In this document: positions 1-64,000 of the stretch, one piece after another
Position numbering within the stretch: the first letter of the stretch is position 1
How the letters are laid out: each line of letters opens with the position of its first letter
NCBI GenBank assembly: GCA_002839185.1
Contig: PGXO01000001.1
Coordinates: 186,001 to 250,000, forward strand
Length of the DNA: 64,000 nucleotides
Source of the DNA: Synergistetes bacterium HGW-Synergistetes-1
GTDB lineage: Bacteria > Synergistota > Synergistia > Synergistales > Synergistaceae
Reading direction: 5' to 3'
Notes under the pieces: model-generated
Told to the model about the DNA's origin: nothing
Databases searched by the model: none
The model's input: only the letters and a program-made list of their open reading frames with translations
Translations under genes and position numbers: made by a program

Positions 1-951
1 GCGAAGTTTTTTACGAACCGCTTCCGTGTCACCTCCGGGATATTTGAAGGCGGTAACTCCAGGAGAGCGGGCCTCCGGGCATTTGACAAGAAGATCAAAT
101 CCCATTGCTTCAAGTCCGGCAATAAGGGCGTCGGCGTATTTCCTTCTCGATTTGAACCAAACACCTGTACCTACCTCCAGTATCTCCTCCAGAGCTTCGT
201 CGAGGGCATAGTAAAGTGACACAGGTGGTGTAAAGGGATTTGCCGGGGATTTTGCTTCCAAGTCTTTTTTGTGAAGCTTCAGATCGTAGCTGTAACTGGG
301 GCATGTTTTTCCTTCAAGAGCATTCCAGGCTTTTTCTGAGAGCCAAACAAGCCCAAGTCCCGGAGGGGTAAGAAGTCCTTTCTGAGAGGCTGTTCCTATT
401 GCGTCAATACCCCATTCCTGCGGAAAGCACTCCATAGCTCCAACCGAGCTGACTCCGTCAACAAGTATTAGAGGACGGTCCTTTTCAGGGATTGCTGCTA
501 TTATTTCTTTGATCGGATTAACAACGCCTGTCGATGTCTCATTCTGAGTTATCATGAGAACTTTGCAGCCCGGATTGTTTTTAACTGCTTCAGCGGCAAT
601 TGCCGGCATAACCGGGTCACCGAACTGCACATCAATATTGATGCCTTCAGCGCCTGTCCTCAATGCAATTTCACGAAACCTGTTACCAAAAACTCCGCAT
701 GAGATCGAAATGAATTTATCGCCTTTTTCAAGAAAGTTGACCGCCATACACTCAAGAGCTCCTGTACCTGAGGATGGAAGTATTATTACCGGACCATCAC
801 TTTTTAACAGTTCACGGAGATTCTTCTCGATTCGCGTAAAAAGCTCTGAAAAAGCAGGACACCTGTGTCCTATCAGCGGACGTGCACCCGCCCTCAGTAC
901 TTCTGCCGGCAGTTCCACCGGACCGGGGGTCAGCAGATATTTCGTATTCAT
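1..951 (-). CDS. Class V (PLP) aminotransferase, 3' end outside window
   Basis: Pyridoxal-phosphate aminotransferase of the class V (alanine-glyoxylate / serine-pyruvate / SerC-like) family. The visible 317 residues begin MNTKYLLTPGPVELP, a typical family opening. The lysine expected to carry PLP is K191 in GTASQKGLLTPPG, and the aspartate expected to bind the pyridine nitrogen is in ILVDGVSSVGAME. The ATG at 951 is chosen because GGAGG lies about 8 nt upstream; another ATG at 955 is out of frame. The frame is still open at base 1, so the C-terminus is missing. The serine-rich attenuator in front of it (1188-992) suggests a role in serine or glycine synthesis. In many anaerobes this gene is followed by serA, which would lie just outside the window. 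Substrate choice among family members cannot be fixed from sequence. Confidence 0.9.
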   Translation of the reverse strand, partial: MNTKYLLTPGPVELPAEVLRAGARPLIGHRCPAFSELFTRIEKNLRELLKSDGPVIILPSSGTGALECMAVNFLEKGDKFISISCGVFGNRFREIALRTGAEGINIDVQFGDPVMPAIAAEAVKNNPGCKVLMITQNETSTGVVNPIKEIIAAIPEKDRPLILVDGVSSVGAMECFPQEWGIDAIGTASQKGLLTPPGLGLVWLSEKAWNALEGKTCPSYSYDLKLHKKDLEAKSPANPFTPPVSLYYALDEALEEILEVGTGVWFKSRRKYADALIAGLEAMGFDLLVKCPEARSPGVTAFKYPGGDTEAVRKKLR

Positions 952-990
952 TCATATTTCCTCCTTATTATGATGATCAAAATTTTGTAA

Positions 991-1023
991 CAAAAAAGGG
1001 ACCGGAAGAAATCCTCCGGTCCC
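991..1023 (-). terminator. Attenuator terminator in aminotransferase leader
   Basis: On the minus strand a 9-bp perfect stem (bases 1023-1015 with 1006-998, GGGACCGGA/TCCGGTCCC) with an 8-nt loop is followed at once by six T (997-992). It lies inside the leader, 40 nt before the aminotransferase start, so it must be conditional. Its 5' arm (1023-1016) can instead pair with an upstream segment; see the antiterminator entry. Confidence 0.88.
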
Positions 1024-1093
1024 TGAAACGCCTTGATGTTCTAGAAAATTTTAGTGATTTTCTCTATTCATCGGGTACACGTTTCGGGACCGG
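1016..1093 (-). promoter_or_regulatory. Antiterminator arms of the attenuator
   Basis: Minus-strand segment 1093-1080 (CCGGTCCCGAAACG), inside codons 32-37 of the leader peptide, is complementary to 1030-1016 (CGTTTCAGGGACCGG) over 14 pairs with one bulged A. Segment 1030-1016 includes the 5' arm of the terminator, so the two hairpins exclude each other. A third segment, CGTTTC at 1129-1124 (codons 20-22), can pair with GAAACG at 1085-1080 and so sequester the antiterminator arm. This is a classical 1:2, 2:3, 3:4 arrangement. The pairings are read directly from the sequence; the folding and its control are inferred. Confidence 0.8.
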
Positions 1094-1188
1094 CAAAGAC
1101 AACCAGAGCCGCCGCATGAGAAAGAAACGCCGGAAGAGAGAGATGATGACGAAATGCCTGAATAAGCAAAACATGCTGATCTTCTCAT
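1051..1188 (-). CDS. Serine-rich leader peptide (45 aa)
   Basis: Small ORF of 45 codons starting ATG at 1188 and ending TAA at 1053-1051. GGAG ends 8 nt before the start. The peptide has 12 serines, clustered as SSSS at codons 13-16, then 18, 19, 22, 24 and 28, with many Gly and Cys, the two amino acids made from serine. It overlaps the arms of an attenuator and follows a strong promoter, as expected for a ribosome-stalling sensor of charged tRNA-Ser. If ribosomes stall at the Ser codons, codons 32-37 stay free to form the antiterminator and the aminotransferase gene is read. If they pass, the terminator forms. Coding is supported by the RBS, composition and position; function is inference. 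Confidence 0.8.
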   Translation of the reverse strand: MRRSACFAYSGISSSSLSSGVSFSCGGSGCLCRSRNVYPMNRENH

Positions 1189-1227
1189 TTTAAGCGCTCC
1201 TTTCCTGTGTCCCCGTTGAATGGTTAA

Positions 1228-1258
1228 CATATATACTCTCCTTTTGGTTAAATGTCAA
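1228..1258 (-). promoter_or_regulatory. Promoter of leader peptide and aminotransferase
   Basis: Minus strand: TTGACA at 1258-1253, a spacer of exactly 17 nt, and TATATA at 1235-1230. This is close to the sigma-70 consensus. Transcription would start near 1223, giving a leader of about 230 nt before the terminator T-run. Confidence 0.85.
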
Positions 1259-1290
1259 GCATTTCTTTAAGGCATGGTTGAACACAAAGG

Positions 1291-1396
1291 CGGGGAATTT
1301 GCAGCCTACGGCTGCGGTGAATTCGCGTCCTGCGGACGCTGGGGAATTTGCTCGCTTCGCATCGCGGAGAATTGCGGCCAAGGGCCGCGGAGTTTC
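1291..1396 (+). repeat. Hairpin array, left half (four units, period about 25 nt)
   Basis: Spacers GGGGAATTTGC, GGTGAATTCGC, GGGGAATTTGC and GGAGAATTGC start at 1292, 1316, 1341 and 1366. Each runs into a small hairpin: GCAGCC-TAC-GGCTGC (1301-1315), GCGTCC-TGC-GGACGC (1325-1339), an imperfect one (1350-1365), and GCGGCC-AAG-GGCCGC (1374-1388). Stem sequences differ but pairing is kept, while the spacers are nearly constant. No gene is supported here; overlapping open frames are by-products of the repeat. Confidence 0.8.
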
Positions 1397-1536
1397 AAAA
1401 TCACCGTCTTTCCCGAATGCTCCAATCGGGAACCCAGCAGCTTTGGATTTAGGTAGCATAAATCCAGTCATAGCAAGAATATAATGACACTGGAACGCCG
1501 ATTGATGCACTCGGGGGAGACGATATAAAAGGCTTT

Positions 1537-1622
1537 CATTCCCCGCCGGATGGGTCTTCCGGCAAATTCCCCAGCGGCCGAAGGACGCGAATTCCCCGCA
1601 GCCCAGAGGCTGCAGTTCGGCC
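1537..1622 (-). repeat. Hairpin array, right half, inverted copy
   Basis: Read on the minus strand this repeats the left array: GCAGCC-TCTG-GGCTGC (1613-1598), spacer GGGGAATTCGC, GCGTCC-TTC-GGCCGC (1588-1574, one mismatch), spacer GGGGAATTTGC, GCCGGA-AGACCCA-TCCGGC (1563-1545), then GGGGAATG. The two halves form an inverted repeat of about 60 bp around some 150 bp without a recognisable gene. It could be a small non-autonomous repeat or an RNA/DNA structural element. Confidence 0.75.
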
Positions 1623-1645
1623 ATTGTATCCCGGCAACTTCGCTA

Positions 1646-1674
1646 TTTAACCTTATCGCCATTAAAGGTATAAT
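1646..1674 (+). promoter_or_regulatory. Putative mltG promoter
   Basis: A perfect TATAAT at 1669-1674 is preceded, after a 17-nt spacer, by a weak -35 (TTTAAC, 1646-1651). It is the only good promoter match ahead of the mltG gene cluster. Confidence 0.5.
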
Positions 1675-1735
1675 TCCTACGTGTGCCCGTCTGTCGAATA
1701 ATTGGGCAAACCGTGGAGAGTAAGGAGAGAATTTT

Positions 1736-2743
1736 TTGACGAACAGGACAAGAGATCTGATACCGTCTTTAACAGCTTTGATACTTTTCTGTTTCCTTTG
1801 CTTTGTTATTCCCGCAATATATCCTGACATGTTCGCCTACTCATCAAAAAAAATCGAAGTAACAATAACAGGAGGCATGTCTGCAGGGCAGGCCGCGAGG
1901 GCGCTGAAAGAGTCAGGCGTGGTTCGGGACGCAAATAAACTCGTCAAATGGATGATCAAACTTGAAATAGACAGGACACTCAGACCGGGAACATACCTTA
2001 TTGCCCCCGGTGATGAAATTTCTGTAGCAAACCAGCTTAAAGCAGCCAGGCCAGTGAGCCTCAACGTAATGATTATACCGGGGACAAGATACAGCACAAT
2101 TAACGCCGCTCTGAAACTGCCTGAGGGTGATGACGGACTTTTAAGGGCCCTCTCCGATAAGGAGAATTTCCCTTCCGAACTTCATGACCTGCTGCCGGAT
2201 GATCCAAAAGACAGGATAGTTTTCTTACTGCCTGAAACTTATTCCCTGGCTCCGGGCAACAGTGTAGGGGTGCAGACAGTAAAGAGGGCGTCCAGGCTCT
2301 GGATGGAAAGAGTAGGGAAGTTCCTTCCTGAGAATGCAGATAAGAAATTCACTGCTCAGAGGGGGATACTCGCTTCTATAGTCGAGGGCGAGGCAAAGAT
2401 AGAAGAGGAACGCCCGATATTGGCCGGAATATTCTTAAACAGGATAGATAAATGGATGCCCCTCCAGTCTTGCGCGACCGTGATCTATTGCTGGGACGAA
2501 CTGGGAATAAAAAAGAAGAACCTTACATACAAAGATCTGGAGATCGATTCACCATACAATACGTACAGGAACAGCGGACTGCCTCCGGGACCTATATCAG
2601 TACCTTCGGAGGATTCGTGGTTAAGCGCACTGCAGCCTGCAAAGACAGACTACCTTTTTTTCTTTGCAACTCCGGAAGGAAACCACATATTCAGCGGGAC
2701 ATACGAGGAACATCTGAAAAAACAGAAGGAGATGACCGAGTGA
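1736..2743 (+). CDS. mltG: Endolytic murein transglycosylase MltG (YceG-like)
   Basis: Membrane-anchored lytic transglycosylase that cuts nascent glycan strands and so sets their length. There is a single N-terminal membrane segment at residues 12-31, and the YceG fold follows. The conserved block ASIVEGEAKIEEERP is present, with E217 in the place of the catalytic glutamate (E218 in E. coli), followed by AGIFLNRI. At 335 residues it has the normal length. The start is TTG at 1736 with AAGGAGAG just upstream. It overlaps the next gene by 4 nt and heads a plus-strand gene string. Confidence 0.93.
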   Translation: MTNRTRDLIPSLTALILFCFLCFVIPAIYPDMFAYSSKKIEVTITGGMSAGQAARALKESGVVRDANKLVKWMIKLEIDRTLRPGTYLIAPGDEISVANQLKAARPVSLNVMIIPGTRYSTINAALKLPEGDDGLLRALSDKENFPSELHDLLPDDPKDRIVFLLPETYSLAPGNSVGVQTVKRASRLWMERVGKFLPENADKKFTAQRGILASIVEGEAKIEEERPILAGIFLNRIDKWMPLQSCATVIYCWDELGIKKKNLTYKDLEIDSPYNTYRNSGLPPGPISVPSEDSWLSALQPAKTDYLFFFATPEGNHIFSGTYEEHLKKQKEMTE

Positions 2744-2967
2744 AGCCGCAACTGAGCGTGATCTCGCTTAAGGTACCTCAAAAAGATATATACTATATCA
2801 GCTGGACTATAGACGCATGCGAAGGCCTTGGACTCCTGAGGACAGACGACCCCAAAATGGGAGAGGTAACGGTCTTCACGCCTTCAGAACTTTTGGGAGA
2901 CATGCTGGGATGCATAGAAGGCCTGAAGAATGAGGGACTGGAGATAAATATAGTCAATGTCAGCTGA
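2740..2967 (+). CDS. Small DUF4911-like protein
   Basis: A 75-residue soluble protein, translated from a GTG at 2740 that overlaps the mltG stop in a GTGA arrangement, so the two are probably translationally coupled. It starts MKPQLSVISLKVPQKDIYYI. A longer reading from an ATG at 2452 would overlap mltG by nearly 300 nt and is rejected. The sequence resembles the DUF4911 family as I remember it. No catalytic motif is visible and its function is unknown. Confidence 0.7.
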   Translation: MKPQLSVISLKVPQKDIYYISWTIDACEGLGLLRTDDPKMGEVTVFTPSELLGDMLGCIEGLKNEGLEINIVNVS

Positions 2968-2984
2968 CCGACAGGAGAGAGAAA

Positions 2985-4355
2985 ATGCAGGAAAAACAAA
3001 TTGAAATTATCAGGCAGAAACTTGCCGAAACACATAAAAAAGGAGCCGTGCACGCTGACGTTTTTATTCAGGCCGGAACTGCACACTCGGCACACTATGA
3101 AGACGGCAGGATAGAAGAACTCTCATCCTCCAACACTGACGGTTCAGGAGCAAGGATCATCGCAGGGAACAAAACATTTTATTCCCATTCTCCAGGCACC
3201 TCGGTATCAGGCATATCACAAATCATTTCTGAAGCTGAGACCTCAGCATTCGGTACATCATCCCTGAATGCTGAAAAGGGCAGGGACCCCATCCTGATGA
3301 TGGAGGAACATATCTCGCCTCCGGAGATAGGTTATATGAAAGAGCTCGATCTTAAGATCAGGAAAAGTTCCAAATATGTAAGACAGGCAGCTTTCAGATA
3401 CAGCATCTCAAAGAGGAATGTCCTGATAATTAGGTCAGACGGCATTTGCGCCGAGGACAGCAGGACATATTGCAGTTTTTCCGCACAGATAATAGCGGAA
3501 AAAGACGGAACACTTCAGACAGCCTCGGAGAGACGCTGCATGGCGGTTCCGCACCCTGATTTCTGGTCGGGTTCGGACCCGCAGAAGATCGCCTTCGCCG
3601 CGCTTGACAGAGCCCTTCTTATGCTTGAGGCAAAACCCTGCCCGGCAGGAAAGATGAAAGTCCTGCTGGCCGGAGAGGCCGGCGGCACAGTTATCCACGA
3701 AGCATGCGGACATGGGCTGGAAGCTGATATAGTAGAAAAGGACCATTCAATATACAGAGACAAGATTGGAGAAAAAGTGGCACATGATTCGGTGACTATG
3801 ATAGATGACCCTATGATCCCGTGCCTCTACGGCTCATACAGATTTGATGACGAGGGAACTCCTGCCAGGAGAAACGTACTGATCGAAAATGGAGTATTAA
3901 AGGCTTATCTGACCGACATACTTTCTGCCAGTACGTCGAACCTTCCTCTTACAGGAAACGGCAGGAGGCAGTCATACAGGAACATCCCTGTGCCAAGGAT
4001 GAGCAACACTTTTCTCGCTCCGGGTGATTCCAACTTTGAGTCGATGCTGGCTCAGACCGACAGCGGACTTCTGGTCAAAAAGATGGGGGGAGGGGAAGTC
4101 AACCCTACTACCGGGGATTTTGTCTTTTATGTCTCAGAAGCGTATATAATTAAAAAGGGTAAGGTATCACACCCTGTAAAGGGTGCAATACTCACGGGCA
4201 ACGGACCCGATGTGCTGCAAAATATTATTTCACTGGGAAAAGACCTTTACATGGATCCCGGTGTCTGCGGAAAATCTGGGCAGGGAGTACCTGTTACTGA
4301 CGGACAGCCATCTATGCTGATCGAAGGGATGACTGTAGGAGGTAGTGAGGCCTAA
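2985..4355 (+). CDS. tldD: TldD/PmbA-family metallopeptidase
   Basis: TldD-like zinc peptidase of 456 residues. The signature HEACGHGLEAD at 238-248 supplies the HExxxH metal-binding motif of TldD; TldE/PmbA partners lack it. The C-terminal half contains the usual Gly-rich stretch (GGGEVNPTTGDF). In E. coli TldD/TldE cleaves unfolded peptides and processes microcin B17 and CcdA. No tldE/pmbA partner is in this window, so the protein may act alone or have a partner elsewhere. The start ATG at 2985 follows ACAGGAGAG. Confidence 0.9.
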   Translation: MQEKQIEIIRQKLAETHKKGAVHADVFIQAGTAHSAHYEDGRIEELSSSNTDGSGARIIAGNKTFYSHSPGTSVSGISQIISEAETSAFGTSSLNAEKGRDPILMMEEHISPPEIGYMKELDLKIRKSSKYVRQAAFRYSISKRNVLIIRSDGICAEDSRTYCSFSAQIIAEKDGTLQTASERRCMAVPHPDFWSGSDPQKIAFAALDRALLMLEAKPCPAGKMKVLLAGEAGGTVIHEACGHGLEADIVEKDHSIYRDKIGEKVAHDSVTMIDDPMIPCLYGSYRFDDEGTPARRNVLIENGVLKAYLTDILSASTSNLPLTGNGRRQSYRNIPVPRMSNTFLAPGDSNFESMLAQTDSGLLVKKMGGGEVNPTTGDFVFYVSEAYIIKKGKVSHPVKGAILTGNGPDVLQNIISLGKDLYMDPGVCGKSGQGVPVTDGQPSMLIEGMTVGGSEA

Positions 4356-4356
4356 T

Positions 4357-6594
4357 ATGATCTTCGGAAAAAAGAGCAAGAGGGATGAAAAACCAGCTTT
4401 ACGTCAGCCCAAAACAAAGACAAAACTGACAGACGGCGGGGCATGGACAAAGCTTGCTTACGTTGTCCTTGTGCTGATTTCCCTTTACCTTACAGCATCT
4501 TTTTACACTCCCTGGACCGGCACCCTGGGACAGAGAGCCTCTTCAGCGATCCTTGAAACGATCGGCGGATCCTCGATAATACCAATTCTTTTTGCACTAT
4601 ATTTCAGTATTTCAAAGCTCCTTTCAAGGAAGGTGCCTAATCTGATCAGGCAGTCTGCGGGCACCTTACTTTTGTTTTTCACTGCATCCCTGCTTCTGGG
4701 TCTCAATACTATGACATCTGACCTCACAAACTATCCCATCTGGCTTTCTCCGGGAAATTTCGGTACTTCTTTTGCTGAACAGGCATTCTCCTTGCTTGGA
4801 GCATTTGGCACATTCATAGCAGGAGCTCTTTCTATATATATTTCAATGTTACTTTATAATATCCCCCTATTTTCTCATATAAAACTGCCCGGTTCATCCT
4901 TTTTTAATCTTTTCCGAAAGAAGGAAAAGGGCTCCGGGGAACATGCAGCGGAAAAGACATCCAGGGATGACGCGATCAATATTTCCGAATACGAAGGATC
5001 TGATTACTTCGGTCCGGCCGGAGAAGAGATAGATCAGCCCCCGATAACTGTTACAGGGCTTGGCCTGCAGGGATCAGAAGAATCGGTGTATTCCAGCGAG
5101 CAAATCCAGGACCCTGAATTCAACCTGGACGAAGACCCCTTATATGATGGAGTGGAGCAGGGAGTTTTTCCTCCGCCGATCGAAATATTCGGAAAAGAAG
5201 AATCTCATGAGGGAGAGATGGACGAAGAAAAATCCATGCCCCTGGGTGATAAGATAATAAAAGCCCTCAAACAGTTCAACATTGAAGCCAGGCTGGCAGA
5301 GATCCTTGTCGGCCCGACTGTTATACAGTTCAGGATCCAACTTGCACCCGGCATCAAAGTCAATAAGGTCGCCGTGCTTTCAAATGACATCGCACTTGCC
5401 ATGGCGGTGCCAAGTTTAAGGATAGAGGCTCCTATACCGGGAAAACCCTACGTAGGTATAGAGATCCCTAACCCCAGGCGCAGGGGCATCCCTCTCAGAA
5501 CCATCATTGAAGACCCAGCCTATCAGGAGTCAGACGCAGCACTGCCTCTGCCGTTCGGAGTAGCAGTAAACGGTGATTCTGTCATCACAGGCCTTGAGGA
5601 ACTTCCTCATCTTCTTGTTGCAGGAACGACAGGCTCCGGGAAAAGCGTTTTTATCAACTCATGTATAGTCGGTCTCTGTTCAATGCGGGCACCTGATGAG
5701 CTCAGGATGATACTGGTCGACCCCAAGAGGGTCGAAATGGCTATATACGATAAGCTTCCACACCTTCTTACGCCTCCGGTGACTGACGCAAAAAAAGCTG
5801 TCCATGTCCTTGCATGGGCCATAAGAGAGATGGAATCCCGCTACACTATGTTCGCAAAGGCAAGGGTAAGGAATCTCGAAAATTTCAACAAAAAGGTCAT
5901 ACCCAAGGAGAGGCTCCCGCACATAGTAATAGTGGTAGATGAGCTTGCAGACCTTATGATGACGGCTCCAAAGGAAGTTGAAGAATACATATGCCGCCTC
6001 GCCCAGATGGCAAGAGCCACGGGCATTCATCTTATACTTGCTACACAGAGACCTTCTGTCAACGTTATTACTGGCCTTATCAAGGCGAACATACCGGCAA
6101 GGGTCGCCTTTACTCTTCCCAGTTCCGTCGATTCCAGGACGATAATAGACTGCTCAGGAGCAGAAAAACTGCTCGGAAAGGGAGATATGCTCTTCCTCTC
6201 GACCAGGCACCCAAAGCCTATAAGGATCCAGTCCCCATGGGTCGATGAACAGGTGCTTTGCGTCTGGCTCAACTACCTTGTAAATCTTTTCGGCCTTCCT
6301 GATTTTATTGAAATAGACAAACAGGGAAACGGACCATCAGGCATAGACAACGCCGCTGCATTTGACGATGACCTTCTTGAAGATGCAGTGGATACTGTGA
6401 TGTCAACAGGCATCGCATCTGCAAGCGGTCTTCAGCGGAGGCTCAGGGTAGGTTTTTCGAGGGCATCACGCCTGATAGACATGATGGAAATGATGGGTAT
6501 CGTCGGTCCGGCAGACGGATCAAAGCCGCGCGAGATCCTTGTAGATGAGGATGAGGCACGGGATATGATAATAGATGCGAAAAATGGCTACTAA
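4357..6594 (+). CDS. ftsK: DNA translocase FtsK/SpoIIIE
   Basis: Septal DNA pump that clears chromosome ends during division. About four membrane segments lie in residues 28-170, followed by an acidic linker (about 190-300) and then the RecA-like motor with Walker A GTTGSGKS near residue 425 and a Walker B-like IVIVVDELADLMM. A C-terminal winged-helix gamma domain (ASGLQRRLRVGFSRASRLID) reads KOPS-like sites. I prefer ATG 4357 over the in-frame GTG 4345 because AGGAGG at 4337-4342 touches the GTG. The linker is short, as in SpoIIIE-type proteins. The gene starts directly after the tldD stop. Confidence 0.95.
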   Translation: MIFGKKSKRDEKPALRQPKTKTKLTDGGAWTKLAYVVLVLISLYLTASFYTPWTGTLGQRASSAILETIGGSSIIPILFALYFSISKLLSRKVPNLIRQSAGTLLLFFTASLLLGLNTMTSDLTNYPIWLSPGNFGTSFAEQAFSLLGAFGTFIAGALSIYISMLLYNIPLFSHIKLPGSSFFNLFRKKEKGSGEHAAEKTSRDDAINISEYEGSDYFGPAGEEIDQPPITVTGLGLQGSEESVYSSEQIQDPEFNLDEDPLYDGVEQGVFPPPIEIFGKEESHEGEMDEEKSMPLGDKIIKALKQFNIEARLAEILVGPTVIQFRIQLAPGIKVNKVAVLSNDIALAMAVPSLRIEAPIPGKPYVGIEIPNPRRRGIPLRTIIEDPAYQESDAALPLPFGVAVNGDSVITGLEELPHLLVAGTTGSGKSVFINSCIVGLCSMRAPDELRMILVDPKRVEMAIYDKLPHLLTPPVTDAKKAVHVLAWAIREMESRYTMFAKARVRNLENFNKKVIPKERLPHIVIVVDELADLMMTAPKEVEEYICRLAQMARATGIHLILATQRPSVNVITGLIKANIPARVAFTLPSSVDSRTIIDCSGAEKLLGKGDMLFLSTRHPKPIRIQSPWVDEQVLCVWLNYLVNLFGLPDFIEIDKQGNGPSGIDNAAAFDDDLLEDAVDTVMSTGIASASGLQRRLRVGFSRASRLIDMMEMMGIVGPADGSKPREILVDEDEARDMIIDAKNGY

Positions 6595-6608
6595 TAAGGA
6601 AAGAGTGA

Positions 6609-6639
6609 CAAAAAAAAAGAGCCGTTTACTAAACGGCTC
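6609..6639 (-). terminator. rpmB terminator
   Basis: Minus strand: GAGCCGTTT/AAACGGCTC stem (6639-6631 with 6627-6619) with a 3-nt loop, then nine T (6618-6610). The rpmB stop codon (6631-6629) lies in the loop. The T-run faces the minus strand only, so it ends rpmB rather than ftsK. Confidence 0.9.
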
Positions 6640-6823
6640 TTTGGACTTTACCGGAACGGAGGCACTTCGTGCAGATATGAAGTTTACGGGACTCTCCGCC
6701 GCCCACATCAATGCGTACACTCTGAAGATTTATGAGCCAACGACGCCTTGTGTGACGGTTAGAATGGCTAACTGCATTTCCCGTCGTCGGTCCGCGACCG
6801 CAACAATCACATAACCTGGACAT
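6629..6823 (-). CDS. rpmB: 50S ribosomal protein L28
   Basis: L28 of 64 residues beginning MSRLCDCCGRGPTTGN, with the family hallmark NAVSHSNRHTRRRW and a C-terminal LHICTKCLRSGKV. Two CxxC pairs (C5-C8 in CDCC and the C-terminal CTKC) point to a zinc-binding (C+) form. The start is ATG 6823 after AAGGGGGG. It is a lone gene opposed to ftsK and xseB, with its own promoter and terminator. Confidence 0.95.
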   Translation of the reverse strand: MSRLCDCCGRGPTTGNAVSHSNRHTRRRWLINLQSVRIDVGGGESRKLHICTKCLRSGKVQRAV

Positions 6824-6863
6824 TTTTATTCCCCCCTTATACCTTGGAACATCCAACCTGTGC

Positions 6864-6893
6864 ATTGTATCACAGTATATGAAAATCTTGCAA
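6864..6893 (-). promoter_or_regulatory. rpmB promoter
   Basis: Minus strand: TTGCAA (6893-6888), 18-nt spacer, TACAAT (6869-6864), about 40 nt before the rpmB start. Confidence 0.6.
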
Positions 6894-6916
6894 CTAAAAG
6901 TATTGGAGGAAAATAG

Positions 6917-7132
6917 ATGAACTTCAGCGAAAAAATGACAGAACTGGACAAAATATTGCGCAAGCTCGAAGGAGACGCCATTCCTTTGGAAGATGCACTT
7001 TCAGAATTTGAGAAGGGGATAGGACTTGTAAGGGACTGTCGGGCTTATTTAGAGGAAGCAAAACAGAAGGTAGCCCTGCTGACCGATGACGGTGAAGTCC
7101 CATTCGACCCTCATAAGAAAGAGGATGCCTGA
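6917..7132 (+). CDS. xseB: Exodeoxyribonuclease VII small subunit
   Basis: A 71-residue protein, all helical in appearance, with the XseB pattern FSEKMTELDKILRKLEGDAIPLEDALSEFEKGIGLV. It is the small subunit of exonuclease VII, which degrades single-stranded DNA with the XseA subunit. xseA is not in this window. The start ATG 6917 follows TTGGAGG. It sits 2 nt before the prenyl synthase gene, an order seen in many bacteria (xseB-ispA-dxs). Confidence 0.92.
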   Translation: MNFSEKMTELDKILRKLEGDAIPLEDALSEFEKGIGLVRDCRAYLEEAKQKVALLTDDGEVPFDPHKKEDA

Positions 7133-7134
7133 TA

Positions 7135-8043
7135 ATGGGCAAAACTGACGCGGACCTGAAGGTAAAAAAAGAACTTCAAAAATACAGAGATCTTTTCGAA
7201 GAGTATCTCGATGTATCTTCAGAACTGAGAAACAGAGGCGTTCCGGAAAAATTACGGCAGGCAATGGACTACTCCCTTTTCGCAGGAGGAAAGAGGCTTC
7301 GCCCTGTACTATGCCTTGCTGCCGCAGAAAAATGCGGATGCGATCTCCGTGATGCCCTTCCGCTTGCCCTTGGTTTTGAGATGCTCCACACAGCCACTCT
7401 GATCCATGACGACCTTCCATGTATGGATAATGACGACATGCGTAGAGGAAAACCCTCTAACCATGCTGTTTTTGGAGAAACTCTAGCTGTACTTGCTGGC
7501 GACGCATTGCTTGCTCTTTCCCTTGAATTTCCCCTCTGCCACAGCAAAAACATCGAACCTCACAAGCTCCTGAGGGCGATGCAGATATTCAGCAGCGCTA
7601 TAGGACCGGCAGGTGTATGCGGAGGGCAGGTCCTTGATATGGACACGGCCCCTGCAGCCACTGACCCCAAATATGTAAGAAAAATAGCCTCGCTCAAGAC
7701 CGGCACGTTGATAAGGGCAGCGATAACAGCAGGCGCAGCACTTGGAACAGACGATGAAAATGTCCTCAGCTGCTGCTACGAGTATGGAACACATATAGGT
7801 TCAGCATTCCAGATAATAGACGATATCCTCGATGTATCCAGCACAGCCGAAGAACTTGGCAAAACGCCCGGAAAGGATGCTGAACAGGGAAAGATAACCC
7901 ATGTCTCAGTATACGGGATGAAAATAGCCGCAAAAATGGCAGAAGAAGAGACAATGCTTGCAAAAAAATCCATACTGAAGATCCTGCCTGAGGATAACTT
8001 TCTTTCTGAATTCACGGAATACCTCCTGAGGCGGACCCATTAA
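7135..8043 (+). CDS. ispA: Polyprenyl (farnesyl-type) diphosphate synthase
   Basis: Trans-prenyltransferase that condenses isopentenyl diphosphate with an allylic diphosphate. Both aspartate-rich motifs are present: first, HDDLPCMDNDDMRRGKP (near residues 88-104, DDxxxxD type); second, QIIDDILD (near 225). KRLRP near residue 57 binds diphosphate. The length of 302 is typical for short-chain IspA-type enzymes. Exact chain length is inferred from neighbours. The product would feed undecaprenyl carrier and other isoprenoids; Dxs, next in line, makes the precursor. Confidence 0.9.
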   Translation: MGKTDADLKVKKELQKYRDLFEEYLDVSSELRNRGVPEKLRQAMDYSLFAGGKRLRPVLCLAAAEKCGCDLRDALPLALGFEMLHTATLIHDDLPCMDNDDMRRGKPSNHAVFGETLAVLAGDALLALSLEFPLCHSKNIEPHKLLRAMQIFSSAIGPAGVCGGQVLDMDTAPAATDPKYVRKIASLKTGTLIRAAITAGAALGTDDENVLSCCYEYGTHIGSAFQIIDDILDVSSTAEELGKTPGKDAEQGKITHVSVYGMKIAAKMAEEETMLAKKSILKILPEDNFLSEFTEYLLRRTH

Positions 8044-8143
8044 TTTAATAAGAAAATTATGACGCCATGCTAAGATAGTGGCAGACATCAATAGATCAGG
8101 CTTTCTGTCTGATCTCATTAATACCAACTTGGAGAGATTCTAA

Positions 8144-10018
8144 ATGAGCATACTTGGATCAGCAAAGGATTTCAGAGGTCTCAATAGTCTCACCTACAGT
8201 GAATTGAATAAACTAAGCTGTGAGATAAGGGAAATGATACTTCATGTGACACTGAAGAACGGGGGGCACCTGGCATCTTCGCTGGGGGCTGTAGAGCTCA
8301 CGGTAGCCCTATTAAGAGCATTCGACCCTGACAGGGATAAAATTATTTTTGACGTTGGACACCAGTCATACGCTTATAAAATACTTACAAAGAGACTGGA
8401 CCGCTTCCATACACTTAGAACCAAAGGAGGGATCGCCGGCTTTCCCCGGATGGGTGAAAGCCCCTACGATTTTTTCACGACTGGACACAGCAGCACGTCC
8501 ATTTCTGCTGCAATGGGGTATGCCAAGGCAAGGGACATAAGCCGCCAGAACCATGAAGTTGTAGCTGTGATAGGAGACGGGGCCCTTCTTAACGGGGTCT
8601 CTTTCGAAGCTCTCAACTGTGTGGAAAGCACCAAAACAAAGATAATAATCGTCCTTAATGACAACAAGATGTCCATAAACCCAAGGATAGGCGGCATGGC
8701 AGGACATCTGGCCCGCCTCTCTGTAAACCCCACATATCTTAAGGTAAAAGATTTCATAAAGGACCAGTGCCATACATTGAAGCGCGGAGACGCACTGGAG
8801 GATGCCCTCAAAAAGATCAAGTCCAAACTTAAGTCACTTCTCCTCCCGACAAACATATTTGAAGAACTAGGTATCAGTTACTGGGGGCCCTTTGACGGAC
8901 ATAACATTGAGGAGATGGAGGAAGTCTTCCGGCTTGCCAGGCATTATAAAGAACCTGTGCTGATACATGTCCTCACGAAAAAAGGCAAGGGGTGCTGTGA
9001 AGCGGAGAACAACGCACCATTCTTCCATGGGATCGGCCCGAACACTCCTCTTGATGCGCCGCAAAATCACAAACAGAGCTCACTGCCTTCATGGAGTGAA
9101 GTGATGTCCGGAACCCTGACAGATGCAGCCTGCAATGATCCGCGTATCGCTGTCTGCACTGCTGCTATGACAGACGGGACTAAGCTCAACGGATTCGCAG
9201 ACAAATTTCCCGGCAGATTCTTCGATGTCGGAATTGCGGAGGAACATATGCTGACCTTTGCGGCAGGCATGGCCGCAGGCGGCATGAGACCAGCAGTATG
9301 TATATACTCTACGTTCCTTCAAAGAGCTGCAGACCAGGTAATGCATGACATATGCCTTTCAAAACTGCCCGTTCTTCTTGGAATCGATAGAGCAGGGCTT
9401 GTCGGTGAGGATGGAGAGACCCACCATGGCCTGTTGGATGTGCCATGGTTAAGAGCACTGCCCGGAATCACTATAGCCGCGCCGAGAGACGCTGCTGATC
9501 TTAAGTTTTTTGTTAACGGCTGGCTGAAAAGGGAATCCCCGATGGCTGTCAGATACCCCAGGGGGAAGGCGCCAGAAGCCATTCCGGCCGAAGGCAGTCA
9601 GGAAAGGATCCCTGCCGGATGGGGAAAGATCGAACTCATGGCCGGCGGAAAAAACGTCTGCCTTATCGGCGTAGGCAGCACCGTTGAGCTCATGCTTAAA
9701 ACAGCTGAAAAACTCCGTGCCGAAGAAGGGATAACTCCCACTGTAGTCGACCTTAGGTTTATCAAACCTTTGGACATGGACGGCATTTCTGAAATACTAA
9801 AAGAACACCGCATCGTTGTCACAGCTGAAGAAAATTTCCTGAACGGGGGATCCGGAAAGGCAATATCGGATCACGCATGCAACAACCATCCGAACTGCAC
9901 TGTCATCAACATTGGCGTGCCGGACAGATACATCTCGCATGCGACAAGATCAGAGCAGTGGATCGAATGCGGACTTACACCGGAAAACATAATCAGCGCC
10001 ATTAAGAGATCAAAATGA
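8144..10018 (+). CDS. dxs: 1-deoxy-D-xylulose-5-phosphate synthase
   Basis: Thiamine-diphosphate enzyme that joins pyruvate and glyceraldehyde 3-phosphate, the first step of the MEP isoprenoid route. At 624 residues it has normal length. The N-terminal GGHLASSLGAVELTVAL and HQSYAYKIL are family features. The thiamine-diphosphate/Mg motif GDGALLNGVSFEALN is near residue 145, and the pyrimidine-binding domain has DVGIAEEHMLTFAAGMA. An RNA hairpin (AGATCAG/CTGATCT, 8093-8115) precedes the gene in a 100-nt gap; no riboswitch is recognised there. It overlaps tlyA by 4 nt (ATGA). Confidence 0.96.
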   Translation: MSILGSAKDFRGLNSLTYSELNKLSCEIREMILHVTLKNGGHLASSLGAVELTVALLRAFDPDRDKIIFDVGHQSYAYKILTKRLDRFHTLRTKGGIAGFPRMGESPYDFFTTGHSSTSISAAMGYAKARDISRQNHEVVAVIGDGALLNGVSFEALNCVESTKTKIIIVLNDNKMSINPRIGGMAGHLARLSVNPTYLKVKDFIKDQCHTLKRGDALEDALKKIKSKLKSLLLPTNIFEELGISYWGPFDGHNIEEMEEVFRLARHYKEPVLIHVLTKKGKGCCEAENNAPFFHGIGPNTPLDAPQNHKQSSLPSWSEVMSGTLTDAACNDPRIAVCTAAMTDGTKLNGFADKFPGRFFDVGIAEEHMLTFAAGMAAGGMRPAVCIYSTFLQRAADQVMHDICLSKLPVLLGIDRAGLVGEDGETHHGLLDVPWLRALPGITIAAPRDAADLKFFVNGWLKRESPMAVRYPRGKAPEAIPAEGSQERIPAGWGKIELMAGGKNVCLIGVGSTVELMLKTAEKLRAEEGITPTVVDLRFIKPLDMDGISEILKEHRIVVTAEENFLNGGSGKAISDHACNNHPNCTVINIGVPDRYISHATRSEQWIECGLTPENIISAIKRSK

Positions 10019-10830
10019 AAAAAAAACTTGTCAGGCTTGATAAGCTGATCGTAGACAGACAGATGGTCCTTTCACGTACCCTTGCCCAGAACTACATCGA
10101 AGAGGGAAGGGTACAGGTTGATGGAATAACGATAAAGAAAACTGCATCAATGGTACCTTTTGATTCCAATATAAGCTTGGATGCCCCGGAGAAGGAATGG
10201 GTAAGCAGAGGGGCCCATAAACTGATAAGGGCGCTGGATCACTTTGATATCGACCCTTCAGGTCTGACTTGCATCGACGTAGGTGCTTCAACAGGCGGAT
10301 TTACTGATGTACTCCTTTCCAGAGGGGCAAAGAAGGTATACGCTGTTGACGTCGGATATGGACAGCTAGCATGGAAGCTGAGAAACGACCCAAGGGTTGT
10401 CGTCATGGAAAGGACTAACGCACGCCATCTTACCTCTGATATGATTGACTGTGAAAAAGTTGATATGATCGTATCTGATGCCTCTTTCATCTCGTTGAAG
10501 CTTCTACTGAAACCGCTTGAGGCATTAATAAGCGACGACAGTACGATGGTCGTTCTGGTCAAGCCTCAGTTCGAAGTGGGAAGGGAAAAAGTGGGAAGGG
10601 GAGTTGTCCACGACCCGCTGCTGCACGAGGAAACGCTGAAGGATCTCGCGTCATTTATTGAGAATGAGACAAAACTTGGGCTTTACAACGCTACTTATTC
10701 TCCGATAAGAGGACCGGAAGGCAATATAGAATTCCTATTTCTTTTAGGGTCAAAGAGCAATACAATATTGAAACATGCTAATATAGACTTTATGAAGCTG
10801 GTTGAAGAGGCACACGAGGCTACGCAGTAA
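10015..10830 (+). CDS. tlyA: TlyA-family rRNA 2'-O-methyltransferase
   Basis: A 271-residue TlyA/FtsJ-type methyltransferase. An S4 RNA-binding domain occupies residues 5-65 ([19 protein letters not shown]) and an FtsJ-like Rossmann domain follows, with SAM motif [18 protein letters not shown] near residue 88. The catalytic K and D positions of the family fit KLRND and VSDASFISL. In mycobacteria and Campylobacter TlyA methylates 16S and 23S rRNA riboses. The older name hemolysin A is misleading. It lies between dxs and nadK, as in many genomes with this gene string. Confidence 0.92.
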
Positions 10831-10847
10831 AGGCAGGGGATCATAAA

Positions 10848-11729
10848 ATGAAGACAAATAACATCGGGCTTCTTTTCAACACCCAAAAACCGGAAGCAAT
10901 AAACCTGGCCGCTAAACTCTATGCATGGGGCAGGGAGAGCGGGATCAATTTTATGCTTCCTCCTCATGAAGCATCCGCGCTGAGCATACCTGAAACTCCT
11001 GACAATATCTGGAGGGAGGATGTTGAATTCGCAGTCATACTTGGCGGAGACGGCACTTTTCTGCGGGCTGCCAGATATACTTTCGGATACCCGATCCCCC
11101 TTTACGGGATCAATCTGGGAAGACTGGGCTTTCTGGCAACAGGAGATCCTGAATGTGCAAAGGAAGATATCACCTCAATACTTGAAAACAACTTCACGCT
11201 TCAGCAGAGACATCTGATAAAGGGTCTCGTCTGGAGGGGGGAGCGTGTTGTATATGAGCTTCACGCACTAAACGACCTTGTTATCTCAAAGGGAAACCTT
11301 GCGAGGGTGATCGACCTTGAAGTCAGGGTAGGGGATGAGATACTTTCACTCTTCCTTGCTGACGGGCTGATCCTCTCTACTCCGACCGGATCTACAGCTT
11401 ATGCCCTTTCTGCAGGCGGCCCGATAGTCCCGCCCCATGTTCCATGTATGCTTCTTGCACCTATATGCGCGCATACACTTTACGCCCGTCCTGTAGTCCT
11501 TAGCGGCACGGACAGGGCTTATGTGACACCAAAAGGAGACAACAGAAACCTCATCCTCACCCAGGACGGACAGCTATGTTACGAGCTGCTGCCCGATGAC
11601 CATCTCGAAGCCATGCTGGATCCTGACATTCATATCAATATAATTCAGCTCAAGGACAGGAGCTACTACGACCTTCTCCGGGAGAAACTCCGCTGGGGCT
11701 TTAACGGCATTACTGACGGGGGAGACTGA
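10848..11729 (+). CDS. nadK: NAD kinase
   Basis: ATP- or polyphosphate-dependent NAD kinase that makes NADP. The key motif [11 protein letters not shown] is near residue 66, NDLVISKG near 142, and [21 protein letters not shown] near 180-200; the last two form the NAD site. The length is 293. It overlaps nothing; recN starts 2 nt later. Confidence 0.95.
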
Positions 11730-11731
11730 TA

Positions 11732-13402
11732 TTGATCGAAGAGATCCGTGTCCGCGGAGTCGGCGGCATCAGAGAGGCCGAATTATCACTCAAAGGTGAC
11801 TTCATAGTAATAACCGGAGAAAGCGGCTCAGGCAAGAGCAGCCTCGTGCGTGCAATGGAATTCATCGCCGGAAAACGCGCCCAGACGAACTACATTCATG
11901 CCCTGGAAGAATCCGCCGATGTTATTATGACTCTGTCTACCAACCAAATACCGGGGCTTGATGAAGAATACCAGCCCCAGGACGGCACTCTCATCGTCAG
12001 ACGTCAGTTCAGCAGGAACGGCAGGGGCAGAAGTCTGATCCAGAACAACCCTGTATCACTCAACCTGCTCTCTTCAGCGATGGAAAAAGAACTTGTCATC
12101 CAGAGCCAGTTTGCACAGCTTGGACTCATTGACTCTGCGATACAGCTGGACCTTGTTGATTCCTGCGGAGGAGAGATTCTCGATCATGTAAAAAAAGAAC
12201 TTGAGAGGACCTTCTGCGAAACTATAGCCACAGAGCGCCGGATTGTCAGGCTGAAAAAAAGGCGTGAAGAGACAGAAGAACTCTACCAAGGCGCGGAAAC
12301 CGTTCTGCATATGGTAAAAGCTCTGGAGATCCACGAAGAGAGCGAAAGAAAATGGGAAGCGGAGCTGAAAGAGCTCGAATCAAAGGAAACAACAAAAGAG
12401 GCGCTGGCTGCCATAAATGAAAGACTTTCAGGCGGAACCGCCTGCGGAGGGATAATAGAAGAACTTGAATCAATAGGCAGGGACATATACGAATCATCTC
12501 CTTCAAAGAAAGAAGACTGGAAGGAAAGCATCGAATCCATGCTCATCTCATCCCAGTCAGTAGCCAGAATGCTTCAAAAGGAGCTGCATGATCTTTCTGC
12601 GGAAGGAAACATAGAAGAAGCAAAAGAACGTCTTGAGAAAAAGATCGGCATGCTCAGAAAACTAAAGCGTTCACTTGATCTGGTCAACTGCAGGCAGCTC
12701 CTGCAATATGCCGGGAAGGCAAAGGATGAGATGGCATGGCTGAAAGAAAGCCATGTTGAGATGGAAGAGCTCGAAAAGGATGCAGCGGAAAAGAAAAAAC
12801 GGACAAAAAACCTTGCGATAGAGCTTCGGAAATTGAGAAAAGCCGCGGCAGCTGAACTCGCTTCAAGAGTTAACAGACATCTCAGTGACCTTGCCATGGA
12901 ACATGCCCTCTTTTCCATTGTCATAGAGGAACAGGACAAACTGCGTTCAAACGGCGCAGAAACAGTCTCTTTCAAACTAAGCATGCCGGACCAGCCCCCG
13001 CTGCCGGTCGGCAAAACAGCTTCCGGAGGAGAACTCAGCAGGATACTTATAGCACTTCAGCTTTCGCTGGGAGATGAACAGCTTCCCGGGACTCTTGTCT
13101 TTGATGAGGTAGAGGCAGGGCTTGGAGGAAGGACTGCGTTACTGGCAGGACATAAGCTGAGGGAGCTCTCCAAACGATGCAGGACGATACTCATAACCCA
13201 TGAGGCCGCAATTGCTTCCATGGCAGATCAGCATTTCCTTGTAAAAAGAGACGGGGAAGAGACAAGTATCTTCATGATCAGAGATGAAGAGCGTGAAAAA
13301 GAAATAGCAAGGATGCTTGCCGGCGATGATAATTCCTATGAAGCGCTGGAGCATGCAAGATCCCTGCTAAATACAAGCCAGAATGGATCAGCACCGGAAT
13401 GA
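11732..13402 (+). CDS. recN: DNA repair protein RecN
   Basis: SMC-like repair ATPase of 556 residues acting on double-strand breaks. Walker A GESGSGKS is near residue 30. A long coiled-coil middle (about 150-380, rich in E/K) follows, then the ABC signature SGGELSRILIALQ and Walker B VFDEVEAGLGG near residues 430-470. The start is TTG at 11732 after GGGGGAG in the nadK tail. The N-terminal part departs from the usual 'L..L.I.NFALI' opening but the ATPase motifs are intact. Confidence 0.93.
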   Translation: MIEEIRVRGVGGIREAELSLKGDFIVITGESGSGKSSLVRAMEFIAGKRAQTNYIHALEESADVIMTLSTNQIPGLDEEYQPQDGTLIVRRQFSRNGRGRSLIQNNPVSLNLLSSAMEKELVIQSQFAQLGLIDSAIQLDLVDSCGGEILDHVKKELERTFCETIATERRIVRLKKRREETEELYQGAETVLHMVKALEIHEESERKWEAELKELESKETTKEALAAINERLSGGTACGGIIEELESIGRDIYESSPSKKEDWKESIESMLISSQSVARMLQKELHDLSAEGNIEEAKERLEKKIGMLRKLKRSLDLVNCRQLLQYAGKAKDEMAWLKESHVEMEELEKDAAEKKKRTKNLAIELRKLRKAAAAELASRVNRHLSDLAMEHALFSIVIEEQDKLRSNGAETVSFKLSMPDQPPLPVGKTASGGELSRILIALQLSLGDEQLPGTLVFDEVEAGLGGRTALLAGHKLRELSKRCRTILITHEAAIASMADQHFLVKRDGEETSIFMIRDEEREKEIARMLAGDDNSYEALEHARSLLNTSQNGSAPE

Positions 13403-13421
13403 CAGGATGGGGCAACACTTA

Positions 13422-13450
13422 TTGACTAAACCACAAATTTTAACTATAAT
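13422..13450 (+). promoter_or_regulatory. Promoter of the rplU-rpmA-obgE operon
   Basis: TTGACT (13422-13427), 17-nt spacer, TATAAT (13445-13450): one of the best promoters in the window. Transcription would start near 13457, leaving a leader of about 75 nt. Confidence 0.88.
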
Positions 13451-13456
13451 ACTCAG

Positions 13457-13532
13457 GTTATAGAACGCGCTTGGTGCAGGCCATAAAAGCCATAAGGCTG
13501 CCTGACACGCAGCGGAGGGAGGAAAAATAAGT
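13457..13532 (+). promoter_or_regulatory. Structured rplU leader (possible L21 leader)
   Basis: The 75-nt 5' leader has nested complementary segments (GCAGGCC at about 13475 with GGCTGC at about 13496) before the RBS GGAGGGAGGA. Known L21 leaders in Bacilli bind the protein product and regulate it. This one sits in the same place, but I cannot match it to the Rfam model by eye. Confidence 0.4.
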
Positions 13533-13844
13533 ATGTATGCAATTATCGAAACAGGCGGTAAGCAGTACAGAGTATCAGCAGGAGACAAACTACGCCTTGA
13601 AAAGATCCACGCCGAAGAAGGCGAGCAGGTATCTTTTGATAAGGTGATCCTTCTCGGTAAGGATGACGGACCACTGATCGGCACTCCTTATATTGACGGA
13701 GCAGTCGTAACAGCCAAGATCCTTGAGCACGGCAAAGATGACAAAGTCATCGTTTTCAAATACCGCAGAAAGAAGAACTATCGCAAATTCCGCGGACACC
13801 GTCAACAGTATACTCTTGTCGAGTTCGACGGTATCAAAGGCTAG
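13533..13844 (+). CDS. rplU: 50S ribosomal protein L21
   Basis: L21 of 103 residues with the canonical opening MYAIIETGGKQYRVSAGD and the C-terminal FKYRRKKNYRKFRGHRQQYT block. First gene of the rplU-rpmA-obgE-nadD cluster. The Prp protease gene found between L21 and L27 in many Firmicutes is absent, in line with the unextended L27 next door. Confidence 0.97.
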   Translation: MYAIIETGGKQYRVSAGDKLRLEKIHAEEGEQVSFDKVILLGKDDGPLIGTPYIDGAVVTAKILEHGKDDKVIVFKYRRKKNYRKFRGHRQQYTLVEFDGIKG

Positions 13845-13878
13845 AGCAGCACGTTAAAGAGGAGGTATTCTATAAGTC

Positions 13879-14136
13879 ATGGCACATAAAAAAGGTCAAG
13901 GAAGCAGTACTAACGGCCGGGACAGTCAGCCCAAATATCTCGGTGTAAAACGCAGTGACGGCCAGTTTGTTAACGCAGGAACAATAATAGTGCGTCAGCG
14001 CGGCACCAAATTCCACCCCGGGCAGAACGTAGGAGTAGGCCGCGACTATACACTTTTCGCTCTTGCGACAGGTAAGGTTCGTTTCCTAACCAGAGCAGAC
14101 CGCAAATTTGTAACTGTTGAGCCTGAAACGCTCTAA
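13879..14136 (+). CDS. rpmA: 50S ribosomal protein L27
   Basis: L27 of 85 residues, starting [16 protein letters not shown]. The N-terminal tail that reaches the peptidyl-transferase centre begins directly at the start codon, so no Prp-type cleavage is needed. It is preceded by GAGGAGGT. Confidence 0.97.
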
Positions 14137-14161
14137 ACAACAATAAGTCTGAGTTTGATTC

Positions 14162-14200
14162 CGGGGGCCTATATATAAGGCCCCCGTTTATAGTATTTTA
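14162..14200 (+). terminator. Terminator or attenuator between rpmA and obgE
   Basis: A 9-bp stem CGGGGGCCT/AGGCCCCCG (14162-14170, 14178-14186) with a 7-nt loop is followed by the T-rich GTTTATAGTATTTT. The T-run is broken, so part of the transcription may read through into obgE. That would give more ribosomal protein than GTPase. Confidence 0.6.
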
Positions 14201-14216
14201 GGGACGGGGTAACATT

Positions 14217-15596
14217 ATGAAATTTATTGATTCAATGCGTCTTTCCGTTAAGGCAGGCAGAGGAGGAAACGGCTGTATGAGTTTCCTTCGTGAAAGGTGC
14301 AGACCCAACGGAGGGCCGGACGGCGGCAACGGAGGCAGAGGCGGAAGCATTATTTTTGAAGCCACCACCAACCTTCAGACACTAGCTGATCTGGAATCCC
14401 AGAGAAATATAAAGGGAAACAGCGGGACCCATGGCAAGGGAAGCGCAAGAAACGGAGCGATAGGTGAAGACACTGTTGTTTTGGTGCCTTGCGGTACGAT
14501 CGTATATGATGCCATGACAAACGAAGGTCTTGCTGACCTTGTTGAACCGGGAGACCGTTTTCTTGCAGCAAGGGGAGGCAGGGGAGGAAGGGGAAACCGC
14601 TATTTTTCCAGTTCTGCCAGAAAAGCCCCGAGGTTTTGTGAGAACGGCGATCTCGGAGAAGAAGCTGAAATAAGGCTTGAACTGAGGCTTATTGCAGACG
14701 TAGGACTAGTCGGGCTTCCCAACGTAGGCAAATCAAGCATCCTGGCAGCTATTTCCAACGCTCAGCCCAAGATCGCAGATTATCCTTTTACCACCCTTTC
14801 CCCGAACCTGGGAGTTCTTACAACAGGGTATGAGAGAATAGTAATAGCAGACATCCCCGGACTTATCGAGGGCGCGCACATGAATAGAGGGCTTGGGATA
14901 CAGTTCCTGAGACACATAGCCCGCAGCAGGCTCCTTTTACACGTTTTGAGCCTTGAGTGCCAGGAATTTGATAAACTTACCGAAGAGCTGGATACTGTAC
15001 GCAATGAGATGAGATCCTATGACCCGGATCTTGACAAACGTCCATATTTTGTAGTCGCAAACAAGCTTGATGAACTGGAAAACCCTGAAGAACTCCTCGG
15101 GAGGCTGTCCGAACATTTTTGTTCGGTCGGTATAAATTTTTGTGCAGTGAGCGCTTTGACTGAAGAGGGGATACCTGAACTCGTAAAGCATATAATAGAC
15201 TTTACAGAAAAGAATCCGAGGCCCAGGAGCGAGGTAAGGCTCTATGCTCTTGACAGCGCAGAGGATATTCAGTCACCGGTCAGGACAAGAAACAAGATCC
15301 AGGTGGTCTCACTCCACGGAGGAGGATTCAGGATCCTTCACCATCGTCTTGAGAAAGCTGTCGAACGTTATGACCTCAGCCAGGATGAAAACGCTGCAAG
15401 ATTTACAATGATGATGAGAAAGTATAAGGTCGAGGATCTTCTGGAGGCTGCAGGAGCAAAAGAGGGAGATCAGATAACGATAGGGCCCAAAGATTTCATT
15501 TTCTACCCAGATTATTATCCTTCCGAGTTCGAGGAACCCGAAGGACCTGATGAAGATGAGTCTGCCACAGATACAGACACAAACCAAAACCAATAA
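14217..15596 (+). CDS. obgE: GTPase Obg/CgtA
   Basis: Ribosome-associated GTPase of 459 residues. The Gly-rich Obg fold is at 1-158 (GGNGCMSF, RGGRGGRGN). The G domain has G1 GLPNVGKSS near 166, G3 DIPGLIEGA near 213 and G4 NKLDELE near 282. A C-terminal OCT domain is at about 345-430, then an acidic tail rich in Asp/Glu. It controls 50S assembly and growth-state signalling. It follows rpmA as in most bacteria. Confidence 0.97.
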   Translation: MKFIDSMRLSVKAGRGGNGCMSFLRERCRPNGGPDGGNGGRGGSIIFEATTNLQTLADLESQRNIKGNSGTHGKGSARNGAIGEDTVVLVPCGTIVYDAMTNEGLADLVEPGDRFLAARGGRGGRGNRYFSSSARKAPRFCENGDLGEEAEIRLELRLIADVGLVGLPNVGKSSILAAISNAQPKIADYPFTTLSPNLGVLTTGYERIVIADIPGLIEGAHMNRGLGIQFLRHIARSRLLLHVLSLECQEFDKLTEELDTVRNEMRSYDPDLDKRPYFVVANKLDELENPEELLGRLSEHFCSVGINFCAVSALTEEGIPELVKHIIDFTEKNPRPRSEVRLYALDSAEDIQSPVRTRNKIQVVSLHGGGFRILHHRLEKAVERYDLSQDENAARFTMMMRKYKVEDLLEAAGAKEGDQITIGPKDFIFYPDYYPSEFEEPEGPDEDESATDTDTNQNQ

Positions 15597-15614
15597 TACA
15601 AAAGAGGCAGAAAA

Positions 15615-16232
15615 ATGACAAACAGTTCTATGAGAAGAATAGGTATCATGGGCGGTACCTTCGACCCGATACATTACGGACATCTCAGAGCTGCAGACGA
15701 AGCTCACGCAGCATTCGGACTTTCTGAAGTTATTTTTGTTCCGACAGGTCAGCCTCCCCACAAAACAGGGGAGAGGGTATCTTCGGCAGACAAGAGATTC
15801 ATGATGACTGTTTTAGCGACAGTTGACTGTCCATACTTTTCTGTTTCAAGGATAGAAATTGATAAGACCGGCAAAAGCTATACAATAGATACTCTGAGAC
15901 AGCTAAAATCACTGCCTGAATACCTTGACACAGAGTTCTATTTCATAACAGGACTTGATGCCGTGCTGGACATAGTCTCATGGAAAAACCCTGAAGAAAT
16001 TATGAGCCTCTGTAAATTTGTTGCAGTTAGCAGGCATGGATACACTCATACTAGAATGGAAGAACTGCCCGAAGATTTGAGATCTGCAATAATCCCCCTT
16101 GAAATACCGCTTCTGGCAATATCAAGTACGGGGCTCAGGGAGAGGGTAAGAAAAGAGAGGAGCATCAGATTCCTTGTTCCTCCTTCAGTTGAACATTTTA
16201 TCAGGAAGTATTCCCTATACAAAGATATTTGA
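15615..16232 (+). CDS. nadD: Nicotinate-nucleotide adenylyltransferase
   Basis: Makes deamido-NAD from nicotinate mononucleotide and ATP. The nucleotidyltransferase motif GGTFDPIHYGH is near residue 13, and the second motif ISSTGLRERVRKERSIRFLVP near 174. The length of 205 is normal. Together with nadK this window carries two NAD(P) genes. It is followed after 23 nt by an LCP gene. Confidence 0.96.
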   Translation: MTNSSMRRIGIMGGTFDPIHYGHLRAADEAHAAFGLSEVIFVPTGQPPHKTGERVSSADKRFMMTVLATVDCPYFSVSRIEIDKTGKSYTIDTLRQLKSLPEYLDTEFYFITGLDAVLDIVSWKNPEEIMSLCKFVAVSRHGYTHTRMEELPEDLRSAIIPLEIPLLAISSTGLRERVRKERSIRFLVPPSVEHFIRKYSLYKDI

Positions 16233-16255
16233 TATTCAAATGGAGGTAAACGCTT

Positions 16256-17671
16256 TTGAAACATTCTAAATCTATAATCATGATCGTCCTGCTGGCAGTA
16301 TTGGGCATCGCTGCAGGCGTCGGTCTGAAAGTCTACACTATCCTTCACACAAAATCAGAGGATATCCTTGGTACCATTGAGAGTTCGATAGACAGCGGCA
16401 GCGCGCAGTATGCAGCCCTAAAAGAACAAGGGAGATTCAACATCCTTATAATGGGTGAGGATGATGTGGAGGGTTCCAGAAGGTCAGATACGGTATTATT
16501 CGCAACTATTGACATAGATGATAAAAACATGAGAATACTTTCCCTGCCAAGGGATACAAGAGTACAGATACCGGGGCATGGCGTGCAGAAGCTTAACCAC
16601 GCGTTCGCCTACGGAGGTCAGGATCTGCTTAAAGCCACTGTTGAAAAATATCTGGGACAGCCGATTCTTTATTATGTGATCATCGACTATGTCAGCTTTC
16701 CGGCAGTAATAGACATACTGGGCGGAGTAGAGATAGACGTCCAGAAAAGGATGCGGTACGTCGACAGGGCAGGAAAACTCGATATCAATATTCAGCCCGG
16801 ACTGCAGGTAATGGACGGAAAAACTGCTCTGCACTATGTCCGTTTCAGAATGGACGCACTTGGTGACATTGGGAGGGTACACAGGCAGCAGCAGTTCATC
16901 AAAGCGATCTTAAAGAAAGTCTACGACCCAAGGATCCTGGTCAAAATACCTGAACTTACAGCACAGACAATGAAACTCTTTAAGACTGACATGTCTCCCG
17001 CGCTTTCGATCCAGCTTGCGGGATTCGCGCAGAACGAGCTAGGAAGAGAACGAATATTCTTTTCTACCCTGCATGGACAGGCTGCGACCATCAACAATCT
17101 AAGTTACTGGGTAGGCGACACCAAGTCAGCGAATGAATTTCTGGACACTCCTATCGAAATGCTTATCTCAGGAGATATTACAGAGAACAAGAACACAAGT
17201 AACTTTGCAGGACTCTCTTTGTCATATTCCTCGGCAGCTGATGAGACAAAAGTAAACGGAGAAGTGCTGGGAGCAGAAAAAGCGGAAGAGAAAAAAGCAG
17301 AACCCCTTATGTCCAATGAAGATCTGCTTGCCCTTATCAGATCAATGTCTGAATCCATTGCTGTCCTCAATGGCACAGGGAAGTCAGGGTTGAGTACAGA
17401 AGTAGCGTCAAAACTCCAGAAAATAGGCATAGACGTTGTAATGTCAGCAAACGCCAAGCACTTCGACTACAGAAGCAGCAACGTCGTATATCCTCTGAAT
17501 GCCAAGCCTGAAGTGATAAAAACTGCAAAAACACTTGGCAAGCTCCTTGGCATACCCAATAACCTGGTGAGGTCAAACAATCAGGCATTTTACCCTTCAA
17601 TTATTATAGGACATGACGGCAAGCAACTTATCAGCCGCATTGACAAACTGATAGAGATAAGCTCACAATAG
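16256..17671 (+). CDS. LytR-CpsA-Psr (LCP) family transferase with LytR_C domain
   Basis: Membrane-anchored LCP protein of 471 residues. One N-terminal membrane segment is at 5-27. The LCP domain (about 60-215) has the conserved acidic/arginine motifs SDTVLFATID, SLPRDTRV and KLNHAFAYGG. A LytR_C domain is near 355-465 (AVLNGTGKSGLSTEVASKL). LCP proteins transfer glycopolymers from lipid carrier to peptidoglycan or other acceptors; the acceptor here is unknown. The start is TTG 16256 after TGGAGG. Its position between nadD and rsfS is common in several anaerobic phyla. Confidence 0.9.
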   Translation: MKHSKSIIMIVLLAVLGIAAGVGLKVYTILHTKSEDILGTIESSIDSGSAQYAALKEQGRFNILIMGEDDVEGSRRSDTVLFATIDIDDKNMRILSLPRDTRVQIPGHGVQKLNHAFAYGGQDLLKATVEKYLGQPILYYVIIDYVSFPAVIDILGGVEIDVQKRMRYVDRAGKLDINIQPGLQVMDGKTALHYVRFRMDALGDIGRVHRQQQFIKAILKKVYDPRILVKIPELTAQTMKLFKTDMSPALSIQLAGFAQNELGRERIFFSTLHGQAATINNLSYWVGDTKSANEFLDTPIEMLISGDITENKNTSNFAGLSLSYSSAADETKVNGEVLGAEKAEEKKAEPLMSNEDLLALIRSMSESIAVLNGTGKSGLSTEVASKLQKIGIDVVMSANAKHFDYRSSNVVYPLNAKPEVIKTAKTLGKLLGIPNNLVRSNNQAFYPSIIIGHDGKQLISRIDKLIEISSQ

Positions 17672-17735
17672 TCGTTACAAAGGCGCAATTGCTCTAATTA
17701 GATTAAACTCCAAAGAAGGCGAGGTGGATATTTAT

Positions 17736-18110
17736 ATGATGACATCATCAAAAACGATAGAAGAGTTCTATGAGCCCTACAAGCCAATTGTAGACGCTTT
17801 GATCGAAAAACACGCACTGGAAGTCACGGTACACAATCTGAGCGAAGTTTCAGGTTTCACTGAGGCATTCATAGTCGCAATAGCACGCTCCGATCTCCAC
17901 GCAAAGACACTCCTTGATACAGCAAGTGAAATGCTGGATGAAATGAAGCTCCCGCACAAAGTGGAGGGAGAAGGGAGCAGCCGCTGGTGCCTTATGGACG
18001 CAGGACACCTGGTAGTAAACATCCTCAGCAGGGAAGGCCGTGACTACTACAGGCTTGATTCGCTCTGGGGCGACGCTCCTGCTCTTAAATTCCAGGACCA
18101 GGACGAATAA
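17736..18110 (+). CDS. rsfS: Ribosomal silencing factor RsfS
   Basis: RsfS/Iojap protein of 124 residues that binds L14 and keeps ribosomal subunits apart when nutrients are scarce. Typical motifs are FTEAFIVAIARSDLHAKTL, EGSSRWCLMDAGHLVVNIL and YYRLDSLWGDAP. I choose ATG 17736, spaced correctly behind GAGGTGG, over the in-frame GTG 17724, which lies within that RBS. Confidence 0.95.
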   Translation: MMTSSKTIEEFYEPYKPIVDALIEKHALEVTVHNLSEVSGFTEAFIVAIARSDLHAKTLLDTASEMLDEMKLPHKVEGEGSSRWCLMDAGHLVVNILSREGRDYYRLDSLWGDAPALKFQDQDE

Positions 18111-18127
18111 TAAAGGAAATATAGAAA

Positions 18128-18493
18128 ATGAGATGTATATTCTGTGAAATCGACGACTATATACTGGACAATGAACTGGTCTATGCTATATTCGATAAGA
18201 TGCCCGTCAATAAAGGTCACATGTTATTCGTAACCAAAAGACACGTTGAAAGCTTCTTTGACATAACGAAGGAAGAACGTGAAGCTATCTTTGACCTAAT
18301 TGACGAGGCTAAACCGATGCTCGATCAGATATACTCGCCGGAAGGCTACAATATCGGGGTGAACTGCGGAAAAATATCAGGACAATCTGTCATGCATGTC
18401 CACGTTCACCTCATCCCGAGATATGCAGGGGATACCGAGTCTCCAAACGGCGGTGTCCGGGGCGTCATTCCGGAAAAAATGAAGTATATATAA
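18128..18493 (+). CDS. HIT-family nucleotide hydrolase
   Basis: Histidine-triad protein of 121 residues. The opening CIFCEI has a CxxC zinc pair, and the catalytic triad HVHVHLIPRY lies near residue 92. HIT proteins of this Hint/Fhit-like branch split nucleoside phosphoramidates or dinucleotides. It is the last gene of the rplU-led plus-strand run. Confidence 0.92.
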   Translation: MRCIFCEIDDYILDNELVYAIFDKMPVNKGHMLFVTKRHVESFFDITKEEREAIFDLIDEAKPMLDQIYSPEGYNIGVNCGKISGQSVMHVHVHLIPRYAGDTESPNGGVRGVIPEKMKYI

Positions 18494-18720
18494 ATTAAAT
18501 TCTACAATGTCCTATAATATATCTTATGTGACCTTAAGGAAATTAAAAATTTTCCTATTGTCTTATAAATTTATAACATTTAAATTTGCTTCCTTTTTCT
18601 TGTATTGCTATTTTTACATGAACAATAGTCCTAGAATTACCCTGAGAAATTTTATTTTTCACTAAATCTCTTTTTTAAGTTTTTTCAGGAGGTATAAATA
18701 TACCTGTTTAGATAAGTCAG

Positions 18721-18755
18721 GCCCCTCTCCGTCGATTCTGGAGGGGCTTGTTTTT
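18721..18755 (+). terminator. Plus-strand terminator
   Basis: GCCCCTC (18721-18727) pairs with GAGGGGC (18741-18747), followed by TTGTTTTT. It ends the rplU-HIT run, or a short RNA starting in the gap, since it lies 230 nt past the HIT stop. Confidence 0.8.
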
Positions 18756-18770
18756 GGGCAGACTTAATAT

Positions 18771-18814
18771 AAAAAGGCCGGAGACTGATAAGAGCTTACT
18801 TCAGGTATCCGGCC
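18771..18814 (-). terminator. Minus-strand terminator after tpiA
   Basis: Minus strand: GGCCGGA (18814-18808) pairs with TCCGGCC (18782-18776), followed by five T (18775-18771). It lies about 110 nt past the tpiA stop and faces the plus-strand terminator. Confidence 0.75.
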
Positions 18815-18924
18815 AATTTATATCCCTATTTATTTTGAATATTATAACTTATCGATGATCTATTTATTAATTGGTCCATGTTTACTTATGATTTAAATAA
18901 GAGAAAATATGATCAGTCAATTAT

Positions 18925-19713
18925 TTATTGGACAGCGGCTTTTGCGATCCCAAGGAAACTGTCGGGTTTCAAGGAAGCACCGCCTACAAGCACACCATCG
19001 ATGTCTTTCATTGAAAGTATCGATGCTGTATTTTCCGGTTTAACGCTTCCGCCGTATAATATGATCGTTTTTTCTGCAACTCCTTCGCCGAATGTATCGG
19101 CAAGCAATTTCCTGATGAAAGCGCATACTTCCTGGGCATCTTCGCTGCTTGCTGTCTTGCCTGTGCCAATAGCCCAGACCGGCTCATAAGCAACAATAAT
19201 CTTATCGGCAACATCGTTGCCGTCCATCACCTTAAGGCCTGCCATGAGCTGCTTTCTGATCACATCAAAAGTGCTGCCGGACTCACGTTCCTCCAACAGT
19301 TCTCCTACACAGAAAACAGGTGTGAGGTGCTCTTCCAGAGCCGCCAACAGCTTTTTGTGAAGTTCTTCACTTGTTTCACGGAATATGTGCCGGCGTTCAC
19401 TGTGTCCTATTATCACATGGGTACAGCCCAGTTCTTTAATCATAGGCGCTGAAATTTCTCCGGTAAAGGCTCCGCTTTTTTCCCAATGCATATTCTGAGC
19501 ACCAATAATGAGCGGTGAACCATCTTTTCCTTTTATTGCCGCATCAAGTGATACAAACGGGGCAAAGACCGCTACTTCCATCATTTCCTTATTTATATTT
19601 GAGACGATATCCTCAGACGAGACCAGCTTAGGCACAAAGGCTGACATGAACTCTGAAGTCGCGGCCGGTCCGTTGAACATCTTCCAGTTTCCTGCAATAA
19701 ATCTCCTGCGCAT
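18925..19713 (-). CDS. tpiA: Triose-phosphate isomerase
   Basis: Interconverts dihydroxyacetone phosphate and glyceraldehyde 3-phosphate. The opening RRRFIAGNWKMF carries the catalytic lysine. The catalytic His is in IIGHSERR and the catalytic Glu in VAYEPVWAIGTGK; the phosphate loop ends LVGGASLKPDSF. The length of 262 is normal. Last gene of gap-pgk-tpiA, behind an internal terminator-like hairpin. Confidence 0.97.
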   Translation of the reverse strand: MRRRFIAGNWKMFNGPAATSEFMSAFVPKLVSSEDIVSNINKEMMEVAVFAPFVSLDAAIKGKDGSPLIIGAQNMHWEKSGAFTGEISAPMIKELGCTHVIIGHSERRHIFRETSEELHKKLLAALEEHLTPVFCVGELLEERESGSTFDVIRKQLMAGLKVMDGNDVADKIIVAYEPVWAIGTGKTASSEDAQEVCAFIRKLLADTFGEGVAEKTIILYGGSVKPENTASILSMKDIDGVLVGGASLKPDSFLGIAKAAVQ

Positions 19714-19734
19714 GTTTTCTGATCCTCCTTAAAT

Positions 19735-19783
19735 TAAATAAAAAAAGCGGCGCCGGTGACTTTGCTTTCCCGGAACCGCTTAT
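19735..19783 (-). terminator. Terminator-like hairpin between pgk and tpiA
   Basis: Minus strand: AAGCGG..CCGG pairs with CCGG..CCGCTT (about 19781-19745), followed by a run of seven T then ATTT. It lies in the 79-nt gap between pgk and tpiA and just before the tpiA RBS (GGAGGA), so it probably lowers tpiA expression relative to gap-pgk. Confidence 0.7.
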
Positions 19784-19792
19784 ATATTTTTA

Positions 19793-20980
19793 CTAAGTTA
19801 TATCGTACGGTTCTATTCCGGGCAGTATTTTACCTTCAAAGAACTCAAGGCTTGCTCCTCCTCCTGTCGAAACATGGGAGACCTGATCTTCATATCCGAA
19901 CTGCGCAATTGCAGCTGCGGAATCCCCTCCCCCAACAACAGTGAATGAACCAATTTGTGTGGCCTTAACAAGAGCCTGGGCAATTGCCTCTGTGCCTTTT
20001 GAAAATGCGGGCATCTCGAACACTCCCATTGGCCCGTTCCAAAGTACAGTTCTGGAAGAAAGGATGACCTCAGTAAAAGCTTTGATTGTCTCCGGACCTA
20101 TGTCGAGACCCATTTTTCCAGACGGTATTGCATCAGAAGTTACCAGAGAATATGGAGAATCTGCTTTAAACTCGTCCGCTGCCAGAATATCTAAAGGCAA
20201 GAGCAGCTTAACTCCCAGCTCTTCTGCTTTTGTTATCATTTTATACGCAAAATCGATCTTATCTGTCTCACAGAGAGAAGTCCCTATTTCAAGGCCCTTT
20301 GCTTTGAAAAAAGTAAATGCCATGCCTCCGCCTATCAGGATCGTGTCGACTTTTTTCACTAAATTTTCGACTACTGCGATCTTATCGGACACCTTCGCGC
20401 CGCCAAGTATAAGCACGAATGGTTTTTGAGGATCATCACGGACCGCTCCCAGCATCTCTGTTTCCTTGACGATCAGAAGGCCTGCAAACGATGGGAGTAC
20501 CTCAGCAACAGCTCGTGTGGAAGAGTGGGACCTGTGGGCCGCACTGAATGCATCCATGACAAATATGTCAAAATTCTCTGCAAGTTTTTTAGCAAATTCC
20601 ATGTCGTTTTTCTCTTCTTCAGGATGAAACCTGACGTTTTCGAGAAGAAGGACTTCGTTGCCCCATTCCGAGGATGCCTTTTGAACTTCAGGACCAATAC
20701 ATTCATGGACAAAACGCACATTCCAGCCTGTTATCTTTGCAAGTTCCTCACCAACAGGCTCAAGCGAATACTTCAAATCTATTTTACCCTTTGGCCTGCC
20801 AAGATGGGAAATAAGGGCAACTTTGGCCCCGGCTGCCTTGAGAGCCCTCAGGGTCGGAAGGTGCGCACAGATCCGCGTAGAATCAGCAACCTTGCCATCA
20901 GCAAGGGGGACATTGAAGTCAACCCTGACCAAAACCTTTTTTCCGATGATATCATCGGGCAAAAAAGTTTTCAGCTTCAT
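19793..20980 (-). CDS. pgk: Phosphoglycerate kinase
   Basis: Makes ATP from 1,3-bisphosphoglycerate. Features are VLVRVDFNVPL near residue 15, ISHLGRPKG near 58, the ATP-site GGAKVSDKI near 190, and C-terminal VGGGDSAAAIAQFG near 350. The 395 residues correspond to the usual single enzyme, not a Pgk-Tpi fusion. It is separated from gap by 5 nt. Confidence 0.97.
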   Translation of the reverse strand: MKLKTFLPDDIIGKKVLVRVDFNVPLADGKVADSTRICAHLPTLRALKAAGAKVALISHLGRPKGKIDLKYSLEPVGEELAKITGWNVRFVHECIGPEVQKASSEWGNEVLLLENVRFHPEEEKNDMEFAKKLAENFDIFVMDAFSAAHRSHSSTRAVAEVLPSFAGLLIVKETEMLGAVRDDPQKPFVLILGGAKVSDKIAVVENLVKKVDTILIGGGMAFTFFKAKGLEIGTSLCETDKIDFAYKMITKAEELGVKLLLPLDILAADEFKADSPYSLVTSDAIPSGKMGLDIGPETIKAFTEVILSSRTVLWNGPMGVFEMPAFSKGTEAIAQALVKATQIGSFTVVGGGDSAAAIAQFGYEDQVSHVSTGGGASLEFFEGKILPGIEPYDIT

Positions 20981-20985
20981 GGGGT

Positions 20986-22005
20986 TTAAATTCCTTTAGA
21001 GAAAATATAGTCTGCCAGATCTATTACCCTGTTGCTGTAAGCCCATTCATTGTCATACCAGGAAAGGACCTTGACCATTTTGTCACCCATGACCAGTGTG
21101 TGCCTGGGAGCAAAGATCGAGGAGCGCGGATCTCCGACGAAGTCCATTGAGACCAGATCTTCCGGTTCATATCCAAGGATGCCTTTAAGGGAGCCTTCTG
21201 CATATTCCTTCATTGCAGCGTTGACAGAATCTACAGTCACTGGCTTTTCAAGTGTCACTGTGAGGTCGACTACTGAGACGTCGGGGGTAGGTACGCGCAG
21301 GGCAAATCCGTTCAGTTTGCCTTTAAGTTCCGGCATGACTTCTGAGATAGCCTTTGCAGCGCCTGTCGTAGTGGGGATGATCGAAAGCGCCGCTGCCCTG
21401 CCCCTGGAAGGTGTCTTGTGCGGAAAATCGAGTGTTACCTGATCGTTTGTGTAAGAGTGGATGGTGTTCATGAGTCCCTCGACTATGCCGAATTTCTCCT
21501 GAAGCACTTTGCAGACAGGGGCAAGGCAGTTCGTTGTGCAGGAAGCATTTGAGATGATGTTATGCTTCGCTGGATCATAAATCCCTTCATTAACTCCCAT
21601 GACTATCGTGGCATCCTGGTTTTTAGCAGGTGCGGAAATTATTACTTTTTTTGCTCCTGCCGTTATGTGAGCCTTTGCTGCATTTGCATCAGTAAAGCGG
21701 CCGGTGCTTTCGATAACGAGGTCTACACCAAGCTCTTTCCAGGGAAGCTTTGCAGGATCCGGCTCTGCCACTGCCTTGATCTTATGTCCGTTTACAACAA
21801 GATAGTCTCCTTCAACGGAAACTTCCCCCGGGAAGCGGCGGAACACCGAATCATATTTCAGGAGATATGCAAGGGATGCCGGCGGGGTAAGATCGTTTAC
21901 TGCCACGACCTCAAAGAGATTGTCCTTTCCGTTCATGAAGAAAGAACGGAGCGAAAGACGCCCAATTCGTCCAAAACCGTTGATTGCAACCTTGTACTTT
22001 GCCAT
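20986..22005 (-). CDS. gap: Glyceraldehyde-3-phosphate dehydrogenase
   Basis: Phosphorylating GAPDH of 339 residues. NAD motif INGFGRIGR is near residue 8 and the active-site cysteine is in [12 protein letters not shown] near 153. VAVNDLTPP keeps the acidic residue that favours NAD over NADP. The C-terminal [12 protein letters not shown] is canonical. First gene of gap-pgk-tpiA, behind a leader of about 70 nt with two inverted repeats. Confidence 0.97.
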
Positions 22006-22029
22006 GAATATTGCCCCCTTAAATTTTTA

Positions 22030-22074
22030 TCACAAATACTTGTGAATATTAGAGCATAGATTAATTTTTGCTCT
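22030..22074 (-). promoter_or_regulatory. Inverted repeats in gap leader (candidate operator)
   Basis: TCACAA-N4-TTGTGA (22030-22045) and, just upstream, AGAGCA-N12-TGCTCT (22051-22074) lie between the likely transcription start and the gap RBS. They could be repressor sites or RNA hairpins. No CggR-type regulator gene is adjacent. Confidence 0.4.
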
Positions 22075-22080
22075 TATTTG

Positions 22081-22109
22081 ATTGTGCTACCTTATAGCTT
22101 TAAAGTCAA
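22081..22109 (-). promoter_or_regulatory. Putative gap-pgk-tpiA promoter
   Basis: Minus strand: TTGACT (22109-22104), 17-nt spacer, CACAAT (22086-22081). The -35 is good and the -10 fair. Confidence 0.55.
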
Positions 22110-22125
22110 ACAGATTTAATCCGTT

Positions 22126-24099
22126 TTACTCATCAAATTGCAGATTTTCGTGCAAAACTCTCAAAAGTTCTCCGAGAGCCATAGCGCTGAGCACATCACC
22201 ATGAGGTTTGTACGGCATCATACCGTCAAAACACTCTGCAATGCCTCCAAGGCATCTGTGCCTGAGGTGTGAGTTGAAAGGACGCATAAAGATCCATCCC
22301 AGGTCTGTCCTTGTCGGATTATATTTAAGGAATGCCGAAATGAACTCCCCAAGGAGCCACGGCCATGCCATGCCGCGGAAGCGGGCCTTCATTCTCTGGT
22401 CGAGCCTTCCCTCTGACCTGCCCTTGAATTTATCCTGCCTCGGATCAAGGGTGCGCAGACCGTAGGTCGTGTAGAGCTCGTCCCAGCAGATCCTTATCAC
22501 GCCTCTGGCCATGTCGTCTGTAAGTGGGCTGTAAGAGAGTGAAGCCGCTAAGATCTGATTTGGACGGATCGCAGTATCTTTGGCCGAAACTGCGGGGTCG
22601 ATCCAGTCATAGAGACATTTTCTCTCGTTGTTCCAGAAGATCTCACGGAAAGAGTCCGCGCATTTTTCCGCCATTTCTGCGTATTTTTCTTTTGCATGAA
22701 TGTCATTGTCAGCCTCGGCAAATTTTTCAGAGACTTTCAGCGCGTTGTACCACAGCGCGTTAACTTCTACGAGATACCCTCTTCTGTGTACTACCGTCTC
22801 CCCTGCTGCAACAGCGTCCATCCAGTGCCTCAGCGGATCATCCGAGTCCACTTTAAGCAGCAGATTTTTTTCGCATGTAAGGTCAAGAGTATTGATACCG
22901 AGTGTGTAGCGGTCTGTTATCTTTCTCGCTGTGTCCCTGATATCCGCGTCTTCTTCCCTGATTCCGACGTGCTTCGTGTATTTATCTGCAGCATATACGA
23001 ACCAGAGGCCATTGTCAGCGGCTTCAAATACGCATTTTTTGTCGGGAGCTATGCGCTCAGGCATTACCCAGTCATTTTCTTTGCAAATATCTGCCCAGAT
23101 ACGGAGGGCTCTCGCAGCGATCTTTTCCCTTCCTGTGGCAAGGGTAAGTCCCGGCAGAGATACAAAGGTATCTCTTGCCTTGAACTCCACTGATGGATAG
23201 CCGGTATAGACAGGGGAAACAGGATCGTCCCTGTCATCTATGAGGTGGTATGAAGCAGCGATCATGTCTTGTTCAGCGCTGCTGAGAGCAGGAAGGTTGG
23301 CCTGTTCCAGTATGTTTTCAAATCTTTCGGAGCACTCTGTTTCAATAGAGATTATCTCTTCTATAGACATCGTTATCGGTTCATCGGAGAGGATCACATA
23401 GAGCACGTCTCCCTCAGCTATGTCATTGCTTACATAGCCAGGAGACCAGAGATGATCGACTGATGGTGTTTCTGGAATGTCGTCTTGCTCGTATATAAGA
23501 TTTTCGTACCATAGAGGCTTTGCTGCCCATGTACCTGACGTTGCTTTGAAATAGCTTTTATGTCCTTTGCCCTCAACACCTATTGTGGAGTTTTCCCTGT
23601 AAAAGAGGTCAAATTCCCCCTTGCCGGGTTCCGGGCATACTTCAGAATTGATCCTATGTGCAAACAGCGGACGAAGGTCTATGCGAATTTTATCCGGAGC
23701 AGCCAGGAGTTCGTACTTGACTATCGTACATGCTTTCCCCTGAGGCATGAAAATTGATTTTTTGAGGAGGATGCTGTGTATTACAAACAGCATGCTTGGA
23801 AATGGGTTGCCTTGATATTCCTGAAGGTATCTGTATCCGTCCGGATAGACAAGGTCTTTGTATCGGTTTGTGGAAAGCTGGTACTTTTTCTTTTCGTGGA
23901 AGATCGTCTCTTCGATCTTGCTTACCAGCACAGAGTGCTGCGTTTTTCCCTCCGGGCGGACCACAAGGAGCCCGTGCTCTCTTCTTGTGTTTGCTCCAAT
24001 GACCGTCGAGAATCCATAACCTCCGCGGCCGTTTGAAACAAGATACTCCCTGCCCGCCCCTTTATCATAGGTGTTAACGTCTGCCTTTCCCAAATACAT
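22126..24099 (-). CDS. Glycogen debranching enzyme (amylo-alpha-1,6-glucosidase)
   Basis: A 657-residue archaeal/bacterial-type debranching enzyme. The N-terminal GDE_N domain starts YLVSNGRGGYGFSTVIGANTRREHGLLV. The C-terminal (alpha/alpha)6 GDE_C domain includes YTGYPSVEFKARDTFVSLPGLTLATGR, ADNGLWFVYAADKYTKH and RNQIL-like RPNQILAAS. It removes alpha-1,6 branch glucose from limit dextrin in glycogen breakdown. I prefer ATG 24099 over 24108, as AAGGGGG abuts the latter. It overlaps the whiA 3' end, so it is likely coupled to whiA. No other glycogen gene is in the window. Confidence 0.88.
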   Translation of the reverse strand: MYLGKADVNTYDKGAGREYLVSNGRGGYGFSTVIGANTRREHGLLVVRPEGKTQHSVLVSKIEETIFHEKKKYQLSTNRYKDLVYPDGYRYLQEYQGNPFPSMLFVIHSILLKKSIFMPQGKACTIVKYELLAAPDKIRIDLRPLFAHRINSEVCPEPGKGEFDLFYRENSTIGVEGKGHKSYFKATSGTWAAKPLWYENLIYEQDDIPETPSVDHLWSPGYVSNDIAEGDVLYVILSDEPITMSIEEIISIETECSERFENILEQANLPALSSAEQDMIAASYHLIDDRDDPVSPVYTGYPSVEFKARDTFVSLPGLTLATGREKIAARALRIWADICKENDWVMPERIAPDKKCVFEAADNGLWFVYAADKYTKHVGIREEDADIRDTARKITDRYTLGINTLDLTCEKNLLLKVDSDDPLRHWMDAVAAGETVVHRRGYLVEVNALWYNALKVSEKFAEADNDIHAKEKYAEMAEKCADSFREIFWNNERKCLYDWIDPAVSAKDTAIRPNQILAASLSYSPLTDDMARGVIRICWDELYTTYGLRTLDPRQDKFKGRSEGRLDQRMKARFRGMAWPWLLGEFISAFLKYNPTRTDLGWIFMRPFNSHLRHRCLGGIAECFDGMMPYKPHGDVLSAMALGELLRVLHENLQFDE

Positions 24100-24982
24100 G
24101 GGCACCATCCCCCTTCAACAGCTTATGCAGTATATTTTCACACTTCCTCCACCTATATTCTACCGTACTTTTGCTAATAGGTCTCGGTAGATTTTGTCCA
24201 AGTTCTTTTAAAGAAATGCTCGGATTTTTTTTCCTTGCAAACACAAGTTCCCTAAGCTCATCAGGAAGTTCTTCCAGAATGCCTGCCTCTTCCATCTCTC
24301 TTATCAATTTCATTTGTCTTTCCGCCGCTTCAAGTGTTTTATTGATATTGGCAGAGTCACAGTTTACAAGCTTATTGGCGCGGCTTCTCATTGATCTGTA
24401 TATTGCCGTCTCCTCAAGAGCCAGGACTGTCTTTACAAATCCCATTCTTGAAAGAAAGGTCACGATTTGCTGCTGATCTCTCAGCATAAGCTCACGCATC
24501 TGGCTTTTTTTCCTTATCCCTACGCTGAAATCGGCTGATTTCAGTATACTCTGGAGTCTCTCCGCGCTTCCGTTTCGTACCGGAGGCCTGAGGACGAGGT
24601 GATAGCCTGTTTTGGGCACATAAAGAGCACCGCAGCTGCCCCACATCCCCCTGACCCAGTTCCAGTTTCTCTTTTTACGGGATGATATTGAGATCCTGCC
24701 AAATATCTTTTCGGCAAGTTCCACATTGAGCGAGAAACGAAGCCTGCTCTTCTGCTGTTCGCCATAGATTATCCTAATCGTCTCAATGTTCTGGTATTCT
24801 GAATCTGCCCATAGCTTCAAAAGTCTTCTTAAAGCAAAAATCCTTCCTGAAGTAAACTCATATTCACTTCCGGTTTTCCTGCAGTTCGAACCATCCAGGA
24901 TACCGGCTATCTCATCTTCAACAGGTGGAATGATCGGGAATGCAGTCCATTCATCCCAGATCTTGTAGCTCAAATGTTCCAT
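24074..24982 (-). CDS. whiA: WhiA-type DNA-binding regulator
   Basis: WhiA homologue of 302 residues. The N-terminal two thirds resemble the LAGLIDADG homing-endonuclease fold that lost nuclease activity (YVPKTGYHLVLRP). The C-terminal helix-turn-helix part has the strong signature RSRANKLVNCDSANINKTLEAAERQ followed by ISLKELGQNLPRPISKSTVEYRWRK. In Streptomyces WhiA activates sporulation and division genes; in B. subtilis it affects division and chromosome segregation. It keeps the rapZ-yvcK-whiA order typical of Gram-positives. Confidence 0.93.
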   Translation of the reverse strand: MEHLSYKIWDEWTAFPIIPPVEDEIAGILDGSNCRKTGSEYEFTSGRIFALRRLLKLWADSEYQNIETIRIIYGEQQKSRLRFSLNVELAEKIFGRISISSRKKRNWNWVRGMWGSCGALYVPKTGYHLVLRPPVRNGSAERLQSILKSADFSVGIRKKSQMRELMLRDQQQIVTFLSRMGFVKTVLALEETAIYRSMRSRANKLVNCDSANINKTLEAAERQMKLIREMEEAGILEELPDELRELVFARKKNPSISLKELGQNLPRPISKSTVEYRWRKCENILHKLLKGDGAHVFGKGRR

Positions 24983-24987
24983 GCCTG

Positions 24988-26109
24988 TCAGTCCTTGATC
25001 TCCCTGTTTTCCCGTGTCAGTCTTATTATCGCCTCCGAGAGGTTCTGTGCGTTATGCCTTAGGTAAGCTCCATTTTTGATCGTGACAAAATCTCCATATA
25101 TAACAGTCGTCCCGAGGGACTCCAGATATTTTTCCTCTTCATTTGAAAGATATAGCGGTTCTGCTCCTATTTTGCTGTACCTGTTTAAAAATTCTTCCGG
25201 TATCGGCGCCTGATTTGCCAGAAGATAATCCGGGACAGTGCCAAGAACACCTGCCACCCAATCCACGTGTGCAAGGATGTTCATGCCTTCGGTCTCTTTG
25301 GGCTGTGTTACAAGGTTGGCGACATATACTATGGGCACAGGAGAATCTTTCAGAAGGTCAGATATTTCTTTGAGCAACAGGTTTGGAAGTACACTTGTAA
25401 AGAGGCTTCCCGGTCCGAGCACTATAATATCTGCTGAATTCAGTGCTTTTTTAACTGCTTCAAGAGGAGGTGCATTGCGTGGTTCTATCCAGAGTTTGGC
25501 AAGATTACTGCCGTTATCGGAGACTTCAAGTTCGCCTTTTACGATTCTGCCGTCTTTTGTTTCACCTTTAAGGGTAACGTTTTCTGTTGTTACGGGCAGT
25601 ACCTGGCCTCTTATGGCAAGCATTTTATTAAGTTCTTCGACAGCGCGCTGAAAATCACCCATCATCTCTGTCGTAGCGAGCAGGATCAGGTTTCCAAGAT
25701 TATGTCCCTTCAGCTCTCCCCTGTCGAACCTGAAATTGAGCAGCCTGTTCAAAGAGCTGTCATTTTCCGCAAGGGCCACGATACAGTTCCTTATATCTCC
25801 AGGAGGAAGCATGCCCCACTCCTGACGGAGACGACCGGAGCTGCCTCCCTCATCAGTTACGGCAACCACTGCAGTTATATTTCGCGAAAATCCTTTAAGA
25901 CCGGACAACAGAGTTGAAAGCCCTGTACCTCCTCCGATTGTGACTATTCTTGGACCAAGGGAAAGCCTGTATTCAACGGCGTTTGTCATTATTCCATGGC
26001 GGCCGGACGCTGTCTTGTTTTGATGTTTGCTTCTTCCTGAGAGCACATAAAAAGAGAGTGCGGAAGCAGCGATCACCATTATTATCAGTATGGCTGAAAA
26101 TGAACTCAC
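24988..26109 (-). CDS. yvcK: YvcK/CofD-like protein (gluconeogenesis factor)
   Basis: A 373-residue YvcK-family protein with the glycine motif TIGGGTGLSTLLSGLKGF near residue 58, VAVTDEGGSSGRLR, LPPGDIRNC and IVLGPGSLFTSVLPN. An N-terminal membrane segment (about residues 5-25) precedes the fold, which is not present in B. subtilis YvcK. YvcK binds UDP-sugars and is needed for cell shape and growth on gluconeogenic carbon. The start is GTG 26109, overlapping the rapZ stop by 4 nt (GTGA). Confidence 0.93.
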   Translation of the reverse strand: MSSFSAILIIMVIAASALSFYVLSGRSKHQNKTASGRHGIMTNAVEYRLSLGPRIVTIGGGTGLSTLLSGLKGFSRNITAVVAVTDEGGSSGRLRQEWGMLPPGDIRNCIVALAENDSSLNRLLNFRFDRGELKGHNLGNLILLATTEMMGDFQRAVEELNKMLAIRGQVLPVTTENVTLKGETKDGRIVKGELEVSDNGSNLAKLWIEPRNAPPLEAVKKALNSADIIVLGPGSLFTSVLPNLLLKEISDLLKDSPVPIVYVANLVTQPKETEGMNILAHVDWVAGVLGTVPDYLLANQAPIPEEFLNRYSKIGAEPLYLSNEEEKYLESLGTTVIYGDFVTIKNGAYLRHNAQNLSEAIIRLTRENREIKD

Positions 26110-26999
26110 AGCAAATTCCCCTTGTCTATATCCCTGTGGTCAATGGTCAGATTGTTCCCTCTCCTTTTCAGGTGAACTGCAAGCATCTCGGAAACTGCCA
26201 CGGATCTGTGCCTGCCGCCTGTACAGCCAATGGCGATGTGGACCTGCTGCTTTCCTGTGCTGTTGTAAACTGATGAGACAAAATCAAGCAGGTTTTCAGC
26301 CTTTTCAATAAAAATATCCAGATTTTCGAAACCGGAAAGATATTTCTGTACTTCGTAATCTTTTCCCGAAAGGGCGTGAAGGTCTTCAATGTAATTGGGA
26401 TTTGGCAGGAAACGTACATCAAGCACATAATCGGAGTCCTGGGGTATACCGTATTTAAAGCCGAAAGAGCTTAATATCACAGAAGTTTTGTCTGATGACA
26501 TCCCCATGATCTCAAGCAGCTTTATCCTGAACTCGTTTGCTTTCATCCCTGATGTGTCTATGACTATGTCGGCATTCTTCCTTATCGGACCCAGAAGCTT
26601 TCTTTCCAATGTAAGCCCGCCAAGTATAGTTTTGTTTTGGGAGAGCGGATGCCTTCTTCTTGTTGTTTCAAATCTTCTCACCAACGTCTCATCGGTCGCG
26701 TCAACAAAAAGGATCTCTAGCTTTTCGACCTTTTCACGAAGTCTTGAAACCACTTTCTCCAAATCGTTCAGCAGCTCTTCACCTCTGACGTCTACCACTG
26801 CAGCAACTCCGTGGTTTGCAGCGGACTGGTGTCCTTCAAGAACGTCAAGAAGCTGTGGAAGGAGGGTCGGAGGGAGGTTGTCGATAACGTAAAAACCCTG
26901 ATCCTCGAACACGTTTAGAGCAGAAGATTTTCCTCCGCCGGACATCCCTGTGATTATCACACATCTTTTGATCTTGCCTGAGACGCAAGGATCATGCAT
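26106..26999 (-). CDS. rapZ: RapZ/YvcJ nucleotide-binding protein
   Basis: A 297-residue P-loop protein. Walker A TGMSGGGKSSA is near residue 18, and the C-terminal UDP-sugar/RNA-binding domain has AIGCTGGRHRSVAVSE. In E. coli RapZ adapts RNase E to GlmZ sRNA and so senses glucosamine-6-phosphate; in B. subtilis YvcJ has a looser role. The link to precursor supply fits the neighbouring wall genes. The start ATG 26999 follows AGGAGGGGG. Confidence 0.94.
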   Translation of the reverse strand: MHDPCVSGKIKRCVIITGMSGGGKSSALNVFEDQGFYVIDNLPPTLLPQLLDVLEGHQSAANHGVAAVVDVRGEELLNDLEKVVSRLREKVEKLEILFVDATDETLVRRFETTRRRHPLSQNKTILGGLTLERKLLGPIRKNADIVIDTSGMKANEFRIKLLEIMGMSSDKTSVILSSFGFKYGIPQDSDYVLDVRFLPNPNYIEDLHALSGKDYEVQKYLSGFENLDIFIEKAENLLDFVSSVYNSTGKQQVHIAIGCTGGRHRSVAVSEMLAVHLKRRGNNLTIDHRDIDKGNLL

Positions 27000-27076
27000 A
27001 TACCCTACCCCCTCCTGATTACTGTTTAAATAGTCTGTTTATTAATGGGTCGTTTAAATGATCCGGACCATTTACA

Positions 27077-27898
27077 TTAATGTCCGTGTGAGTTTCCTCC
27101 GCATTCACTGTCCCATCCTGCCAGCGTCTCTATTCCATGCCTGAGGGCAGGCACGATCGCCTCGAAACACTGCCTTGCTCCCCGCTGACTTCCCGGAAAA
27201 GCTATTACAAGTGTATTTTTGCATATCACGGCGACACTTCTTGTAAGAAAAGCTCTTTCTGTAAATTCAAGGGTCTTACTCCGCATCATCTCGCCGAAAC
27301 CGGGTACGACCTTTTCTGCTATGCCTAATAGAGCCTCAGGCGTAACGTCCCTTAGCGAAAGTCCCGTTCCGCCTGTTGTCAACACCAGGTCATATCCCTC
27401 ATCGCACCATGATCTTACTGTGCAGGCAATTTCTTCCTTTTCGTCCGGAACTATCTTTTTGTCTTCCACAACAGCACCTTGGGCAGCTATTAATCTTTCC
27501 AATTCAGGCCCTGCTGTGTCTATCCTCTCTCCCCTGCTCCCTTTGTCGCTTACAGTAAGGATAGCAGCCCTTATAGCTTTCCAGATGCTTACCTGGGATG
27601 AAACACTAAGGAAGCCGGGGGTGCAGACTCCATATTTTTTGTCAGCACTGCTCCATCTGAGAAGAGTATCGCCTTTTCCTGCAGCAAGAAAATCACCCTC
27701 CCGGGGCAATGAGTCCGGCGGGAGAACTATCGTCATTTTATCAGCGTGATATTCTGAAGTTAGATCAGCCCCTGCCGACGCGCATGTTATATCTATCGGG
27801 ACCTCGTTCACGCAGCTTTCCCCGGCAGAATTTGAATGGACATAACAAAGCGTGTGATCCCCTATAAGCGATGGTGCGTAAAGCCTCAGTATCCTCAT
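27077..27898 (-). CDS. MogA/MoaB-domain protein with extra N-terminal domain
   Basis: Two-part protein of 273 residues. Residues about 107-262 are a MogA/MoaB molybdopterin adenylyltransferase domain (AAILTVSDKGSRGERIDTAGP, LVLTTGGTGLSLRDVTPEA, LVIAFPGSQRGARQCFEAI). It activates molybdopterin with AMP before metal insertion. Residues 1-105 do not match a family I know; they could be a degenerate MOSC-type module. The tail SECGGNSHGH is Cys/His-containing. The start overlaps the moaC stop (ATGA). Confidence 0.85.
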   Translation of the reverse strand: MRILRLYAPSLIGDHTLCYVHSNSAGESCVNEVPIDITCASAGADLTSEYHADKMTIVLPPDSLPREGDFLAAGKGDTLLRWSSADKKYGVCTPGFLSVSSQVSIWKAIRAAILTVSDKGSRGERIDTAGPELERLIAAQGAVVEDKKIVPDEKEEIACTVRSWCDEGYDLVLTTGGTGLSLRDVTPEALLGIAEKVVPGFGEMMRSKTLEFTERAFLTRSVAVICKNTLVIAFPGSQRGARQCFEAIVPALRHGIETLAGWDSECGGNSHGH

Positions 27899-28386
27899 AC
27901 CTTGTACACTCCTTCAGCGTTCCATTCGCCGCTTTTTCCGCCTGTCTTCCTTATCAGCCTGATATCCCTGATGACCATGCCCTTGTCTATGCCCTTGCAC
28001 ATATCATAGAAACAGAGAGCGGCAGCTGAAACGCCTGTCAGCGCCTCCATCTCGACGCCTGTCACTTCGTTCGCAGTCGCTTCACATGTTATCCTGACAG
28101 ACTTCGTCCCTTCAGCCAGATCACATTTGACCACTACATTATCAAGTCTTATCGTGTGGCATAACGGGATAAGCTCGGGAGTCTTCTTTGCTCCCATGAT
28201 ACCCGCAAGCTCGGCAATAAGGAAGGGATCGCCCTTTTTTAAGCTGCCAACAGAAACTTTCTCATATATCGCAAGGGGAAGGTCTATCCATCCTTCCGCC
28301 CATGCAGTACGCGATGTTATCTTTTTTTTGCTCACATCTACAAGTACCGGCCTGCCGTCACTGTCAAAGTGTGTGTATTCTGCCAT
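27895..28386 (-). CDS. moaC: Cyclic pyranopterin monophosphate synthase
   Basis: MoaC of 163 residues, acting after MoaA to make cyclic pyranopterin monophosphate. Hallmarks are the opening HFDSDGRPVLVDVSKK, LIPLCHTIRLD, EMEALTGVSAAALCFYDMCKGIDKG and the final RLIRKTGGKSG. All are intact. Confidence 0.96.
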   Translation of the reverse strand: MAEYTHFDSDGRPVLVDVSKKKITSRTAWAEGWIDLPLAIYEKVSVGSLKKGDPFLIAELAGIMGAKKTPELIPLCHTIRLDNVVVKCDLAEGTKSVRITCEATANEVTGVEMEALTGVSAAALCFYDMCKGIDKGMVIRDIRLIRKTGGKSGEWNAEGVYKV

Positions 28387-28389
28387 TTT

Positions 28390-29364
28390 TTATCCCCCTA
28401 TTCCGGACATATGCTGGTGTCCTGCACGGACGTCGCTCCAGCATCTCGGTTTGTTTTTTATGCTGTCAAGTATCAGTTCCTTGAGTCCTTCGCTGTCTTC
28501 GTTTAGTATCAGCGGCCTCATCGGGATCTCAACAGGAGCAAATAGGCATGTCCTGAGCTTTCCTGTTGCTGAGACCCTGAGGCGGTTGCAGTATTTACAG
28601 AAATGGTTTGAAACAGCAGTAATTATACCTATCGAATCACCTGTCTTCTCGTTCCTGTAGTACTTTGCCGGCCCCGCCTGCGCTGAATCAGGCTTTTCAG
28701 CCTGCCATGAATCACCCTCAGGAAGCATCTTTAGTATCTCTTCCCCGCTGATAAAGGCATCTTCGTTCCAAACATCGTCTTCAAGAGGCATAAATTCTAT
28801 CAATCGAAGGAGAACTTTCTCCCTTTTGGCGAAAGCCATCAGATCGCCTATCTCACCATCGTTGAAACCCCTTATCAACACGGTATTAAGCTTTATGTTC
28901 CTTATTCCCGCCCTTACTGCGGCCCTGATGCCGGAGATGACATTCTCAATATTACCGAGCCTTGTCACATCGGCGAACTTAACAGGGTCAAGTGTATCCA
29001 GGCTTATGTTTAGGGAGTGGAGGTTTGCTTCAGCCAGCTCTTCTGCATACTGCCCAAGCATGGAACCATTCGTGGTCAGGGCAGTTTTCATCTCTGGAAA
29101 CTCTCCATTGAGTTCCTTAAGGAAACTTACAAGGTCTCTTCTCACAAGAGGTTCCCCTCCTGTAAATCGTACTTTTCTGACTCCCAGTTCCCAAAGTACC
29201 CTGCAGAGGAAGGATATTTCCTCGTACCTCATTATCTCACTGTGTTCCAGAAACTCCACGCCCTCAGCGGGCATGCAGTATTTACACCTGTAATTGCATC
29301 TGTCAGTCACTGAAATGCGGACATAGTTCAGGTTCCTTCCGAAGTCGTCAATCAGTCTGTCCAT
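28390..29364 (-). CDS. moaA: GTP 3',8-cyclase
   Basis: Radical SAM enzyme that starts molybdopterin synthesis from GTP. The first cluster is CNYRCKYC near residue 23. The second-cluster ligands are in HFCKYCNRLRVSATGKLRTCLF near 255-275. It lacks the usual C-terminal GG tail: the frame ends GHQHMSGIGG, which does end in GG, so the essential diglycine is in fact present. The start ATG 29364 lies inside the moeA-PBP 3' end, with GGAGG 5 nt upstream. Confidence 0.95.
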   Translation of the reverse strand: MDRLIDDFGRNLNYVRISVTDRCNYRCKYCMPAEGVEFLEHSEIMRYEEISFLCRVLWELGVRKVRFTGGEPLVRRDLVSFLKELNGEFPEMKTALTTNGSMLGQYAEELAEANLHSLNISLDTLDPVKFADVTRLGNIENVISGIRAAVRAGIRNIKLNTVLIRGFNDGEIGDLMAFAKREKVLLRLIEFMPLEDDVWNEDAFISGEEILKMLPEGDSWQAEKPDSAQAGPAKYYRNEKTGDSIGIITAVSNHFCKYCNRLRVSATGKLRTCLFAPVEIPMRPLILNEDSEGLKELILDSIKNKPRCWSDVRAGHQHMSGIGG

Positions 29365-31268
29365 CTGTAGCCTCCCATATCTTCAACAGTCTCTCTCCAT
29401 TCCCTGTCACCGAGGCTGTCCATAAGGGCCTGTACTGCCGGATGGCTCATGTATATCGAAGGGATGACAAGCTCATAGGGCTCTTCCGCAAGCGGTATAA
29501 AGTCAAGCCCCAGTGCATCCGCCGCTGATTTTATCCCCAGTGTTGCATCTGCAAGACAGGTAAAGACACGGTTTGCAGCTTCCATATGCGTCGTACACTG
29601 TTGTTCATAACCCTTTATCTCGGAAGGAGATCTCCCTGCCATTTTCAAGAGGTGGTCAAAGAGGACCCTTGTTCCTGCTCCTGGCTGTCTGTTTGAAAAT
29701 ACATTGTCACCGGCACACAGTTCTTCGAAGGTTTTTATCTTTTTAGGGTTGCCCTGCTGCACTATTATTCCCTGTGTTCTGTAGAAAACGAGGATCCGCT
29801 CCCATTTTGCTCCGTTGGCAAAACGTTCGATGAAGCTGTCGTTGTATGTCCCGTTCTTGTCGTCAAGGAGGTGTGCCGCAGCCATGTGGCATTCTCCCCT
29901 GCTCAGGGCGGCAAGTCCGCCCATACTGCCTACTGCGCGTGAGACAAAATCCCCGCCCCTGCGTCTGATCGGGGTAACCAAAAGCTGTATAGCAGGGTCG
30001 TCAGAACCCTGGAAAAGTATTCTCTTATCCAGGTCAACTTTTCTTTTCATCCAGACGGTGACATCTGTCCCCTTCTCACATTCAAGGGCAGAAGCAGGAA
30101 GAAGGGCGATCCCGTCTGCCTCTGCCAGCGCCCAAAGGACGCTCGCTCCGGAAGTAAGCGCCCAGGAATATAACGTATCACCTACTTTGGCCGTTTTGAC
30201 CCTAAGCCATTCCTCTATCCCTGCCGGCGAAGAATGCTGCACAAGAAGTTTGGTATTCCAGGTTTCCCTGCATCCGACAGCTTCTTTTATCAGGTGATCC
30301 GGATCTTCATCCCTAGCTGAAAGAAGGTTGAGCAGTGGAAATACGAGACTCCATAGGACAACTGTGGTCGACATTGGAAACCCAGGAAGGCATATCACAG
30401 GCTTGCCCTTTATCTCTGCAGCCATTGCAGGTCTGCCGGGTTTCATTCGTATCCACCTGAAGATCACCTTTCCAAGATCTTCAAAGACCTCCAGGGTATG
30501 GTCCCTGCGGCCTTTTGCTGAACCGGCACCAACAAGCACCACATCATAATTATCCACTCCCTCTGAAACCTTTTCCTTCAGAAGGGCAGGATCATCGGGG
30601 ACTACAGGGGATACGTCAACATCAAATCCCCATTCCCGAAAAGATGCTTCGATAAAGAGAGAATTGCTCTCTGCTACTGTGCCGGACTTGGGGTTCGGAT
30701 CTGAAAGCCATTTTCCCCTTGATATGACCTCATCACCCGTCGGAATGTAGAGCGTCCTGGGCTTTTTAAAGACCGGGACTTTTTCTATTCCTGCGCATAA
30801 AAAGAGCGAGATTAGAGCGGGTGTAACAGTATCGCCCTCTCTTGCTATGATCTGTCCTGCCATCACATCTTCGCCAAGCGGCCTTACATTGGCAGAAGGA
30901 GTAAGGCTTTTAAAGATCAAAAGATCGTCGCCTTCCATTGAAGAATCTTCTACCATAAGGACAGCGTTTGCCCAGTAAGGGACATCAGCCCCGGTGTTCA
31001 TCCAATGATATCGTGAAGGCTCCAGCGATACCGGAGTAGCCTGTGACGCGCCGATAGTAGAGGATGCATCCACTGCGTATCCGTCAACGGCGGAGGCAGC
31101 ATAATGCGGAACGTTCCTGTGTGCCGTTATATCTTTAGTCAGGAGACAGCCAAGCGCCTCTGATATGTTTTTTTCAGTTATATTTTTTCCAGCTCGTCCA
31201 CTAAATGCTTTTTTAAGCATTTCGATGGCTGTTCGCAGCTCTATGTGTTCGCTGTATCTGGCTACCAT
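29352..31268 (-). CDS. MoeA-type molybdopterin molybdotransferase with PBP-like domain
   Basis: A 638-residue two-domain protein. Residues 1 to about 405 are MoeA-like (HYAASAVDGYAVDA, GDEVISRGKW, GAGSAKGRRDHTLEVF, LPGFPMSTTVVLW). Residues about 415-620 form a periplasmic-binding-protein-like fold of the LysR/ModE-associated type (SMGGLAALSRGECHMAAAHLLD, SNRQPGAGTRVLFDHLL, PLAEEPYELVIP) but without a signal peptide, so it is cytoplasmic. This architecture is known in anaerobes and is thought to bind an anion or cofactor. I choose ATG 31268, six bases behind GGAGGT. It overlaps moeA. Confidence 0.9.
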   Translation of the reverse strand: MVARYSEHIELRTAIEMLKKAFSGRAGKNITEKNISEALGCLLTKDITAHRNVPHYAASAVDGYAVDASSTIGASQATPVSLEPSRYHWMNTGADVPYWANAVLMVEDSSMEGDDLLIFKSLTPSANVRPLGEDVMAGQIIAREGDTVTPALISLFLCAGIEKVPVFKKPRTLYIPTGDEVISRGKWLSDPNPKSGTVAESNSLFIEASFREWGFDVDVSPVVPDDPALLKEKVSEGVDNYDVVLVGAGSAKGRRDHTLEVFEDLGKVIFRWIRMKPGRPAMAAEIKGKPVICLPGFPMSTTVVLWSLVFPLLNLLSARDEDPDHLIKEAVGCRETWNTKLLVQHSSPAGIEEWLRVKTAKVGDTLYSWALTSGASVLWALAEADGIALLPASALECEKGTDVTVWMKRKVDLDKRILFQGSDDPAIQLLVTPIRRRGGDFVSRAVGSMGGLAALSRGECHMAAAHLLDDKNGTYNDSFIERFANGAKWERILVFYRTQGIIVQQGNPKKIKTFEELCAGDNVFSNRQPGAGTRVLFDHLLKMAGRSPSEIKGYEQQCTTHMEAANRVFTCLADATLGIKSAADALGLDFIPLAEEPYELVIPSIYMSHPAVQALMDSLGDREWRETVEDMGGYRWTD

Positions 31269-32497
31269 AACCATACCTCCGCCGTCTCTCCGGCTCTTAT
31301 AGTCTCACGATCCTCGGGTATCCTTATAAATCCGTCTGCAGATGCAAGTGAAGAAACGTAGCCTGACTTGGCAAGGATCGGATCTATTCTCCCGTCGGTG
31401 GTCATCCTGCATGGGACAAACTCTTCAGGTCCAGTCCTCGCTGTAATGTCTCTAGACATCGGCAGCTGCATTTTTATCCCGTATCCTGTGTTGGCCGCGC
31501 CTATAAGTCTTAGCAGCAACGGGATCAGCAGAACATATGCTACGGTAAAACAGGAAAGAGGATGTCCGGGAAGACTTACAACAAGCTTTTTGTCTTGGAG
31601 GCTGCCGGCAATGAGCGTCGGTTTTCCGGGGATTATATTGATGCCGCGGATCATCAATCCCGGCGCAGGAAGTTTTTCAAGGACCCTCGAGCAATGATCC
31701 CTGATACCCACCGATGAACCGCCGCTCAATATCAAAACATCACAGCGTGCTGCCTCTTCCTTTACGGTCTTCTCAAAAAGATCGCCCTCATCAGAGAGTA
31801 TTCCCCTATATTCTGAATCAAAACCATATCGGGAAAGAAGCGATCTGACAGACCATCCGTTCACATCTCTTATTTTTCCGGGCTGGAGAGGGTACGTTTC
31901 GACCGGAACTATCTCATCGCCTGTACTCAGGATGCTTATTTTAAGGTTTATCAAAGGAACGGCTTTAATGCCCAGAGTAGCAAGAATGCTCATTGTTCTG
32001 AAATCTACCAGGTCGCCCCTTGAGAGGATCTTTTGTCCCGCGGGAAACTCTTCTCCGGCAAGTATTACATTCTCTCCGGACTGTACAGCGCTCCTTACCT
32101 CCACCCATCCCCCTGTAAGAGCGGTGTTTTCAAGCATGACAACAGCATCCGACCCGTAGGGAAGCACGCCGCCTGTAGGGATGCCTGCTGCCTCTCCCGG
32201 TCTTATGGAAATGTCAGGCAGGATACCCATCGGAATATCTCCGGTCTTATTTAAAAACGTGGGAGTACCCGGAGTCGCAGCCACTACATCAGAACTTTGT
32301 ACTGCAAAACCATCCCTGAGGCTTCTTGTGTACGGTGGGTACTGTTCTTCGGCTTCAATGTCCCCGGATATCCTTTTCCCCAGGGCAGAATCAATAGGCA
32401 TATAGACAGTCCTCACATGCCAAGGAAAAGAAAGACCTTCAGCGACATGCTGCAGGGCCTGTATGCGAGGCGTGACCTCTTTAACAAAACCAGACAT
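31262..32497 (-). CDS. moeA: Molybdopterin molybdotransferase MoeA
   Basis: MoeA of about 411 residues that inserts molybdenum (or tungsten) into adenylated molybdopterin. Motifs are TRSLRDGFAVQSSD near 57, PTGGVLPYGSDAVVMLENT, STGDEIV near 195, LSGGSSVGIRDHCSRVL and SLPGHPLSCFTVAYVL. Together with the PBP-fused paralogue downstream it gives two MoeA proteins. One may serve molybdenum and the other tungsten, or each a different pterin form; that is inference. Confidence 0.93.
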   Translation of the reverse strand: MSGFVKEVTPRIQALQHVAEGLSFPWHVRTVYMPIDSALGKRISGDIEAEEQYPPYTRSLRDGFAVQSSDVVAATPGTPTFLNKTGDIPMGILPDISIRPGEAAGIPTGGVLPYGSDAVVMLENTALTGGWVEVRSAVQSGENVILAGEEFPAGQKILSRGDLVDFRTMSILATLGIKAVPLINLKISILSTGDEIVPVETYPLQPGKIRDVNGWSVRSLLSRYGFDSEYRGILSDEGDLFEKTVKEEAARCDVLILSGGSSVGIRDHCSRVLEKLPAPGLMIRGINIIPGKPTLIAGSLQDKKLVVSLPGHPLSCFTVAYVLLIPLLLRLIGAANTGYGIKMQLPMSRDITARTGPEEFVPCRMTTDGRIDPILAKSGYVSSLASADGFIRIPEDRETIRAGETAEVWLW

Positions 32498-32538
32498 CAA
32501 AACAGCGACCTTTCGTATCTTTATATTTTTAACAAAGG

Positions 32539-33189
32539 CTACTTTATCTCAACAAGAAAAAAGGGATATCCATCTTTCTCCAGTTTCTTTGATAAAACTG
32601 CGCCCTCTTCTCTTCCAATTTCCGGGTTTTTTACACGCACTTTGTAAAAGGGGGCTCCGTCTTTCTTATCTTCAGTCAGGTAGGCCGTATATCCCTTAGC
32701 CTTCACATCTTGTATCAGCTGGAGCGCGTTTTCTTTTGATGCGAATGCTCCTATCTGGACGTCCCATCTGGGCTCCTTAACAGCGGCAGCCTGGACTTTC
32801 TCGTTTTGGGCTGTGGTTTCTTTGGCTGAGGCGGCAGGTTTTGCTGTCGCTTTTACTTGCGTTGTTTCAGTTGATACTTTTTTCTGCTGCCCTTCCTTTT
32901 TGACATCTACAGGCTGGGCAGGCTTTATTGAAACCTTTTTCTGTCCTGCCGGATCAACCGGATCCTGAACAGTAACATTCTCTTCCTGTGCCGGCTGAAC
33001 TGACTCCTGATTTGCAGTTTCCTGCTCGTTGAAGACAATATCGTCTGTTTCGTTTGAATTGAAGAAAAAGAGTTTTACACTGAAAAAAAGCAGTGCGACC
33101 GCCATTATTACAGTTAACGGCAGTATGAACTGACCAAACGTAGCCATTGGTTTTTTTTCCTTATAGTTCCGCGTTCTTCTTGTAACCAT
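32539..33189 (-). CDS. SPOR-domain membrane protein
   Basis: A 216-residue protein. There is a short cytoplasmic N-terminus, one membrane segment at about 17-39, a low-complexity linker rich in Q/E/V/K/A (45-135), and a C-terminal SPOR domain (RWDVQIGAFASKENALQLIQD...YPFFLVEI). SPOR domains bind glycan strands stripped of stem peptides at the septum. Its place just after the ftsZ cluster and the layout resembling FtsN or DedD suggest a division role; this is inference. Confidence 0.88.
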   Translation of the reverse strand: MVTRRTRNYKEKKPMATFGQFILPLTVIMAVALLFFSVKLFFFNSNETDDIVFNEQETANQESVQPAQEENVTVQDPVDPAGQKKVSIKPAQPVDVKKEGQQKKVSTETTQVKATAKPAASAKETTAQNEKVQAAAVKEPRWDVQIGAFASKENALQLIQDVKAKGYTAYLTEDKKDGAPFYKVRVKNPEIGREEGAVLSKKLEKDGYPFFLVEIK

Positions 33190-33207
33190 GCAGTCACCCC
33201 CATTAAA

Positions 33208-34674
33208 CTACCATAGATGTTCTAATTCTAACAGCGTTTTAGCTCTGGCGGCAGGATCAAAACGTACTTTTTTTGAAATTCCATTATTTTTAGCCAATGC
33301 CACGCTCTCATTATACCCGTACCAGGCAAGAGAAAACTCGCTTTCTGCTTCTTTTGGACTCGTCATCCTCAACTGAGGTCTTTTCTTCTTAATTTTTGTG
33401 AGTGCCTGAATCAGGATCTCATATTTCTTTTTTATCCCGGCTGTTCCTTCAAACGCCATCGCGCTCCATACCGTACCGGGTTTAGGCACGAAAGGATTTA
33501 CTGAAAGTATCAGATTTAGTCCTGTCTCTGCAATTATCCTCCCGGACAGATCCGCTATGGCTTTGATATCTTCATCGGTCTCACCCGGCAGCCCTGTCAT
33601 AAAATACAGTTTTGCCTGATCTATTCCAAGAGATGCTGCAAGACCTAGTTTTTCCAGGATAATATCGTTGCTGAATTTCTTGCCGCACGAAAAACGCAGT
33701 TCATCGCTGCCTGTTTCCGGTGCGACAGTCACGCTGTGCCTTCCTCCCCTTTTAAGGGCGTAGAGCATTTTTTCTGTCAGCCGGTCGATCCTCAGGGATG
33801 CGAAAGAGACCCCCTTGTTTTTGCTTTCAAAAAAATCCAGCAGATCTTCGATCTGAGGATGATCACCCGCCTCAGGTGTCACAAGTCCGACCTGGTCGAC
33901 CTCGCATAGTGAGAATATTTCTTCAAGCCTCTCTTTTATCATTCCTGAATCCCTGTACCTCATTTTCCCAAAGCATCCTGGGAGGGTGCAGTAACTGCAG
34001 TTTCGGACACAGCCTCTCTGGAGTTCCACAAGCAGTGTCTTGCCAAATGAGCTTCTGGGGGTCAGCCAGGTGCTGTTCATAGGATGGACTGCATCAAGCG
34101 GCTGATCGTTAGCAAGGACTCTCTTTACTGCTACGCTGCCATTTCTTATATGTCGCGGCGGGACTAATATCGACGGATGTTCCGCAAGTTCGTCAAGAAG
34201 TTTTTCCTTGTTCCCCGTGGACAGATACCTGCGCAGAGACTTGACGGCGAATGGCAGTGCATCAAGGGCATCTCCTAAAATAATAAAATCGCAGACAGCG
34301 GAAAGAAGGAGCGGATTGATGTACGACATTGCACCCCCGGCCCCGATAATTGGATAGCTTCCTGAGAGCCTGTCCTCAAAATGAAGCGGTATATTGGCAG
34401 AGTTAAGCCACTTGAAAAAAATCTCCGCATTTCCTTCGTATGCAACGCTTGCTGTGATTACAGGAAAACGCTCCAGAAGAGTATCCCCTTCTATTGATCG
34501 GAATGGCACCGGGTCATTGCAAAAACGCTCCGCAGCAACGCCAAGTTCCTTTAAAGACCTGTAAATATAATGATATCCCAGGCTTGATGACGCAACGGAG
34601 TAATCTGCCGGGTAAAAGAGTGCCCAAGGAAGGTCTCCTCCCCTGGGCAGCTCTGCTACGCACTCTTCATCCAT
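33208..34674 (-). CDS. Radical SAM protein, function unknown
   Basis: A 488-residue radical SAM protein. The N-terminal part (WALFYPADYSVASSSLGYHYIYRSL) resembles the B12-binding-like domain of uncharacterised two-domain radical SAM proteins. The cluster motif CVRNCSYC is near residue 220, followed by LRIDRLTEKMLYALKRGG and APETGSDELR as in MiaB/YgiQ-like families. The open frame continues upstream past ATG 34674 to the ftsZ stop without another standard start codon, so the start is uncertain. It follows ftsZ by 68 nt. I cannot assign a reaction. Confidence 0.8.
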   Translation of the reverse strand: MDEECVAELPRGGDLPWALFYPADYSVASSSLGYHYIYRSLKELGVAAERFCNDPVPFRSIEGDTLLERFPVITASVAYEGNAEIFFKWLNSANIPLHFEDRLSGSYPIIGAGGAMSYINPLLLSAVCDFIILGDALDALPFAVKSLRRYLSTGNKEKLLDELAEHPSILVPPRHIRNGSVAVKRVLANDQPLDAVHPMNSTWLTPRSSFGKTLLVELQRGCVRNCSYCTLPGCFGKMRYRDSGMIKERLEEIFSLCEVDQVGLVTPEAGDHPQIEDLLDFFESKNKGVSFASLRIDRLTEKMLYALKRGGRHSVTVAPETGSDELRFSCGKKFSNDIILEKLGLAASLGIDQAKLYFMTGLPGETDEDIKAIADLSGRIIAETGLNLILSVNPFVPKPGTVWSAMAFEGTAGIKKKYEILIQALTKIKKKRPQLRMTSPKEAESEFSLAWYGYNESVALAKNNGISKKVRFDPAARAKTLLELEHLW

Positions 34675-34742
34675 GCGAAATTCTTTCCAGCTCTGCCATG
34701 CGGTGATCTTACCTGTGCAAGAGCCTGCTTCTCTTTTCGTTT

Positions 34743-36155
34743 TCAGGATTCACGCCTCCGCCTTAAATAAGCAGGAATATCAAATTGATCTACAGGAGCA
34801 CCGCTTCCCTTGAACATGTCCTCGTCCTGAGTATGGGTGGGTTGTGTCGGTGTTGTCCTTGCCACTCTTATTACAGTGGGCGTATCTTGTTCCTGTGCAG
34901 AGACAGACGGCTGAGGCTGTTTATTTTCCTCTGCAGCTGTTTTCTTGAGGTCGCCATAGAAACACTCTTCTCTTGTTTCAGCAGGCTTCTCGATCACACT
35001 CTCTTTGGTTACCGGAACAGAAAAGGATTTTAAAGCGGATCTTTTCTCAGCTTGGTCAGCAGACTGCTGGACATGAGGCTGAGGTGTGTTTCTGGTTGAG
35101 CTAAAAGCGTTGAGGTGTCTTACAGCTGAAATGTCGACCTTTCTTGAGAAACCGGGATCAGCTGATACTTCTTTTTTCTCATGATTGTCAAAACCGGTTG
35201 CAATAACTGTTATCTGTATGGAATCATCCATTTCAGGATCGAATACATGTCCCCAGATTATGAAGGCATTATCGTCCGCAGCTTCGGTAATGATCCTTGT
35301 AGCTTCGTTGATCTCGTGTATGCCGACATTTGCTCCGCCTGTGATGTTGAAGAGGATGCCCTTTGCCCCGTTCATATTGGTGTCCATTAGCGGGCTGTTG
35401 ATCGCATTGTAGGCAGCCGTTGCGGCGCGCTTCTCTCCGTAACCCTCTCCAATGCCCATTATCGCAGAACCCGCGTTGGACATAATCGTCCTCACATCAG
35501 CAAAGTCAACGTTGACAAGTCCCGGACGCAGGATAAGGTCTGTAACCCCCTGAACAGCCTGGTGCAGCACTCCATCAGCTATCCTGAACGCATCATTTAT
35601 CGTTGTCTTTTTCTCTGTTATGCTGAGCAGCCTGTCGTTGGGGATAATTATCAGCGCATCGACTTTGTCCCGCAGCTGTGACACACCTTGTGCAGCCTGT
35701 GCTATGCGGCGTTTTCCCTCGAACGAAAACGGAAGGGTAACCACTGCCACAACGAGGGCGTCGGCTTCCTTGGCAATAGAGGCTATAACTGGAGCAGCTC
35801 CGGTACCAGTTCCACCGCCCATACCTGCGGCGATGAAAACCATATCTGAACCTTCAATGGCTGCTCTGATCTCTTCCCTTGATTCCTGGGCAGATTTGAA
35901 ACCGATCTCAGGGTCAGAACCTGCGCCAAGACCTTTTGTCAGTTCTTTGCCCAGAATTATCCTGTTCTGTGCCTCAGAGAGTTCAAGATGAGCCATATCA
36001 GTGTTTGCAGCTATAAACTCAACTCCGTTGAGTCCGCCCCTTATTATATGATTTAACGCATTGTTGCCGGCGCCGCCGACACCAATGACCTTTATTACTT
36101 CCCTTGTTGGGTAATTTGATTTATCCAACTGAAATATTTCAGTCATATCGACCAC
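34743..36155 (-). CDS. ftsZ: Cell division GTPase FtsZ
   Basis: Tubulin-like ring protein of 470 residues. Early motif [14 protein letters not shown] is near 25-38 and the tubulin signature [13 protein letters not shown] near 113. A long variable linker spans about 330-450, and the C-terminal peptide [11 protein letters not shown] is the part that binds FtsA and other partners. The linker of roughly 120 residues is on the long side. The start is GTG 36155 placed 7 nt after AAGGGGG; ATG 36146 would be too far from it. Confidence 0.97.
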
Positions 36156-36189
36156 AAAAAATCCCCCTTTAAATTATTCAGGGTCATAT

Positions 36190-37545
36190 CTAAAACAGGT
36201 CCTTGAAGGCATTTTTCAGACCTTCAAGCGGATTGAAGCCGGAACCTGAAGCTTTGTTGTTTTCATCCAGCTTTATCCTGACTCTTGTTTCAGGTACTAT
36301 GGAAGGTCTGCCGGCATCTTCTCCGGATACCCCGCGGATCAGCGGATTGTCAAGGTAGCGGAACGGATCTCTTTCTCTTTCCGATATGTATCGTATGATA
36401 CCTGCCGCGGCTGAGTATTCCTGACTGTTCCTTCCGGGAGGCATCCTGTTGGCATCAAGCGGCGAGGATACTCTTGCAGGAAGGTCCATTACATCCAGAA
36501 CAAAAGCGTCTATGCCCTCTGTTTTTGAGACCCCGCCCGTCAATATTATCCCTGCAGGCAGCATTGAAATACCCGCTGCTTTTATCTGGGGGCGGATAAG
36601 GACTTCACAGAGCTCCTCCATCCTGCACCTTACTATCTCATGCAGGTCCTTCTTGGCAATGCTGTAGTTTCTGCTGTTGTAAACGAAATCAACTGTCTCC
36701 TCAGGATCTTCCGGCCCGGTGAAGACAGATATTTCCCTTTTCAGTTCTTCAGATTTATTCAGCGGCAGTTTAAGGACGCTTCCGATGTCGTTGGTTATGT
36801 GGTCGCCGCCCACTGATATCAGACCAAGATGTTTCGGCCTTCCGTCAGAGAAAACCGCAACTCCTGTTGTACCGCCGCCTATATCGATAACAACAGCGCC
36901 GGCAAGGGCCTCTTCAGGGGAGATAACTCCCAGTGCCGCTGCAAGAGGCTTGAGCACAAGCCCCGAAACATCAAGTCCTGCCTTATCTACGCAGTTCAAA
37001 ACGTTCTGGATCGTCGATGTCGGAACTATCACAGACTGCAGCTGGATGTCAAGCCTGATAGCCGTCATGCCCAACGGGTCATCTATACCTACATTCCCGT
37101 CAAGTGAATACTCGACCGGGATCGTGTGCAGTATACTTTGGTTCGCCGGTACTGCTACATCGGCCTGAGCAGCTTCAATAACTCTTTCAATGTCGAGCTG
37201 CATAACTGGACGTGGAGTACGGCCAAGGGAAACCATTCCTTTTGTGCGAATGCTGGTCACTTCACCTCCGCCAAAAGCCACAGTAACTTCGGTAATATCC
37301 TGACCTACCATATTCTGCGCATCGCTCACAGCCTGTCTTACAGAGCGAACAGCCTGGTCAAGATTAACTATCAGTCCCTTTCTTATACCATTTGACGGAG
37401 CCTGTCCAACACCGATGATCTGAGCTTCCTCACTCCCATGCTCTCTTTCAGCAACAACAACTGTGACCTTGCTGGTACCAAGGTCAAGTCCTGCAAGGAG
37501 TTCGGGCTCCCGATCCGATGAATAACCTGAGGCTTTCTTAAACAA
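36190..37545 (-). CDS. ftsA: Cell division protein FtsA
   Basis: Actin-like membrane tether for FtsZ, 451 residues. ATPase motifs are AGLDLGTSKVTVVVAE near 20, VIDIGGGTTGVAVFSDG near 205 and ILTGGVSKTEGI near 335. The SHS2-type 1C domain falls between. The very C-terminus (GFNPLEGLKNAFKDLF) is an amphipathic helix that anchors FtsA to the membrane. The start is TTG 37545 behind a G-rich RBS. Confidence 0.96.
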   Translation of the reverse strand: MFKKASGYSSDREPELLAGLDLGTSKVTVVVAEREHGSEEAQIIGVGQAPSNGIRKGLIVNLDQAVRSVRQAVSDAQNMVGQDITEVTVAFGGGEVTSIRTKGMVSLGRTPRPVMQLDIERVIEAAQADVAVPANQSILHTIPVEYSLDGNVGIDDPLGMTAIRLDIQLQSVIVPTSTIQNVLNCVDKAGLDVSGLVLKPLAAALGVISPEEALAGAVVIDIGGGTTGVAVFSDGRPKHLGLISVGGDHITNDIGSVLKLPLNKSEELKREISVFTGPEDPEETVDFVYNSRNYSIAKKDLHEIVRCRMEELCEVLIRPQIKAAGISMLPAGIILTGGVSKTEGIDAFVLDVMDLPARVSSPLDANRMPPGRNSQEYSAAAGIIRYISERERDPFRYLDNPLIRGVSGEDAGRPSIVPETRVRIKLDENNKASGSGFNPLEGLKNAFKDLF

Positions 37546-37588
37546 TCAAATAGCCCCCTCTCTTCTTGATGAGAAACATTTTCGACTC

Positions 37589-38410
37589 TTATTGTACCTT
37601 ATTTTTCACAAGAATTTTACCCTTGTATGTAGTATCTATAAAGACGTTGGATGAAATTTTAGAAATATCAGGATATATTTTTTTGATAGCCAGTCCGGCT
37701 GTCTGCCATTCCTTTGGATCGTCCAGAAGCATTATGTTCGCGCCGTTGTTCCTTTCCTGACCATAAAAGATCAGATTGACAACATCTTTGCCCTCTCTGA
37801 ACCCGGCCTGGATGAATTTTACCTTTTCTGACCAACCCAGCGCTTTGAGGTTGTCGTACCAAAGTAATACTTTCTCTATCGGCATGCTGGAGAAAAAAAC
37901 GTTTCCGTGATCCCCTGAAAGATCCAGCGGGGTCGCTCTGTCCGTGCTCCATGAGAGCAGCGGAAGACCGTCTGCCTTTTCAGACCTTATGAAGGTGTTC
38001 TCCCTGAGCGAACTCAGCCATGTCCTTCCATCAGCTGCAACATACCAGAATTTGCCGCCCCAGTACATTCTGAACGCAGGCTCAAGAGGCAGTATCTCAA
38101 GTCTGAATTTTCCCCATCCCGAGAGTTCCATCCTGAGGTTGACAGGGTAATAGGCTTCGATATTTTCGCAGTATTCTTCCTTGGAGAGCCACAGCAGGAT
38201 CCAGATCTTTTCATGGTGCGGTTTTACAGTGCCCCATACGACCTGTTCGGAGAGAATCCCGACCGGATCGATATCGATCCCATGAAGCCTGAAAATAGCA
38301 TACCTTGACTCCGCAGCTGCAAGCATACCTACGGCTAGGGATAAGACAAGCAAAAGGACTTTCAGCCTCTTTTTAGTCCTTCTTGAAATTGCCCAGAAAT
38401 TTAATTTCAT
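37589..38410 (-). CDS. ftsQ: FtsQ/DivIB-like division protein (divergent)
   Basis: A 273-residue bitopic protein: cytoplasmic tail, one membrane segment at 17-33, and an extracytoplasmic part. It has a POTRA-like start (YAIFRLHGIDIDPVGILSE) and the FtsQ-type block YPVNLRMELSGWGKFRLEILPLEPAF followed by YVAADGRTWLSS. The assignment rests on layout and place between murB and ftsA, because sequence identity to well-known FtsQ is weak. It would join FtsL in the septal synthase complex. It overlaps the murB end. Confidence 0.75.
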   Translation of the reverse strand: MKLNFWAISRRTKKRLKVLLLVLSLAVGMLAAAESRYAIFRLHGIDIDPVGILSEQVVWGTVKPHHEKIWILLWLSKEEYCENIEAYYPVNLRMELSGWGKFRLEILPLEPAFRMYWGGKFWYVAADGRTWLSSLRENTFIRSEKADGLPLLSWSTDRATPLDLSGDHGNVFFSSMPIEKVLLWYDNLKALGWSEKVKFIQAGFREGKDVVNLIFYGQERNNGANIMLLDDPKEWQTAGLAIKKIYPDISKISSNVFIDTTYKGKILVKNKVQ

Positions 38411-39257
38411 ATTCCAGATTTACCCCATGCAGCTTCAGGACCATCTCCCTACAAAGCTCACAAAGTGTATATATGTCCCGGGATGAGGCATCCCCGTCAT
38501 TTTCAATAAAATTTGCATGATAACCCGAAACTACGGCCCCGCCTATCCTCATACCTTTGCAGCCGCATTCATCAAGCAGGAGGCCAGCAGACATTCCCGG
38601 AGGGTTTTTGAACACACATCCGGCTGTCTTTTTTCCCAGAGGCTGGCCCTTTTTCATTCCGGCAAACCTTTTGATATTATTAAAGATCATTTCCTTCGGT
38701 GTGGTTTTTAATGAGATCACACATGATGTTATAAGTGCTACGATACTTTCGTCTACAGGACATGAGCGATATCTCCATTGAAACAGATCTTCGCCAAGCC
38801 TGATCGTGCGCGCATTCCAGTCAACAGCGCAAACCTCTTTGATAAGGCCGCTGAATCCGCATCCGCACGCGCCGGCATTGCCCCACAAAGCTCCACCCAG
38901 TGTACCAGGGATACCGGTCAAAAATTCCAGGCCACCCAGTCGTTCTTCAATTGTGAGAGCAAGAAGTTTTTTCACAGATACTCCGGCTCCTGCCTCTATT
39001 TCAATGCTTTCGCCGTTTCCTGACCTTGTTAGTTTGATGAAATCTAATTTTTCGGTATGGACCACCGCAGCTTTGATCGGCTCGTCGGATACAAGCACGT
39101 TGGACCCGCCTCCAAGCACATAGAGCCGGAGATCTTGATTTAAGACTGCAGCAACAGACTCAGAGGCTTCTTCCGCTGTCCTTGGCGAGTCAAATGTCTT
39201 ACAGACACCTCCTACTCCCCATGTATTCAGATCTTTTAGAGGATGGTCCCTCTGCAA
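38373..39257 (-). CDS. murB: UDP-N-acetylmuramate dehydrogenase
   Basis: FAD enzyme that reduces the enolpyruvyl group to make UDP-MurNAc. At 294 residues it is the short type II form. The FAD block YVLGGGSNVLVSD is near 47-59, GIPGTLGGALWGNAGACG near 113-130, and the proton-donating serine is in NPPGMSAGLLLDECG near 220. The start is TTG 39257, two bases after the murC stop. Confidence 0.95.
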   Translation of the reverse strand: MQRDHPLKDLNTWGVGGVCKTFDSPRTAEEASESVAAVLNQDLRLYVLGGGSNVLVSDEPIKAAVVHTEKLDFIKLTRSGNGESIEIEAGAGVSVKKLLALTIEERLGGLEFLTGIPGTLGGALWGNAGACGCGFSGLIKEVCAVDWNARTIRLGEDLFQWRYRSCPVDESIVALITSCVISLKTTPKEMIFNNIKRFAGMKKGQPLGKKTAGCVFKNPPGMSAGLLLDECGCKGMRIGGAVVSGYHANFIENDGDASSRDIYTLCELCREMVLKLHGVNLEYEIKFLGNFKKD

Positions 39258-39258
39258 A

Positions 39259-40689
39259 TCACTCTATCCCCTCTTCTTTGCTCATCAGTTCAAGTGTCTC
39301 GCATATTTTTTTACCGAGTGTACCTACGCTCCCGGCTCCTATGGTGAGGATAACATCGCCGCTCCTGGCGGTCACACAAACGGAACGGACGAGGTCGTCA
39401 AAATTGCCGGAGAGTTCATAATGTGCCCTGTTGTCCTCTGATGCAGCATCGAAGATCATCTTGGAAGTAACGCCTTCGATCGGCATCTCGTCGGAACCGT
39501 ACACCGGGAGTATAAATGCTCTGTCTGCAAGAGAAAGCGCCTCTGCAAATTCTTTGTATAGTGCTGCTGTCCTGCTGAAACGATGTGGCTGAAAAACGGT
39601 GACTATCCTTCTCTTGGGGAATATTTTACGCACAGTGCTAAGGGTAGCACAGATCTCACTGGGATGGTGACCATAGTCATCGTATACAAGGATGTCGCTT
39701 ACTTCTCCCATCTTCTGCAGGCGGCGTTTTGCCCCTTTGAATCCTAAGAGTGCGTTTTTCACTTTTTCAATGGGGATCCCCATCTCATGAGCGGCAGCGC
39801 ATGCCGCAAGCGAGTTAAGCACATTGTGTTCCCCGGAAACAGAAAGGATCATCCTTTCTATCCTCTCACCCTTCATGTTGAGGGTATATGAGACACCTCC
39901 GCCATCGTTGTGCTGTACCTCTGTCGCTCCCCAATCCCAACCTGTTCCCCATCCGTATGTGATCACTCCATCAGAAATGCCATAATCGGAACAGAGGGTG
40001 TTTACACCGGGATCTTCCATGCAGATTATGTTTTTGCCGCCCTCTTTTCTGTGGGCTAAAAATTCAGCGAAAGCATCTGTTACAGATTTGAATGTCATAT
40101 AGTGATCCCTGTGATCCCAGTCAATATTTGTCACCACTGCTATCTCTGGATGGAAATATACGAAGGAGCGGTCGCTTTCATCAAGCTCGGCAACCATGTA
40201 CTCACCCTGTCCGAGTTTGGCGTTGGTGCCTATGTCAGCCAATTCTCCCCCAATTGCCACAGTTGGATCTATATCTGCAAGTTCAGCAATGAGCGAGATC
40301 ATTGAAGAAGTCGTTGTCTTGCCATGAGTACCGGCGATCCCGACACCTCTCCTTGAATTGAATATCAGGCTGAGTATTTCTGCCCTGCGGGAAACAGTTA
40401 TACCCTGCTGCCACGCCTTCAATATTTCAGAGTGGTCCTGGGGGATGGCGCTTGAATAGACAAGAATATTTGGCATAAAGTCATCTATATGTTTTGCATC
40501 GTGTCCCATCTCTATAGGAATGTTCCTTTTCTTCAGACCTTTCATGTATGAGGTCTGTATCATGTCACACCCTGAGACCCTGGCGCCGATCTGATCAAGC
40601 AGGATGGCCAGGCCGCTCATTCCTGCCCCGCCTATCCCCATCAGGTGGATATTCTTCGTTTTTAGGTCTTTGTCAGTAACAAGTACCAA
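39259..40689 (-). CDS. murC: UDP-N-acetylmuramate-L-alanine ligase
   Basis: First Mur ligase, adding L-Ala to UDP-MurNAc. N-terminal motif HLMGIGGAGMSGLA is near 15; ATP loop GIAGTHGKTTTSSM near 110; YDDYGHHPSEI near 345. About 476 residues from a TTG at 40689, which sits 5 nt behind AAAGGAGAG. A longer frame reaching 40743 would extend into murG and is rejected. Confidence 0.95.
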   Translation of the reverse strand: MVLVTDKDLKTKNIHLMGIGGAGMSGLAILLDQIGARVSGCDMIQTSYMKGLKKRNIPIEMGHDAKHIDDFMPNILVYSSAIPQDHSEILKAWQQGITVSRRAEILSLIFNSRRGVGIAGTHGKTTTSSMISLIAELADIDPTVAIGGELADIGTNAKLGQGEYMVAELDESDRSFVYFHPEIAVVTNIDWDHRDHYMTFKSVTDAFAEFLAHRKEGGKNIICMEDPGVNTLCSDYGISDGVITYGWGTGWDWGATEVQHNDGGGVSYTLNMKGERIERMILSVSGEHNVLNSLAACAAAHEMGIPIEKVKNALLGFKGAKRRLQKMGEVSDILVYDDYGHHPSEICATLSTVRKIFPKRRIVTVFQPHRFSRTAALYKEFAEALSLADRAFILPVYGSDEMPIEGVTSKMIFDAASEDNRAHYELSGNFDDLVRSVCVTARSGDVILTIGAGSVGTLGKKICETLELMSKEEGIE

Positions 40690-40703
40690 AAATAACTCTC
40701 CTT

Positions 40704-41774
40704 TCAATAACAGGAAGAAAGCGCAAGCCAAAGGTCCTGGCATATCTGCCCTGCGCTATTATACTGTTTTCCTCGTTCAATGTTGTTTTTATCCAAGTGG
40801 ATATCATACAGTCTGATCAGGCTTTTGGCAAAATCCTTGCCTGTTCCCCTGCCGTCCCATAATATAGCTCTGTTCTCTGAGGAAAAGGAGACCGCGTTGT
40901 GATACTGATGATTGTCCGCGGCGCCTTCCCAGGGTATCACAAGAGATGGTATCCCAAGGACTGAGACCTCTGTGAGAGTAGATCCTCCGCCCCTGACTAT
41001 TGCCATGTCCGCCAGGCTGTATAGAAGTTCTGTCTTCCAGACCCTGGGAAGAAGGAATACATTTTCTTTTACTTTCTCCGCTATTTCAGAGACGGCTGGG
41101 AGAATTAATGTCCAGTCTGCAAAATCTTCCTCCGAGGATATATCCATTACAAGATCTTTTATAGAAGTACTGCCAAGCGAGCCTGAAAATACCAGAAGCC
41201 TTGGACCGTTCGGGAGCTCTCCCTGCAATCCAAGTTCATTCCATGCATCCTTCGGAGGAACTTGGGGAAATTCCCTCACAGGCACTCCTATCCTTGTGTA
41301 TTTCGAAAAAGGCAGAGGCAGACATTCGCGCCAGCCTGAAAAAATCTCAGCTCCCATCTTTGATGCTATCCTCGAAACCTTTCCTGCGTAGGCATTCTGC
41401 TCGTGTACCGCAAAAGGTATCCTGAGTATCTTGCAGGCCATAAGCATAGGAAAGGATACATACCCACCAAAGAGCAGTACACAGTCCGGGGCCGAAAACC
41501 TGAGGAAATCGACCGATTTTTTTATTGCTGAAAGCTGGCTGTATGTTCTTTTGATCTTATCCAGCCCCTGCCCGGAAAACGGAGAGCCGTCGATCTGCAG
41601 CTTATATGGCTCTATGGCAGCAGAACTGTATATCTCAAGTTCAAGAGGGCGCTTTCCACAAATATATGAGACAGACACATCAGGTTTGTTTTTCCCGATC
41701 CATTGTCCGAAAGATATTGCCGGCCATATATGGCCGCCTGTTCCTCCTGCTACAAGAAGCAATCTGGTCGTCAT
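40704..41774 (-). CDS. murG: UDP-GlcNAc transferase MurG
   Basis: Peripheral membrane glycosyltransferase that turns lipid I into lipid II. The glycine loop VAGGTGGHIWPAISFG is near 8-23, VHEQNAYAGKVSRIAS near 123, and the UDP-GlcNAc site RGGGSTLTEVSVLGIPSLVIPW near 263-284. The length of 356 is normal. It ends 15 nt before the murC start. Confidence 0.96.
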   Translation of the reverse strand: MTTRLLLVAGGTGGHIWPAISFGQWIGKNKPDVSVSYICGKRPLELEIYSSAAIEPYKLQIDGSPFSGQGLDKIKRTYSQLSAIKKSVDFLRFSAPDCVLLFGGYVSFPMLMACKILRIPFAVHEQNAYAGKVSRIASKMGAEIFSGWRECLPLPFSKYTRIGVPVREFPQVPPKDAWNELGLQGELPNGPRLLVFSGSLGSTSIKDLVMDISSEEDFADWTLILPAVSEIAEKVKENVFLLPRVWKTELLYSLADMAIVRGGGSTLTEVSVLGIPSLVIPWEGAADNHQYHNAVSFSSENRAILWDGRGTGKDFAKSLIRLYDIHLDKNNIERGKQYNSAGQICQDLWLALSSCY

Positions 41775-41777
41775 GGC

Positions 41778-42908
41778 CTATCCCTCTCTCAGATAGCTCT
41801 CTTTTTCCAGGCGAAGCATTATTCCTATCCTGGACCACATTGTCAAAAGTGAAGTGCCGCCGTAACTGATAAAAGGAAGCGGCATCCCGGTCAATGGGAT
41901 GAGCTTTGTCACTCCCGCCACGTTTATTACCAGCGGAATCACCACTGTAAGAGTGACTCCCCATGTAAGGGACGTCTTAAAGCCGTCAGGGACCCTGTAG
42001 TAGATCATTTTCGTCTGGCTTACCCAGAATGCGAAAAGTCCTATAACGCCCAACGTACCCATAAGGCCAAGCTCTTCTCCTATAGCAGCATAAATAAAAT
42101 CGGTGTATGCCGCAGGCAGGTAGTTGAGTTTCTGAAAACCATGTCCCAACCCGGCGCCCCAAAATCCTCCATTGGAAAATGCAATAAGTCCCTGTATCGC
42201 CTGAAAACCCTTATCAAGCGGATCACTCCAGGGATCCAGGAATGCTGAAACTCTCCTCATCCTGTAAGGCTCAAAAAAAATCAGCATCGGGAAAATACAG
42301 CCGCCAAGCAGTCCGCCTGCGATAACAGGCCACTTCCATCCTATCCTTTCCACGTACATACCCATGGAGACTAAAAAAATCAATATTATCGTTCCGAGAT
42401 CAGGCTGCAGTGAAAGCGGTACTGCAGCAAGCACCACAAGTATTATCGTAGATAAAAATGCTTTTCCAGGGTCTTTGTTCCATCTTGAAAGCAGCTTTGC
42501 AAGGTGGAGTGCTACCGCAAGGCAAAGCAGCTCCCCAGGCTGGATGGAGACAGATGATCCTGGAACATTTATCCATCGGCTGGCCCCTCCCACATTCATG
42601 CCTACCCCCGGAATAAGCGGCAGCCAGCACATCACCCAGGTCAATATCAGTATGGGAGCACTCAATTTGAACCAGAATCGCAGAGGTATGGCAAAGACCA
42701 CAAACATTCCCGTTAGCGCGACAAGAAGCCATTGTGCCTGTTTTATTCCCATCTGAAAGGGAGTCCCTGTAAGGGTAAAAGAATTCGGGCTTGTTGTCGA
42801 AGTTATCATAAGAATCCCTACCCCACTCAAAATCAGGGGGATGACCCAAATAAATGGGTTGATCCTGAATTTCTTTTTATTCTCCCTAACTTCTTCCATG
42901 CCGTTCAT
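41778..42908 (-). CDS. ftsW: Septal glycosyltransferase FtsW
   Basis: SEDS polymerase of 376 residues with about ten membrane segments. It polymerises lipid II together with FtsI. Family motifs are GVGMNVGGASRWINV, QPDLGTIILIF, FSNGGFWGAGLGHGFQKLNYLP (catalytic loop region) and MPLPFISYGGTSLL near the C-terminus. It lies between murD and murG as expected. An alternative start is the ATG at 42899. Confidence 0.95.
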   Translation of the reverse strand: MNGMEEVRENKKKFRINPFIWVIPLILSGVGILMITSTTSPNSFTLTGTPFQMGIKQAQWLLVALTGMFVVFAIPLRFWFKLSAPILILTWVMCWLPLIPGVGMNVGGASRWINVPGSSVSIQPGELLCLAVALHLAKLLSRWNKDPGKAFLSTIILVVLAAVPLSLQPDLGTIILIFLVSMGMYVERIGWKWPVIAGGLLGGCIFPMLIFFEPYRMRRVSAFLDPWSDPLDKGFQAIQGLIAFSNGGFWGAGLGHGFQKLNYLPAAYTDFIYAAIGEELGLMGTLGVIGLFAFWVSQTKMIYYRVPDGFKTSLTWGVTLTVVIPLVINVAGVTKLIPLTGMPLPFISYGGTSLLTMWSRIGIMLRLEKESYLREG

Positions 42909-42911
42909 GAC

Positions 42912-44282
42912 TTAAGAATCTCTCTCTATTATCCCTTTTGCCAGCTCACAAAAATGGTCTCCCCTCGCCCCGTAGTTAGGATACATATCCCAGCTCGTAC
43001 ATGCGGGCGAGAGTAGCACTGTATCTCCTGGCACTGCGTTCCTGTATGCTTTTTCTACCGCCTCTTCCATGGTCGATACTATCGTATAGCTTACATATCC
43101 GGCCGCATCAAGCGCCGATGCTATCTTTTTCTTTTCTGCACCAACCAGGACAGCACTTTTTGCATATTTCAAAACCGCTTCAGCAAGTGGCGCATAATCC
43201 TCGCCTTTGCCCTGTCCTCCCAGAATTATTATTTTACTTCCTTTCAGAGAACTCATTGCGGTCACTGTTGCCGCGACGTTAGTGCCTTTCGAATCGTCAA
43301 CGAATGTGATTCCTTTTATCGATCCTGCAAAGGCGCAGCGATGTTTTGGCGGCTGGTAATCAGAGATAATTGCAGGATCCGCAGGCCCATGCCCCAGCAG
43401 CACAAGGGCCGCCGATGCCATTGCAGTATTTTCAATATTGTGGGATCCGAGCAGTTTAACTGCGTCGAAATCAAATAGCCTTATCGGCTCCTCTTCCTCC
43501 TTAACGCAGATGAAAACAGCAGAGCTTTCTCTGTCTATATATATCCCTTTTTTGCTGTTGTCAGACTTTCCCCAGCTTAACGGGTACCCCATGCCCTCCG
43601 GCACATTGAGTTCTTTCGAATCCCTATACTGGTAGATAGCATTTCCGTTCGGAGCAAGTGACCGTATAACGTTGGCCTTTGCTTCCACGTATTTTTCGTA
43701 AGAACCGTGCCAGTCGATGTGATCCGGTGCAAGGTTGGTCACAACAGCAATATCGCATTTGAATTTATTTACCTTGTTCAGCTGGAAACTGCTGAGTTCA
43801 AGCACCAGAAAGTCATTCTTCTCATAAGCTGCATTCGCTGCGGGATTTCCAATGTTGCCGCCTGTCATCGAAGCCGCCCCGGACCTTTCCAGGAGAAACC
43901 CCGTCATAGAGGCTGTTGTCGTCTTCCCGTTGCTTCCAGTTACAGCTATTATTTTGCCAGACATGTAGGGATAGACAAAATCCAGCTCGCCTGTCACAGG
44001 GATCCCTTTGGAGACTGCAAGCTTTAAAATGGGTATATCCTGAGATACTCCTGAACTGAGGAGGATCTCGTCACAGGCAAGAACCCTTTCTGTATTTCCT
44101 TCCTCTTCCCAATCTATTCCCATAACGTCAAAAGCTTTTACACTCTCTTCAGTGATCTTTTTGAGATCGGAGACAAATACTTCAGCTCCCAGTTTTCTGG
44201 CAAGTTCAGCCAGTGATCTGCCGCTCACTCCGGCGCCGATCACAGAGACCCTTTTGCCCTTATATACAGTATTGTTCTCCAT
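42912..44282 (-). CDS. murD: UDP-N-acetylmuramoyl-L-alanine-D-glutamate ligase
   Basis: Adds D-Glu. N-terminal VIGAGVSGRSLAELARKLGA is near 14; ATP loop AVTGSNGKTTTASM near 112; VTNLAPDHIDWHGSYEKYVEAK contains the conserved His and the lysine that becomes carbamylated; FVDDSKGTNVAATVTAM near 312; LLSPACTSWDMYPNYGARGDHF near 428. 456 residues, ATG 44282 behind TTGGAGG. Confidence 0.96.
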   Translation of the reverse strand: MENNTVYKGKRVSVIGAGVSGRSLAELARKLGAEVFVSDLKKITEESVKAFDVMGIDWEEEGNTERVLACDEILLSSGVSQDIPILKLAVSKGIPVTGELDFVYPYMSGKIIAVTGSNGKTTTASMTGFLLERSGAASMTGGNIGNPAANAAYEKNDFLVLELSSFQLNKVNKFKCDIAVVTNLAPDHIDWHGSYEKYVEAKANVIRSLAPNGNAIYQYRDSKELNVPEGMGYPLSWGKSDNSKKGIYIDRESSAVFICVKEEEEPIRLFDFDAVKLLGSHNIENTAMASAALVLLGHGPADPAIISDYQPPKHRCAFAGSIKGITFVDDSKGTNVAATVTAMSSLKGSKIIILGGQGKGEDYAPLAEAVLKYAKSAVLVGAEKKKIASALDAAGYVSYTIVSTMEEAVEKAYRNAVPGDTVLLSPACTSWDMYPNYGARGDHFCELAKGIIERDS

Positions 44283-44328
44283 TTTGAAGCCTCCAACCGA
44301 AAAAATTTGCTGAATGCCAAACTACTAT

Positions 44329-45294
44329 TTATACCATAAATATCAATAAAAACAACAGCGACATCAAAATAAGCATACCTGCTGCGTGAACTATCCAGAA
44401 ACGTGTGACTATCTGGGTCTCTTTCCATCCCAGCATTTCAAAATGGTGATGGACAGGACTCATAAGAAATATTTTTTTGTTGAATGATCTAATTGAGATT
44501 ATCTGAATTGCGACGGAAATTATCTCCAGTCCGAATATGAACGAAATGGGAATGATAAAAATAAAAGCTCCTGATACTACACAGAGGGAAAGAAGCAGTC
44601 CGGCAAAGAAATGCGCCCCTACATCACCCATAAAAACACTCGCCGGGCATGAATTATGCCATAAAAAACCTAAACATATGCCGGCTGCAGAACCGATCGA
44701 GATGATCACGGAGGGTTCACCACCCAGAAAAGAGAGTGCTCCAAGGAGCGAGATCAGTACAGATCCGGCAGCAAGTCCGTCAAGACCGTCGGTTACATTG
44801 ACCGCGTTCTGAAGTCCAACACCCGTGAAGGTGATAAGCCCGATCCCCACATACCGGGGTATCAGGATCGTCGGAAAAAGCAGCATAGAGTCAGGTGTGA
44901 CCCACACAGCCCATGGAATGGTCACTATTATCTGAAGGACAAGTTTTTCCATGCTTTTAAGACCGTCGCTTGATCTTCTGGAATATTTGATCCAGTCGTC
45001 CCAGAAACCTACCACTGCTGCTAGCACGGGATAAAGTGCTATTTTTGCAAGTGTATTCAGGTCAGCAAATGTGCTCAGAAAAGATCCTGCATATATGGAA
45101 ACAAGGAAAACCGGAACAAAAATAATACCGCCCATTGTCGGAGTGCCAGTTTTGGTTTTTTCATGCCATGACGGTCCATAGAGCTTTGTTACCTGCTCTA
45201 TTTTCAATCCGTGCATTTTCTTTATCCATAACTGCTGAAAAAATATTTCAGCAAAAAAGGACAAAGTGAAGACCATCACAAATTCAGTGTACAT
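44329..45294 (-). CDS. mraY: Phospho-MurNAc-pentapeptide transferase MraY
   Basis: Integral membrane enzyme that makes lipid I on undecaprenyl phosphate. About ten membrane segments in 321 residues. Catalytic and Mg-binding motifs are KTGTPTMGGI near 45, NAVNVTDGLDGLAAG near 160-175, FMGDVGAHFFAG near 220, and SPVHHHFEMLGWKE near 278. The gap to murD is 46 nt without a terminator. Confidence 0.96.
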   Translation of the reverse strand: MYTEFVMVFTLSFFAEIFFQQLWIKKMHGLKIEQVTKLYGPSWHEKTKTGTPTMGGIIFVPVFLVSIYAGSFLSTFADLNTLAKIALYPVLAAVVGFWDDWIKYSRRSSDGLKSMEKLVLQIIVTIPWAVWVTPDSMLLFPTILIPRYVGIGLITFTGVGLQNAVNVTDGLDGLAAGSVLISLLGALSFLGGEPSVIISIGSAAGICLGFLWHNSCPASVFMGDVGAHFFAGLLLSLCVVSGAFIFIIPISFIFGLEIISVAIQIISIRSFNKKIFLMSPVHHHFEMLGWKETQIVTRFWIVHAAGMLILMSLLFLLIFMV

Positions 45295-45295
45295 A

Positions 45296-46690
45296 TTAAC
45301 CCTCCGTTAATAGTGCCACAAGCCTCTTTAGTCCGTAAGAGTTTGAACCCTTTACCAAAATCACTGAATCAGGAAAGGATACTGTACGGGTGAGGTTTGT
45401 TATTTCTTCGAACGTCCTGTACCGTTGCGCGTTGACAGGCATTTCGACCGTTGGGTCAAACCATTCTTCTCCCAAAAGAATGACATTGCTGAACGCGGGG
45501 AGCGACCTGAGTATCTCCATATGCCATTGAGCCGAAGCCCCGCCAAGTTCTCTCATTCCGCCAAGTACGGCATATGCCGAAAGCCCTGAACTCTCTGCCA
45601 CTTCTATGGTATTTTCGATCGCCGCCATCATTGAGCGGGGATTGGCATTGTATGCCTCATCTATTACCCATTGATTTTGGGGCAGTTTTTTACATATACC
45701 TCTACCTGATATTGGCAAGAATTTTAGAAGTATTTCTGTGGCTTCTGAAATTTCCACTCCAAAACTCTGTGCCGCAATGAAGGCATAACCAACATTATAC
45801 GAATGCTGGGATCCGAAAAGTCCGGTCTTAAGTTCAAAGCGTTTTCCATCAAGATCATATGAAGATATTAGAAGAGCTCCTTCACCCGACAGTGAGATAA
45901 CAGAATCAACGATTTTAAGTCCGCTTTGTTCTTTAATTCCAACTCCGATTTTCATAATGTTATTATAATTATAAGACAGTTTATTTTTAAGAAGCTCATT
46001 ATCTGAGTTATATATTATCATTTCAAGTTTTTCCGAGGTACATATCTCCATTTTGGCACTTAGAACGCCTTCAATGTCCTTGAAGCCTTCCAGGTGTGCC
46101 GGAGCGACCTCAGTGATGATCGCCAGGTGAGGAGGAAAGAGTGATACCATATCCCTTATCTCGCCAAAATGGTTCGTCCCGAACTCAAGTATCAATATTT
46201 CCGTATCTTCAGGCATGGCAAGGATGGTCAGGCTGCATCCGATGACAGTGTTAAAGCTTCTGATAGCGCTGTGGACCTTTTTACCTGGCTGCAGAAGGCT
46301 CACTGTTAGCTCCCTGGTTGTCGTTTTCCCCACGCTGCCAGTTATTCCAATTACCTTGGGTGCCTGAACTTTTAGATATTCGCGGGCTATCTCTGCAAGT
46401 GCTTTTTCTGTATCGGGAACTGCTATAACTGCAATCCCTGCATATTCGAGCTCCAGAAGCATGAGTTCTTCTATCTTGTCCGAATTTACAAGCAGAAGCT
46501 TTGCTCCTCTTTCTACTGCTTTATGCACAAAATTATGCCCATCTGCATTCTCACCTTTTAATGCAACAAACGCATCTCCCGGACCTACTTCTCTGCTGTC
46601 ATTCTTCCATGAACGGCACAACTGGATATCAGGCCCGTAATGTATTCCGCCTGACCATAAAACAGCATCTGAAACCCTGGACTGTGACAT
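45296..46690 (-). CDS. murF: UDP-MurNAc-tripeptide-D-Ala-D-Ala ligase
   Basis: Adds the D-Ala-D-Ala dipeptide. ATP loop GITGSVGKTTTREL is near 112, EFGTNHFGEIRDM near 165, EVAPAHLEGFKD near 190, and DEAYNANPRSMMAAI near 335. The ATG at 46690 shares its A with the murE1 stop (TGATG), so the pair is translationally coupled. An upstream in-frame ATG at 46723 would overlap murE1 and has no RBS. Confidence 0.94.
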   Translation of the reverse strand: MSQSRVSDAVLWSGGIHYGPDIQLCRSWKNDSREVGPGDAFVALKGENADGHNFVHKAVERGAKLLLVNSDKIEELMLLELEYAGIAVIAVPDTEKALAEIAREYLKVQAPKVIGITGSVGKTTTRELTVSLLQPGKKVHSAIRSFNTVIGCSLTILAMPEDTEILILEFGTNHFGEIRDMVSLFPPHLAIITEVAPAHLEGFKDIEGVLSAKMEICTSEKLEMIIYNSDNELLKNKLSYNYNNIMKIGVGIKEQSGLKIVDSVISLSGEGALLISSYDLDGKRFELKTGLFGSQHSYNVGYAFIAAQSFGVEISEATEILLKFLPISGRGICKKLPQNQWVIDEAYNANPRSMMAAIENTIEVAESSGLSAYAVLGGMRELGGASAQWHMEILRSLPAFSNVILLGEEWFDPTVEMPVNAQRYRTFEEITNLTRTVSFPDSVILVKGSNSYGLKRLVALLTEG

Positions 46691-48195
46691 CAGATCACCT
46701 CTTTGCCTTTTTCCCTGCACCACTCCAGCATGACGTTTTTATCCAGGAACGGTATCGCCCCATCTTTCAGTATCTGGTATGGTTCAGGTCCCTTCCCCGC
46801 TATCAGGAGGATATCATCCGGGCCTGTCCTGCTAAGCCCTTCAAATATCGCTGATTTCCTGTCTACTATAATTGTGTATTCAAGAGAGTGTTTTTTCGCT
46901 CCCTCTTCTATTTCGGAAACTATGACGTCAGGATCTTCGCTTCTTGGGTTGTCCGAAGTAATGATGACGGAATCAGCAAGCCTTGCTGCTATCTCACCCA
47001 TTATGGGACGTTTTGTCTTATCCCTGTCGCCCCCGGCACCGAAGACAACGAAGAGCTTCCCTTTGCAGACGCTTCTGAGGGACATAAGCACTTTTTCAAG
47101 GCTGTCCGGGCTGTGGGCAAAATCGATCACACATGTGCCAGAGCCTGATATTATGTAGCGTTCAAGCCTTCCGGGAACCTGTTTCATCAACAGCAGCCCC
47201 TCCATTGCAGTTTTGTCGCGTACTCCCAGTGACCAGCATATTGAAAGAGCTTGAAGAGCATTCATGATATTGTACTCTCCCAGCAAAGGAAGCCGTGAAG
47301 CAACCGGTATCTTTGAATCCGGTGTGCTTATTTCGACATCCATGCCTTCGATCGAAGTTCCCTTGACCTCAGCAAAGAATCTTGAGTCTTTTTCACTTGT
47401 GCCATAACTGATCGCCCTGCTGCCAAGGTCGCTTATGAGGCGCCTCCCATAGCTGTCATCACTGTTTACTGCAGCCATCCAGTTGTTTCGCATATATTTT
47501 TCAAAAAGGGTCTTTTTGGCCGTAAAGTAGGATTCCATGTCTTTATGGAAGTCAAGGTGGTCTACTGTCAGATTCGTAAAGCCTGCCCGGTCAAAGAAAA
47601 CTCCTTCTATTCTTCCCTGAACTATCGCGTGGGAAGAGGTCTCCATTACACATGCGCTGCAGCCGTTATTGACCATCCTGCTGAGCCAGTACTGAAGATC
47701 GGAGCCTTCGGGGGTAGTATGTTCGGCATCCACAAATTGATCTCCGTCATCGTAGTATATAGTACCCAACAAGCCTGTTTTGATCCCTGCGTGATCAAGG
47801 ATCGATTTTGTCATAAAAGTAGATGTAGTCTTTCCGTTTGTACCGGTCAGGGCGATCATCGTCAGTTTCTTTACCGGTTCGTCATAAAGGACCGATGCGA
47901 CTATCCCCATGTTGCGCCTGATATTCTCAGAAATGATCTGCGGCACCTGGAGGTCGAGCTTCCGTTCGCACAGCAGTACAGAAGCTCCCGATGTGAAAGC
48001 TTTTTCAGCATAGTCATGCCCGTCGCTGTGGTCTCCCTTAACGCAGGCAAATATCGTCCCCGGAAGAACCTTTCTGCTGTCTGAAACCAATTGGGAAATT
48101 TCAGGGTCATTTTCCGAGCTCCGGTTCTCCGGCAGCCACAATCTGTATTTCAGATCGCTTTTTTCAAGTTTTGCAAGCAATTCTCTTATTTTCAC
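46690..48195 (-). CDS. murE: UDP-MurNAc-dipeptide ligase MurE, copy 1 (canonical)
   Basis: Third-residue Mur ligase of 501 residues. P-loop GTNGKTT is at 118-124, TTPEGSD at 160-166, NLTVDHLDFHKDM with the carbamylated lysine K227 in FTAKKTLF, GAGGDRDKTKRP at 386-397, DNPR at 415-418, and AGKGPEPYQ at 466-474. DNPR is the motif by which MurE enzymes recognise meso-diaminopimelate, and GGDRD is the usual conserved loop. The start is GTG 48195 after GGGGGTG. This copy looks like the normal enzyme; compare copy 2, which lies directly upstream. Confidence 0.93.
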   Translation of the reverse strand: MKIRELLAKLEKSDLKYRLWLPENRSSENDPEISQLVSDSRKVLPGTIFACVKGDHSDGHDYAEKAFTSGASVLLCERKLDLQVPQIISENIRRNMGIVASVLYDEPVKKLTMIALTGTNGKTTSTFMTKSILDHAGIKTGLLGTIYYDDGDQFVDAEHTTPEGSDLQYWLSRMVNNGCSACVMETSSHAIVQGRIEGVFFDRAGFTNLTVDHLDFHKDMESYFTAKKTLFEKYMRNNWMAAVNSDDSYGRRLISDLGSRAISYGTSEKDSRFFAEVKGTSIEGMDVEISTPDSKIPVASRLPLLGEYNIMNALQALSICWSLGVRDKTAMEGLLLMKQVPGRLERYIISGSGTCVIDFAHSPDSLEKVLMSLRSVCKGKLFVVFGAGGDRDKTKRPIMGEIAARLADSVIITSDNPRSEDPDVIVSEIEEGAKKHSLEYTIIVDRKSAIFEGLSRTGPDDILLIAGKGPEPYQILKDGAIPFLDKNVMLEWCREKGKEVI

Positions 48196-48268
48196 AAAAA
48201 CACCCCCGCTTACAGGTCAGTTTTCAAATTTTAATATTTAATGAGGAGAGTTGAAAATACAAATATTA

Positions 48269-49777
48269 TCAGATATACTTTCTGCCCCTTTTACTGCACC
48301 AAGCATCCATTGCATTCTTATCAGAATATGGGACAGGCCCTTCCTTCAGTATCTGATAAGATTCGGGACCTTTGCCGGCAAGCAGCAGTATATCTCCGCT
48401 CTTCAGGTTTTCAAGGCCAAAATCAACTGCTTCGTTTCTGTCGATAATAACACTGCATTCAGCCGCATGTTTTTTGGCTCCCTCAAGTATCTCTGCGGCA
48501 ATGGCTGCAGGGTCCTCGCTTTTGGGATTGTCAGAGCTTATGATCACTTGGTCAGCAATTCTGGATGCAGTCTCTCCCATAAGGGGGCGCTTACTTATAT
48601 CGCTCTCTCCGCTTGCGCCGAAAACAACTGTCAGTTTCCCCTCGCATATTGTCCTCAGTGCAGTAAGGATCTTTTCAAGACCGTCCGGGTTATGCGCAAA
48701 ATCTATTACACATGTTCCGCTCTCTTCAATAAGGTATCTTTCAAGGCGGCCCGGCACCTGCCTCATTTTGACAAGTCCCTCAAGCGCGGCTTCACATCCT
48801 ATGCCAAGTGTCCAGGAAAGAGAGAGGGCCTGAAGAGCGTTCATAACATTGTAGACGCCAAGAAGCGGAAATTTTCTCTCTGTGGGGTTTTTCAGATCGG
48901 GTGTTTTTATCTCTACATCCATGCCTTCAACCGAAACTTTTTTCACACATGCGCAAAAATCCGCCTCGCTGTTCATAAGACTGTATCCAACGCAGCGTAT
49001 TCCAAGTTCCCGGTGAAGACGATCTCCGTACGGGTCATCAAGGTTAACGGCCGCACGCCAGTCACCGCGCATGTAGTTTTTGAAGAGGCTGCTTTTTACT
49101 TCGAAGTAGGATTCCATGTCAAGGTGGTAATTGAGATGATCTACAGTCAGATTGGTAAAACCTGCCCTGTCATAGAGTACCCCGTCGATGCGTCCCTGAC
49201 TTATGGCGTGGGATGAAGCCTCCATTACACAGGTACTGCATCCGTTTAAGACCATTTTGTGGAGCCAGGCCTGAAGGTCGGAGCCTTCCGGTGTCGTGTG
49301 CTCTGCATCTTCTTTCAGTATCCCGTCGTCACACCAGACTGTCCCAAGCAGGCCTGTCTTTATTCCTAAATTCTCCAAAATAGACTTTGTCATGAATGTA
49401 GAGGTAGTTTTGCCGTTGGTACCAGTTATCCCAATCATCTTAAGCCTGGAAACAGGTTCGTCATACAGTTTAGAGGCGACCCGGCCCATGTTTCTCCTGA
49501 CGTCAGGACAGACCAGCTGTGGAATATCGATATCAATTAAGGGGTGTTCACAAAGCAGAGCTGCTGCACCTAAGGAAAGTGCCGCCTGCGCAAAGTCATG
49601 CCCGTCTGAATGCTCGCCTTCCACACATGCAAAAATAGAACCCTTTGTGACTTTCCTGCTGTCCGAGACCAAATTATCAACTTCAGTCAGCAAGAGATTT
49701 CCGGGATCTGAAGTACTGTGGATCCTGACATCTAGAGGGCTTTTTTTCAACAATGAAACCAGAGTGCTAAACTTCAT
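48269..49777 (-). CDS. MurE paralogue, copy 2 (altered motifs)
   Basis: Second MurE-like ligase, 502 residues, aligned end to end with copy 1. The ATP loop GTNGKTT (119-125), TTPEGSD and the lysine K228 in FEVKSSLF are kept, so the ATPase/ligase core looks intact. Two conserved sites are changed: GGDRD is SGESD (GASGESDISKRP), and the amino-acid motif DNPR is DNPK at 416-419. It may add a different diamino acid or have another role; decay is less likely because the frame is intact. I choose ATG 49777, 8 nt after GAGGTG, over a TTG at 49792. It precedes copy 1 by 73 nt. Confidence 0.88.
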   Translation of the reverse strand: MKFSTLVSLLKKSPLDVRIHSTSDPGNLLLTEVDNLVSDSRKVTKGSIFACVEGEHSDGHDFAQAALSLGAAALLCEHPLIDIDIPQLVCPDVRRNMGRVASKLYDEPVSRLKMIGITGTNGKTTSTFMTKSILENLGIKTGLLGTVWCDDGILKEDAEHTTPEGSDLQAWLHKMVLNGCSTCVMEASSHAISQGRIDGVLYDRAGFTNLTVDHLNYHLDMESYFEVKSSLFKNYMRGDWRAAVNLDDPYGDRLHRELGIRCVGYSLMNSEADFCACVKKVSVEGMDVEIKTPDLKNPTERKFPLLGVYNVMNALQALSLSWTLGIGCEAALEGLVKMRQVPGRLERYLIEESGTCVIDFAHNPDGLEKILTALRTICEGKLTVVFGASGESDISKRPLMGETASRIADQVIISSDNPKSEDPAAIAAEILEGAKKHAAECSVIIDRNEAVDFGLENLKSGDILLLAGKGPESYQILKEGPVPYSDKNAMDAWCSKRGRKYI

Positions 49778-49871
49778 ACAAATACACCTCAATCAGACCC
49801 AAAGCGCAATTTTATTACCAATATATTCAAAGGGTCAAGAAATAAATTATCAGTTAATACTCACCGATCTT

Positions 49872-51587
49872 TCAGTTTAATTCGGTTTTCATAAGATCCT
49901 TTTCAGGAGGAGATACCTGCACAATGTCTTCAACAATCGCTTTGAATATAGGTGCCGCTATCTGGCCGCCGTAGTACCTGGCACCCTGCGGCTCACCGAG
50001 GCTGATTATCATCACATACTTTGGTTTTTCAGACGGCCAGAAACCCACAAAAGAAGCGACATAATGTCCTTTGGTATATTCGCCACCCGTTGCGATCTGG
50101 GCAGTCCCTGTTTTACCCGATATTGAAACTTTTTCCGTAAAAGCAAGTTTGCCTCCACCTTCACTTACAACCATTTTCATCGCGTTCCTCATAAACTCCG
50201 CGGTCTTGGGCGACATGACCTGATAGCGTACCCTGCGTCCGCCTTTATGTATTACCTTGCCATCACTGTCCTGTACCTCTGCTATCAGATAAGGTTTCAG
50301 CAGCGATCCGCCGTTGGCTATGCTGCCGATCGCCATGACCGCCTGCAGCGGAGTAATCGCGATTCCCTGTCCGATAAAAATATTTGCTGGAACAGTTCCA
50401 AGCCACTCTTCGGGGGATTTGATAAGCCCCGACTCCTCTCCCGCAAGCTCGATCTCTGTTTTTTCACCGAAACCGAACTGCCTGAGCATTCCGTATGCCT
50501 GATGCCTCGGTACTCCCATAGACATAATGCTCATTCCAATATTGCAGGAATTCATCAATACGTGAGTAAGATCCTGGAGTCCGTGCGCTCTTTTGTTGAC
50601 TTCGCTCATGGACTTGTCTGCAAGCCTCATGGTGCCTCTGCAGTTATAAGTACTGTTCTTATTAGCAGCAGCTGTTTCGACCGCTATTGACATTGTAATA
50701 GGCTTAAAGATCGATCCGGGTTCGAACACTCTTCCTACTGCATTATTCCTTACTGCATTTTGATCTTTAAGATTTTTCCTGTCATTTGGATCCAACGAAG
50801 GATAACTTGCAAGAGCCATAACCTCTCCGGTATTAGGATCCACACAGACACCGGCGCCCCATGAAGCTTTTGCGGCTTTTGCCCCTTCGCTCAAACGCCA
50901 CTCCATTATCTGCTGTATCCGTGAATCTATCGTCAGTCTTATCGAGCCGGAAGTGTTTTTCAGGACTCCTGATTTTCCACCCATGATATCCAATGTTTTT
51001 CCTTTGGAATCCCTTGTCATAAATCTTGTCCTGGGAGGCGAGAAAAGTATGTGGTTCCAGGCAAGCTCAACTCCGGCCTGTCCGTAATCATCAATATCAC
51101 AATAACCAAGAACATGTGATGCTAGCTCTCCATGGGGATAGACTCTGATCCTCTCGCTTATCGTATAGAGTCCCGGAATCTCTTTTTTTAAAAATGCATC
51201 TGCTTTTTCTTTTGGAACATTCCTTATGACCCAATGGAATCGGCCCAGAAGATTTTTGGAGAATTTCTTTGCTATGTTTTCGCCGAATGGTTTTGAAAGC
51301 AGATCAGCGCTTTTAGGATCCCAATACTTTGGGTCTATAAAAAAACTTGTGGCAGGCACAGAGACTGCCAGCGGGATCCCGTTACGGTCATTTATTTCCC
51401 CTCTGGAGGCACTGACTGCCACGCTTGCCCAGTATTGTCTCTGCGACTGCCTTACTACTCTTGTGTCGGGGCTGAGCTGGATCCATGCCGTACCTGCCGC
51501 AAGGATTATCAGCACTAAATATACGGCCTTCCACACAGACTTTGACCGTCTGATGTTCTCAGGCTCATTCTTTTTAATTCTTGGCAT
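49872..51587 (-). CDS. ftsI: Septal transpeptidase FtsI (PBP3/PBP2B class)
   Basis: Class B penicillin-binding protein of 571 residues with one N-terminal membrane segment (18-36), a PBP dimer domain (45-200), and the transpeptidase domain. Catalytic serine is in GSIFKPITMS near 293 (SxxK). The SxN motif is SCN in MNSCNIGMS near 347, and KTG is SGKTGTAQI near 495. There is no PASTA domain at the C-terminus. It overlaps the ftsL end by 14 nt. Confidence 0.96.
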   Translation of the reverse strand: MPRIKKNEPENIRRSKSVWKAVYLVLIILAAGTAWIQLSPDTRVVRQSQRQYWASVAVSASRGEINDRNGIPLAVSVPATSFFIDPKYWDPKSADLLSKPFGENIAKKFSKNLLGRFHWVIRNVPKEKADAFLKKEIPGLYTISERIRVYPHGELASHVLGYCDIDDYGQAGVELAWNHILFSPPRTRFMTRDSKGKTLDIMGGKSGVLKNTSGSIRLTIDSRIQQIMEWRLSEGAKAAKASWGAGVCVDPNTGEVMALASYPSLDPNDRKNLKDQNAVRNNAVGRVFEPGSIFKPITMSIAVETAAANKNSTYNCRGTMRLADKSMSEVNKRAHGLQDLTHVLMNSCNIGMSIMSMGVPRHQAYGMLRQFGFGEKTEIELAGEESGLIKSPEEWLGTVPANIFIGQGIAITPLQAVMAIGSIANGGSLLKPYLIAEVQDSDGKVIHKGGRRVRYQVMSPKTAEFMRNAMKMVVSEGGGKLAFTEKVSISGKTGTAQIATGGEYTKGHYVASFVGFWPSEKPKYVMIISLGEPQGARYYGGQIAAPIFKAIVEDIVQVSPPEKDLMKTELN

Positions 51588-51975
51588 GTGCCTTCCTTAC
51601 AAAAGGATTGATGTAATCAAGAAAACCTGTTTTTTCTTCCATAGGATATACGACCGCCTGAGCCACCATGATGTCAGAATTATCTACTTTGACTGTCCTT
51701 ATATCCTCAGCATTCACCATGCCAAGCTCTTCTCGGGCATAACTGTATATCCTTGCCGGTGAAAGCAGTTCCGAATATTTTTTCGACATGTCGAGATTGG
51801 ATTCCCTGCATGCTTCGATCCTTCCTGCCGTCTCAGAAATGCGATGTTCAAGATACAAACCATAAAGACGCAGGGTCCCAAGCGCAGCTGCGCATATAAA
51901 AACAGATAAAAAGCAAATTACGAAAAGTGATGAATGCGGTCTTTCATTTTCATGTCGGCATTCTGTGTATTGCAT
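51574..51975 (-). CDS. ftsL: FtsL-like division protein
   Basis: Small bitopic protein, about 133 residues: an N-terminal tail, one membrane segment at about 18-38, then a leucine-zipper-like coiled coil (LYLEHRISETAGRIEACRESNLDMSKKYSELLSP) and SYAREELGMV, the pattern typical of FtsL/DivIC. Assigned by layout and position between rsmH and ftsI. I choose ATG 51975 with AAAGGTGA upstream; it overlaps rsmH by 26 nt. Confidence 0.82.
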   Translation of the reverse strand: MQYTECRHENERPHSSLFVICFLSVFICAAALGTLRLYGLYLEHRISETAGRIEACRESNLDMSKKYSELLSPARIYSYAREELGMVNAEDIRTVKVDNSDIMVAQAVVYPMEEKTGFLDYINPFVRKAHAKN

Positions 51976-52909
51976 CGGCTTTGTCACCTTTCCTGGAAAT
52001 TTCTGTTTCTGATTCAAAAATCCTGAGTTTAGCGCTTCTTGATTTATGATTGTTTTCTATTTCGGTCTCTGAGGGAGTTATGGCTTTCCTTGGCTTTGCC
52101 CGGCCCAAACCTTCCTCCTGCCACTTTCTGAATCTGGTTTTAACTATTCTGTCCTCAAGCGAATGATAAGATATCGTTATGATCTTCCCGCCGGGGGCAA
52201 GTATCTTCAGTGATCCATCCAGAGCTTCTTCAAGAGCATTCATTTCATCGTTTACCGCTATCCTCAGCGCCTGAAAGATCTTTCTTGCGGGATGTCCTCC
52301 CATTTTTCTCTGGACCGGGGCGGGCAGTATCTTCCTTATCAGTTCGACAAGATCCCCTGTAGTGACGATGCTTTCTCCTGCTTCTCTATTTCTGACGATG
52401 CCTCTGGCGATCTGGTACGCATACTGCTCTTCTCCATATTTCCTGAAAACTTCTGTAAGCTCTTTTATTGACCAGCTGTCAAGTATTTCCTTCGCAGTCA
52501 GTTCGCTGTTCGTCTCCTCGGCTGCGTCCATTCTCATATCCAGCGGACCGTCCTCCTGAAAAGAAAAACCCCTGTCTGACTCTGTGATCTGCATGTTCGA
52601 GACCCCCAGATCGAACAGAACGACTGACGCACCTGTCCATCCCGGTCTCTCTTTTAGCTTTTCAATGTGCCTGAAGTTGTCAGCTTCAATTTCAAATCTT
52701 TCCGAAAACCGCGACAGATTGTCCTGAGCTATTATTCTTGCGTATGGATCCTGATCGAATCCTATTACATAGGCACCAGTACAGTTATTAAGAATGAATC
52801 CGGAATGCCCTCCCAGCCCCAATGTCGCATCTACCGTTATCCCGACATTTTCCCAGGGCATGAGTGCTTCAAGCACCTCATTCACCATTACCGGGACATG
52901 TTCTTTCAT
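51950..52909 (-). CDS. rsmH: 16S rRNA m4C1402 methyltransferase RsmH
   Basis: Methylates N4 of C1402 in the 16S decoding centre. 319 residues. SAM motif VDATLGLGGHSGFIL is near 26; DLGVSNMQITESDRGFSF near 101; HPARKIFQALRIAVNDE near 210; ISYHSLEDRIVKTRFR near 254. The start overlaps the mraZ stop (ATGA). Confidence 0.96.
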   Translation of the reverse strand: MKEHVPVMVNEVLEALMPWENVGITVDATLGLGGHSGFILNNCTGAYVIGFDQDPYARIIAQDNLSRFSERFEIEADNFRHIEKLKERPGWTGASVVLFDLGVSNMQITESDRGFSFQEDGPLDMRMDAAEETNSELTAKEILDSWSIKELTEVFRKYGEEQYAYQIARGIVRNREAGESIVTTGDLVELIRKILPAPVQRKMGGHPARKIFQALRIAVNDEMNALEEALDGSLKILAPGGKIITISYHSLEDRIVKTRFRKWQEEGLGRAKPRKAITPSETEIENNHKSRSAKLRIFESETEISRKGDKADAIHRMPT

Positions 52910-53331
52910 ATTCCTTCAAGATCCTCAGCGAGATCACTGAAATCCATCAGGACTCCGCTGCGCTGTTCTTCCCATCTGATGCTATCCCATACCTCGAGAT
53001 GATCTTCAAGGCCGATGAGTGTCACTTCCTGATCCACTCCTGCATACTCCCTGAGCCCTGAAGGTATCAAAACCCTCCCTGAACCGTCTATTTCCAATTC
53101 GGTGGCCATAGATAGCAATACTCTTCTGAAATCGCGGGTCTTTTTTTTGAAAGAAGAAAGATCTTTAAGCTTCAGTATCAGCTCTTCCCACCTGCTGACA
53201 GGATAAAGCGCTATGCAGCGGTCTATGCCGATAGTCGCAACTATGGAAGAACCCAGTTCTCCCCTGAAGCGAGCGGGCAATACAGTTCTGCCCTTACCAT
53301 CAAGTTTATGGTTATAACTTCCCACCAGCAT
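52906..53331 (-). CDS. mraZ: MraZ transcriptional regulator
   Basis: DNA-binding regulator of the dcw operon, 141 residues with two SpoVT-AbrB half-domains: HKLDGKGRTVLPARFR near 8-23 and EIDGSGRVLIPSGLREYAG near 80-98. In E. coli and Mollicutes it binds GTGG-type repeats before its own gene; four such repeats are present here (53341-53376). The start ATG 53331 follows GGGTGA. An upstream ATG at 53403 lies before the operator and promoter and is rejected. Confidence 0.94.
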   Translation of the reverse strand: MLVGSYNHKLDGKGRTVLPARFRGELGSSIVATIGIDRCIALYPVSRWEELILKLKDLSSFKKKTRDFRRVLLSMATELEIDGSGRVLIPSGLREYAGVDQEVTLIGLEDHLEVWDSIRWEEQRSGVLMDFSDLAEDLEGI

Positions 53332-53340
53332 AGATAAATC

Positions 53341-53376
53341 ACCCACTTTACTCCACTTTGTACCACTTTGTCCCAC
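53341..53376 (-). promoter_or_regulatory. MraZ operator: four GTGG repeats
   Basis: On the minus strand, GTGGGA, GTGGTA, GTGGAG and GTGGGT start at 53376, 53366, 53356 and 53346, exactly 10 bp apart, with the spacers CAAA, CAAA and TAAA between them. One helical turn between units matches the ring of MraZ subunits binding one DNA face. It lies right at the predicted transcription start. Confidence 0.85.
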
Positions 53377-53403
53377 ATTAAACCCAATGATATCACAATG
53401 CAA
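53375..53403 (-). promoter_or_regulatory. dcw operon promoter
   Basis: Minus strand: TTGCAT (53403-53398), 17-nt spacer, TAATGT (53380-53375). The -10 abuts the first MraZ repeat, so bound MraZ would block it. Further upstream (53524-53535) is a perfect 12-bp palindrome TGTATGCATACA of unknown use. Confidence 0.65.
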
Positions 53404-53584
53404 GACCTTAAAATTTAATCCTATAATCTAAATTAGTCCTATAGAATCAAAATCTTAAAATTGTTTGATTATGACAGGGTTTTGATAGCTTTTTTGTTAT
53501 AAAAACGCGTATTGGTTCCTCTGTGTATGCATACAAAGAAAAATCATAAAACCTAATATTTTAAATTTATTGTACTTTTTACTT

Positions 53585-53624
53585 AAAAAAGAGTGGCGAC
53601 AGGTTTTAAAACCTGTCGCCACTC
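53585..53624 (-). terminator. rnpB terminator
   Basis: A perfect 34-nt palindrome (53591-53624, stem GAGTGGCGACAGGTTTT) is followed on the minus strand by six T (53590-53585). It sits right after the RNase P RNA and separates it from the dcw promoter. Confidence 0.92.
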
Positions 53625-53629
53625 TTTAA

Positions 53630-53978
53630 ACGGGAGCACTCAATAAGCCGGGTTTTGTAAAGGACTAGGTCCTCTCCAGCCATTTATCTAATTCCGCCCT
53701 TGCAGACGGACTTAAGCGGTCGTACCCGGGAGTCAGCGGGCAGCTTCATACTCCCCTATTCGACCTTGCTCCGGATGGGGTTTGCCTGGCCCGAAGGTCA
53801 CCCTTTCGGCCGGTGGGCTCTTACCCCACCTTTTCACCCTTACCCGCTTTCGCAGGCGGTATATTTCTGTGGCACTTTCCCTGAGTTCGCACCCGCAGGA
53901 TTTTATCCTGCATCCCGCCCTGCGGAGCCCGGACTTTCCTCCCGCGCATAGCGCCGGCGGCTGGATCTTGTACTCCCA
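53630..53978 (-). ncRNA. rnpB: RNase P RNA (class A)
   Basis: Catalytic RNA of RNase P, about 348 nt, maturing tRNA 5' ends. Diagnostic conserved blocks on the minus strand are GAGGAAAGTCCGGGC (53941-53927), the J11/12-P12 region, GGGTGCGAACTCAGGG, and ACAAAACCCGGCTTA (53658-53644) near the 3' end. The two ends pair as P1: GGGAGTAC (53977-53970) with GTGCTCCC (53639-53632). A TATACT box at 53989-53984 puts the start near 53977, matching P1. It stands between the ATPase operon and the dcw operon with its own terminator. Confidence 0.95.
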
Positions 53979-54013
53979 ACACAAGTATAGCAGATTTTAT
54001 CTGCACATAAGAC

Positions 54014-54057
54014 CGACTGGCCCAAAATCAAAGTTAAACTTTGATTCAGGCCAGTCG
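54014..54057 (-). terminator. Long hairpin after the V-ATPase operon
   Basis: CGACTGGCC (54014-54022) pairs with GGCCAGTCG (54049-54057), and inside it AATCAAAG (54026-54033) pairs with CTTTGATT (54039-54046) around a 5-nt loop. It lies 34 nt past the atpD stop. No T-run follows on either strand, so it could be a 3' stabilising or Rho-linked structure rather than a simple terminator. Confidence 0.5.
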
Positions 54058-54090
54058 ATAGGGAATGTTGATTTTTAAAATGCAAGGCTG

Positions 54091-54717
54091 TTAGTGGGAA
54101 CGGACGATCTCCTTTATGACCATCAGCCTCGAAAGGGTTGAGCGTTCCATTTCCTCGAGCTTCATTGAGATAGAGTGAATTGCTTCAACAAACGAAGGGA
54201 TCATTACGTGCTCCAGTGCGTTTACCCTTCTCCTTGTCCTCTCTATCTCCAGAGCCATTGACCTGAGGGCTTTCTCTTCAGCGGCAAGTTTTACCAGCCT
54301 TGGCATAAGTTTCAAAAACTGCTCAAGTGCAATGTCAAGGCTTCCCGGTGAAGTGCCAAGTCCGTAGTTGAGCTCGACTTTCTGTTCAGGCAGCTCAAAC
54401 GAAGGGGCGCGTACACTCATTATGTTTACAAAATGTACATTTACTCTCATGTTTCCGCCTGCGTTCATGAGGGTCTGTTCCAGCATTTCCGGCAGAGTCT
54501 GTGCTCTTGCAAGCAGGAAACCCGCATAGCAGGAACTGATCTCTTTTTCGATCTCCTGCCTGAGTTCCCAGACAAATTTCGCTTTCGCAAGAAAGGCCTT
54601 AACGAGTGCGTCCTGCTTATCTTTCAGCAGTTTGTGCCCCCTCTTGGCTACGACAAGCTGTCTTTTGAGCTTTGAAAGCTCCATCCGGTTGGGGTTGACG
54701 TTCAGTGCCTTCGCCAT
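54091..54717 (-). CDS. atpD: V-type ATP synthase subunit D
   Basis: Central rotor shaft of the V/A-type ATPase, 208 residues, almost wholly helical. The opening LNVNPNRMELSKLKRQLVVAKRGHKLLKDKQDAL and the later RTRRRVNALEHVMIPSF are the standard V-type D patterns. Last gene of the nine-gene operon; 16 nt follow subunit B. Confidence 0.95.
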   Translation of the reverse strand: MAKALNVNPNRMELSKLKRQLVVAKRGHKLLKDKQDALVKAFLAKAKFVWELRQEIEKEISSCYAGFLLARAQTLPEMLEQTLMNAGGNMRVNVHFVNIMSVRAPSFELPEQKVELNYGLGTSPGSLDIALEQFLKLMPRLVKLAAEEKALRSMALEIERTRRRVNALEHVMIPSFVEAIHSISMKLEEMERSTLSRLMVIKEIVRSH

Positions 54718-54733
54718 TAGAGGTCACCCCCTC

Positions 54734-56155
54734 CTATGCTTCTTTGATCTCAAGCGTCTCGTCTTTTTTTGCTTCGACCAGCGGCTTCAGATATTTATCG
54801 ATATACTCGTCCCTCACACGCTTAAGTTCCTTGGTAGGAACGATGGTCAGGAGTTCCCATCCAAGAAGCAGGGTTTCCTCTACGGTCCTGTTCTCATATT
54901 CTCCCTGACGTACATATTTGTCTTCAAAGAGGTCTGCAAACTTGGCGAATGCCTTGTCTTCATCAGAAAGGGCTCCCTCTCCGAGGATGACTGCAAGTTC
55001 TTTGGCTTCCTTACCCCTTGAATACGCAGCAAAGAGCTGGTTCATCAGGTCCGCATGGTCCTCGCGGGTTTTGCCTTTTCCTATTCCCTTGTCCTTAAGA
55101 CGGGAAAGGGAGGGCATGACATCAACAGGCGGATATATCCCTTTGCGGTGGAGTCCTCTTGCCAGAATGATCTGCCCCTCAGTGATGTATCCCGTAAGGT
55201 CCGGGATGGGGTGTGTCTTGTCGTCTTCAGGCATTGTGAGTATCGGTAGCTGCGTAATTGATCCCTCTTTGCCGCGAAGCCTTCCTGCCCTCTCGTACAT
55301 TGTGGCAAGGTCAGTATATAGATAGCCTGGGTAGCCGCGGCGGCCCGGGACCTCTTTACGTGCAGCTGAGATCTCTCGCAGCGCTTCGCAGTAGTTCGTA
55401 AGGTCAGTAAGTATTACCAGTACGTGCATGCCCTGTTCAAAAGCAAGATATTCAGCTGCTGTAAGAGCAAGGCGCGGAGTTGAAATACGCTCGATCGCAG
55501 GGTCATCTGCAAGGTTTACAAACATTACCGTACGTTCGAGGGCTCCCGTCTTCCTGAAGTCTTCCATGAAGAAAGATGCTTCTTCAAAGGTGATGCCCAT
55601 CGCTGCGAATACAACAGCAAAATTAGCGTGGCCGCTGATAACCGTAGCCTGGCGTGCTATCTGGGCTGCTATCTGGTTATGAGGCATACCGCTTCCGGAG
55701 AATATCGGCAGCTTTTGGCCCCTGACAAGGGGGTTCATTCCGTCGATCGTCGAGATGCCTGTCTGGATGAACTCTGACGGGAAGTCACGTGAGAACGGGT
55801 TGATAGGGTCTCCGTTGACATCAAGGTATGCTTCGGGAATTATAGGGGCACCGCCGTCTATGGGGTCTCCCCTTCCGTTGAATATTCGTCCAAGCATGTC
55901 CTTTGAGACAGGCAGCTTGAGGACATCGCCCAGAAACCTTATCTGGGTGGTGTTGACGTCTATGCCGGTGCTTCCTTCATAAACCTGAACAAGAGCTTTG
56001 GTCTCTGAAATCTCCAGTACCCTTCCGCGCCTGCGCTCACCATTGGCGAGACGGATCTCCGCCAGTTCGTCATAGCTGACATCTTCGATCTTTTCAACCA
56101 CCATAAGCGGACCGGAGAGGTTGGAGATCGTTTTATACTCCTTAGGCAACATCAT
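54734..56155 (-). CDS. atpB: V-type ATP synthase subunit B
   Basis: Non-catalytic subunit of the soluble head, about 473 residues. Features are [51 protein letters not shown], and [22 protein letters not shown], where the P-loop lysine of the A subunit is absent, as expected for B. I choose ATG 56155 with GGAGG 8 nt upstream; it overlaps the atpA stop. Confidence 0.95.
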
Positions 56156-57941
56156 CAAGGCCACCTCCAGCAGCGCTCAGTTTCCCGAGTTCAGTCTTTA
56201 TTGCAGTCTCAAGAACGTCTAAGTTCTCCAGATCACTCTCTTCAATGTATCTCATACGTGCGATATCTTCTCTGATAGGAAGGTCAATAACAGAGCGAAG
56301 CATTCCTCCGCGGACGAGTACCTGCATTCCAAGACAATGGAAAGTGAGGATGTTTCTGAGCATTTTGAACTGCTTGTCCATAGATGCGTAGGTGTCTATC
56401 TCGTGGAATGAGTTCTGGTGCAGAAAGTCCTCCCTTATTGATTTTGAAGTCTCAAGCACCATTCTTTCTTCCTTGGAAAGGGCATCCAGACCGACAAGGC
56501 GAACTATTTCCTTCAGCTTGTCCTCGTCTTCGAGCAGGCTCATCGCTTCAGTTCTGTATGTGCTCCATTCTCCGTCATATATGGCATCCCAGTATTCACC
56601 CAGAGTATGGGCGTAGAGGGAGTAACTCGAAAGCCAGTTGATAGCAGGGAAATGTCTCTGGTAAGCCAGCTGTGCGTCCAATCCCCAGAAAACCTTTGTA
56701 ACGCGCAGAGTGTTCTGTGTGACAGGCTCCGAAAGGTCTCCTCCCGGAGGTGAGACCGCTCCGATAACAGAAATGGCCCCTTCTCTTCCGTCGCTTCCAA
56801 AACAGATAGCCCTTCCTGCTCTTTCGTAGAATGATGCAAGTCTTGTCCCGAGGTAAGCGGGGTAACCTTCTTCTCCTGGCATCTCTTCAAGACGTCCAGA
56901 CATTTCACGCAGAGCCTCCGCCCAGCGCGATGTCGAGTCGGCCATCAGAGCTACAGAATAGCCCATGTCACGGAAATATTCCGCTATCGTGATACCCGTG
57001 TATATTGAAGCTTCACGGGCAGCGACAGGCATGTTGGAAGTATTTGCTATAAGAAGGGTCCTCTTCATAAGAGGCTGTCCCGAACGGGGATCCTCAAGTT
57101 CAGGGAATTCAAGGAGAACATCCGTCATCTCATTTCCGCGTTCTCCGCATCCGATGTAAACAACTATTTCTGCGTCAGCCCACTTTGCAAGCTGATGCTG
57201 TATAACAGTCTTTCCTGAACCGAAAGGTCCTGGCACGCATGCCGTTCCTCCCCTGGCTATCGGAAAAAATGTATCTACAACCCTCTGTCCGGTCGTAAGC
57301 GGTATTTCCGGCGGAAGTCTCTTTACTACAGGACGTGGTTTACGTACAGGCCATCTCTGCAGAAGTTTGATCTCGTGGTCATTACCCTTTGCGTCTGTAA
57401 TGACAGCGATGGTCTCTTCTACTGTGAAATCTCCCTGTTTGATTTCTTTAACCTTTCCTTTGACTCCGTGCGGAACCATGACCTTGTGATCCACAAGGAC
57501 GGTCTCCTGTACAGAACCAAGGAAATCTCCGACAGCAACTTCAGCTCCGGCTTCAACACATGGAACAAAACCCCATTTTTTAGTCCTGCTCACTGCGGGA
57601 ACACTTATTCCGCGAAGTATGTACGGGCTGTTAGCCGTTTTTTCGATGCTTTCAAGCGGACGCTGGATGCCGTCGAAAAACTCTTCTATCAGTCCGGGTG
57701 CAAGTTCAACACTTAAAGGTTCCCCCGTGCTGACAACAGGCTCTCCGGGCTTCAGTCCGGAAGTTTCTTCATATACCTGAACAGAAGCCGTATCATCTTT
57801 CAGTTCAATAATTTCACCGACAAGGCCTGCGTCTCCGACTCTTACAACGTCGAACATGCAGGCTCCGGCCATGCCTTTAGCAATGACAAGCGGACCGGAG
57901 ATCTTTGCGATGAATCCTGCTATGGCATTAGGAGTAGCCAC
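56142..57941 (-). CDS. atpA: V-type ATP synthase catalytic subunit A
   Basis: Catalytic subunit, 599 residues. It includes the V-type non-homologous insert (about residues 110-200), Walker [13 protein letters not shown] near 233, [21 protein letters not shown] near 258, and [39 protein letters not shown] near 330. The start is GTG 57941 behind GGAGGCGAT. With ATP it pumps ions, or it runs in reverse. Confidence 0.96.
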
Positions 57942-57961
57942 TCACATCGCCTCCATTTTCA

Positions 57962-58303
57962 TCATTTCACACCAAAGATATCCATGCCAACAGCACGCTC
58001 TACGTTGCGTCTGATAGAGCTGAGACCGACTCCCATGGATCCGCTTTGGTTGGGTACTGGAATTATGCACATATCTGTAGATTCGTTGACTTCATCAACA
58101 GCTTGCTGGTACTTGGAGAAAAGGGCTTCCTCAACAAAGAGGGCAGCGTATCCCTTAATGGCAAACCTGTTCATGATCTCCCCGATAGAATCCCTGTTCT
58201 CATCTGTTATTTCAACAACATCAAGTCCTATAGCCTTAAATGGAAGTATGCTGTCATAGCTTCCGACTGCTGCCATCGGTGAACCCTGATTAGACGTAGC
58301 CAT
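57962..58303 (-). CDS. atpF: V-type ATP synthase subunit F
   Basis: Small stalk subunit of 113 residues (called NtpG in Enterococcus). A Rossmann-like fold with DSILPFKAIGLDVVEI, GYAALFVEEAL, IIPVPNQSGSMGVGLSSIRRNVERAVGMDI. It binds subunit D in the rotor. It overlaps the atpC end by 14 nt. Confidence 0.92.
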   Translation of the reverse strand: MATSNQGSPMAAVGSYDSILPFKAIGLDVVEITDENRDSIGEIMNRFAIKGYAALFVEEALFSKYQQAVDEVNESTDMCIIPVPNQSGSMGVGLSSIRRNVERAVGMDIFGVK

Positions 58304-59306
58304 GGCGCATAAGCCTCCTTAGATGGTCCTTGTCCCCTTTGTTTCTTTTGGAGACCGTGATCACCCTGATGTTTTTTATTTCCATTTCCTTGGCCCAAAG
58401 GTAGGCCGGAATGTTCTCAGGAGCAGAAGGGCTGTATCTTCCTGCGGCGATCTTCTCCATGTAACAGTCATCCAGAACCCTCTCCAGTGAAAGGATGAGG
58501 TCTGAATAACCGCCTGACGCATCAATACTCCCTATAATTTTTCCGAAATCGGAGAACTCAATTGCCCTGCCCCAGGTTTCAAACGGTTCAGATATAAGGG
58601 ATGCCAGCATGCTGACATCAATGGTGCCGCCATCGTGAAGGAATGGAAGCGCTTTTGACGCATCGTAATTGAACCTTTTGAGCCTCAGCAGGGTCCGTAT
58701 ATTCTCTCCGTCAGTCCTTGTCCGGATCCAGCTTATTATCCCAGGCATATCCAGCTCATGAGCTTTTTCAAGCATCACTTCGAACATTCTCTTATCGATA
58801 AGTCTCTCAACCTCGAGAACGTCCCTGCTCTGTTCCCAGATCGTTATGCATTTGGGGATCAGAGTGTTGAGGCCGAATGGAAGAAGTCTGTATTCTTCCG
58901 ATTCGACGTTCATGATGAGATCGTCCAAAGGATAAGATCCCAGCGATGTGAGCAGATCCCACCTCTTTTTACCTCCGGTCCTGACATTGAACATGCTTTT
59001 CAGCAGAACTTTCACATTATGGAAGTCATACTGCAGTCTCATAATATCAACCATTGCCTTGTCAGGGACGAAGGTACGAATCTCTTCATATATGCTGTGC
59101 AGGTCTGCTTCAAGAACTTTGTCAAAGTCAGACCCGTTTGTCTGGGAAGTAAGCGCGGAGGAATATGATGTCTCCCCAAGTATCTTGAGGATGGACGCAA
59201 AATCTTCGGCGTCGATCATTCTCTGCAAAACTCCGGAATCAAGAAGGCGATGCTCCATTGCGCGGATACGTGCAACAGCATAACCGTATGCCCCTTGACT
59301 TGACAT
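58290..59306 (-). CDS. atpC: V-type ATP synthase subunit C
   Basis: Funnel-shaped rotor socket that joins the central stalk to the membrane ring, 338 residues, mostly helical. Signs are YGYAVARIRAMEHRLLD, LQYDFHNVKVLLKS, GIISWIRTRTDGENIRTLLRLKRF and the C-terminal YLWAKEMEIKNIRVITVSKRNK. 13 nt separate it from atpE. Confidence 0.93.
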   Translation of the reverse strand: MSSQGAYGYAVARIRAMEHRLLDSGVLQRMIDAEDFASILKILGETSYSSALTSQTNGSDFDKVLEADLHSIYEEIRTFVPDKAMVDIMRLQYDFHNVKVLLKSMFNVRTGGKKRWDLLTSLGSYPLDDLIMNVESEEYRLLPFGLNTLIPKCITIWEQSRDVLEVERLIDKRMFEVMLEKAHELDMPGIISWIRTRTDGENIRTLLRLKRFNYDASKALPFLHDGGTIDVSMLASLISEPFETWGRAIEFSDFGKIIGSIDASGGYSDLILSLERVLDDCYMEKIAAGRYSPSAPENIPAYLWAKEMEIKNIRVITVSKRNKGDKDHLRRLMRHGYV

Positions 59307-59319
59307 CAGGCCACCTCCC

Positions 59320-59910
59320 TCATTCCGCTGATGACGGGAACAAACGTTTTACGACGTCGGATTCCTGCTTTTCCTGAGCTATCTGAATAAGCATGTCCCA
59401 TGAGCAGTTTGTACTTATCTTTCCTCTCGTGAGTATGAATCCCCCGGCAATATCAGGCTTATCCTCGGAAAAGACAAGTTCGGTCCCATTTTCCTTATTG
59501 AAACCGTCAAGCCAGGCTTGATCCAGGTATTTTTCTTCACGTGAGATCTGTATCTCTTCTTTTTTAGTTGTTACTGCGCATTTAAGAAGCACTTCACAGA
59601 GTTTTACGTAATCATCCCTATCGATCATCCTCATTTTTCCAAGGGACAGGTCATAAACATCCTGTATCAGATTACGGCTGGATTGAAGCATCATCTTTTT
59701 GACATCCAGATTCGCGACTATTTCACGACGACGGAAAATCTCAGGACGCTCAACTTCAAAACGGCGAATAAAGCCAGATTTTATCGAGTCAATTTCCTCT
59801 TCCGCTCTCTGTGCTGTAAGCTCAGCCTTGGCCTTGGCCTTAGCCAGTATTTCATCGGCCTCGCGCTGGGCGTCGCTTCTGATCTTTTCTGTTATCTGGG
59901 CCAAAGACAT
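59320..59910 (-). CDS. atpE: V-type ATP synthase subunit E
   Basis: Peripheral stalk subunit of 196 residues. A long charged N-terminal helix (residues 5-75, AQREADEILAKAKAKAELTAQRAEEEIDS) is followed by a globular C-terminal domain with PDIAGGFILTRGKISTNCSWDML. It pairs with the small H/G subunit encoded at the head of the operon. Confidence 0.92.
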   Translation of the reverse strand: MSLAQITEKIRSDAQREADEILAKAKAKAELTAQRAEEEIDSIKSGFIRRFEVERPEIFRRREIVANLDVKKMMLQSSRNLIQDVYDLSLGKMRMIDRDDYVKLCEVLLKCAVTTKKEEIQISREEKYLDQAWLDGFNKENGTELVFSEDKPDIAGGFILTRGKISTNCSWDMLIQIAQEKQESDVVKRLFPSSAE

Positions 59911-59928
59911 GGTCTTCCCCCGTTCTTT

Positions 59929-60429
59929 TTAAAGCTTTATGCCATTGAGCATCAAAATACTGACAAGAAGCCCAAAGACTGCATATGTTTCACACATAGC
60001 CGGGAGGATAACAGCTTTGCCTATCTGCTCCGGACGCTTGGATATCATCAAGATCGAAGCGGCTGAAGATTTACCCTGCCAGATAGCAGAATAGAAACCG
60101 GAGATAGCGACAGGAAGGCATGCAAAACAAATACCAAGTCCCTGCCAGACAGTAAGGGTAACACCGCCTGCTCCGAGAAGCCCTGCCTTCTGAAGGGAGA
60201 GGACTGCAACAAGCAGACCGTATATACCCTGTGTTCCGGGAAGGGCAAGAAGGACGAGCGCATAACCGAATTTTTTTGGATCCTCAGTCATGACACCGGC
60301 GGCAGCTTCATTGGCTATGCCTATTCCCCATGCAGATCCTGAACCTGCAAAACCTACTGCCAGTGCTGCCCCAAGTATTACAAGCATCGGGCCAAGCTGT
60401 TCGGAAATCGTTGCGAGCATTGTTTCCAT
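59929..60429 (-). CDS. atpK: V-type ATP synthase subunit K (Na+-type c ring)
   Basis: Membrane ring subunit of 166 residues with four membrane helices in two hairpins. The second hairpin has the ion carboxylate E147 (CETYAVFG); the first has Q instead (LPGTQGIYG). The residues matching E. hirae NtpK L61, T64, Q65, Y68, Q110 and E139 are L63, T66, Q67, Y70, Q118 and E147, with a constant shift in each hairpin, so Na+ binding is very likely. I choose ATG 60429; a TTG at 60438 is too close to the GGAGG. Confidence 0.94.
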   Translation of the reverse strand: METMLATISEQLGPMLVILGAALAVGFAGSGSAWGIGIANEAAAGVMTEDPKKFGYALVLLALPGTQGIYGLLVAVLSLQKAGLLGAGGVTLTVWQGLGICFACLPVAISGFYSAIWQGKSSAASILMISKRPEQIGKAVILPAMCETYAVFGLLVSILMLNGIKL

Positions 60430-60491
60430 AGTGAACAATTACCTCCTCAGTTAATAAATACTATATTTTTTGTTTATATGCTTCAAAAAAC

Positions 60492-62501
60492 CTATTGTTT
60501 TTCTTCTGTCAAGCGGGCAAACGTTGTCACATTGCGCAACGGAGTAAAATCTTTCCCGTTCGCGTCGTAAAACTTACCAAAGAACTCCACATACTGAAGC
60601 CTCAGTGAGTGGATGAAAGCCCCAAGAAGGTTGACAGCTATACTGAAAAGGTGCCCTATTACAAAAATCAGTATGGCCAGAGGTATTCCGACATAAGGTG
60701 TCCCGGCAACGAGATTTGCAAGCAGGTTTATTACCATTCCGACGGCTGCAGATCCGAGACCCAGGGCCAGCAGTCTGCTGTAGCTGAGCACATCTCCGAG
60801 ATAGCCTGTTACGTTGTAGAGACTCAAAACACCGGAGAAGAGCTTGCCTGCAATGTTTGATTTTGTCCTTCCCTGCGTCGCAACAAGGACCAGCGCCCCG
60901 GCAATGGCAATGTATTTTGAGACGGAAGCCACTGTACCTGTCAGCATCCCGGAAGAACTGAGCCCTGTAAGCAGAAGGCCGCACAGGAACAATATCCATC
61001 CTCCGTGATCGGCCAGAGCTTCAAAGTGCTCTCCGTTGGTCCAGCTGTTCTTGAAGGCTATCAAAAGACCAAAGATGACCTGTATGAATCCCAGTCCCAG
61101 CGAGATCGCGAGCAGCGTCATGGGATCATTCATCGGATCCAGGAGCTGCAAAGCATCCTTAATTGGCACAAGTGAGCTGAGGAACGGGAATGCCGTAATG
61201 CTGTCACCGAACCAGGAGCCGGTAAAAGCCCCGAAAATGACGGAGACTATCATTCCAACAGTAAGCATGATAAAAAATTTGCGCAGTGTAGGTGAAAGTT
61301 GGTGTTTAATGATAAAGTACCCGAATATTCCGCTTAATACCAGACCGTATCCGGCATCGCCGAAACACATCCCAAGGAAAAGGAAGAAAAATGGCGCCAT
61401 TAGAGACGTCGGATCAACTCCTCCATAAGTGGGGGTACCGTACATAAGGGTAAGAGGTTCCATCGAAGATGCCCAGCCCGGATTTTTGAGCAGCGTCGGG
61501 GGCAGCTCACCTTCATCAGGTTCTATAAGTGAAAATTCAGAGAGTGACTCATAGGGACGGACAGTTTTCTCTACCATGCCCCGGCAATCCCTGGGCATCC
61601 AGAAAGACCAGATAAAAACATCATCTGTCGGTACGCCCGAGATCATGGATTCTATCCTGTCACTGAGTATGCTCCAGTAATCCCCGTAGTAGCGTGCCAT
61701 ATCAAGACCTTCCTCCGCCTTTGATGCGATCTCCGCACAGAGTACTGCTTCTTCCTTCTCTGTTTTTTCTATTTCCGAAGTCAGCTTTACGCGTTCTTCT
61801 TCGGCAGTCAGCTCAAAATCTTTAGGTACGTCGAGCCTTCCTGCAGAAAATTCGGAAGCAATGGCCTGTATTTTTTCCAGGTCAGATTTTTTGAAAAGTA
61901 CTGCAAATGTTGAAACAGGGTCTTTTTCATTTTCGGGGAGCTTCTGGTATTCAACAAAATCGCCAAGTTCTGATCCAAGCCCTGAGACAAACCCGGCAAC
62001 AGATGACTTTGGTATTGTGTAAACAGCCCCGCCTATCATTTCTGTACCTGTTGTAAAAAATTCCAGAGGATATTTGATCGAATTAAGGAGCATTGACTGC
62101 GTAAGAAGACCCTTGAGCCTGGAAATTTCCGCTCTGGTCTCTGTTGCTTTCTTTTCTTTTTCCCGGAGTTCCGCAACAAATGCCCTGAATTTGCCTTCGT
62201 CAGCTTTTGCCGCAAGCTCAGAAAATCCAATGGTAGGAATATCGCCCAACATCCTGGCGATCGAACTGCCCTTGTTTACTTCAAATGGTTCAAGAAGGCG
62301 CACAGTAAATCTTACATCGCTGAGAAGCTCGTCTATCTGACGCTGCCTGGCCCGAAGCTGGAGCATTGCCGAGCTGTCTATCGCACCGCTGCCCTCTCCT
62401 GTAAACTCGCAGCAGCCCAGTGCCTGCAATTTTTCTACAAGCTCATCTGCAACAGATTTATGAACAGCTATCCGCGCCTTACTCATTTCAGCAAGAGCCA
62501 T
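60492..62501 (-). CDS. atpI: V-type ATP synthase subunit I
   Basis: Membrane stator of 669 residues. The N-terminal cytoplasmic half (1-350) contains coiled coils; the C-terminal half has about eight membrane helices. Motifs include PFFFLFLGMCFGDAGYGLVL and LGDVLSYSRLLALGLGSAAVGMVIN, whose arginine (R in YSRLLALG) is the channel residue. It overlaps the preceding small-subunit gene by 14 nt. Confidence 0.95.
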   Translation of the reverse strand: MALAEMSKARIAVHKSVADELVEKLQALGCCEFTGEGSGAIDSSAMLQLRARQRQIDELLSDVRFTVRLLEPFEVNKGSSIARMLGDIPTIGFSELAAKADEGKFRAFVAELREKEKKATETRAEISRLKGLLTQSMLLNSIKYPLEFFTTGTEMIGGAVYTIPKSSVAGFVSGLGSELGDFVEYQKLPENEKDPVSTFAVLFKKSDLEKIQAIASEFSAGRLDVPKDFELTAEEERVKLTSEIEKTEKEEAVLCAEIASKAEEGLDMARYYGDYWSILSDRIESMISGVPTDDVFIWSFWMPRDCRGMVEKTVRPYESLSEFSLIEPDEGELPPTLLKNPGWASSMEPLTLMYGTPTYGGVDPTSLMAPFFFLFLGMCFGDAGYGLVLSGIFGYFIIKHQLSPTLRKFFIMLTVGMIVSVIFGAFTGSWFGDSITAFPFLSSLVPIKDALQLLDPMNDPMTLLAISLGLGFIQVIFGLLIAFKNSWTNGEHFEALADHGGWILFLCGLLLTGLSSSGMLTGTVASVSKYIAIAGALVLVATQGRTKSNIAGKLFSGVLSLYNVTGYLGDVLSYSRLLALGLGSAAVGMVINLLANLVAGTPYVGIPLAILIFVIGHLFSIAVNLLGAFIHSLRLQYVEFFGKFYDANGKDFTPLRNVTTFARLTEEKQ

Positions 62502-62817
62502 AAGTCGTCATCACCTCTTTCACCAGCCAATCGGCCACCTCTGCAGCGGAAGCCTTTCTATCCTCATAGCATTCCTGCGCTTCCTTCTGACCTTTTTCCA
62601 GTATCTCTCTGGCTTTCAGTTCTGCATCTTTTTCAGCATTTGCGACAGATTCGCGCCACTGCCTGTGACATTGCTGTTTAGTGTCCTTTATTGATTGTTC
62701 TGCCTCTGCCTGAGCCGACGCAATGGTCTTTGCCGCCTCAGCCTTAGCTTCAGCAATAATTGCCTTTGCCAGAGACTCTTGTTCACGTATTTCCTGTGCC
62801 AAATTCTCTGTCAACAA
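62488..62817 (-). CDS. V-type ATPase peripheral stalk subunit (G/H type)
   Basis: Coiled-coil protein of about 109 residues, rich in Ala, Glu, Lys and Gln (AKAEAAKTIASAQAEAEQSIKDTKQQ), fitting the NtpF/AtpH peripheral-stalk subunit that dimerises with subunit E. First gene of the operon, which matches the order F-I-K-E-C-G-A-B-D of Enterococcus. Start codon uncertain: a GTG at 62823 falls inside the RBS (GGGGAGGTGA), so TTG 62817 or TTG 62814 is more likely. Confidence 0.85.
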   Translation of the reverse strand: MLTENLAQEIREQESLAKAIIAEAKAEAAKTIASAQAEAEQSIKDTKQQCHRQWRESVANAEKDAELKAREILEKGQKEAQECYEDRKASAAEVADWLVKEVMTTYGSC

Positions 62818-62869
62818 ACTCACCTCCCCTCATAATATATGGGCCTTGCTTTAAGACAAATACCAAGTG

Positions 62870-62898
62870 ATTTTAACCTCTGCAATTAATTGCGTCAA
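62870..62898 (-). promoter_or_regulatory. V-ATPase operon promoter with palindromic spacer
   Basis: Minus strand: TTGACG (62898-62893), 17-nt spacer, TAAAAT (62875-62870). A perfect 12-bp palindrome, GCAATTAATTGC (62883-62894), overlaps the -35 edge and spacer and may be an operator. The start would be near 62863, with a leader of about 45 nt. Confidence 0.7.
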
Positions 62899-62987
62899 TT
62901 TTCACACATTAGAATAAATTAAATACTTGGGCGATAATTTCGTTATAAATTAAATCGCTGCATCAATTTTATCAGTTTATAGTAATG

Positions 62988-64000
62988 CTAAACATGTTTT
63001 TTTGAACAAATATCCCCCCACGGACATCTTGAACAAAGTTCATATCTTGCCTCGAAAATATCCGAAAGTGCTGAGACAGCTGCTCCATGCACTTTTTCAC
63101 CTGTGCTTGACAACGCTTCTCCGGACATTTCAATTATTTTCTTTTTTTGAGAAGGACTTCTGAGATAATTTATCCCTATCTCGATCATTTTCTCAGGAAG
63201 TCCCTTTTCTTTCCTGAAAACGTACATTGCATAGGCATAGAACTTCAGCTGTTCCACATAGTATTCTCCCGGAGCGGTCTCTTCAGTGGTTGTTTTCCAG
63301 TCCCTGAGGCATATGCGGTCAGCTTCTTCCCAGAAAATGTCCGTAGATCCCACCATCAGCAAACCGTCGTCGAGGACCCTAAAGGGAGTCTCTCTCCATA
63401 ATCTGGTCTCTCCCTTCCGGGATAAAAACGCCGAGAGTCTTTTGCCTTCTTCACTCATTGCGTAATCACAGAGAATTTCTCTTATCTGCTTCCTTGAAAG
63501 GGCTGATCTGAATTCTTCCCTGACTTCGTACGGGACATTTTTCAGAACCTTTTCGTATGCGCTGTCATTCTCACCGCCAGGAAGCAAATCTGACAAAGTA
63601 TCATTGGAAAAATCCCACTTTGAGAGCACCCAGTGAGCAAGGCTTCCGAACTCTGAACCTCCGGCTCCCTCGCCGCCCCTCAATGTCCACTGCATTGTCC
63701 TCCCTTGCCTGTAGGCTAACCTGTATGCTGTCGGGCACCATGAAAGCATCGCATAGGCGGAGGCCGACAATCTGGCAAGCTTTGCAGGAGATACTATTTT
63801 GGGACAGAGCATGTAAGCTGACCCTGTTGACCCGCCGCACGCTCTTTTTTTATTCCTATAAGAAGGGGCAATCTCCTCTTCGGAGCATAACGTCCATTTA
63901 TCCCCGGCTTCCCGCGAACTGCTTATCATACCGAGGAAGCTCTCCTTTGCTGGGGGCAATTCTTCTCCGCTGCTGCTGTCGGTTTTTGTAAGACCGCAGA
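62988..64000 (-). CDS. RecB/AddB-type PD-(D/E)XK nuclease domain, 5' part outside window
   Basis: C-terminal part of a larger protein; the frame is open to the right edge, so at least 337 residues are seen. The nuclease core has GSEFGSLAHWVLSK, GSTDIFWEEADRICLRDWKTTT (the D..D.K catalytic pattern) and YVEQLKFYAYAMYVF (QxxxY motif). Cysteines in MLSWCPTAYR and in CSRCPWGDIC near the end fit the four ligands of an iron-sulfur cluster, as in AddB and Cas4. It is probably the end of an AddA/AddB- or RecB-like helicase-nuclease for break repair. A TTG at 63959 is not a true start. Confidence 0.82.
   Translation of the reverse strand, partial: CGLTKTDSSSGEELPPAKESFLGMISSSREAGDKWTLCSEEEIAPSYRNKKRACGGSTGSAYMLCPKIVSPAKLARLSASAYAMLSWCPTAYRLAYRQGRTMQWTLRGGEGAGGSEFGSLAHWVLSKWDFSNDTLSDLLPGGENDSAYEKVLKNVPYEVREEFRSALSRKQIREILCDYAMSEEGKRLSAFLSRKGETRLWRETPFRVLDDGLLMVGSTDIFWEEADRICLRDWKTTTEETAPGEYYVEQLKFYAYAMYVFRKEKGLPEKMIEIGINYLRSPSQKKKIIEMSGEALSSTGEKVHGAAVSALSDIFEARYELCSRCPWGDICSKKHV

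Follow-up and report, generated by a model that had tools for sequence, protein, structure and literature searches.

Organization of the leader

The window, a 64,000-nucleotide stretch of a genome from the phylum Synergistota, contains a leader region and a class V aminotransferase gene, both on the minus strand. The leader promoter consists of a −35 box (TTGACA, 1253–1258) and a −10 box (TATATA, 1230–1235) separated by a 17-nt spacer. A simple promoter scan missed it because TATATA lacks the final T that the scan requires; TTGACA or a near match is visible by inspection upstream in nearly all of the printed relatives. A Shine-Dalgarno-like stretch (GGAAAGGAG, 1197–1205) lies 8 nt ahead of the leader ATG, and a purine-rich, Shine-Dalgarno-like stretch was also scored for the leader starts of relatives. 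The leader peptide open reading frame (ORF; 1051–1188) has 45 codons and the translation MRRSACFAYSGISSSSLSSGVSFSCGGSGCLCRSRNVYPMNRENH. It contains 12 Ser codons, four of them consecutive at codons 13–16, together with many Gly and Cys codons. The dense Ser codons (codons 13–24, 1117–1152) are the presumed stall zone, as judged from the ORF and from the geometry analysis described below.

Two mutually exclusive helices follow. The 5′ arm of the antiterminator (CCGGTCCCGAAACG, 1080–1093) overlaps the end of the leader ORF, whereas its 3′ arm (CGTTTC-A-GGGACCGG, 1016–1030) overlaps the 5′ arm of the terminator. Both arms were assigned by pairing and covariation, and together (1093–1080 with 1030–1016) they form 14 pairs with one bulged A. 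The intrinsic terminator hairpin (997–1024; 12 stem pairs and a 4-nt loop), identified by a terminator scan and by comparison with relatives, is followed by a T run (992–997), and lies between the leader ORF and the aminotransferase ATG at 951. In the window the leader stop codon (1053–1051) is positioned 26 nt beyond the core antiterminator arm, and in the relatives L007–L009 and L011 it sits immediately behind the arm. The first-pass annotation, made from sequence alone, had claimed the promoter, the Ser-rich 45-codon ORF with its ribosome-binding site, and the 14-pair antiterminator, all placed before a class V aminotransferase gene, and these held when the coordinates were checked. The 9-bp terminator with six T that it described also held, with a slightly longer stem of 12 pairs.

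A Ser-rich ORF of this kind is rare within the window but not unique, as at least nine Ser in 15 codons occur in 3 of its 1214 short ORFs. Compared with shuffles, the region upstream of the aminotransferase gene in the window gave p = 0.005, the floor for 200 shuffles. It is the recurrence across species, rather than a single Ser-rich ORF, that lifts the observation above chance.

Two other features of the window were noted. Just upstream of the leader promoter, 1284–1620 is a repeat-rich stretch with GGGGAATTTGC units and inverted 42-nt arms at 1310–1351 and 1562–1603 that are 93% complementary; a 137-base piece of this stretch matches the genome at 24 places, which marks it as a member of a dispersed repeat family. 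The Rfam search of the window also located a class A bacterial RNase P RNA at 53628–53977 on the minus strand (279.6 bits).

The downstream operon

The aminotransferase gene (1–951, minus strand; 381 aa), the first of the operon, runs off the edge of the window. It is followed on the minus strand, just outside the window (G000:C1:184172-185779), by serA, encoding phosphoglycerate dehydrogenase (559 bits against TIGR01327, with a cut-off of 454). The aminotransferase matches PF00266 (class V). Assignment as SerC was rejected, the 317-residue part inside the window scoring only 26–30 bits against TIGR01364 and TIGR01366, for which the NCBIfam cut-offs exceed 400; the enzyme is a class V member of another subfamily. 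That it takes part in serine synthesis is an inference from its constant pairing with serA, and it is possible that this non-SerC enzyme supplies phosphoserine or serine in this genome.

Orthologues of the aminotransferase (E < 1e-60) are present in 70 of 188 Synergistota genomes, and 71 aminotransferase loci were collected and brought to a common orientation. serA follows the aminotransferase in 68 of them; the fetched stretch of the other three gave no serA match.

Serine codons are enriched in leaders across Synergistota

Ser-rich ORFs located between a promoter and a terminator are a recurrent feature of the phylum. In 69 orthologue upstream regions, the best 15-codon stretch holds a mean of 6.6 Ser; the opposite strand gives 2.75 and dinucleotide shuffling 3.2. 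The shuffle floor of p = 0.005 is reached by 34 of the 69 regions. The enrichment is confined to one frame: Ser makes up 23.9% of residues in 59 distinct leaders, but only 7.3% in the following gene and about 7.5% when the same DNA is read in its two other frames. Cys is also more frequent in these leaders (5.3%) than in the downstream gene (1.6%). The leaders range from MGSSSSSSSGWSGRAG... to MRYKTFSASISCSSLSSGLSSCGWSSPPCRSQSE and MAKWSALTFTGCGSCSSDSSSSWRGE..., with Ser runs of up to eight in a row, and between families little is conserved except Ser and the parts lying over the RNA arms.

The choice of Ser codons is also distinctive. Of the Ser codons in the dense windows, 89.4% are TCN, whereas the genes that follow the leaders use TCN for 72.1% of theirs. 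Compared locus by locus, the TCN share of the leader exceeds that of its own genes in 53 cases and falls short of it in 6 (p = 7e-10). TCA and TCG together account for 26% of Ser codons and all four bases occur at third positions, where all 86 differences between paired Ser codons of close relatives are found. In serine-starved Bacillus subtilis, ribosome density increases at the four UCN codons, and at Cys codons too, but not at AGC or AGU (PMC3862929). The UCN-biased codons of the leader match this starvation-slowed set, from which we infer that the leader has the codons expected of a sensor of serine starvation.

Eight orthologue upstream regions lack a Ser ORF. At L012, in an AT-rich genome, the terminator and antiterminator-like arms are kept and the Ser ORF is absent, possibly representing a decaying attenuator. 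The leader arrangement is absent at L015, L023, L036 and L047, and at the loci of the outgroup f11 (L070, L072 and L073). The first-pass annotation had named as support Ser-rich short ORFs conserved in relatives, compensating changes in both hairpins and serA directly downstream, all of which were found. The outcome it had named as refutation, a terminator kept where the Ser frame is lost, is met at one locus only, L012, and is not the rule.

Antiterminator and terminator pairing is conserved

One MAFFT alignment covering all leaders proved unusable, as the arms and spacers differ between families, and in a larger alignment (A2) two subgroups were offset by one base. For this reason the antiterminator was examined in explicit registers, in 14 loci from two subgroups. 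None of these loci breaks any of nine inner antiterminator pairs, and two of the nine show changes on both sides, position 7 being either C-G or U-A and position 9 either G-C or A-U. Among the 11 distinct sequences, 93.5% of antiterminator cells are paired, a value that none of 500 shuffles matched, and sliding the antiterminator partner causes a sharp drop in pairing. In the terminator every cell is paired (100%), and two of its pairs have changed on both sides. In one column three strands change together, as C in the A-arm, G in T5 and C in T3 become U, A and U, respectively.

The pairing extends beyond these subgroups. In 49 loci, the sequence 3′ of the Ser codons was matched with its own terminator arm and with the arms of other lineages, and its own arm gave the better pairing (p = 4e-9), both in family f1 (p = 2e-6) and in the others (p = 4e-4). 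The antiterminator and terminator percentages given above come from a further alignment (A3), built from arms trimmed from the leaders, with AAAA standing in for the natural linker. Since related sequences are not independent, the p-values for covariation and pairing are indicative only.

A protector (1:2) helix was also considered and is not supported: upstream RNA pairs with the antiterminator arm at 0.67, versus 0.63 in shuffles (p = 0.14). The first-pass annotation had proposed that a third segment (CGTTTC, 1129–1124) can sequester the antiterminator arm; the segment is present, but this part of the claim is not supported, and the segment is not kept in L007, L010 or L011.

Position of the ribosome relative to the helices

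Equilibrium folding of the full leader favors the terminator over the antiterminator at nearly every locus, regardless of where the ribosome stands. The decision of the switch must therefore be kinetic, and the state that precedes synthesis of the terminator 3′ arm was tested in place of equilibrium folding. In this test, capture of the terminator 5′ arm by upstream RNA, before the 3′ arm exists, was followed as a function of the front edge of the ribosome. Capture is high with the ribosome at positions up to the last dense Ser codon, and falls when it moves 12–18 nt further. The drop is 0.25 in the natural leaders versus 0.04 in shuffled linkers (52 loci), and it exceeds the null in all 32 loci of family f1 (p = 5e-10), whereas the other families give p = 0.03; the antiterminator signal is weaker outside f1. 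This geometry is the layout of ribosome-mediated attenuation.

The pairing and spacing also bear on a rival explanation, in which the ORF encodes a functional small peptide, such as the precursor of a Ser/Cys/Gly-rich modified peptide, and the terminator merely marks its end. In favor of it, the composition resembles that of azole-type peptide precursors, and a gene that we take to be tldD-like lies nearby on the other strand (2985–4355). However, the genome has no YcaO enzyme, the constant neighbor is the serine operon, and the peptide is unconserved apart from the features noted above. The antiterminator pairing and its spacing would also be left unexplained, and we regard this alternative as very unlikely.

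The leader appears to follow the pathway rather than one gene

In genomes without the aminotransferase orthologue, a Ser-rich ORF and terminator are often found directly before serA. Such leaders occur in three further lineages and in one f1 genome: L163–L166 (f9), L174 and, more weakly, L173 (f7), L175–L177 (f3), and L171 (f1). Shuffle tests of these loci gave p-values of 0.005–0.045; L172 (f7) reached only p = 0.15. No such serA leader was found in the f1 genomes behind L167–L170, nor in the outgroup L178. Within the genome of the window itself, serS, cysK and glyA have no Ser-rich leader.

In the serA leaders of f7 and f9 (L163–L166 and L172–L174), the Ser codons are followed by clusters of Cys-Cys or Trp-Cys, such as SRSWSRNQDWKECCFW. 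These clusters suggest that amino acids derived from serine are sensed as well.

Riboregulation of the operon in other phyla

A GTDB scan set comprised 80 loci, 76 of them outside Synergistota. Among these 76, two of which were too short for the upstream test, no convincing Ser-rich ORF combined with a terminator was found. A T-box precedes the gene in 12 of 20 tested non-Synergistota loci, mostly Clostridia. Visual reading of the printed stem I region gives UCC (Ser) as the specifier in 10 of the 12 and GGC in the other 2. Tandem glycine riboswitches precede the aminotransferase and serA in one further locus (L136), and serA follows in all 13 riboregulated loci. Judging from the T-box specifiers and the glycine riboswitches of L136, the regulatory signal of the aminotransferase–serA operon changes between lineages. 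In two of the non-Synergistota loci (L119, 2057–2355; L133, 2129–2353), the T-box before the operon seems to have GGC (Gly), not UCC, as its specifier.

The leader of the window and those of 20 Synergistota relatives gave no Rfam match at gathering cut-offs. At E up to 10, the weak matches in the leader were low-scoring and mostly to eukaryotic families. The T-box model (RF00230), which matches the Clostridia homologues, has no covariance-model match in the Synergistota loci, and the serC motif (RF00517) has none in the window leader or its Synergistota relatives. No relative was found in viral contigs. Two phyla thus appear to use unrelated RNA devices to read tRNA-Ser at this operon.

These results bear on a second rival explanation, namely that the leader is a ligand- or protein-binding switch (a riboswitch, T-box or protein-dependent attenuator) and the Ser frame is a by-product of pyrimidine-rich RNA. 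Three observations could be taken as support: the Ser run is TC-rich, the downstream part of the peptide is constrained by the RNA arms, and the same gene pair is under T-box control in Clostridia. Besides the absence of Rfam matches, however, Ser is enriched in one frame only, third positions vary over four bases with the Ser–Ser differences between close relatives confined to them, and between families it is Ser that is conserved, not the sequence of the RNA surrounding the Ser run. A binding switch is thus highly improbable.

A third alternative is termination that depends on translation without a specific serine signal, reflecting growth rate or general translation control, with Ser codons serving merely as codons that are easily slowed. 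This too seems very unlikely, because the serine pathway is the target in every lineage with the leader, serS, cysK and glyA of the same genome are without one, and Clostridia have Ser-specific T-boxes at the same operon.

Proposed mechanism

The leader is very likely a ribosome-mediated transcription attenuator that senses the charging of tRNA-Ser, and possibly of tRNA-Cys, to control the aminotransferase–serA operon, a reading made without expression or translation data. Sequence comparison establishes the recurrence and frame of the Ser-rich ORF, the exclusive covarying helices, their spacing, the UCN bias and the link to serA. Translation of the leader ORF, stalling of the ribosome, and a response of expression to serine or tRNA charging are inferred. 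The leader has the sequence features expected of an attenuator: a start signal, enrichment in codons for the product, a terminator, an antiterminator that shares an arm with it and is conserved by compensating changes (more weakly outside f1), and suitable placement of the regulatory codons.

With plentiful Ser-tRNA, the ribosome would pass the Ser codons and cover the antiterminator arm (1093–1080), such that the terminator (1024–997) would form. When Ser-tRNA is scarce, the ribosome would stall on the UCN run and the downstream antiterminator arm would stay free to pair with 1030–1016 before the terminator 3′ arm is made. Formation of the antiterminator would then allow RNA polymerase to continue into the serine genes. 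The first-pass annotation had inferred that scarce Ser-tRNA stalls the ribosome and turns on serine synthesis, and the comparison supports this, again in the absence of expression data. Several points count against the model, among them the dominance of the terminator at equilibrium, the unsupported protector helix, the loci without the Ser ORF or the whole arrangement, and the weaker antiterminator signal outside f1. In addition, as the stop codon in the window is 26 nt past the core arm, a ribosome resting on it would leave the core arm partly free.

Relation to known systems

Amino-acid attenuators have been studied mostly in Proteobacteria. As of 2013 the specificities described were His, Leu, Thr and Trp, plus Ile/Val and Phe (PMC3766115). 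The trp, his, leu, thr, ilv and phe leaders share with the present one a short ORF rich in codons for the product, a terminator, and an exclusive antiterminator located 3′ of the regulatory codons. The differences are that here the amino acid is serine, the phylum is Synergistota, the Ser runs are long, and no conserved protector helix was found. A candidate Cys attenuator, uORFC-8-2, precedes cysS in Rhodobacterales (PMC8632094). There too, a terminator follows a leader ORF that carries regulatory codons, and the Synergistota leaders are Cys-enriched as well, but uORFC-8-2 contains two tandem Cys codons and targets a tRNA synthetase in alphaproteobacteria, whereas the codons here are mainly Ser and the target is biosynthetic.

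Serine is sensed or its genes are regulated by other means elsewhere. The T-box of Clostridia (RF00230) acts on the same aminotransferase–serA operon, with tRNA-Ser charging as its signal and a terminator as its output, but there the RNA binds the tRNA directly and no leader peptide is involved. The serC RNA motif of alphaproteobacteria (RF00517; PMC1273637) also precedes an operon containing serA, in that case serC–serA; it differs in having two short stems by which the ribosome-binding site is occluded, has no leader peptide, and its mechanism is unknown. In B. subtilis sinR, slow decoding of UCN codons likewise provides a serine signal, but there the effect is on how the repressor gene itself is translated, and no attenuator RNA is involved (PMC3862929). 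No serine leader-peptide attenuator was found in Rfam or in the open-access literature searched, subscription papers being outside the scope, and an intergenic-region study of Thermovirga lienii (Synergistetes) reports no serine leader in its main text, its supplements not being covered (PMC6429828). It is therefore likely that the specificity is new, as far as could be checked, within a known class of mechanism.

A bolder reading, which we also consider likely, is that a serine-specific attenuator is ancestral to most of the order that holds this genome. Tuned to UCN (and Cys) codons, it would fill the role of the Ser T-box at this operon in Clostridia, and would follow the pathway by standing before the aminotransferase or serA, whichever comes first. 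The finding adds a serine switch, spread across several families, to a phylum in which we found no description of leader-peptide attenuation. Because the leaders and the genes behind them differ in their synonymous codons, they offer a natural test of selective tRNA charging, and evolution appears to have favored UCN over AGY codons for the serine sensor. Together with Clostridia, the Synergistota leaders provide a clean case of two unrelated RNA devices that apparently sense one tRNA at one operon.

Follow-up and report, generated by a model that had tools for sequence, protein, structure and literature searches.

We report a tandem pair of murE genes in the dcw cluster of an uncultured Synergistaceae genus, one member of which encodes a MurE paralogue without the near-invariant arginine that binds the substrate; the same loss recurs in an independent duplicate and in Thermotoga maritima. 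The residue at position 3 of the stem peptide determines the cross-link chemistry of peptidoglycan and its recognition by the immune system (NOD1 senses DAP), and to our knowledge, most bacteria have one MurE of nearly absolute specificity. A canonical and an arginine-less MurE in tandem provide a natural test of what sets the specificity of the enzyme, and they move attention from the DNPR motif to the GGDRD loop as its determinant. In the literature that we searched, we found no described murE1/murE2 pair in bacteria.

The tandem genes and their setting

Positions given without a locus handle refer to the window, the whole stretch of 64,000 nucleotides that was analysed. The tandem lies on the minus strand, between ftsI (49872..51587, minus strand), the upstream neighbour of copy 2 (48269..49777), and murF (45296..46690, minus strand), the downstream neighbour of copy 1 (46690..48195). 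It is part of a complete dcw cluster, all on the minus strand and in the order mraZ, mraW, ftsL, ftsI, murE copy 2, murE copy 1, murF, mraY, murD, ftsW, murG and murC, where the gene names other than murE were read off the translations. Upstream of the cluster and on the same strand, a V/A-type ATPase operon extends over 54091-62501, its subunits being recognised by eye in the translations.

Copy 1 starts with GTG and encodes 501 amino acids of the canonical meso-DAP type, with GGDRD and DNPR; copy 2 starts with ATG, encodes 502 amino acids and matches all three Pfam domains of the Mur ligases, Mur_ligase, Mur_ligase_M and Mur_ligase_C. The two proteins align end to end with 60.4% identity (BLASTP, 508 aligned columns; E below 1e-130, excluding similarity by chance), and both exceed the cut-off of 257 bits of the MurE model TIGR01085, copy 1 with 466 and copy 2 with 442 bits. 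An earlier, sequence-only reading of the same DNA had described two adjacent full-length murE genes, both with the ATP loop and the carbamylated lysine and differing in their motifs, GGDRD and DNPR in copy 1 and SGESD and DNPK in copy 2; all of this was borne out, the ATP loop being GTNGKTT in each copy.

Besides this P-loop and the carbamylated lysine, both copies retain HTTPE, SSH and QGR, which we take to be the residues binding UDP-MurNAc-L-Ala-D-Glu, and copy 2 also has DNP, GKGxE, DHLN and AHN. By its three domains, its motifs and its TIGR01085 score, copy 2 is a member of the MurE family. It also passes the DAP-ligase model NF001126 of NCBIfam, with 469.7 bits (520.7 for copy 1; cut-off 373), but this is a whole-protein model and a passing score does not probe the pocket; as copy 2 passes it, automatic annotation hides its peculiarity. 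The AlphaFold (AF2) model of copy 2 has a pLDDT of 93.4 and a pTM of 0.91 and matches the MurE structures of Mycobacterium tuberculosis, Staphylococcus aureus, Escherichia coli and T. maritima, as well as those of plastid PAP11. Such confidence in a predicted structure speaks for a MurE fold and is not proof of activity.

In pairwise comparisons with unsaturated synonymous sites, copy 2 had a dN/dS of 0.06-0.15 and copy 1 one of 0.04-0.13; in the same genome pairs, copy 2 evolves somewhat faster, with dN of 0.17-0.24 vs. 0.12-0.18. Copy 2 is under purifying selection and is not a pseudogene, although selection of this kind does not by itself prove catalysis. The sequence-only reading would have been undone by a pseudogene in close relatives, and what we found there was a gene that is intact and without stops.

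That the two copies would be made together, as had been proposed from their shared operon, is plausible for genes of one dcw cluster, but copy 2 has a promoter-like element of its own, and only copy 1 overlaps murF. The element, TTGACC-18-TAAAAT (49809..49838, minus strand), separates copy 2 from ftsI, and of the six genus members compared, five conserve it while its flanks drift; in the other Synergistaceae checked, the ftsI-murE gap is about 11-59 nt. We regard it as a candidate promoter, a match to the consensus being no proof of one. At the other end of the tandem, the stop codon of copy 1 overlaps the likely ATG of murF (TGATG), which suggests translational coupling.

Loss of an arginine from the amino-acid pocket

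The change that defines copy 2 is the fixed loss of the arginine that corresponds to R389 of E. coli (given here in E. coli MurE numbering; the chain numbering of 7B6O is two higher), and not the lysine of DNPK. The arginine is replaced in the change from GGDRD to SGESD, the loop occupying residues 389-393 of copy 2 (48599..48613, minus strand) with Ser392 at the R389 position. Arginine stands at this position in all 108 canonical Synergistota MurE, in all 14 loci of other bacteria and in E. coli and M. tuberculosis; serine is found in all eight copy 2 proteins and in T. maritima MurE (4BUB), and asparagine in the duplicate MurE of another Synergistaceae genome, G064. Outside Synergistota, the frequency of the loss is judged from these 14 loci together with the PDB sequences compared. 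In E. coli, R389 binds DAP at the carboxylate of its L-stereocentre, and R416, the arginine of DNPR, interacts with both DAP centres (PMC9434261).

The DNPK motif (residues 416-419; 48521..48532, minus strand, its coordinates like those of the loop being computed from the residue numbers) has lysine in six of the eight orthologues and arginine in two, and we therefore consider it a late and conservative change. The emphasis previously laid on this lysine was right in that DNPK is present in the copy 2 of the window, but the residue is not fixed, in contrast to the loss of the GGDRD arginine in eight of eight. Seven derived residues are common to the copy 2 clade, Y148C, D215N, S/T362N, V369I, G388S, D390E and R391S (copy 1 numbering), and two of these, G388S and D215N, hit residues that are otherwise invariant or near-invariant. 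The ligands of the distal carboxylate, Asn and either Lys or Arg, remain, and there is no change at the positions of D413 and N414. Compared with the meso-DAP type, the copy 2 of the window lacks both the arginine at the R389 position and DNPR.

Distribution and history of the pair

In a draw of 149 Synergistota genomes, nearly all have a single murE. Within the family, represented by 52 genomes, two murE genes are present in seven of the eight members of the genus, the eighth genome being 65% complete, and in one genome of a sister genus, G063. In six of the eight genomes carrying the pair, both copies are on one contig, and the copies have no stops. The pair is thus no general trait of Synergistota; the phylogeny that the sequence-only reading had called for, to see whether the whole phylum has the pair, confines it to this genus and the one sister genus and places separate duplications elsewhere.

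In a tree of 85 rows, the copy 2 proteins of the genus fall into a single clade together with the second copy of G063, with a support of 99/98, and the clade is still recovered, at 91/91, with the motif columns removed. The tree and the seven shared derived residues indicate that copy 2 arose once. An origin of the pair inside the genus is disfavoured, as the placement of copies 1 and 2 as sisters has an AU p of 0.018, and the duplication is thus older than the genus. For the two copies of G063, the AU test does not formally reject the corresponding sister placement (p 0.06 and 0.15). The order of the genes in that genome (L067:4752-7898) is reversed relative to the window genus, with the canonical copy first, and a partial gene conversion there is possible. 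We did not find dapF in the G063 genome, which is 96% complete.

Two further genomes, G064 and G134, have a second murE inside their dcw cluster. In G064, it comes after murF (L068:5703-7214) and groups with the canonical copy of the same genome (support 96/76 and 96/80), a placement that identifies it, at the level of sequence, as an independent duplication. In G134, the second gene (L069:7046-8554) lies between the first murE and murF, adjoining the canonical one, and takes a separate position in the tree with modest support; it has HTTSE, HLEYH and GGERD, the arginine being kept. In G114, of another family, two murE genes are found on different contigs (L070 and L071), one of which may be contamination.

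Specificity of copy 2 and comparison with known MurE proteins

We tentatively favour, at a little short of an even chance, the reading that copy 2 is an old, retained and active MurE paralogue whose specificity for the amino acid has been altered or relaxed, Lys or D-Lys being the most plausible substrates. Copy 1 would supply the ordinary meso-DAP tripeptide, and copy 2 would still be an ATP-dependent UDP-MurNAc-L-Ala-D-Glu:amino-acid ligase, its pocket remodelled where the attacking amine is held and lacking the arginine that would bind the alpha-carboxylate next to that amine. With this arginine lost, its range of diamino substrates could be shifted or broadened, and we infer both a catalytic activity of copy 2 and, as its substrate, Lys, D-Lys or another diamine rather than meso-DAP. 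The parallel with T. maritima puts Lys or D-Lys first among the candidates. Against this reading stand the retained ligands of the distal carboxylate, which would suit a substrate with such a group, like DAP or a reversed D-Lys, rather than L-Lys, the DDPR of T. maritima, which copy 2 does not have, and the single murF that serves both copies. Altered specificity, the central idea of the sequence-only reading, is still the best supported, the paralogue being old, intact and under selection, even though the telling change is not the one that had been stressed.

As for the metabolic context, dapF and lysA are both present in the window genome, and meso-DAP and L-Lys should therefore both be made; loss of the DAP pathway as a driver was rejected on the same grounds. 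Two Orr-like proteins of the ornithine racemase family, scoring 357 and 366 bits against a curated cut-off of 480, are a possible source of D-amino acids in the window genome; each is encoded beside a homoserine-dehydrogenase-like gene (C5, L146:3862-4944; C10, L147:4413-5555). A canonical alanine racemase was not found in the window genus, including the window genome, which is 99.9% complete. Its lack is common to several other Synergistaceae genera with one murE and is thus not linked to the murE duplication, and we dropped it as evidence tied to the two MurE proteins.

Several other explanations for copy 2 have to be weighed, and the one we take most seriously, while thinking it somewhat improbable, is a redundant or differently expressed meso-DAP isozyme in which the pocket changes alter only affinity or regulation. 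The promoter-like element that most of the genus conserves ahead of copy 2, where relatives have short ftsI-murE gaps only, would suit such an isozyme, as would the retained D413 and N414 equivalents and the conservative exchange of K for R; moreover, T. maritima MurE, with its Ser, takes meso-DAP in vitro (PMC9434261), so R389S is compatible with the use of meso-DAP. It is harder to see, however, why an isozyme would in every copy 2 have lost an arginine that is invariant in 122 other sampled MurE and have changed the positions of G388S and D215N as well. Loss of the amino-acid-binding arginine could also mean that copy 2 has little or no ligase activity and is kept in a structural or regulatory role comparable to that of PAP11, for example as a partner of MurE1, MurF, MurG or division proteins. 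The position of D215N, two residues from a His that is probably a metal ligand (the numbering being inferred), the match of PAP11 structures to the copy 2 model and the DNPK common in seed-plant homologues with a different role (PMC9434261) are all consistent with this, but the retained P-loop, carbamylated Lys, HTTPE, SSH, QGR, DNP and GKGxE and the low dN/dS speak against it, and we consider such a role unlikely.

Two further explanations fare worse. The changed amino-acid end of the pocket is the one feature that would fit a ligase of another acceptor or nucleophile, serving for instance recycling or a non-peptidoglycan precursor; as copy 2 shares with copy 1 the motifs to which binding of the UDP-MurNAc-dipeptide is usually attributed, the gene sits inside the dcw cluster and the best matches of copy 2 are MurE and not Mpl, this is very improbable. 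The faster evolution of copy 2 (dN as above) might be read as a young duplicate decaying into a pseudogene, or the pair as an assembly artefact, but the occurrence in seven of eight genus genomes and one sister genus, on the same contig in six of eight and without stops, the dN/dS of 0.06-0.15 and the old divergence contradict both, and we give them next to no credence.

We consider it a doubtful proposal that one operon makes two stem peptides, in which copy 1 adds meso-DAP and copy 2 adds lysine (it may be D-Lys, attached by the amine of its side chain) or another diamine, and that loss of the alpha-carboxylate arginine is a repeatable switch, thrown once in Thermotoga and, independently, in two lineages of Synergistaceae. 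A mixed-stem peptidoglycan would then be predicted for a member of the Synergistota, on whose peptidoglycan composition the literature that we searched held nothing usable.

Among characterised proteins, the meso-DAP enzymes (E. coli 1E8C, M. tuberculosis 2WTZ and copy 1 itself) share with copy 2 the three domains, the P-loop, the carbamylated Lys, the dipeptide motifs and the Asp and Asn of DNPR, but copy 2 has Ser for R389 and usually K for R416. Plant plastid PAP11, a MurE-like protein that forms part of the RNA polymerase of plastids, resembles copy 2 in its MurE fold and in the DNPK common in seed plants; PAP11 has long extensions, which are absent from copy 2, and copy 2 is encoded in a cell-wall operon. 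The L-Lys MurE of S. aureus (4C12/4C13) has, like most copy 2 proteins, a DNPx loop without Arg, in its case DNPA (PMC3829189), and contacts Lys through the arginine R383 (PMC9434261). Copy 2 is the reverse of this arrangement, with no Arg at the place of R383 and a positive charge in DNPK/R, and does not belong to the S. aureus type.

The closest parallel is with T. maritima, in which we know of no second MurE and whose enzyme reportedly joins D-Lys through the epsilon-amine, with no carboxylate near the attacking nitrogen. It adds L-Lys and D-Lys (PDB 4BUB), according to Boniface et al. 2006 as cited in PMC3829189. The two proteins share the Mur ligase fold, Ser in place of R389 (GGNSD vs. 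SGESD) and the Asp and Pro of DNPR; T. maritima MurE differs in having DDPR, where copy 2 proteins have DNPK or DNPR, and Gly before the loop, and the identity is only about 32%. As copy 2 nests within Synergistaceae MurE, the two are not joined by common descent and the change to Ser is independent. The second MurE of G064 is like copy 2 in lying within the dcw cluster and in having lost the same Arg, there to Asn (GGEND), and unlike it in its independent duplication, its place after murF, its DDPR and the change of CDSRK to CDDGK; its TTDDPRGEDP is a ten-residue string identical in T. maritima MurE. On the tree, the R389 arginine was lost separately in copy 2, in T. maritima MurE and in the duplicate of G064, and not through common descent.
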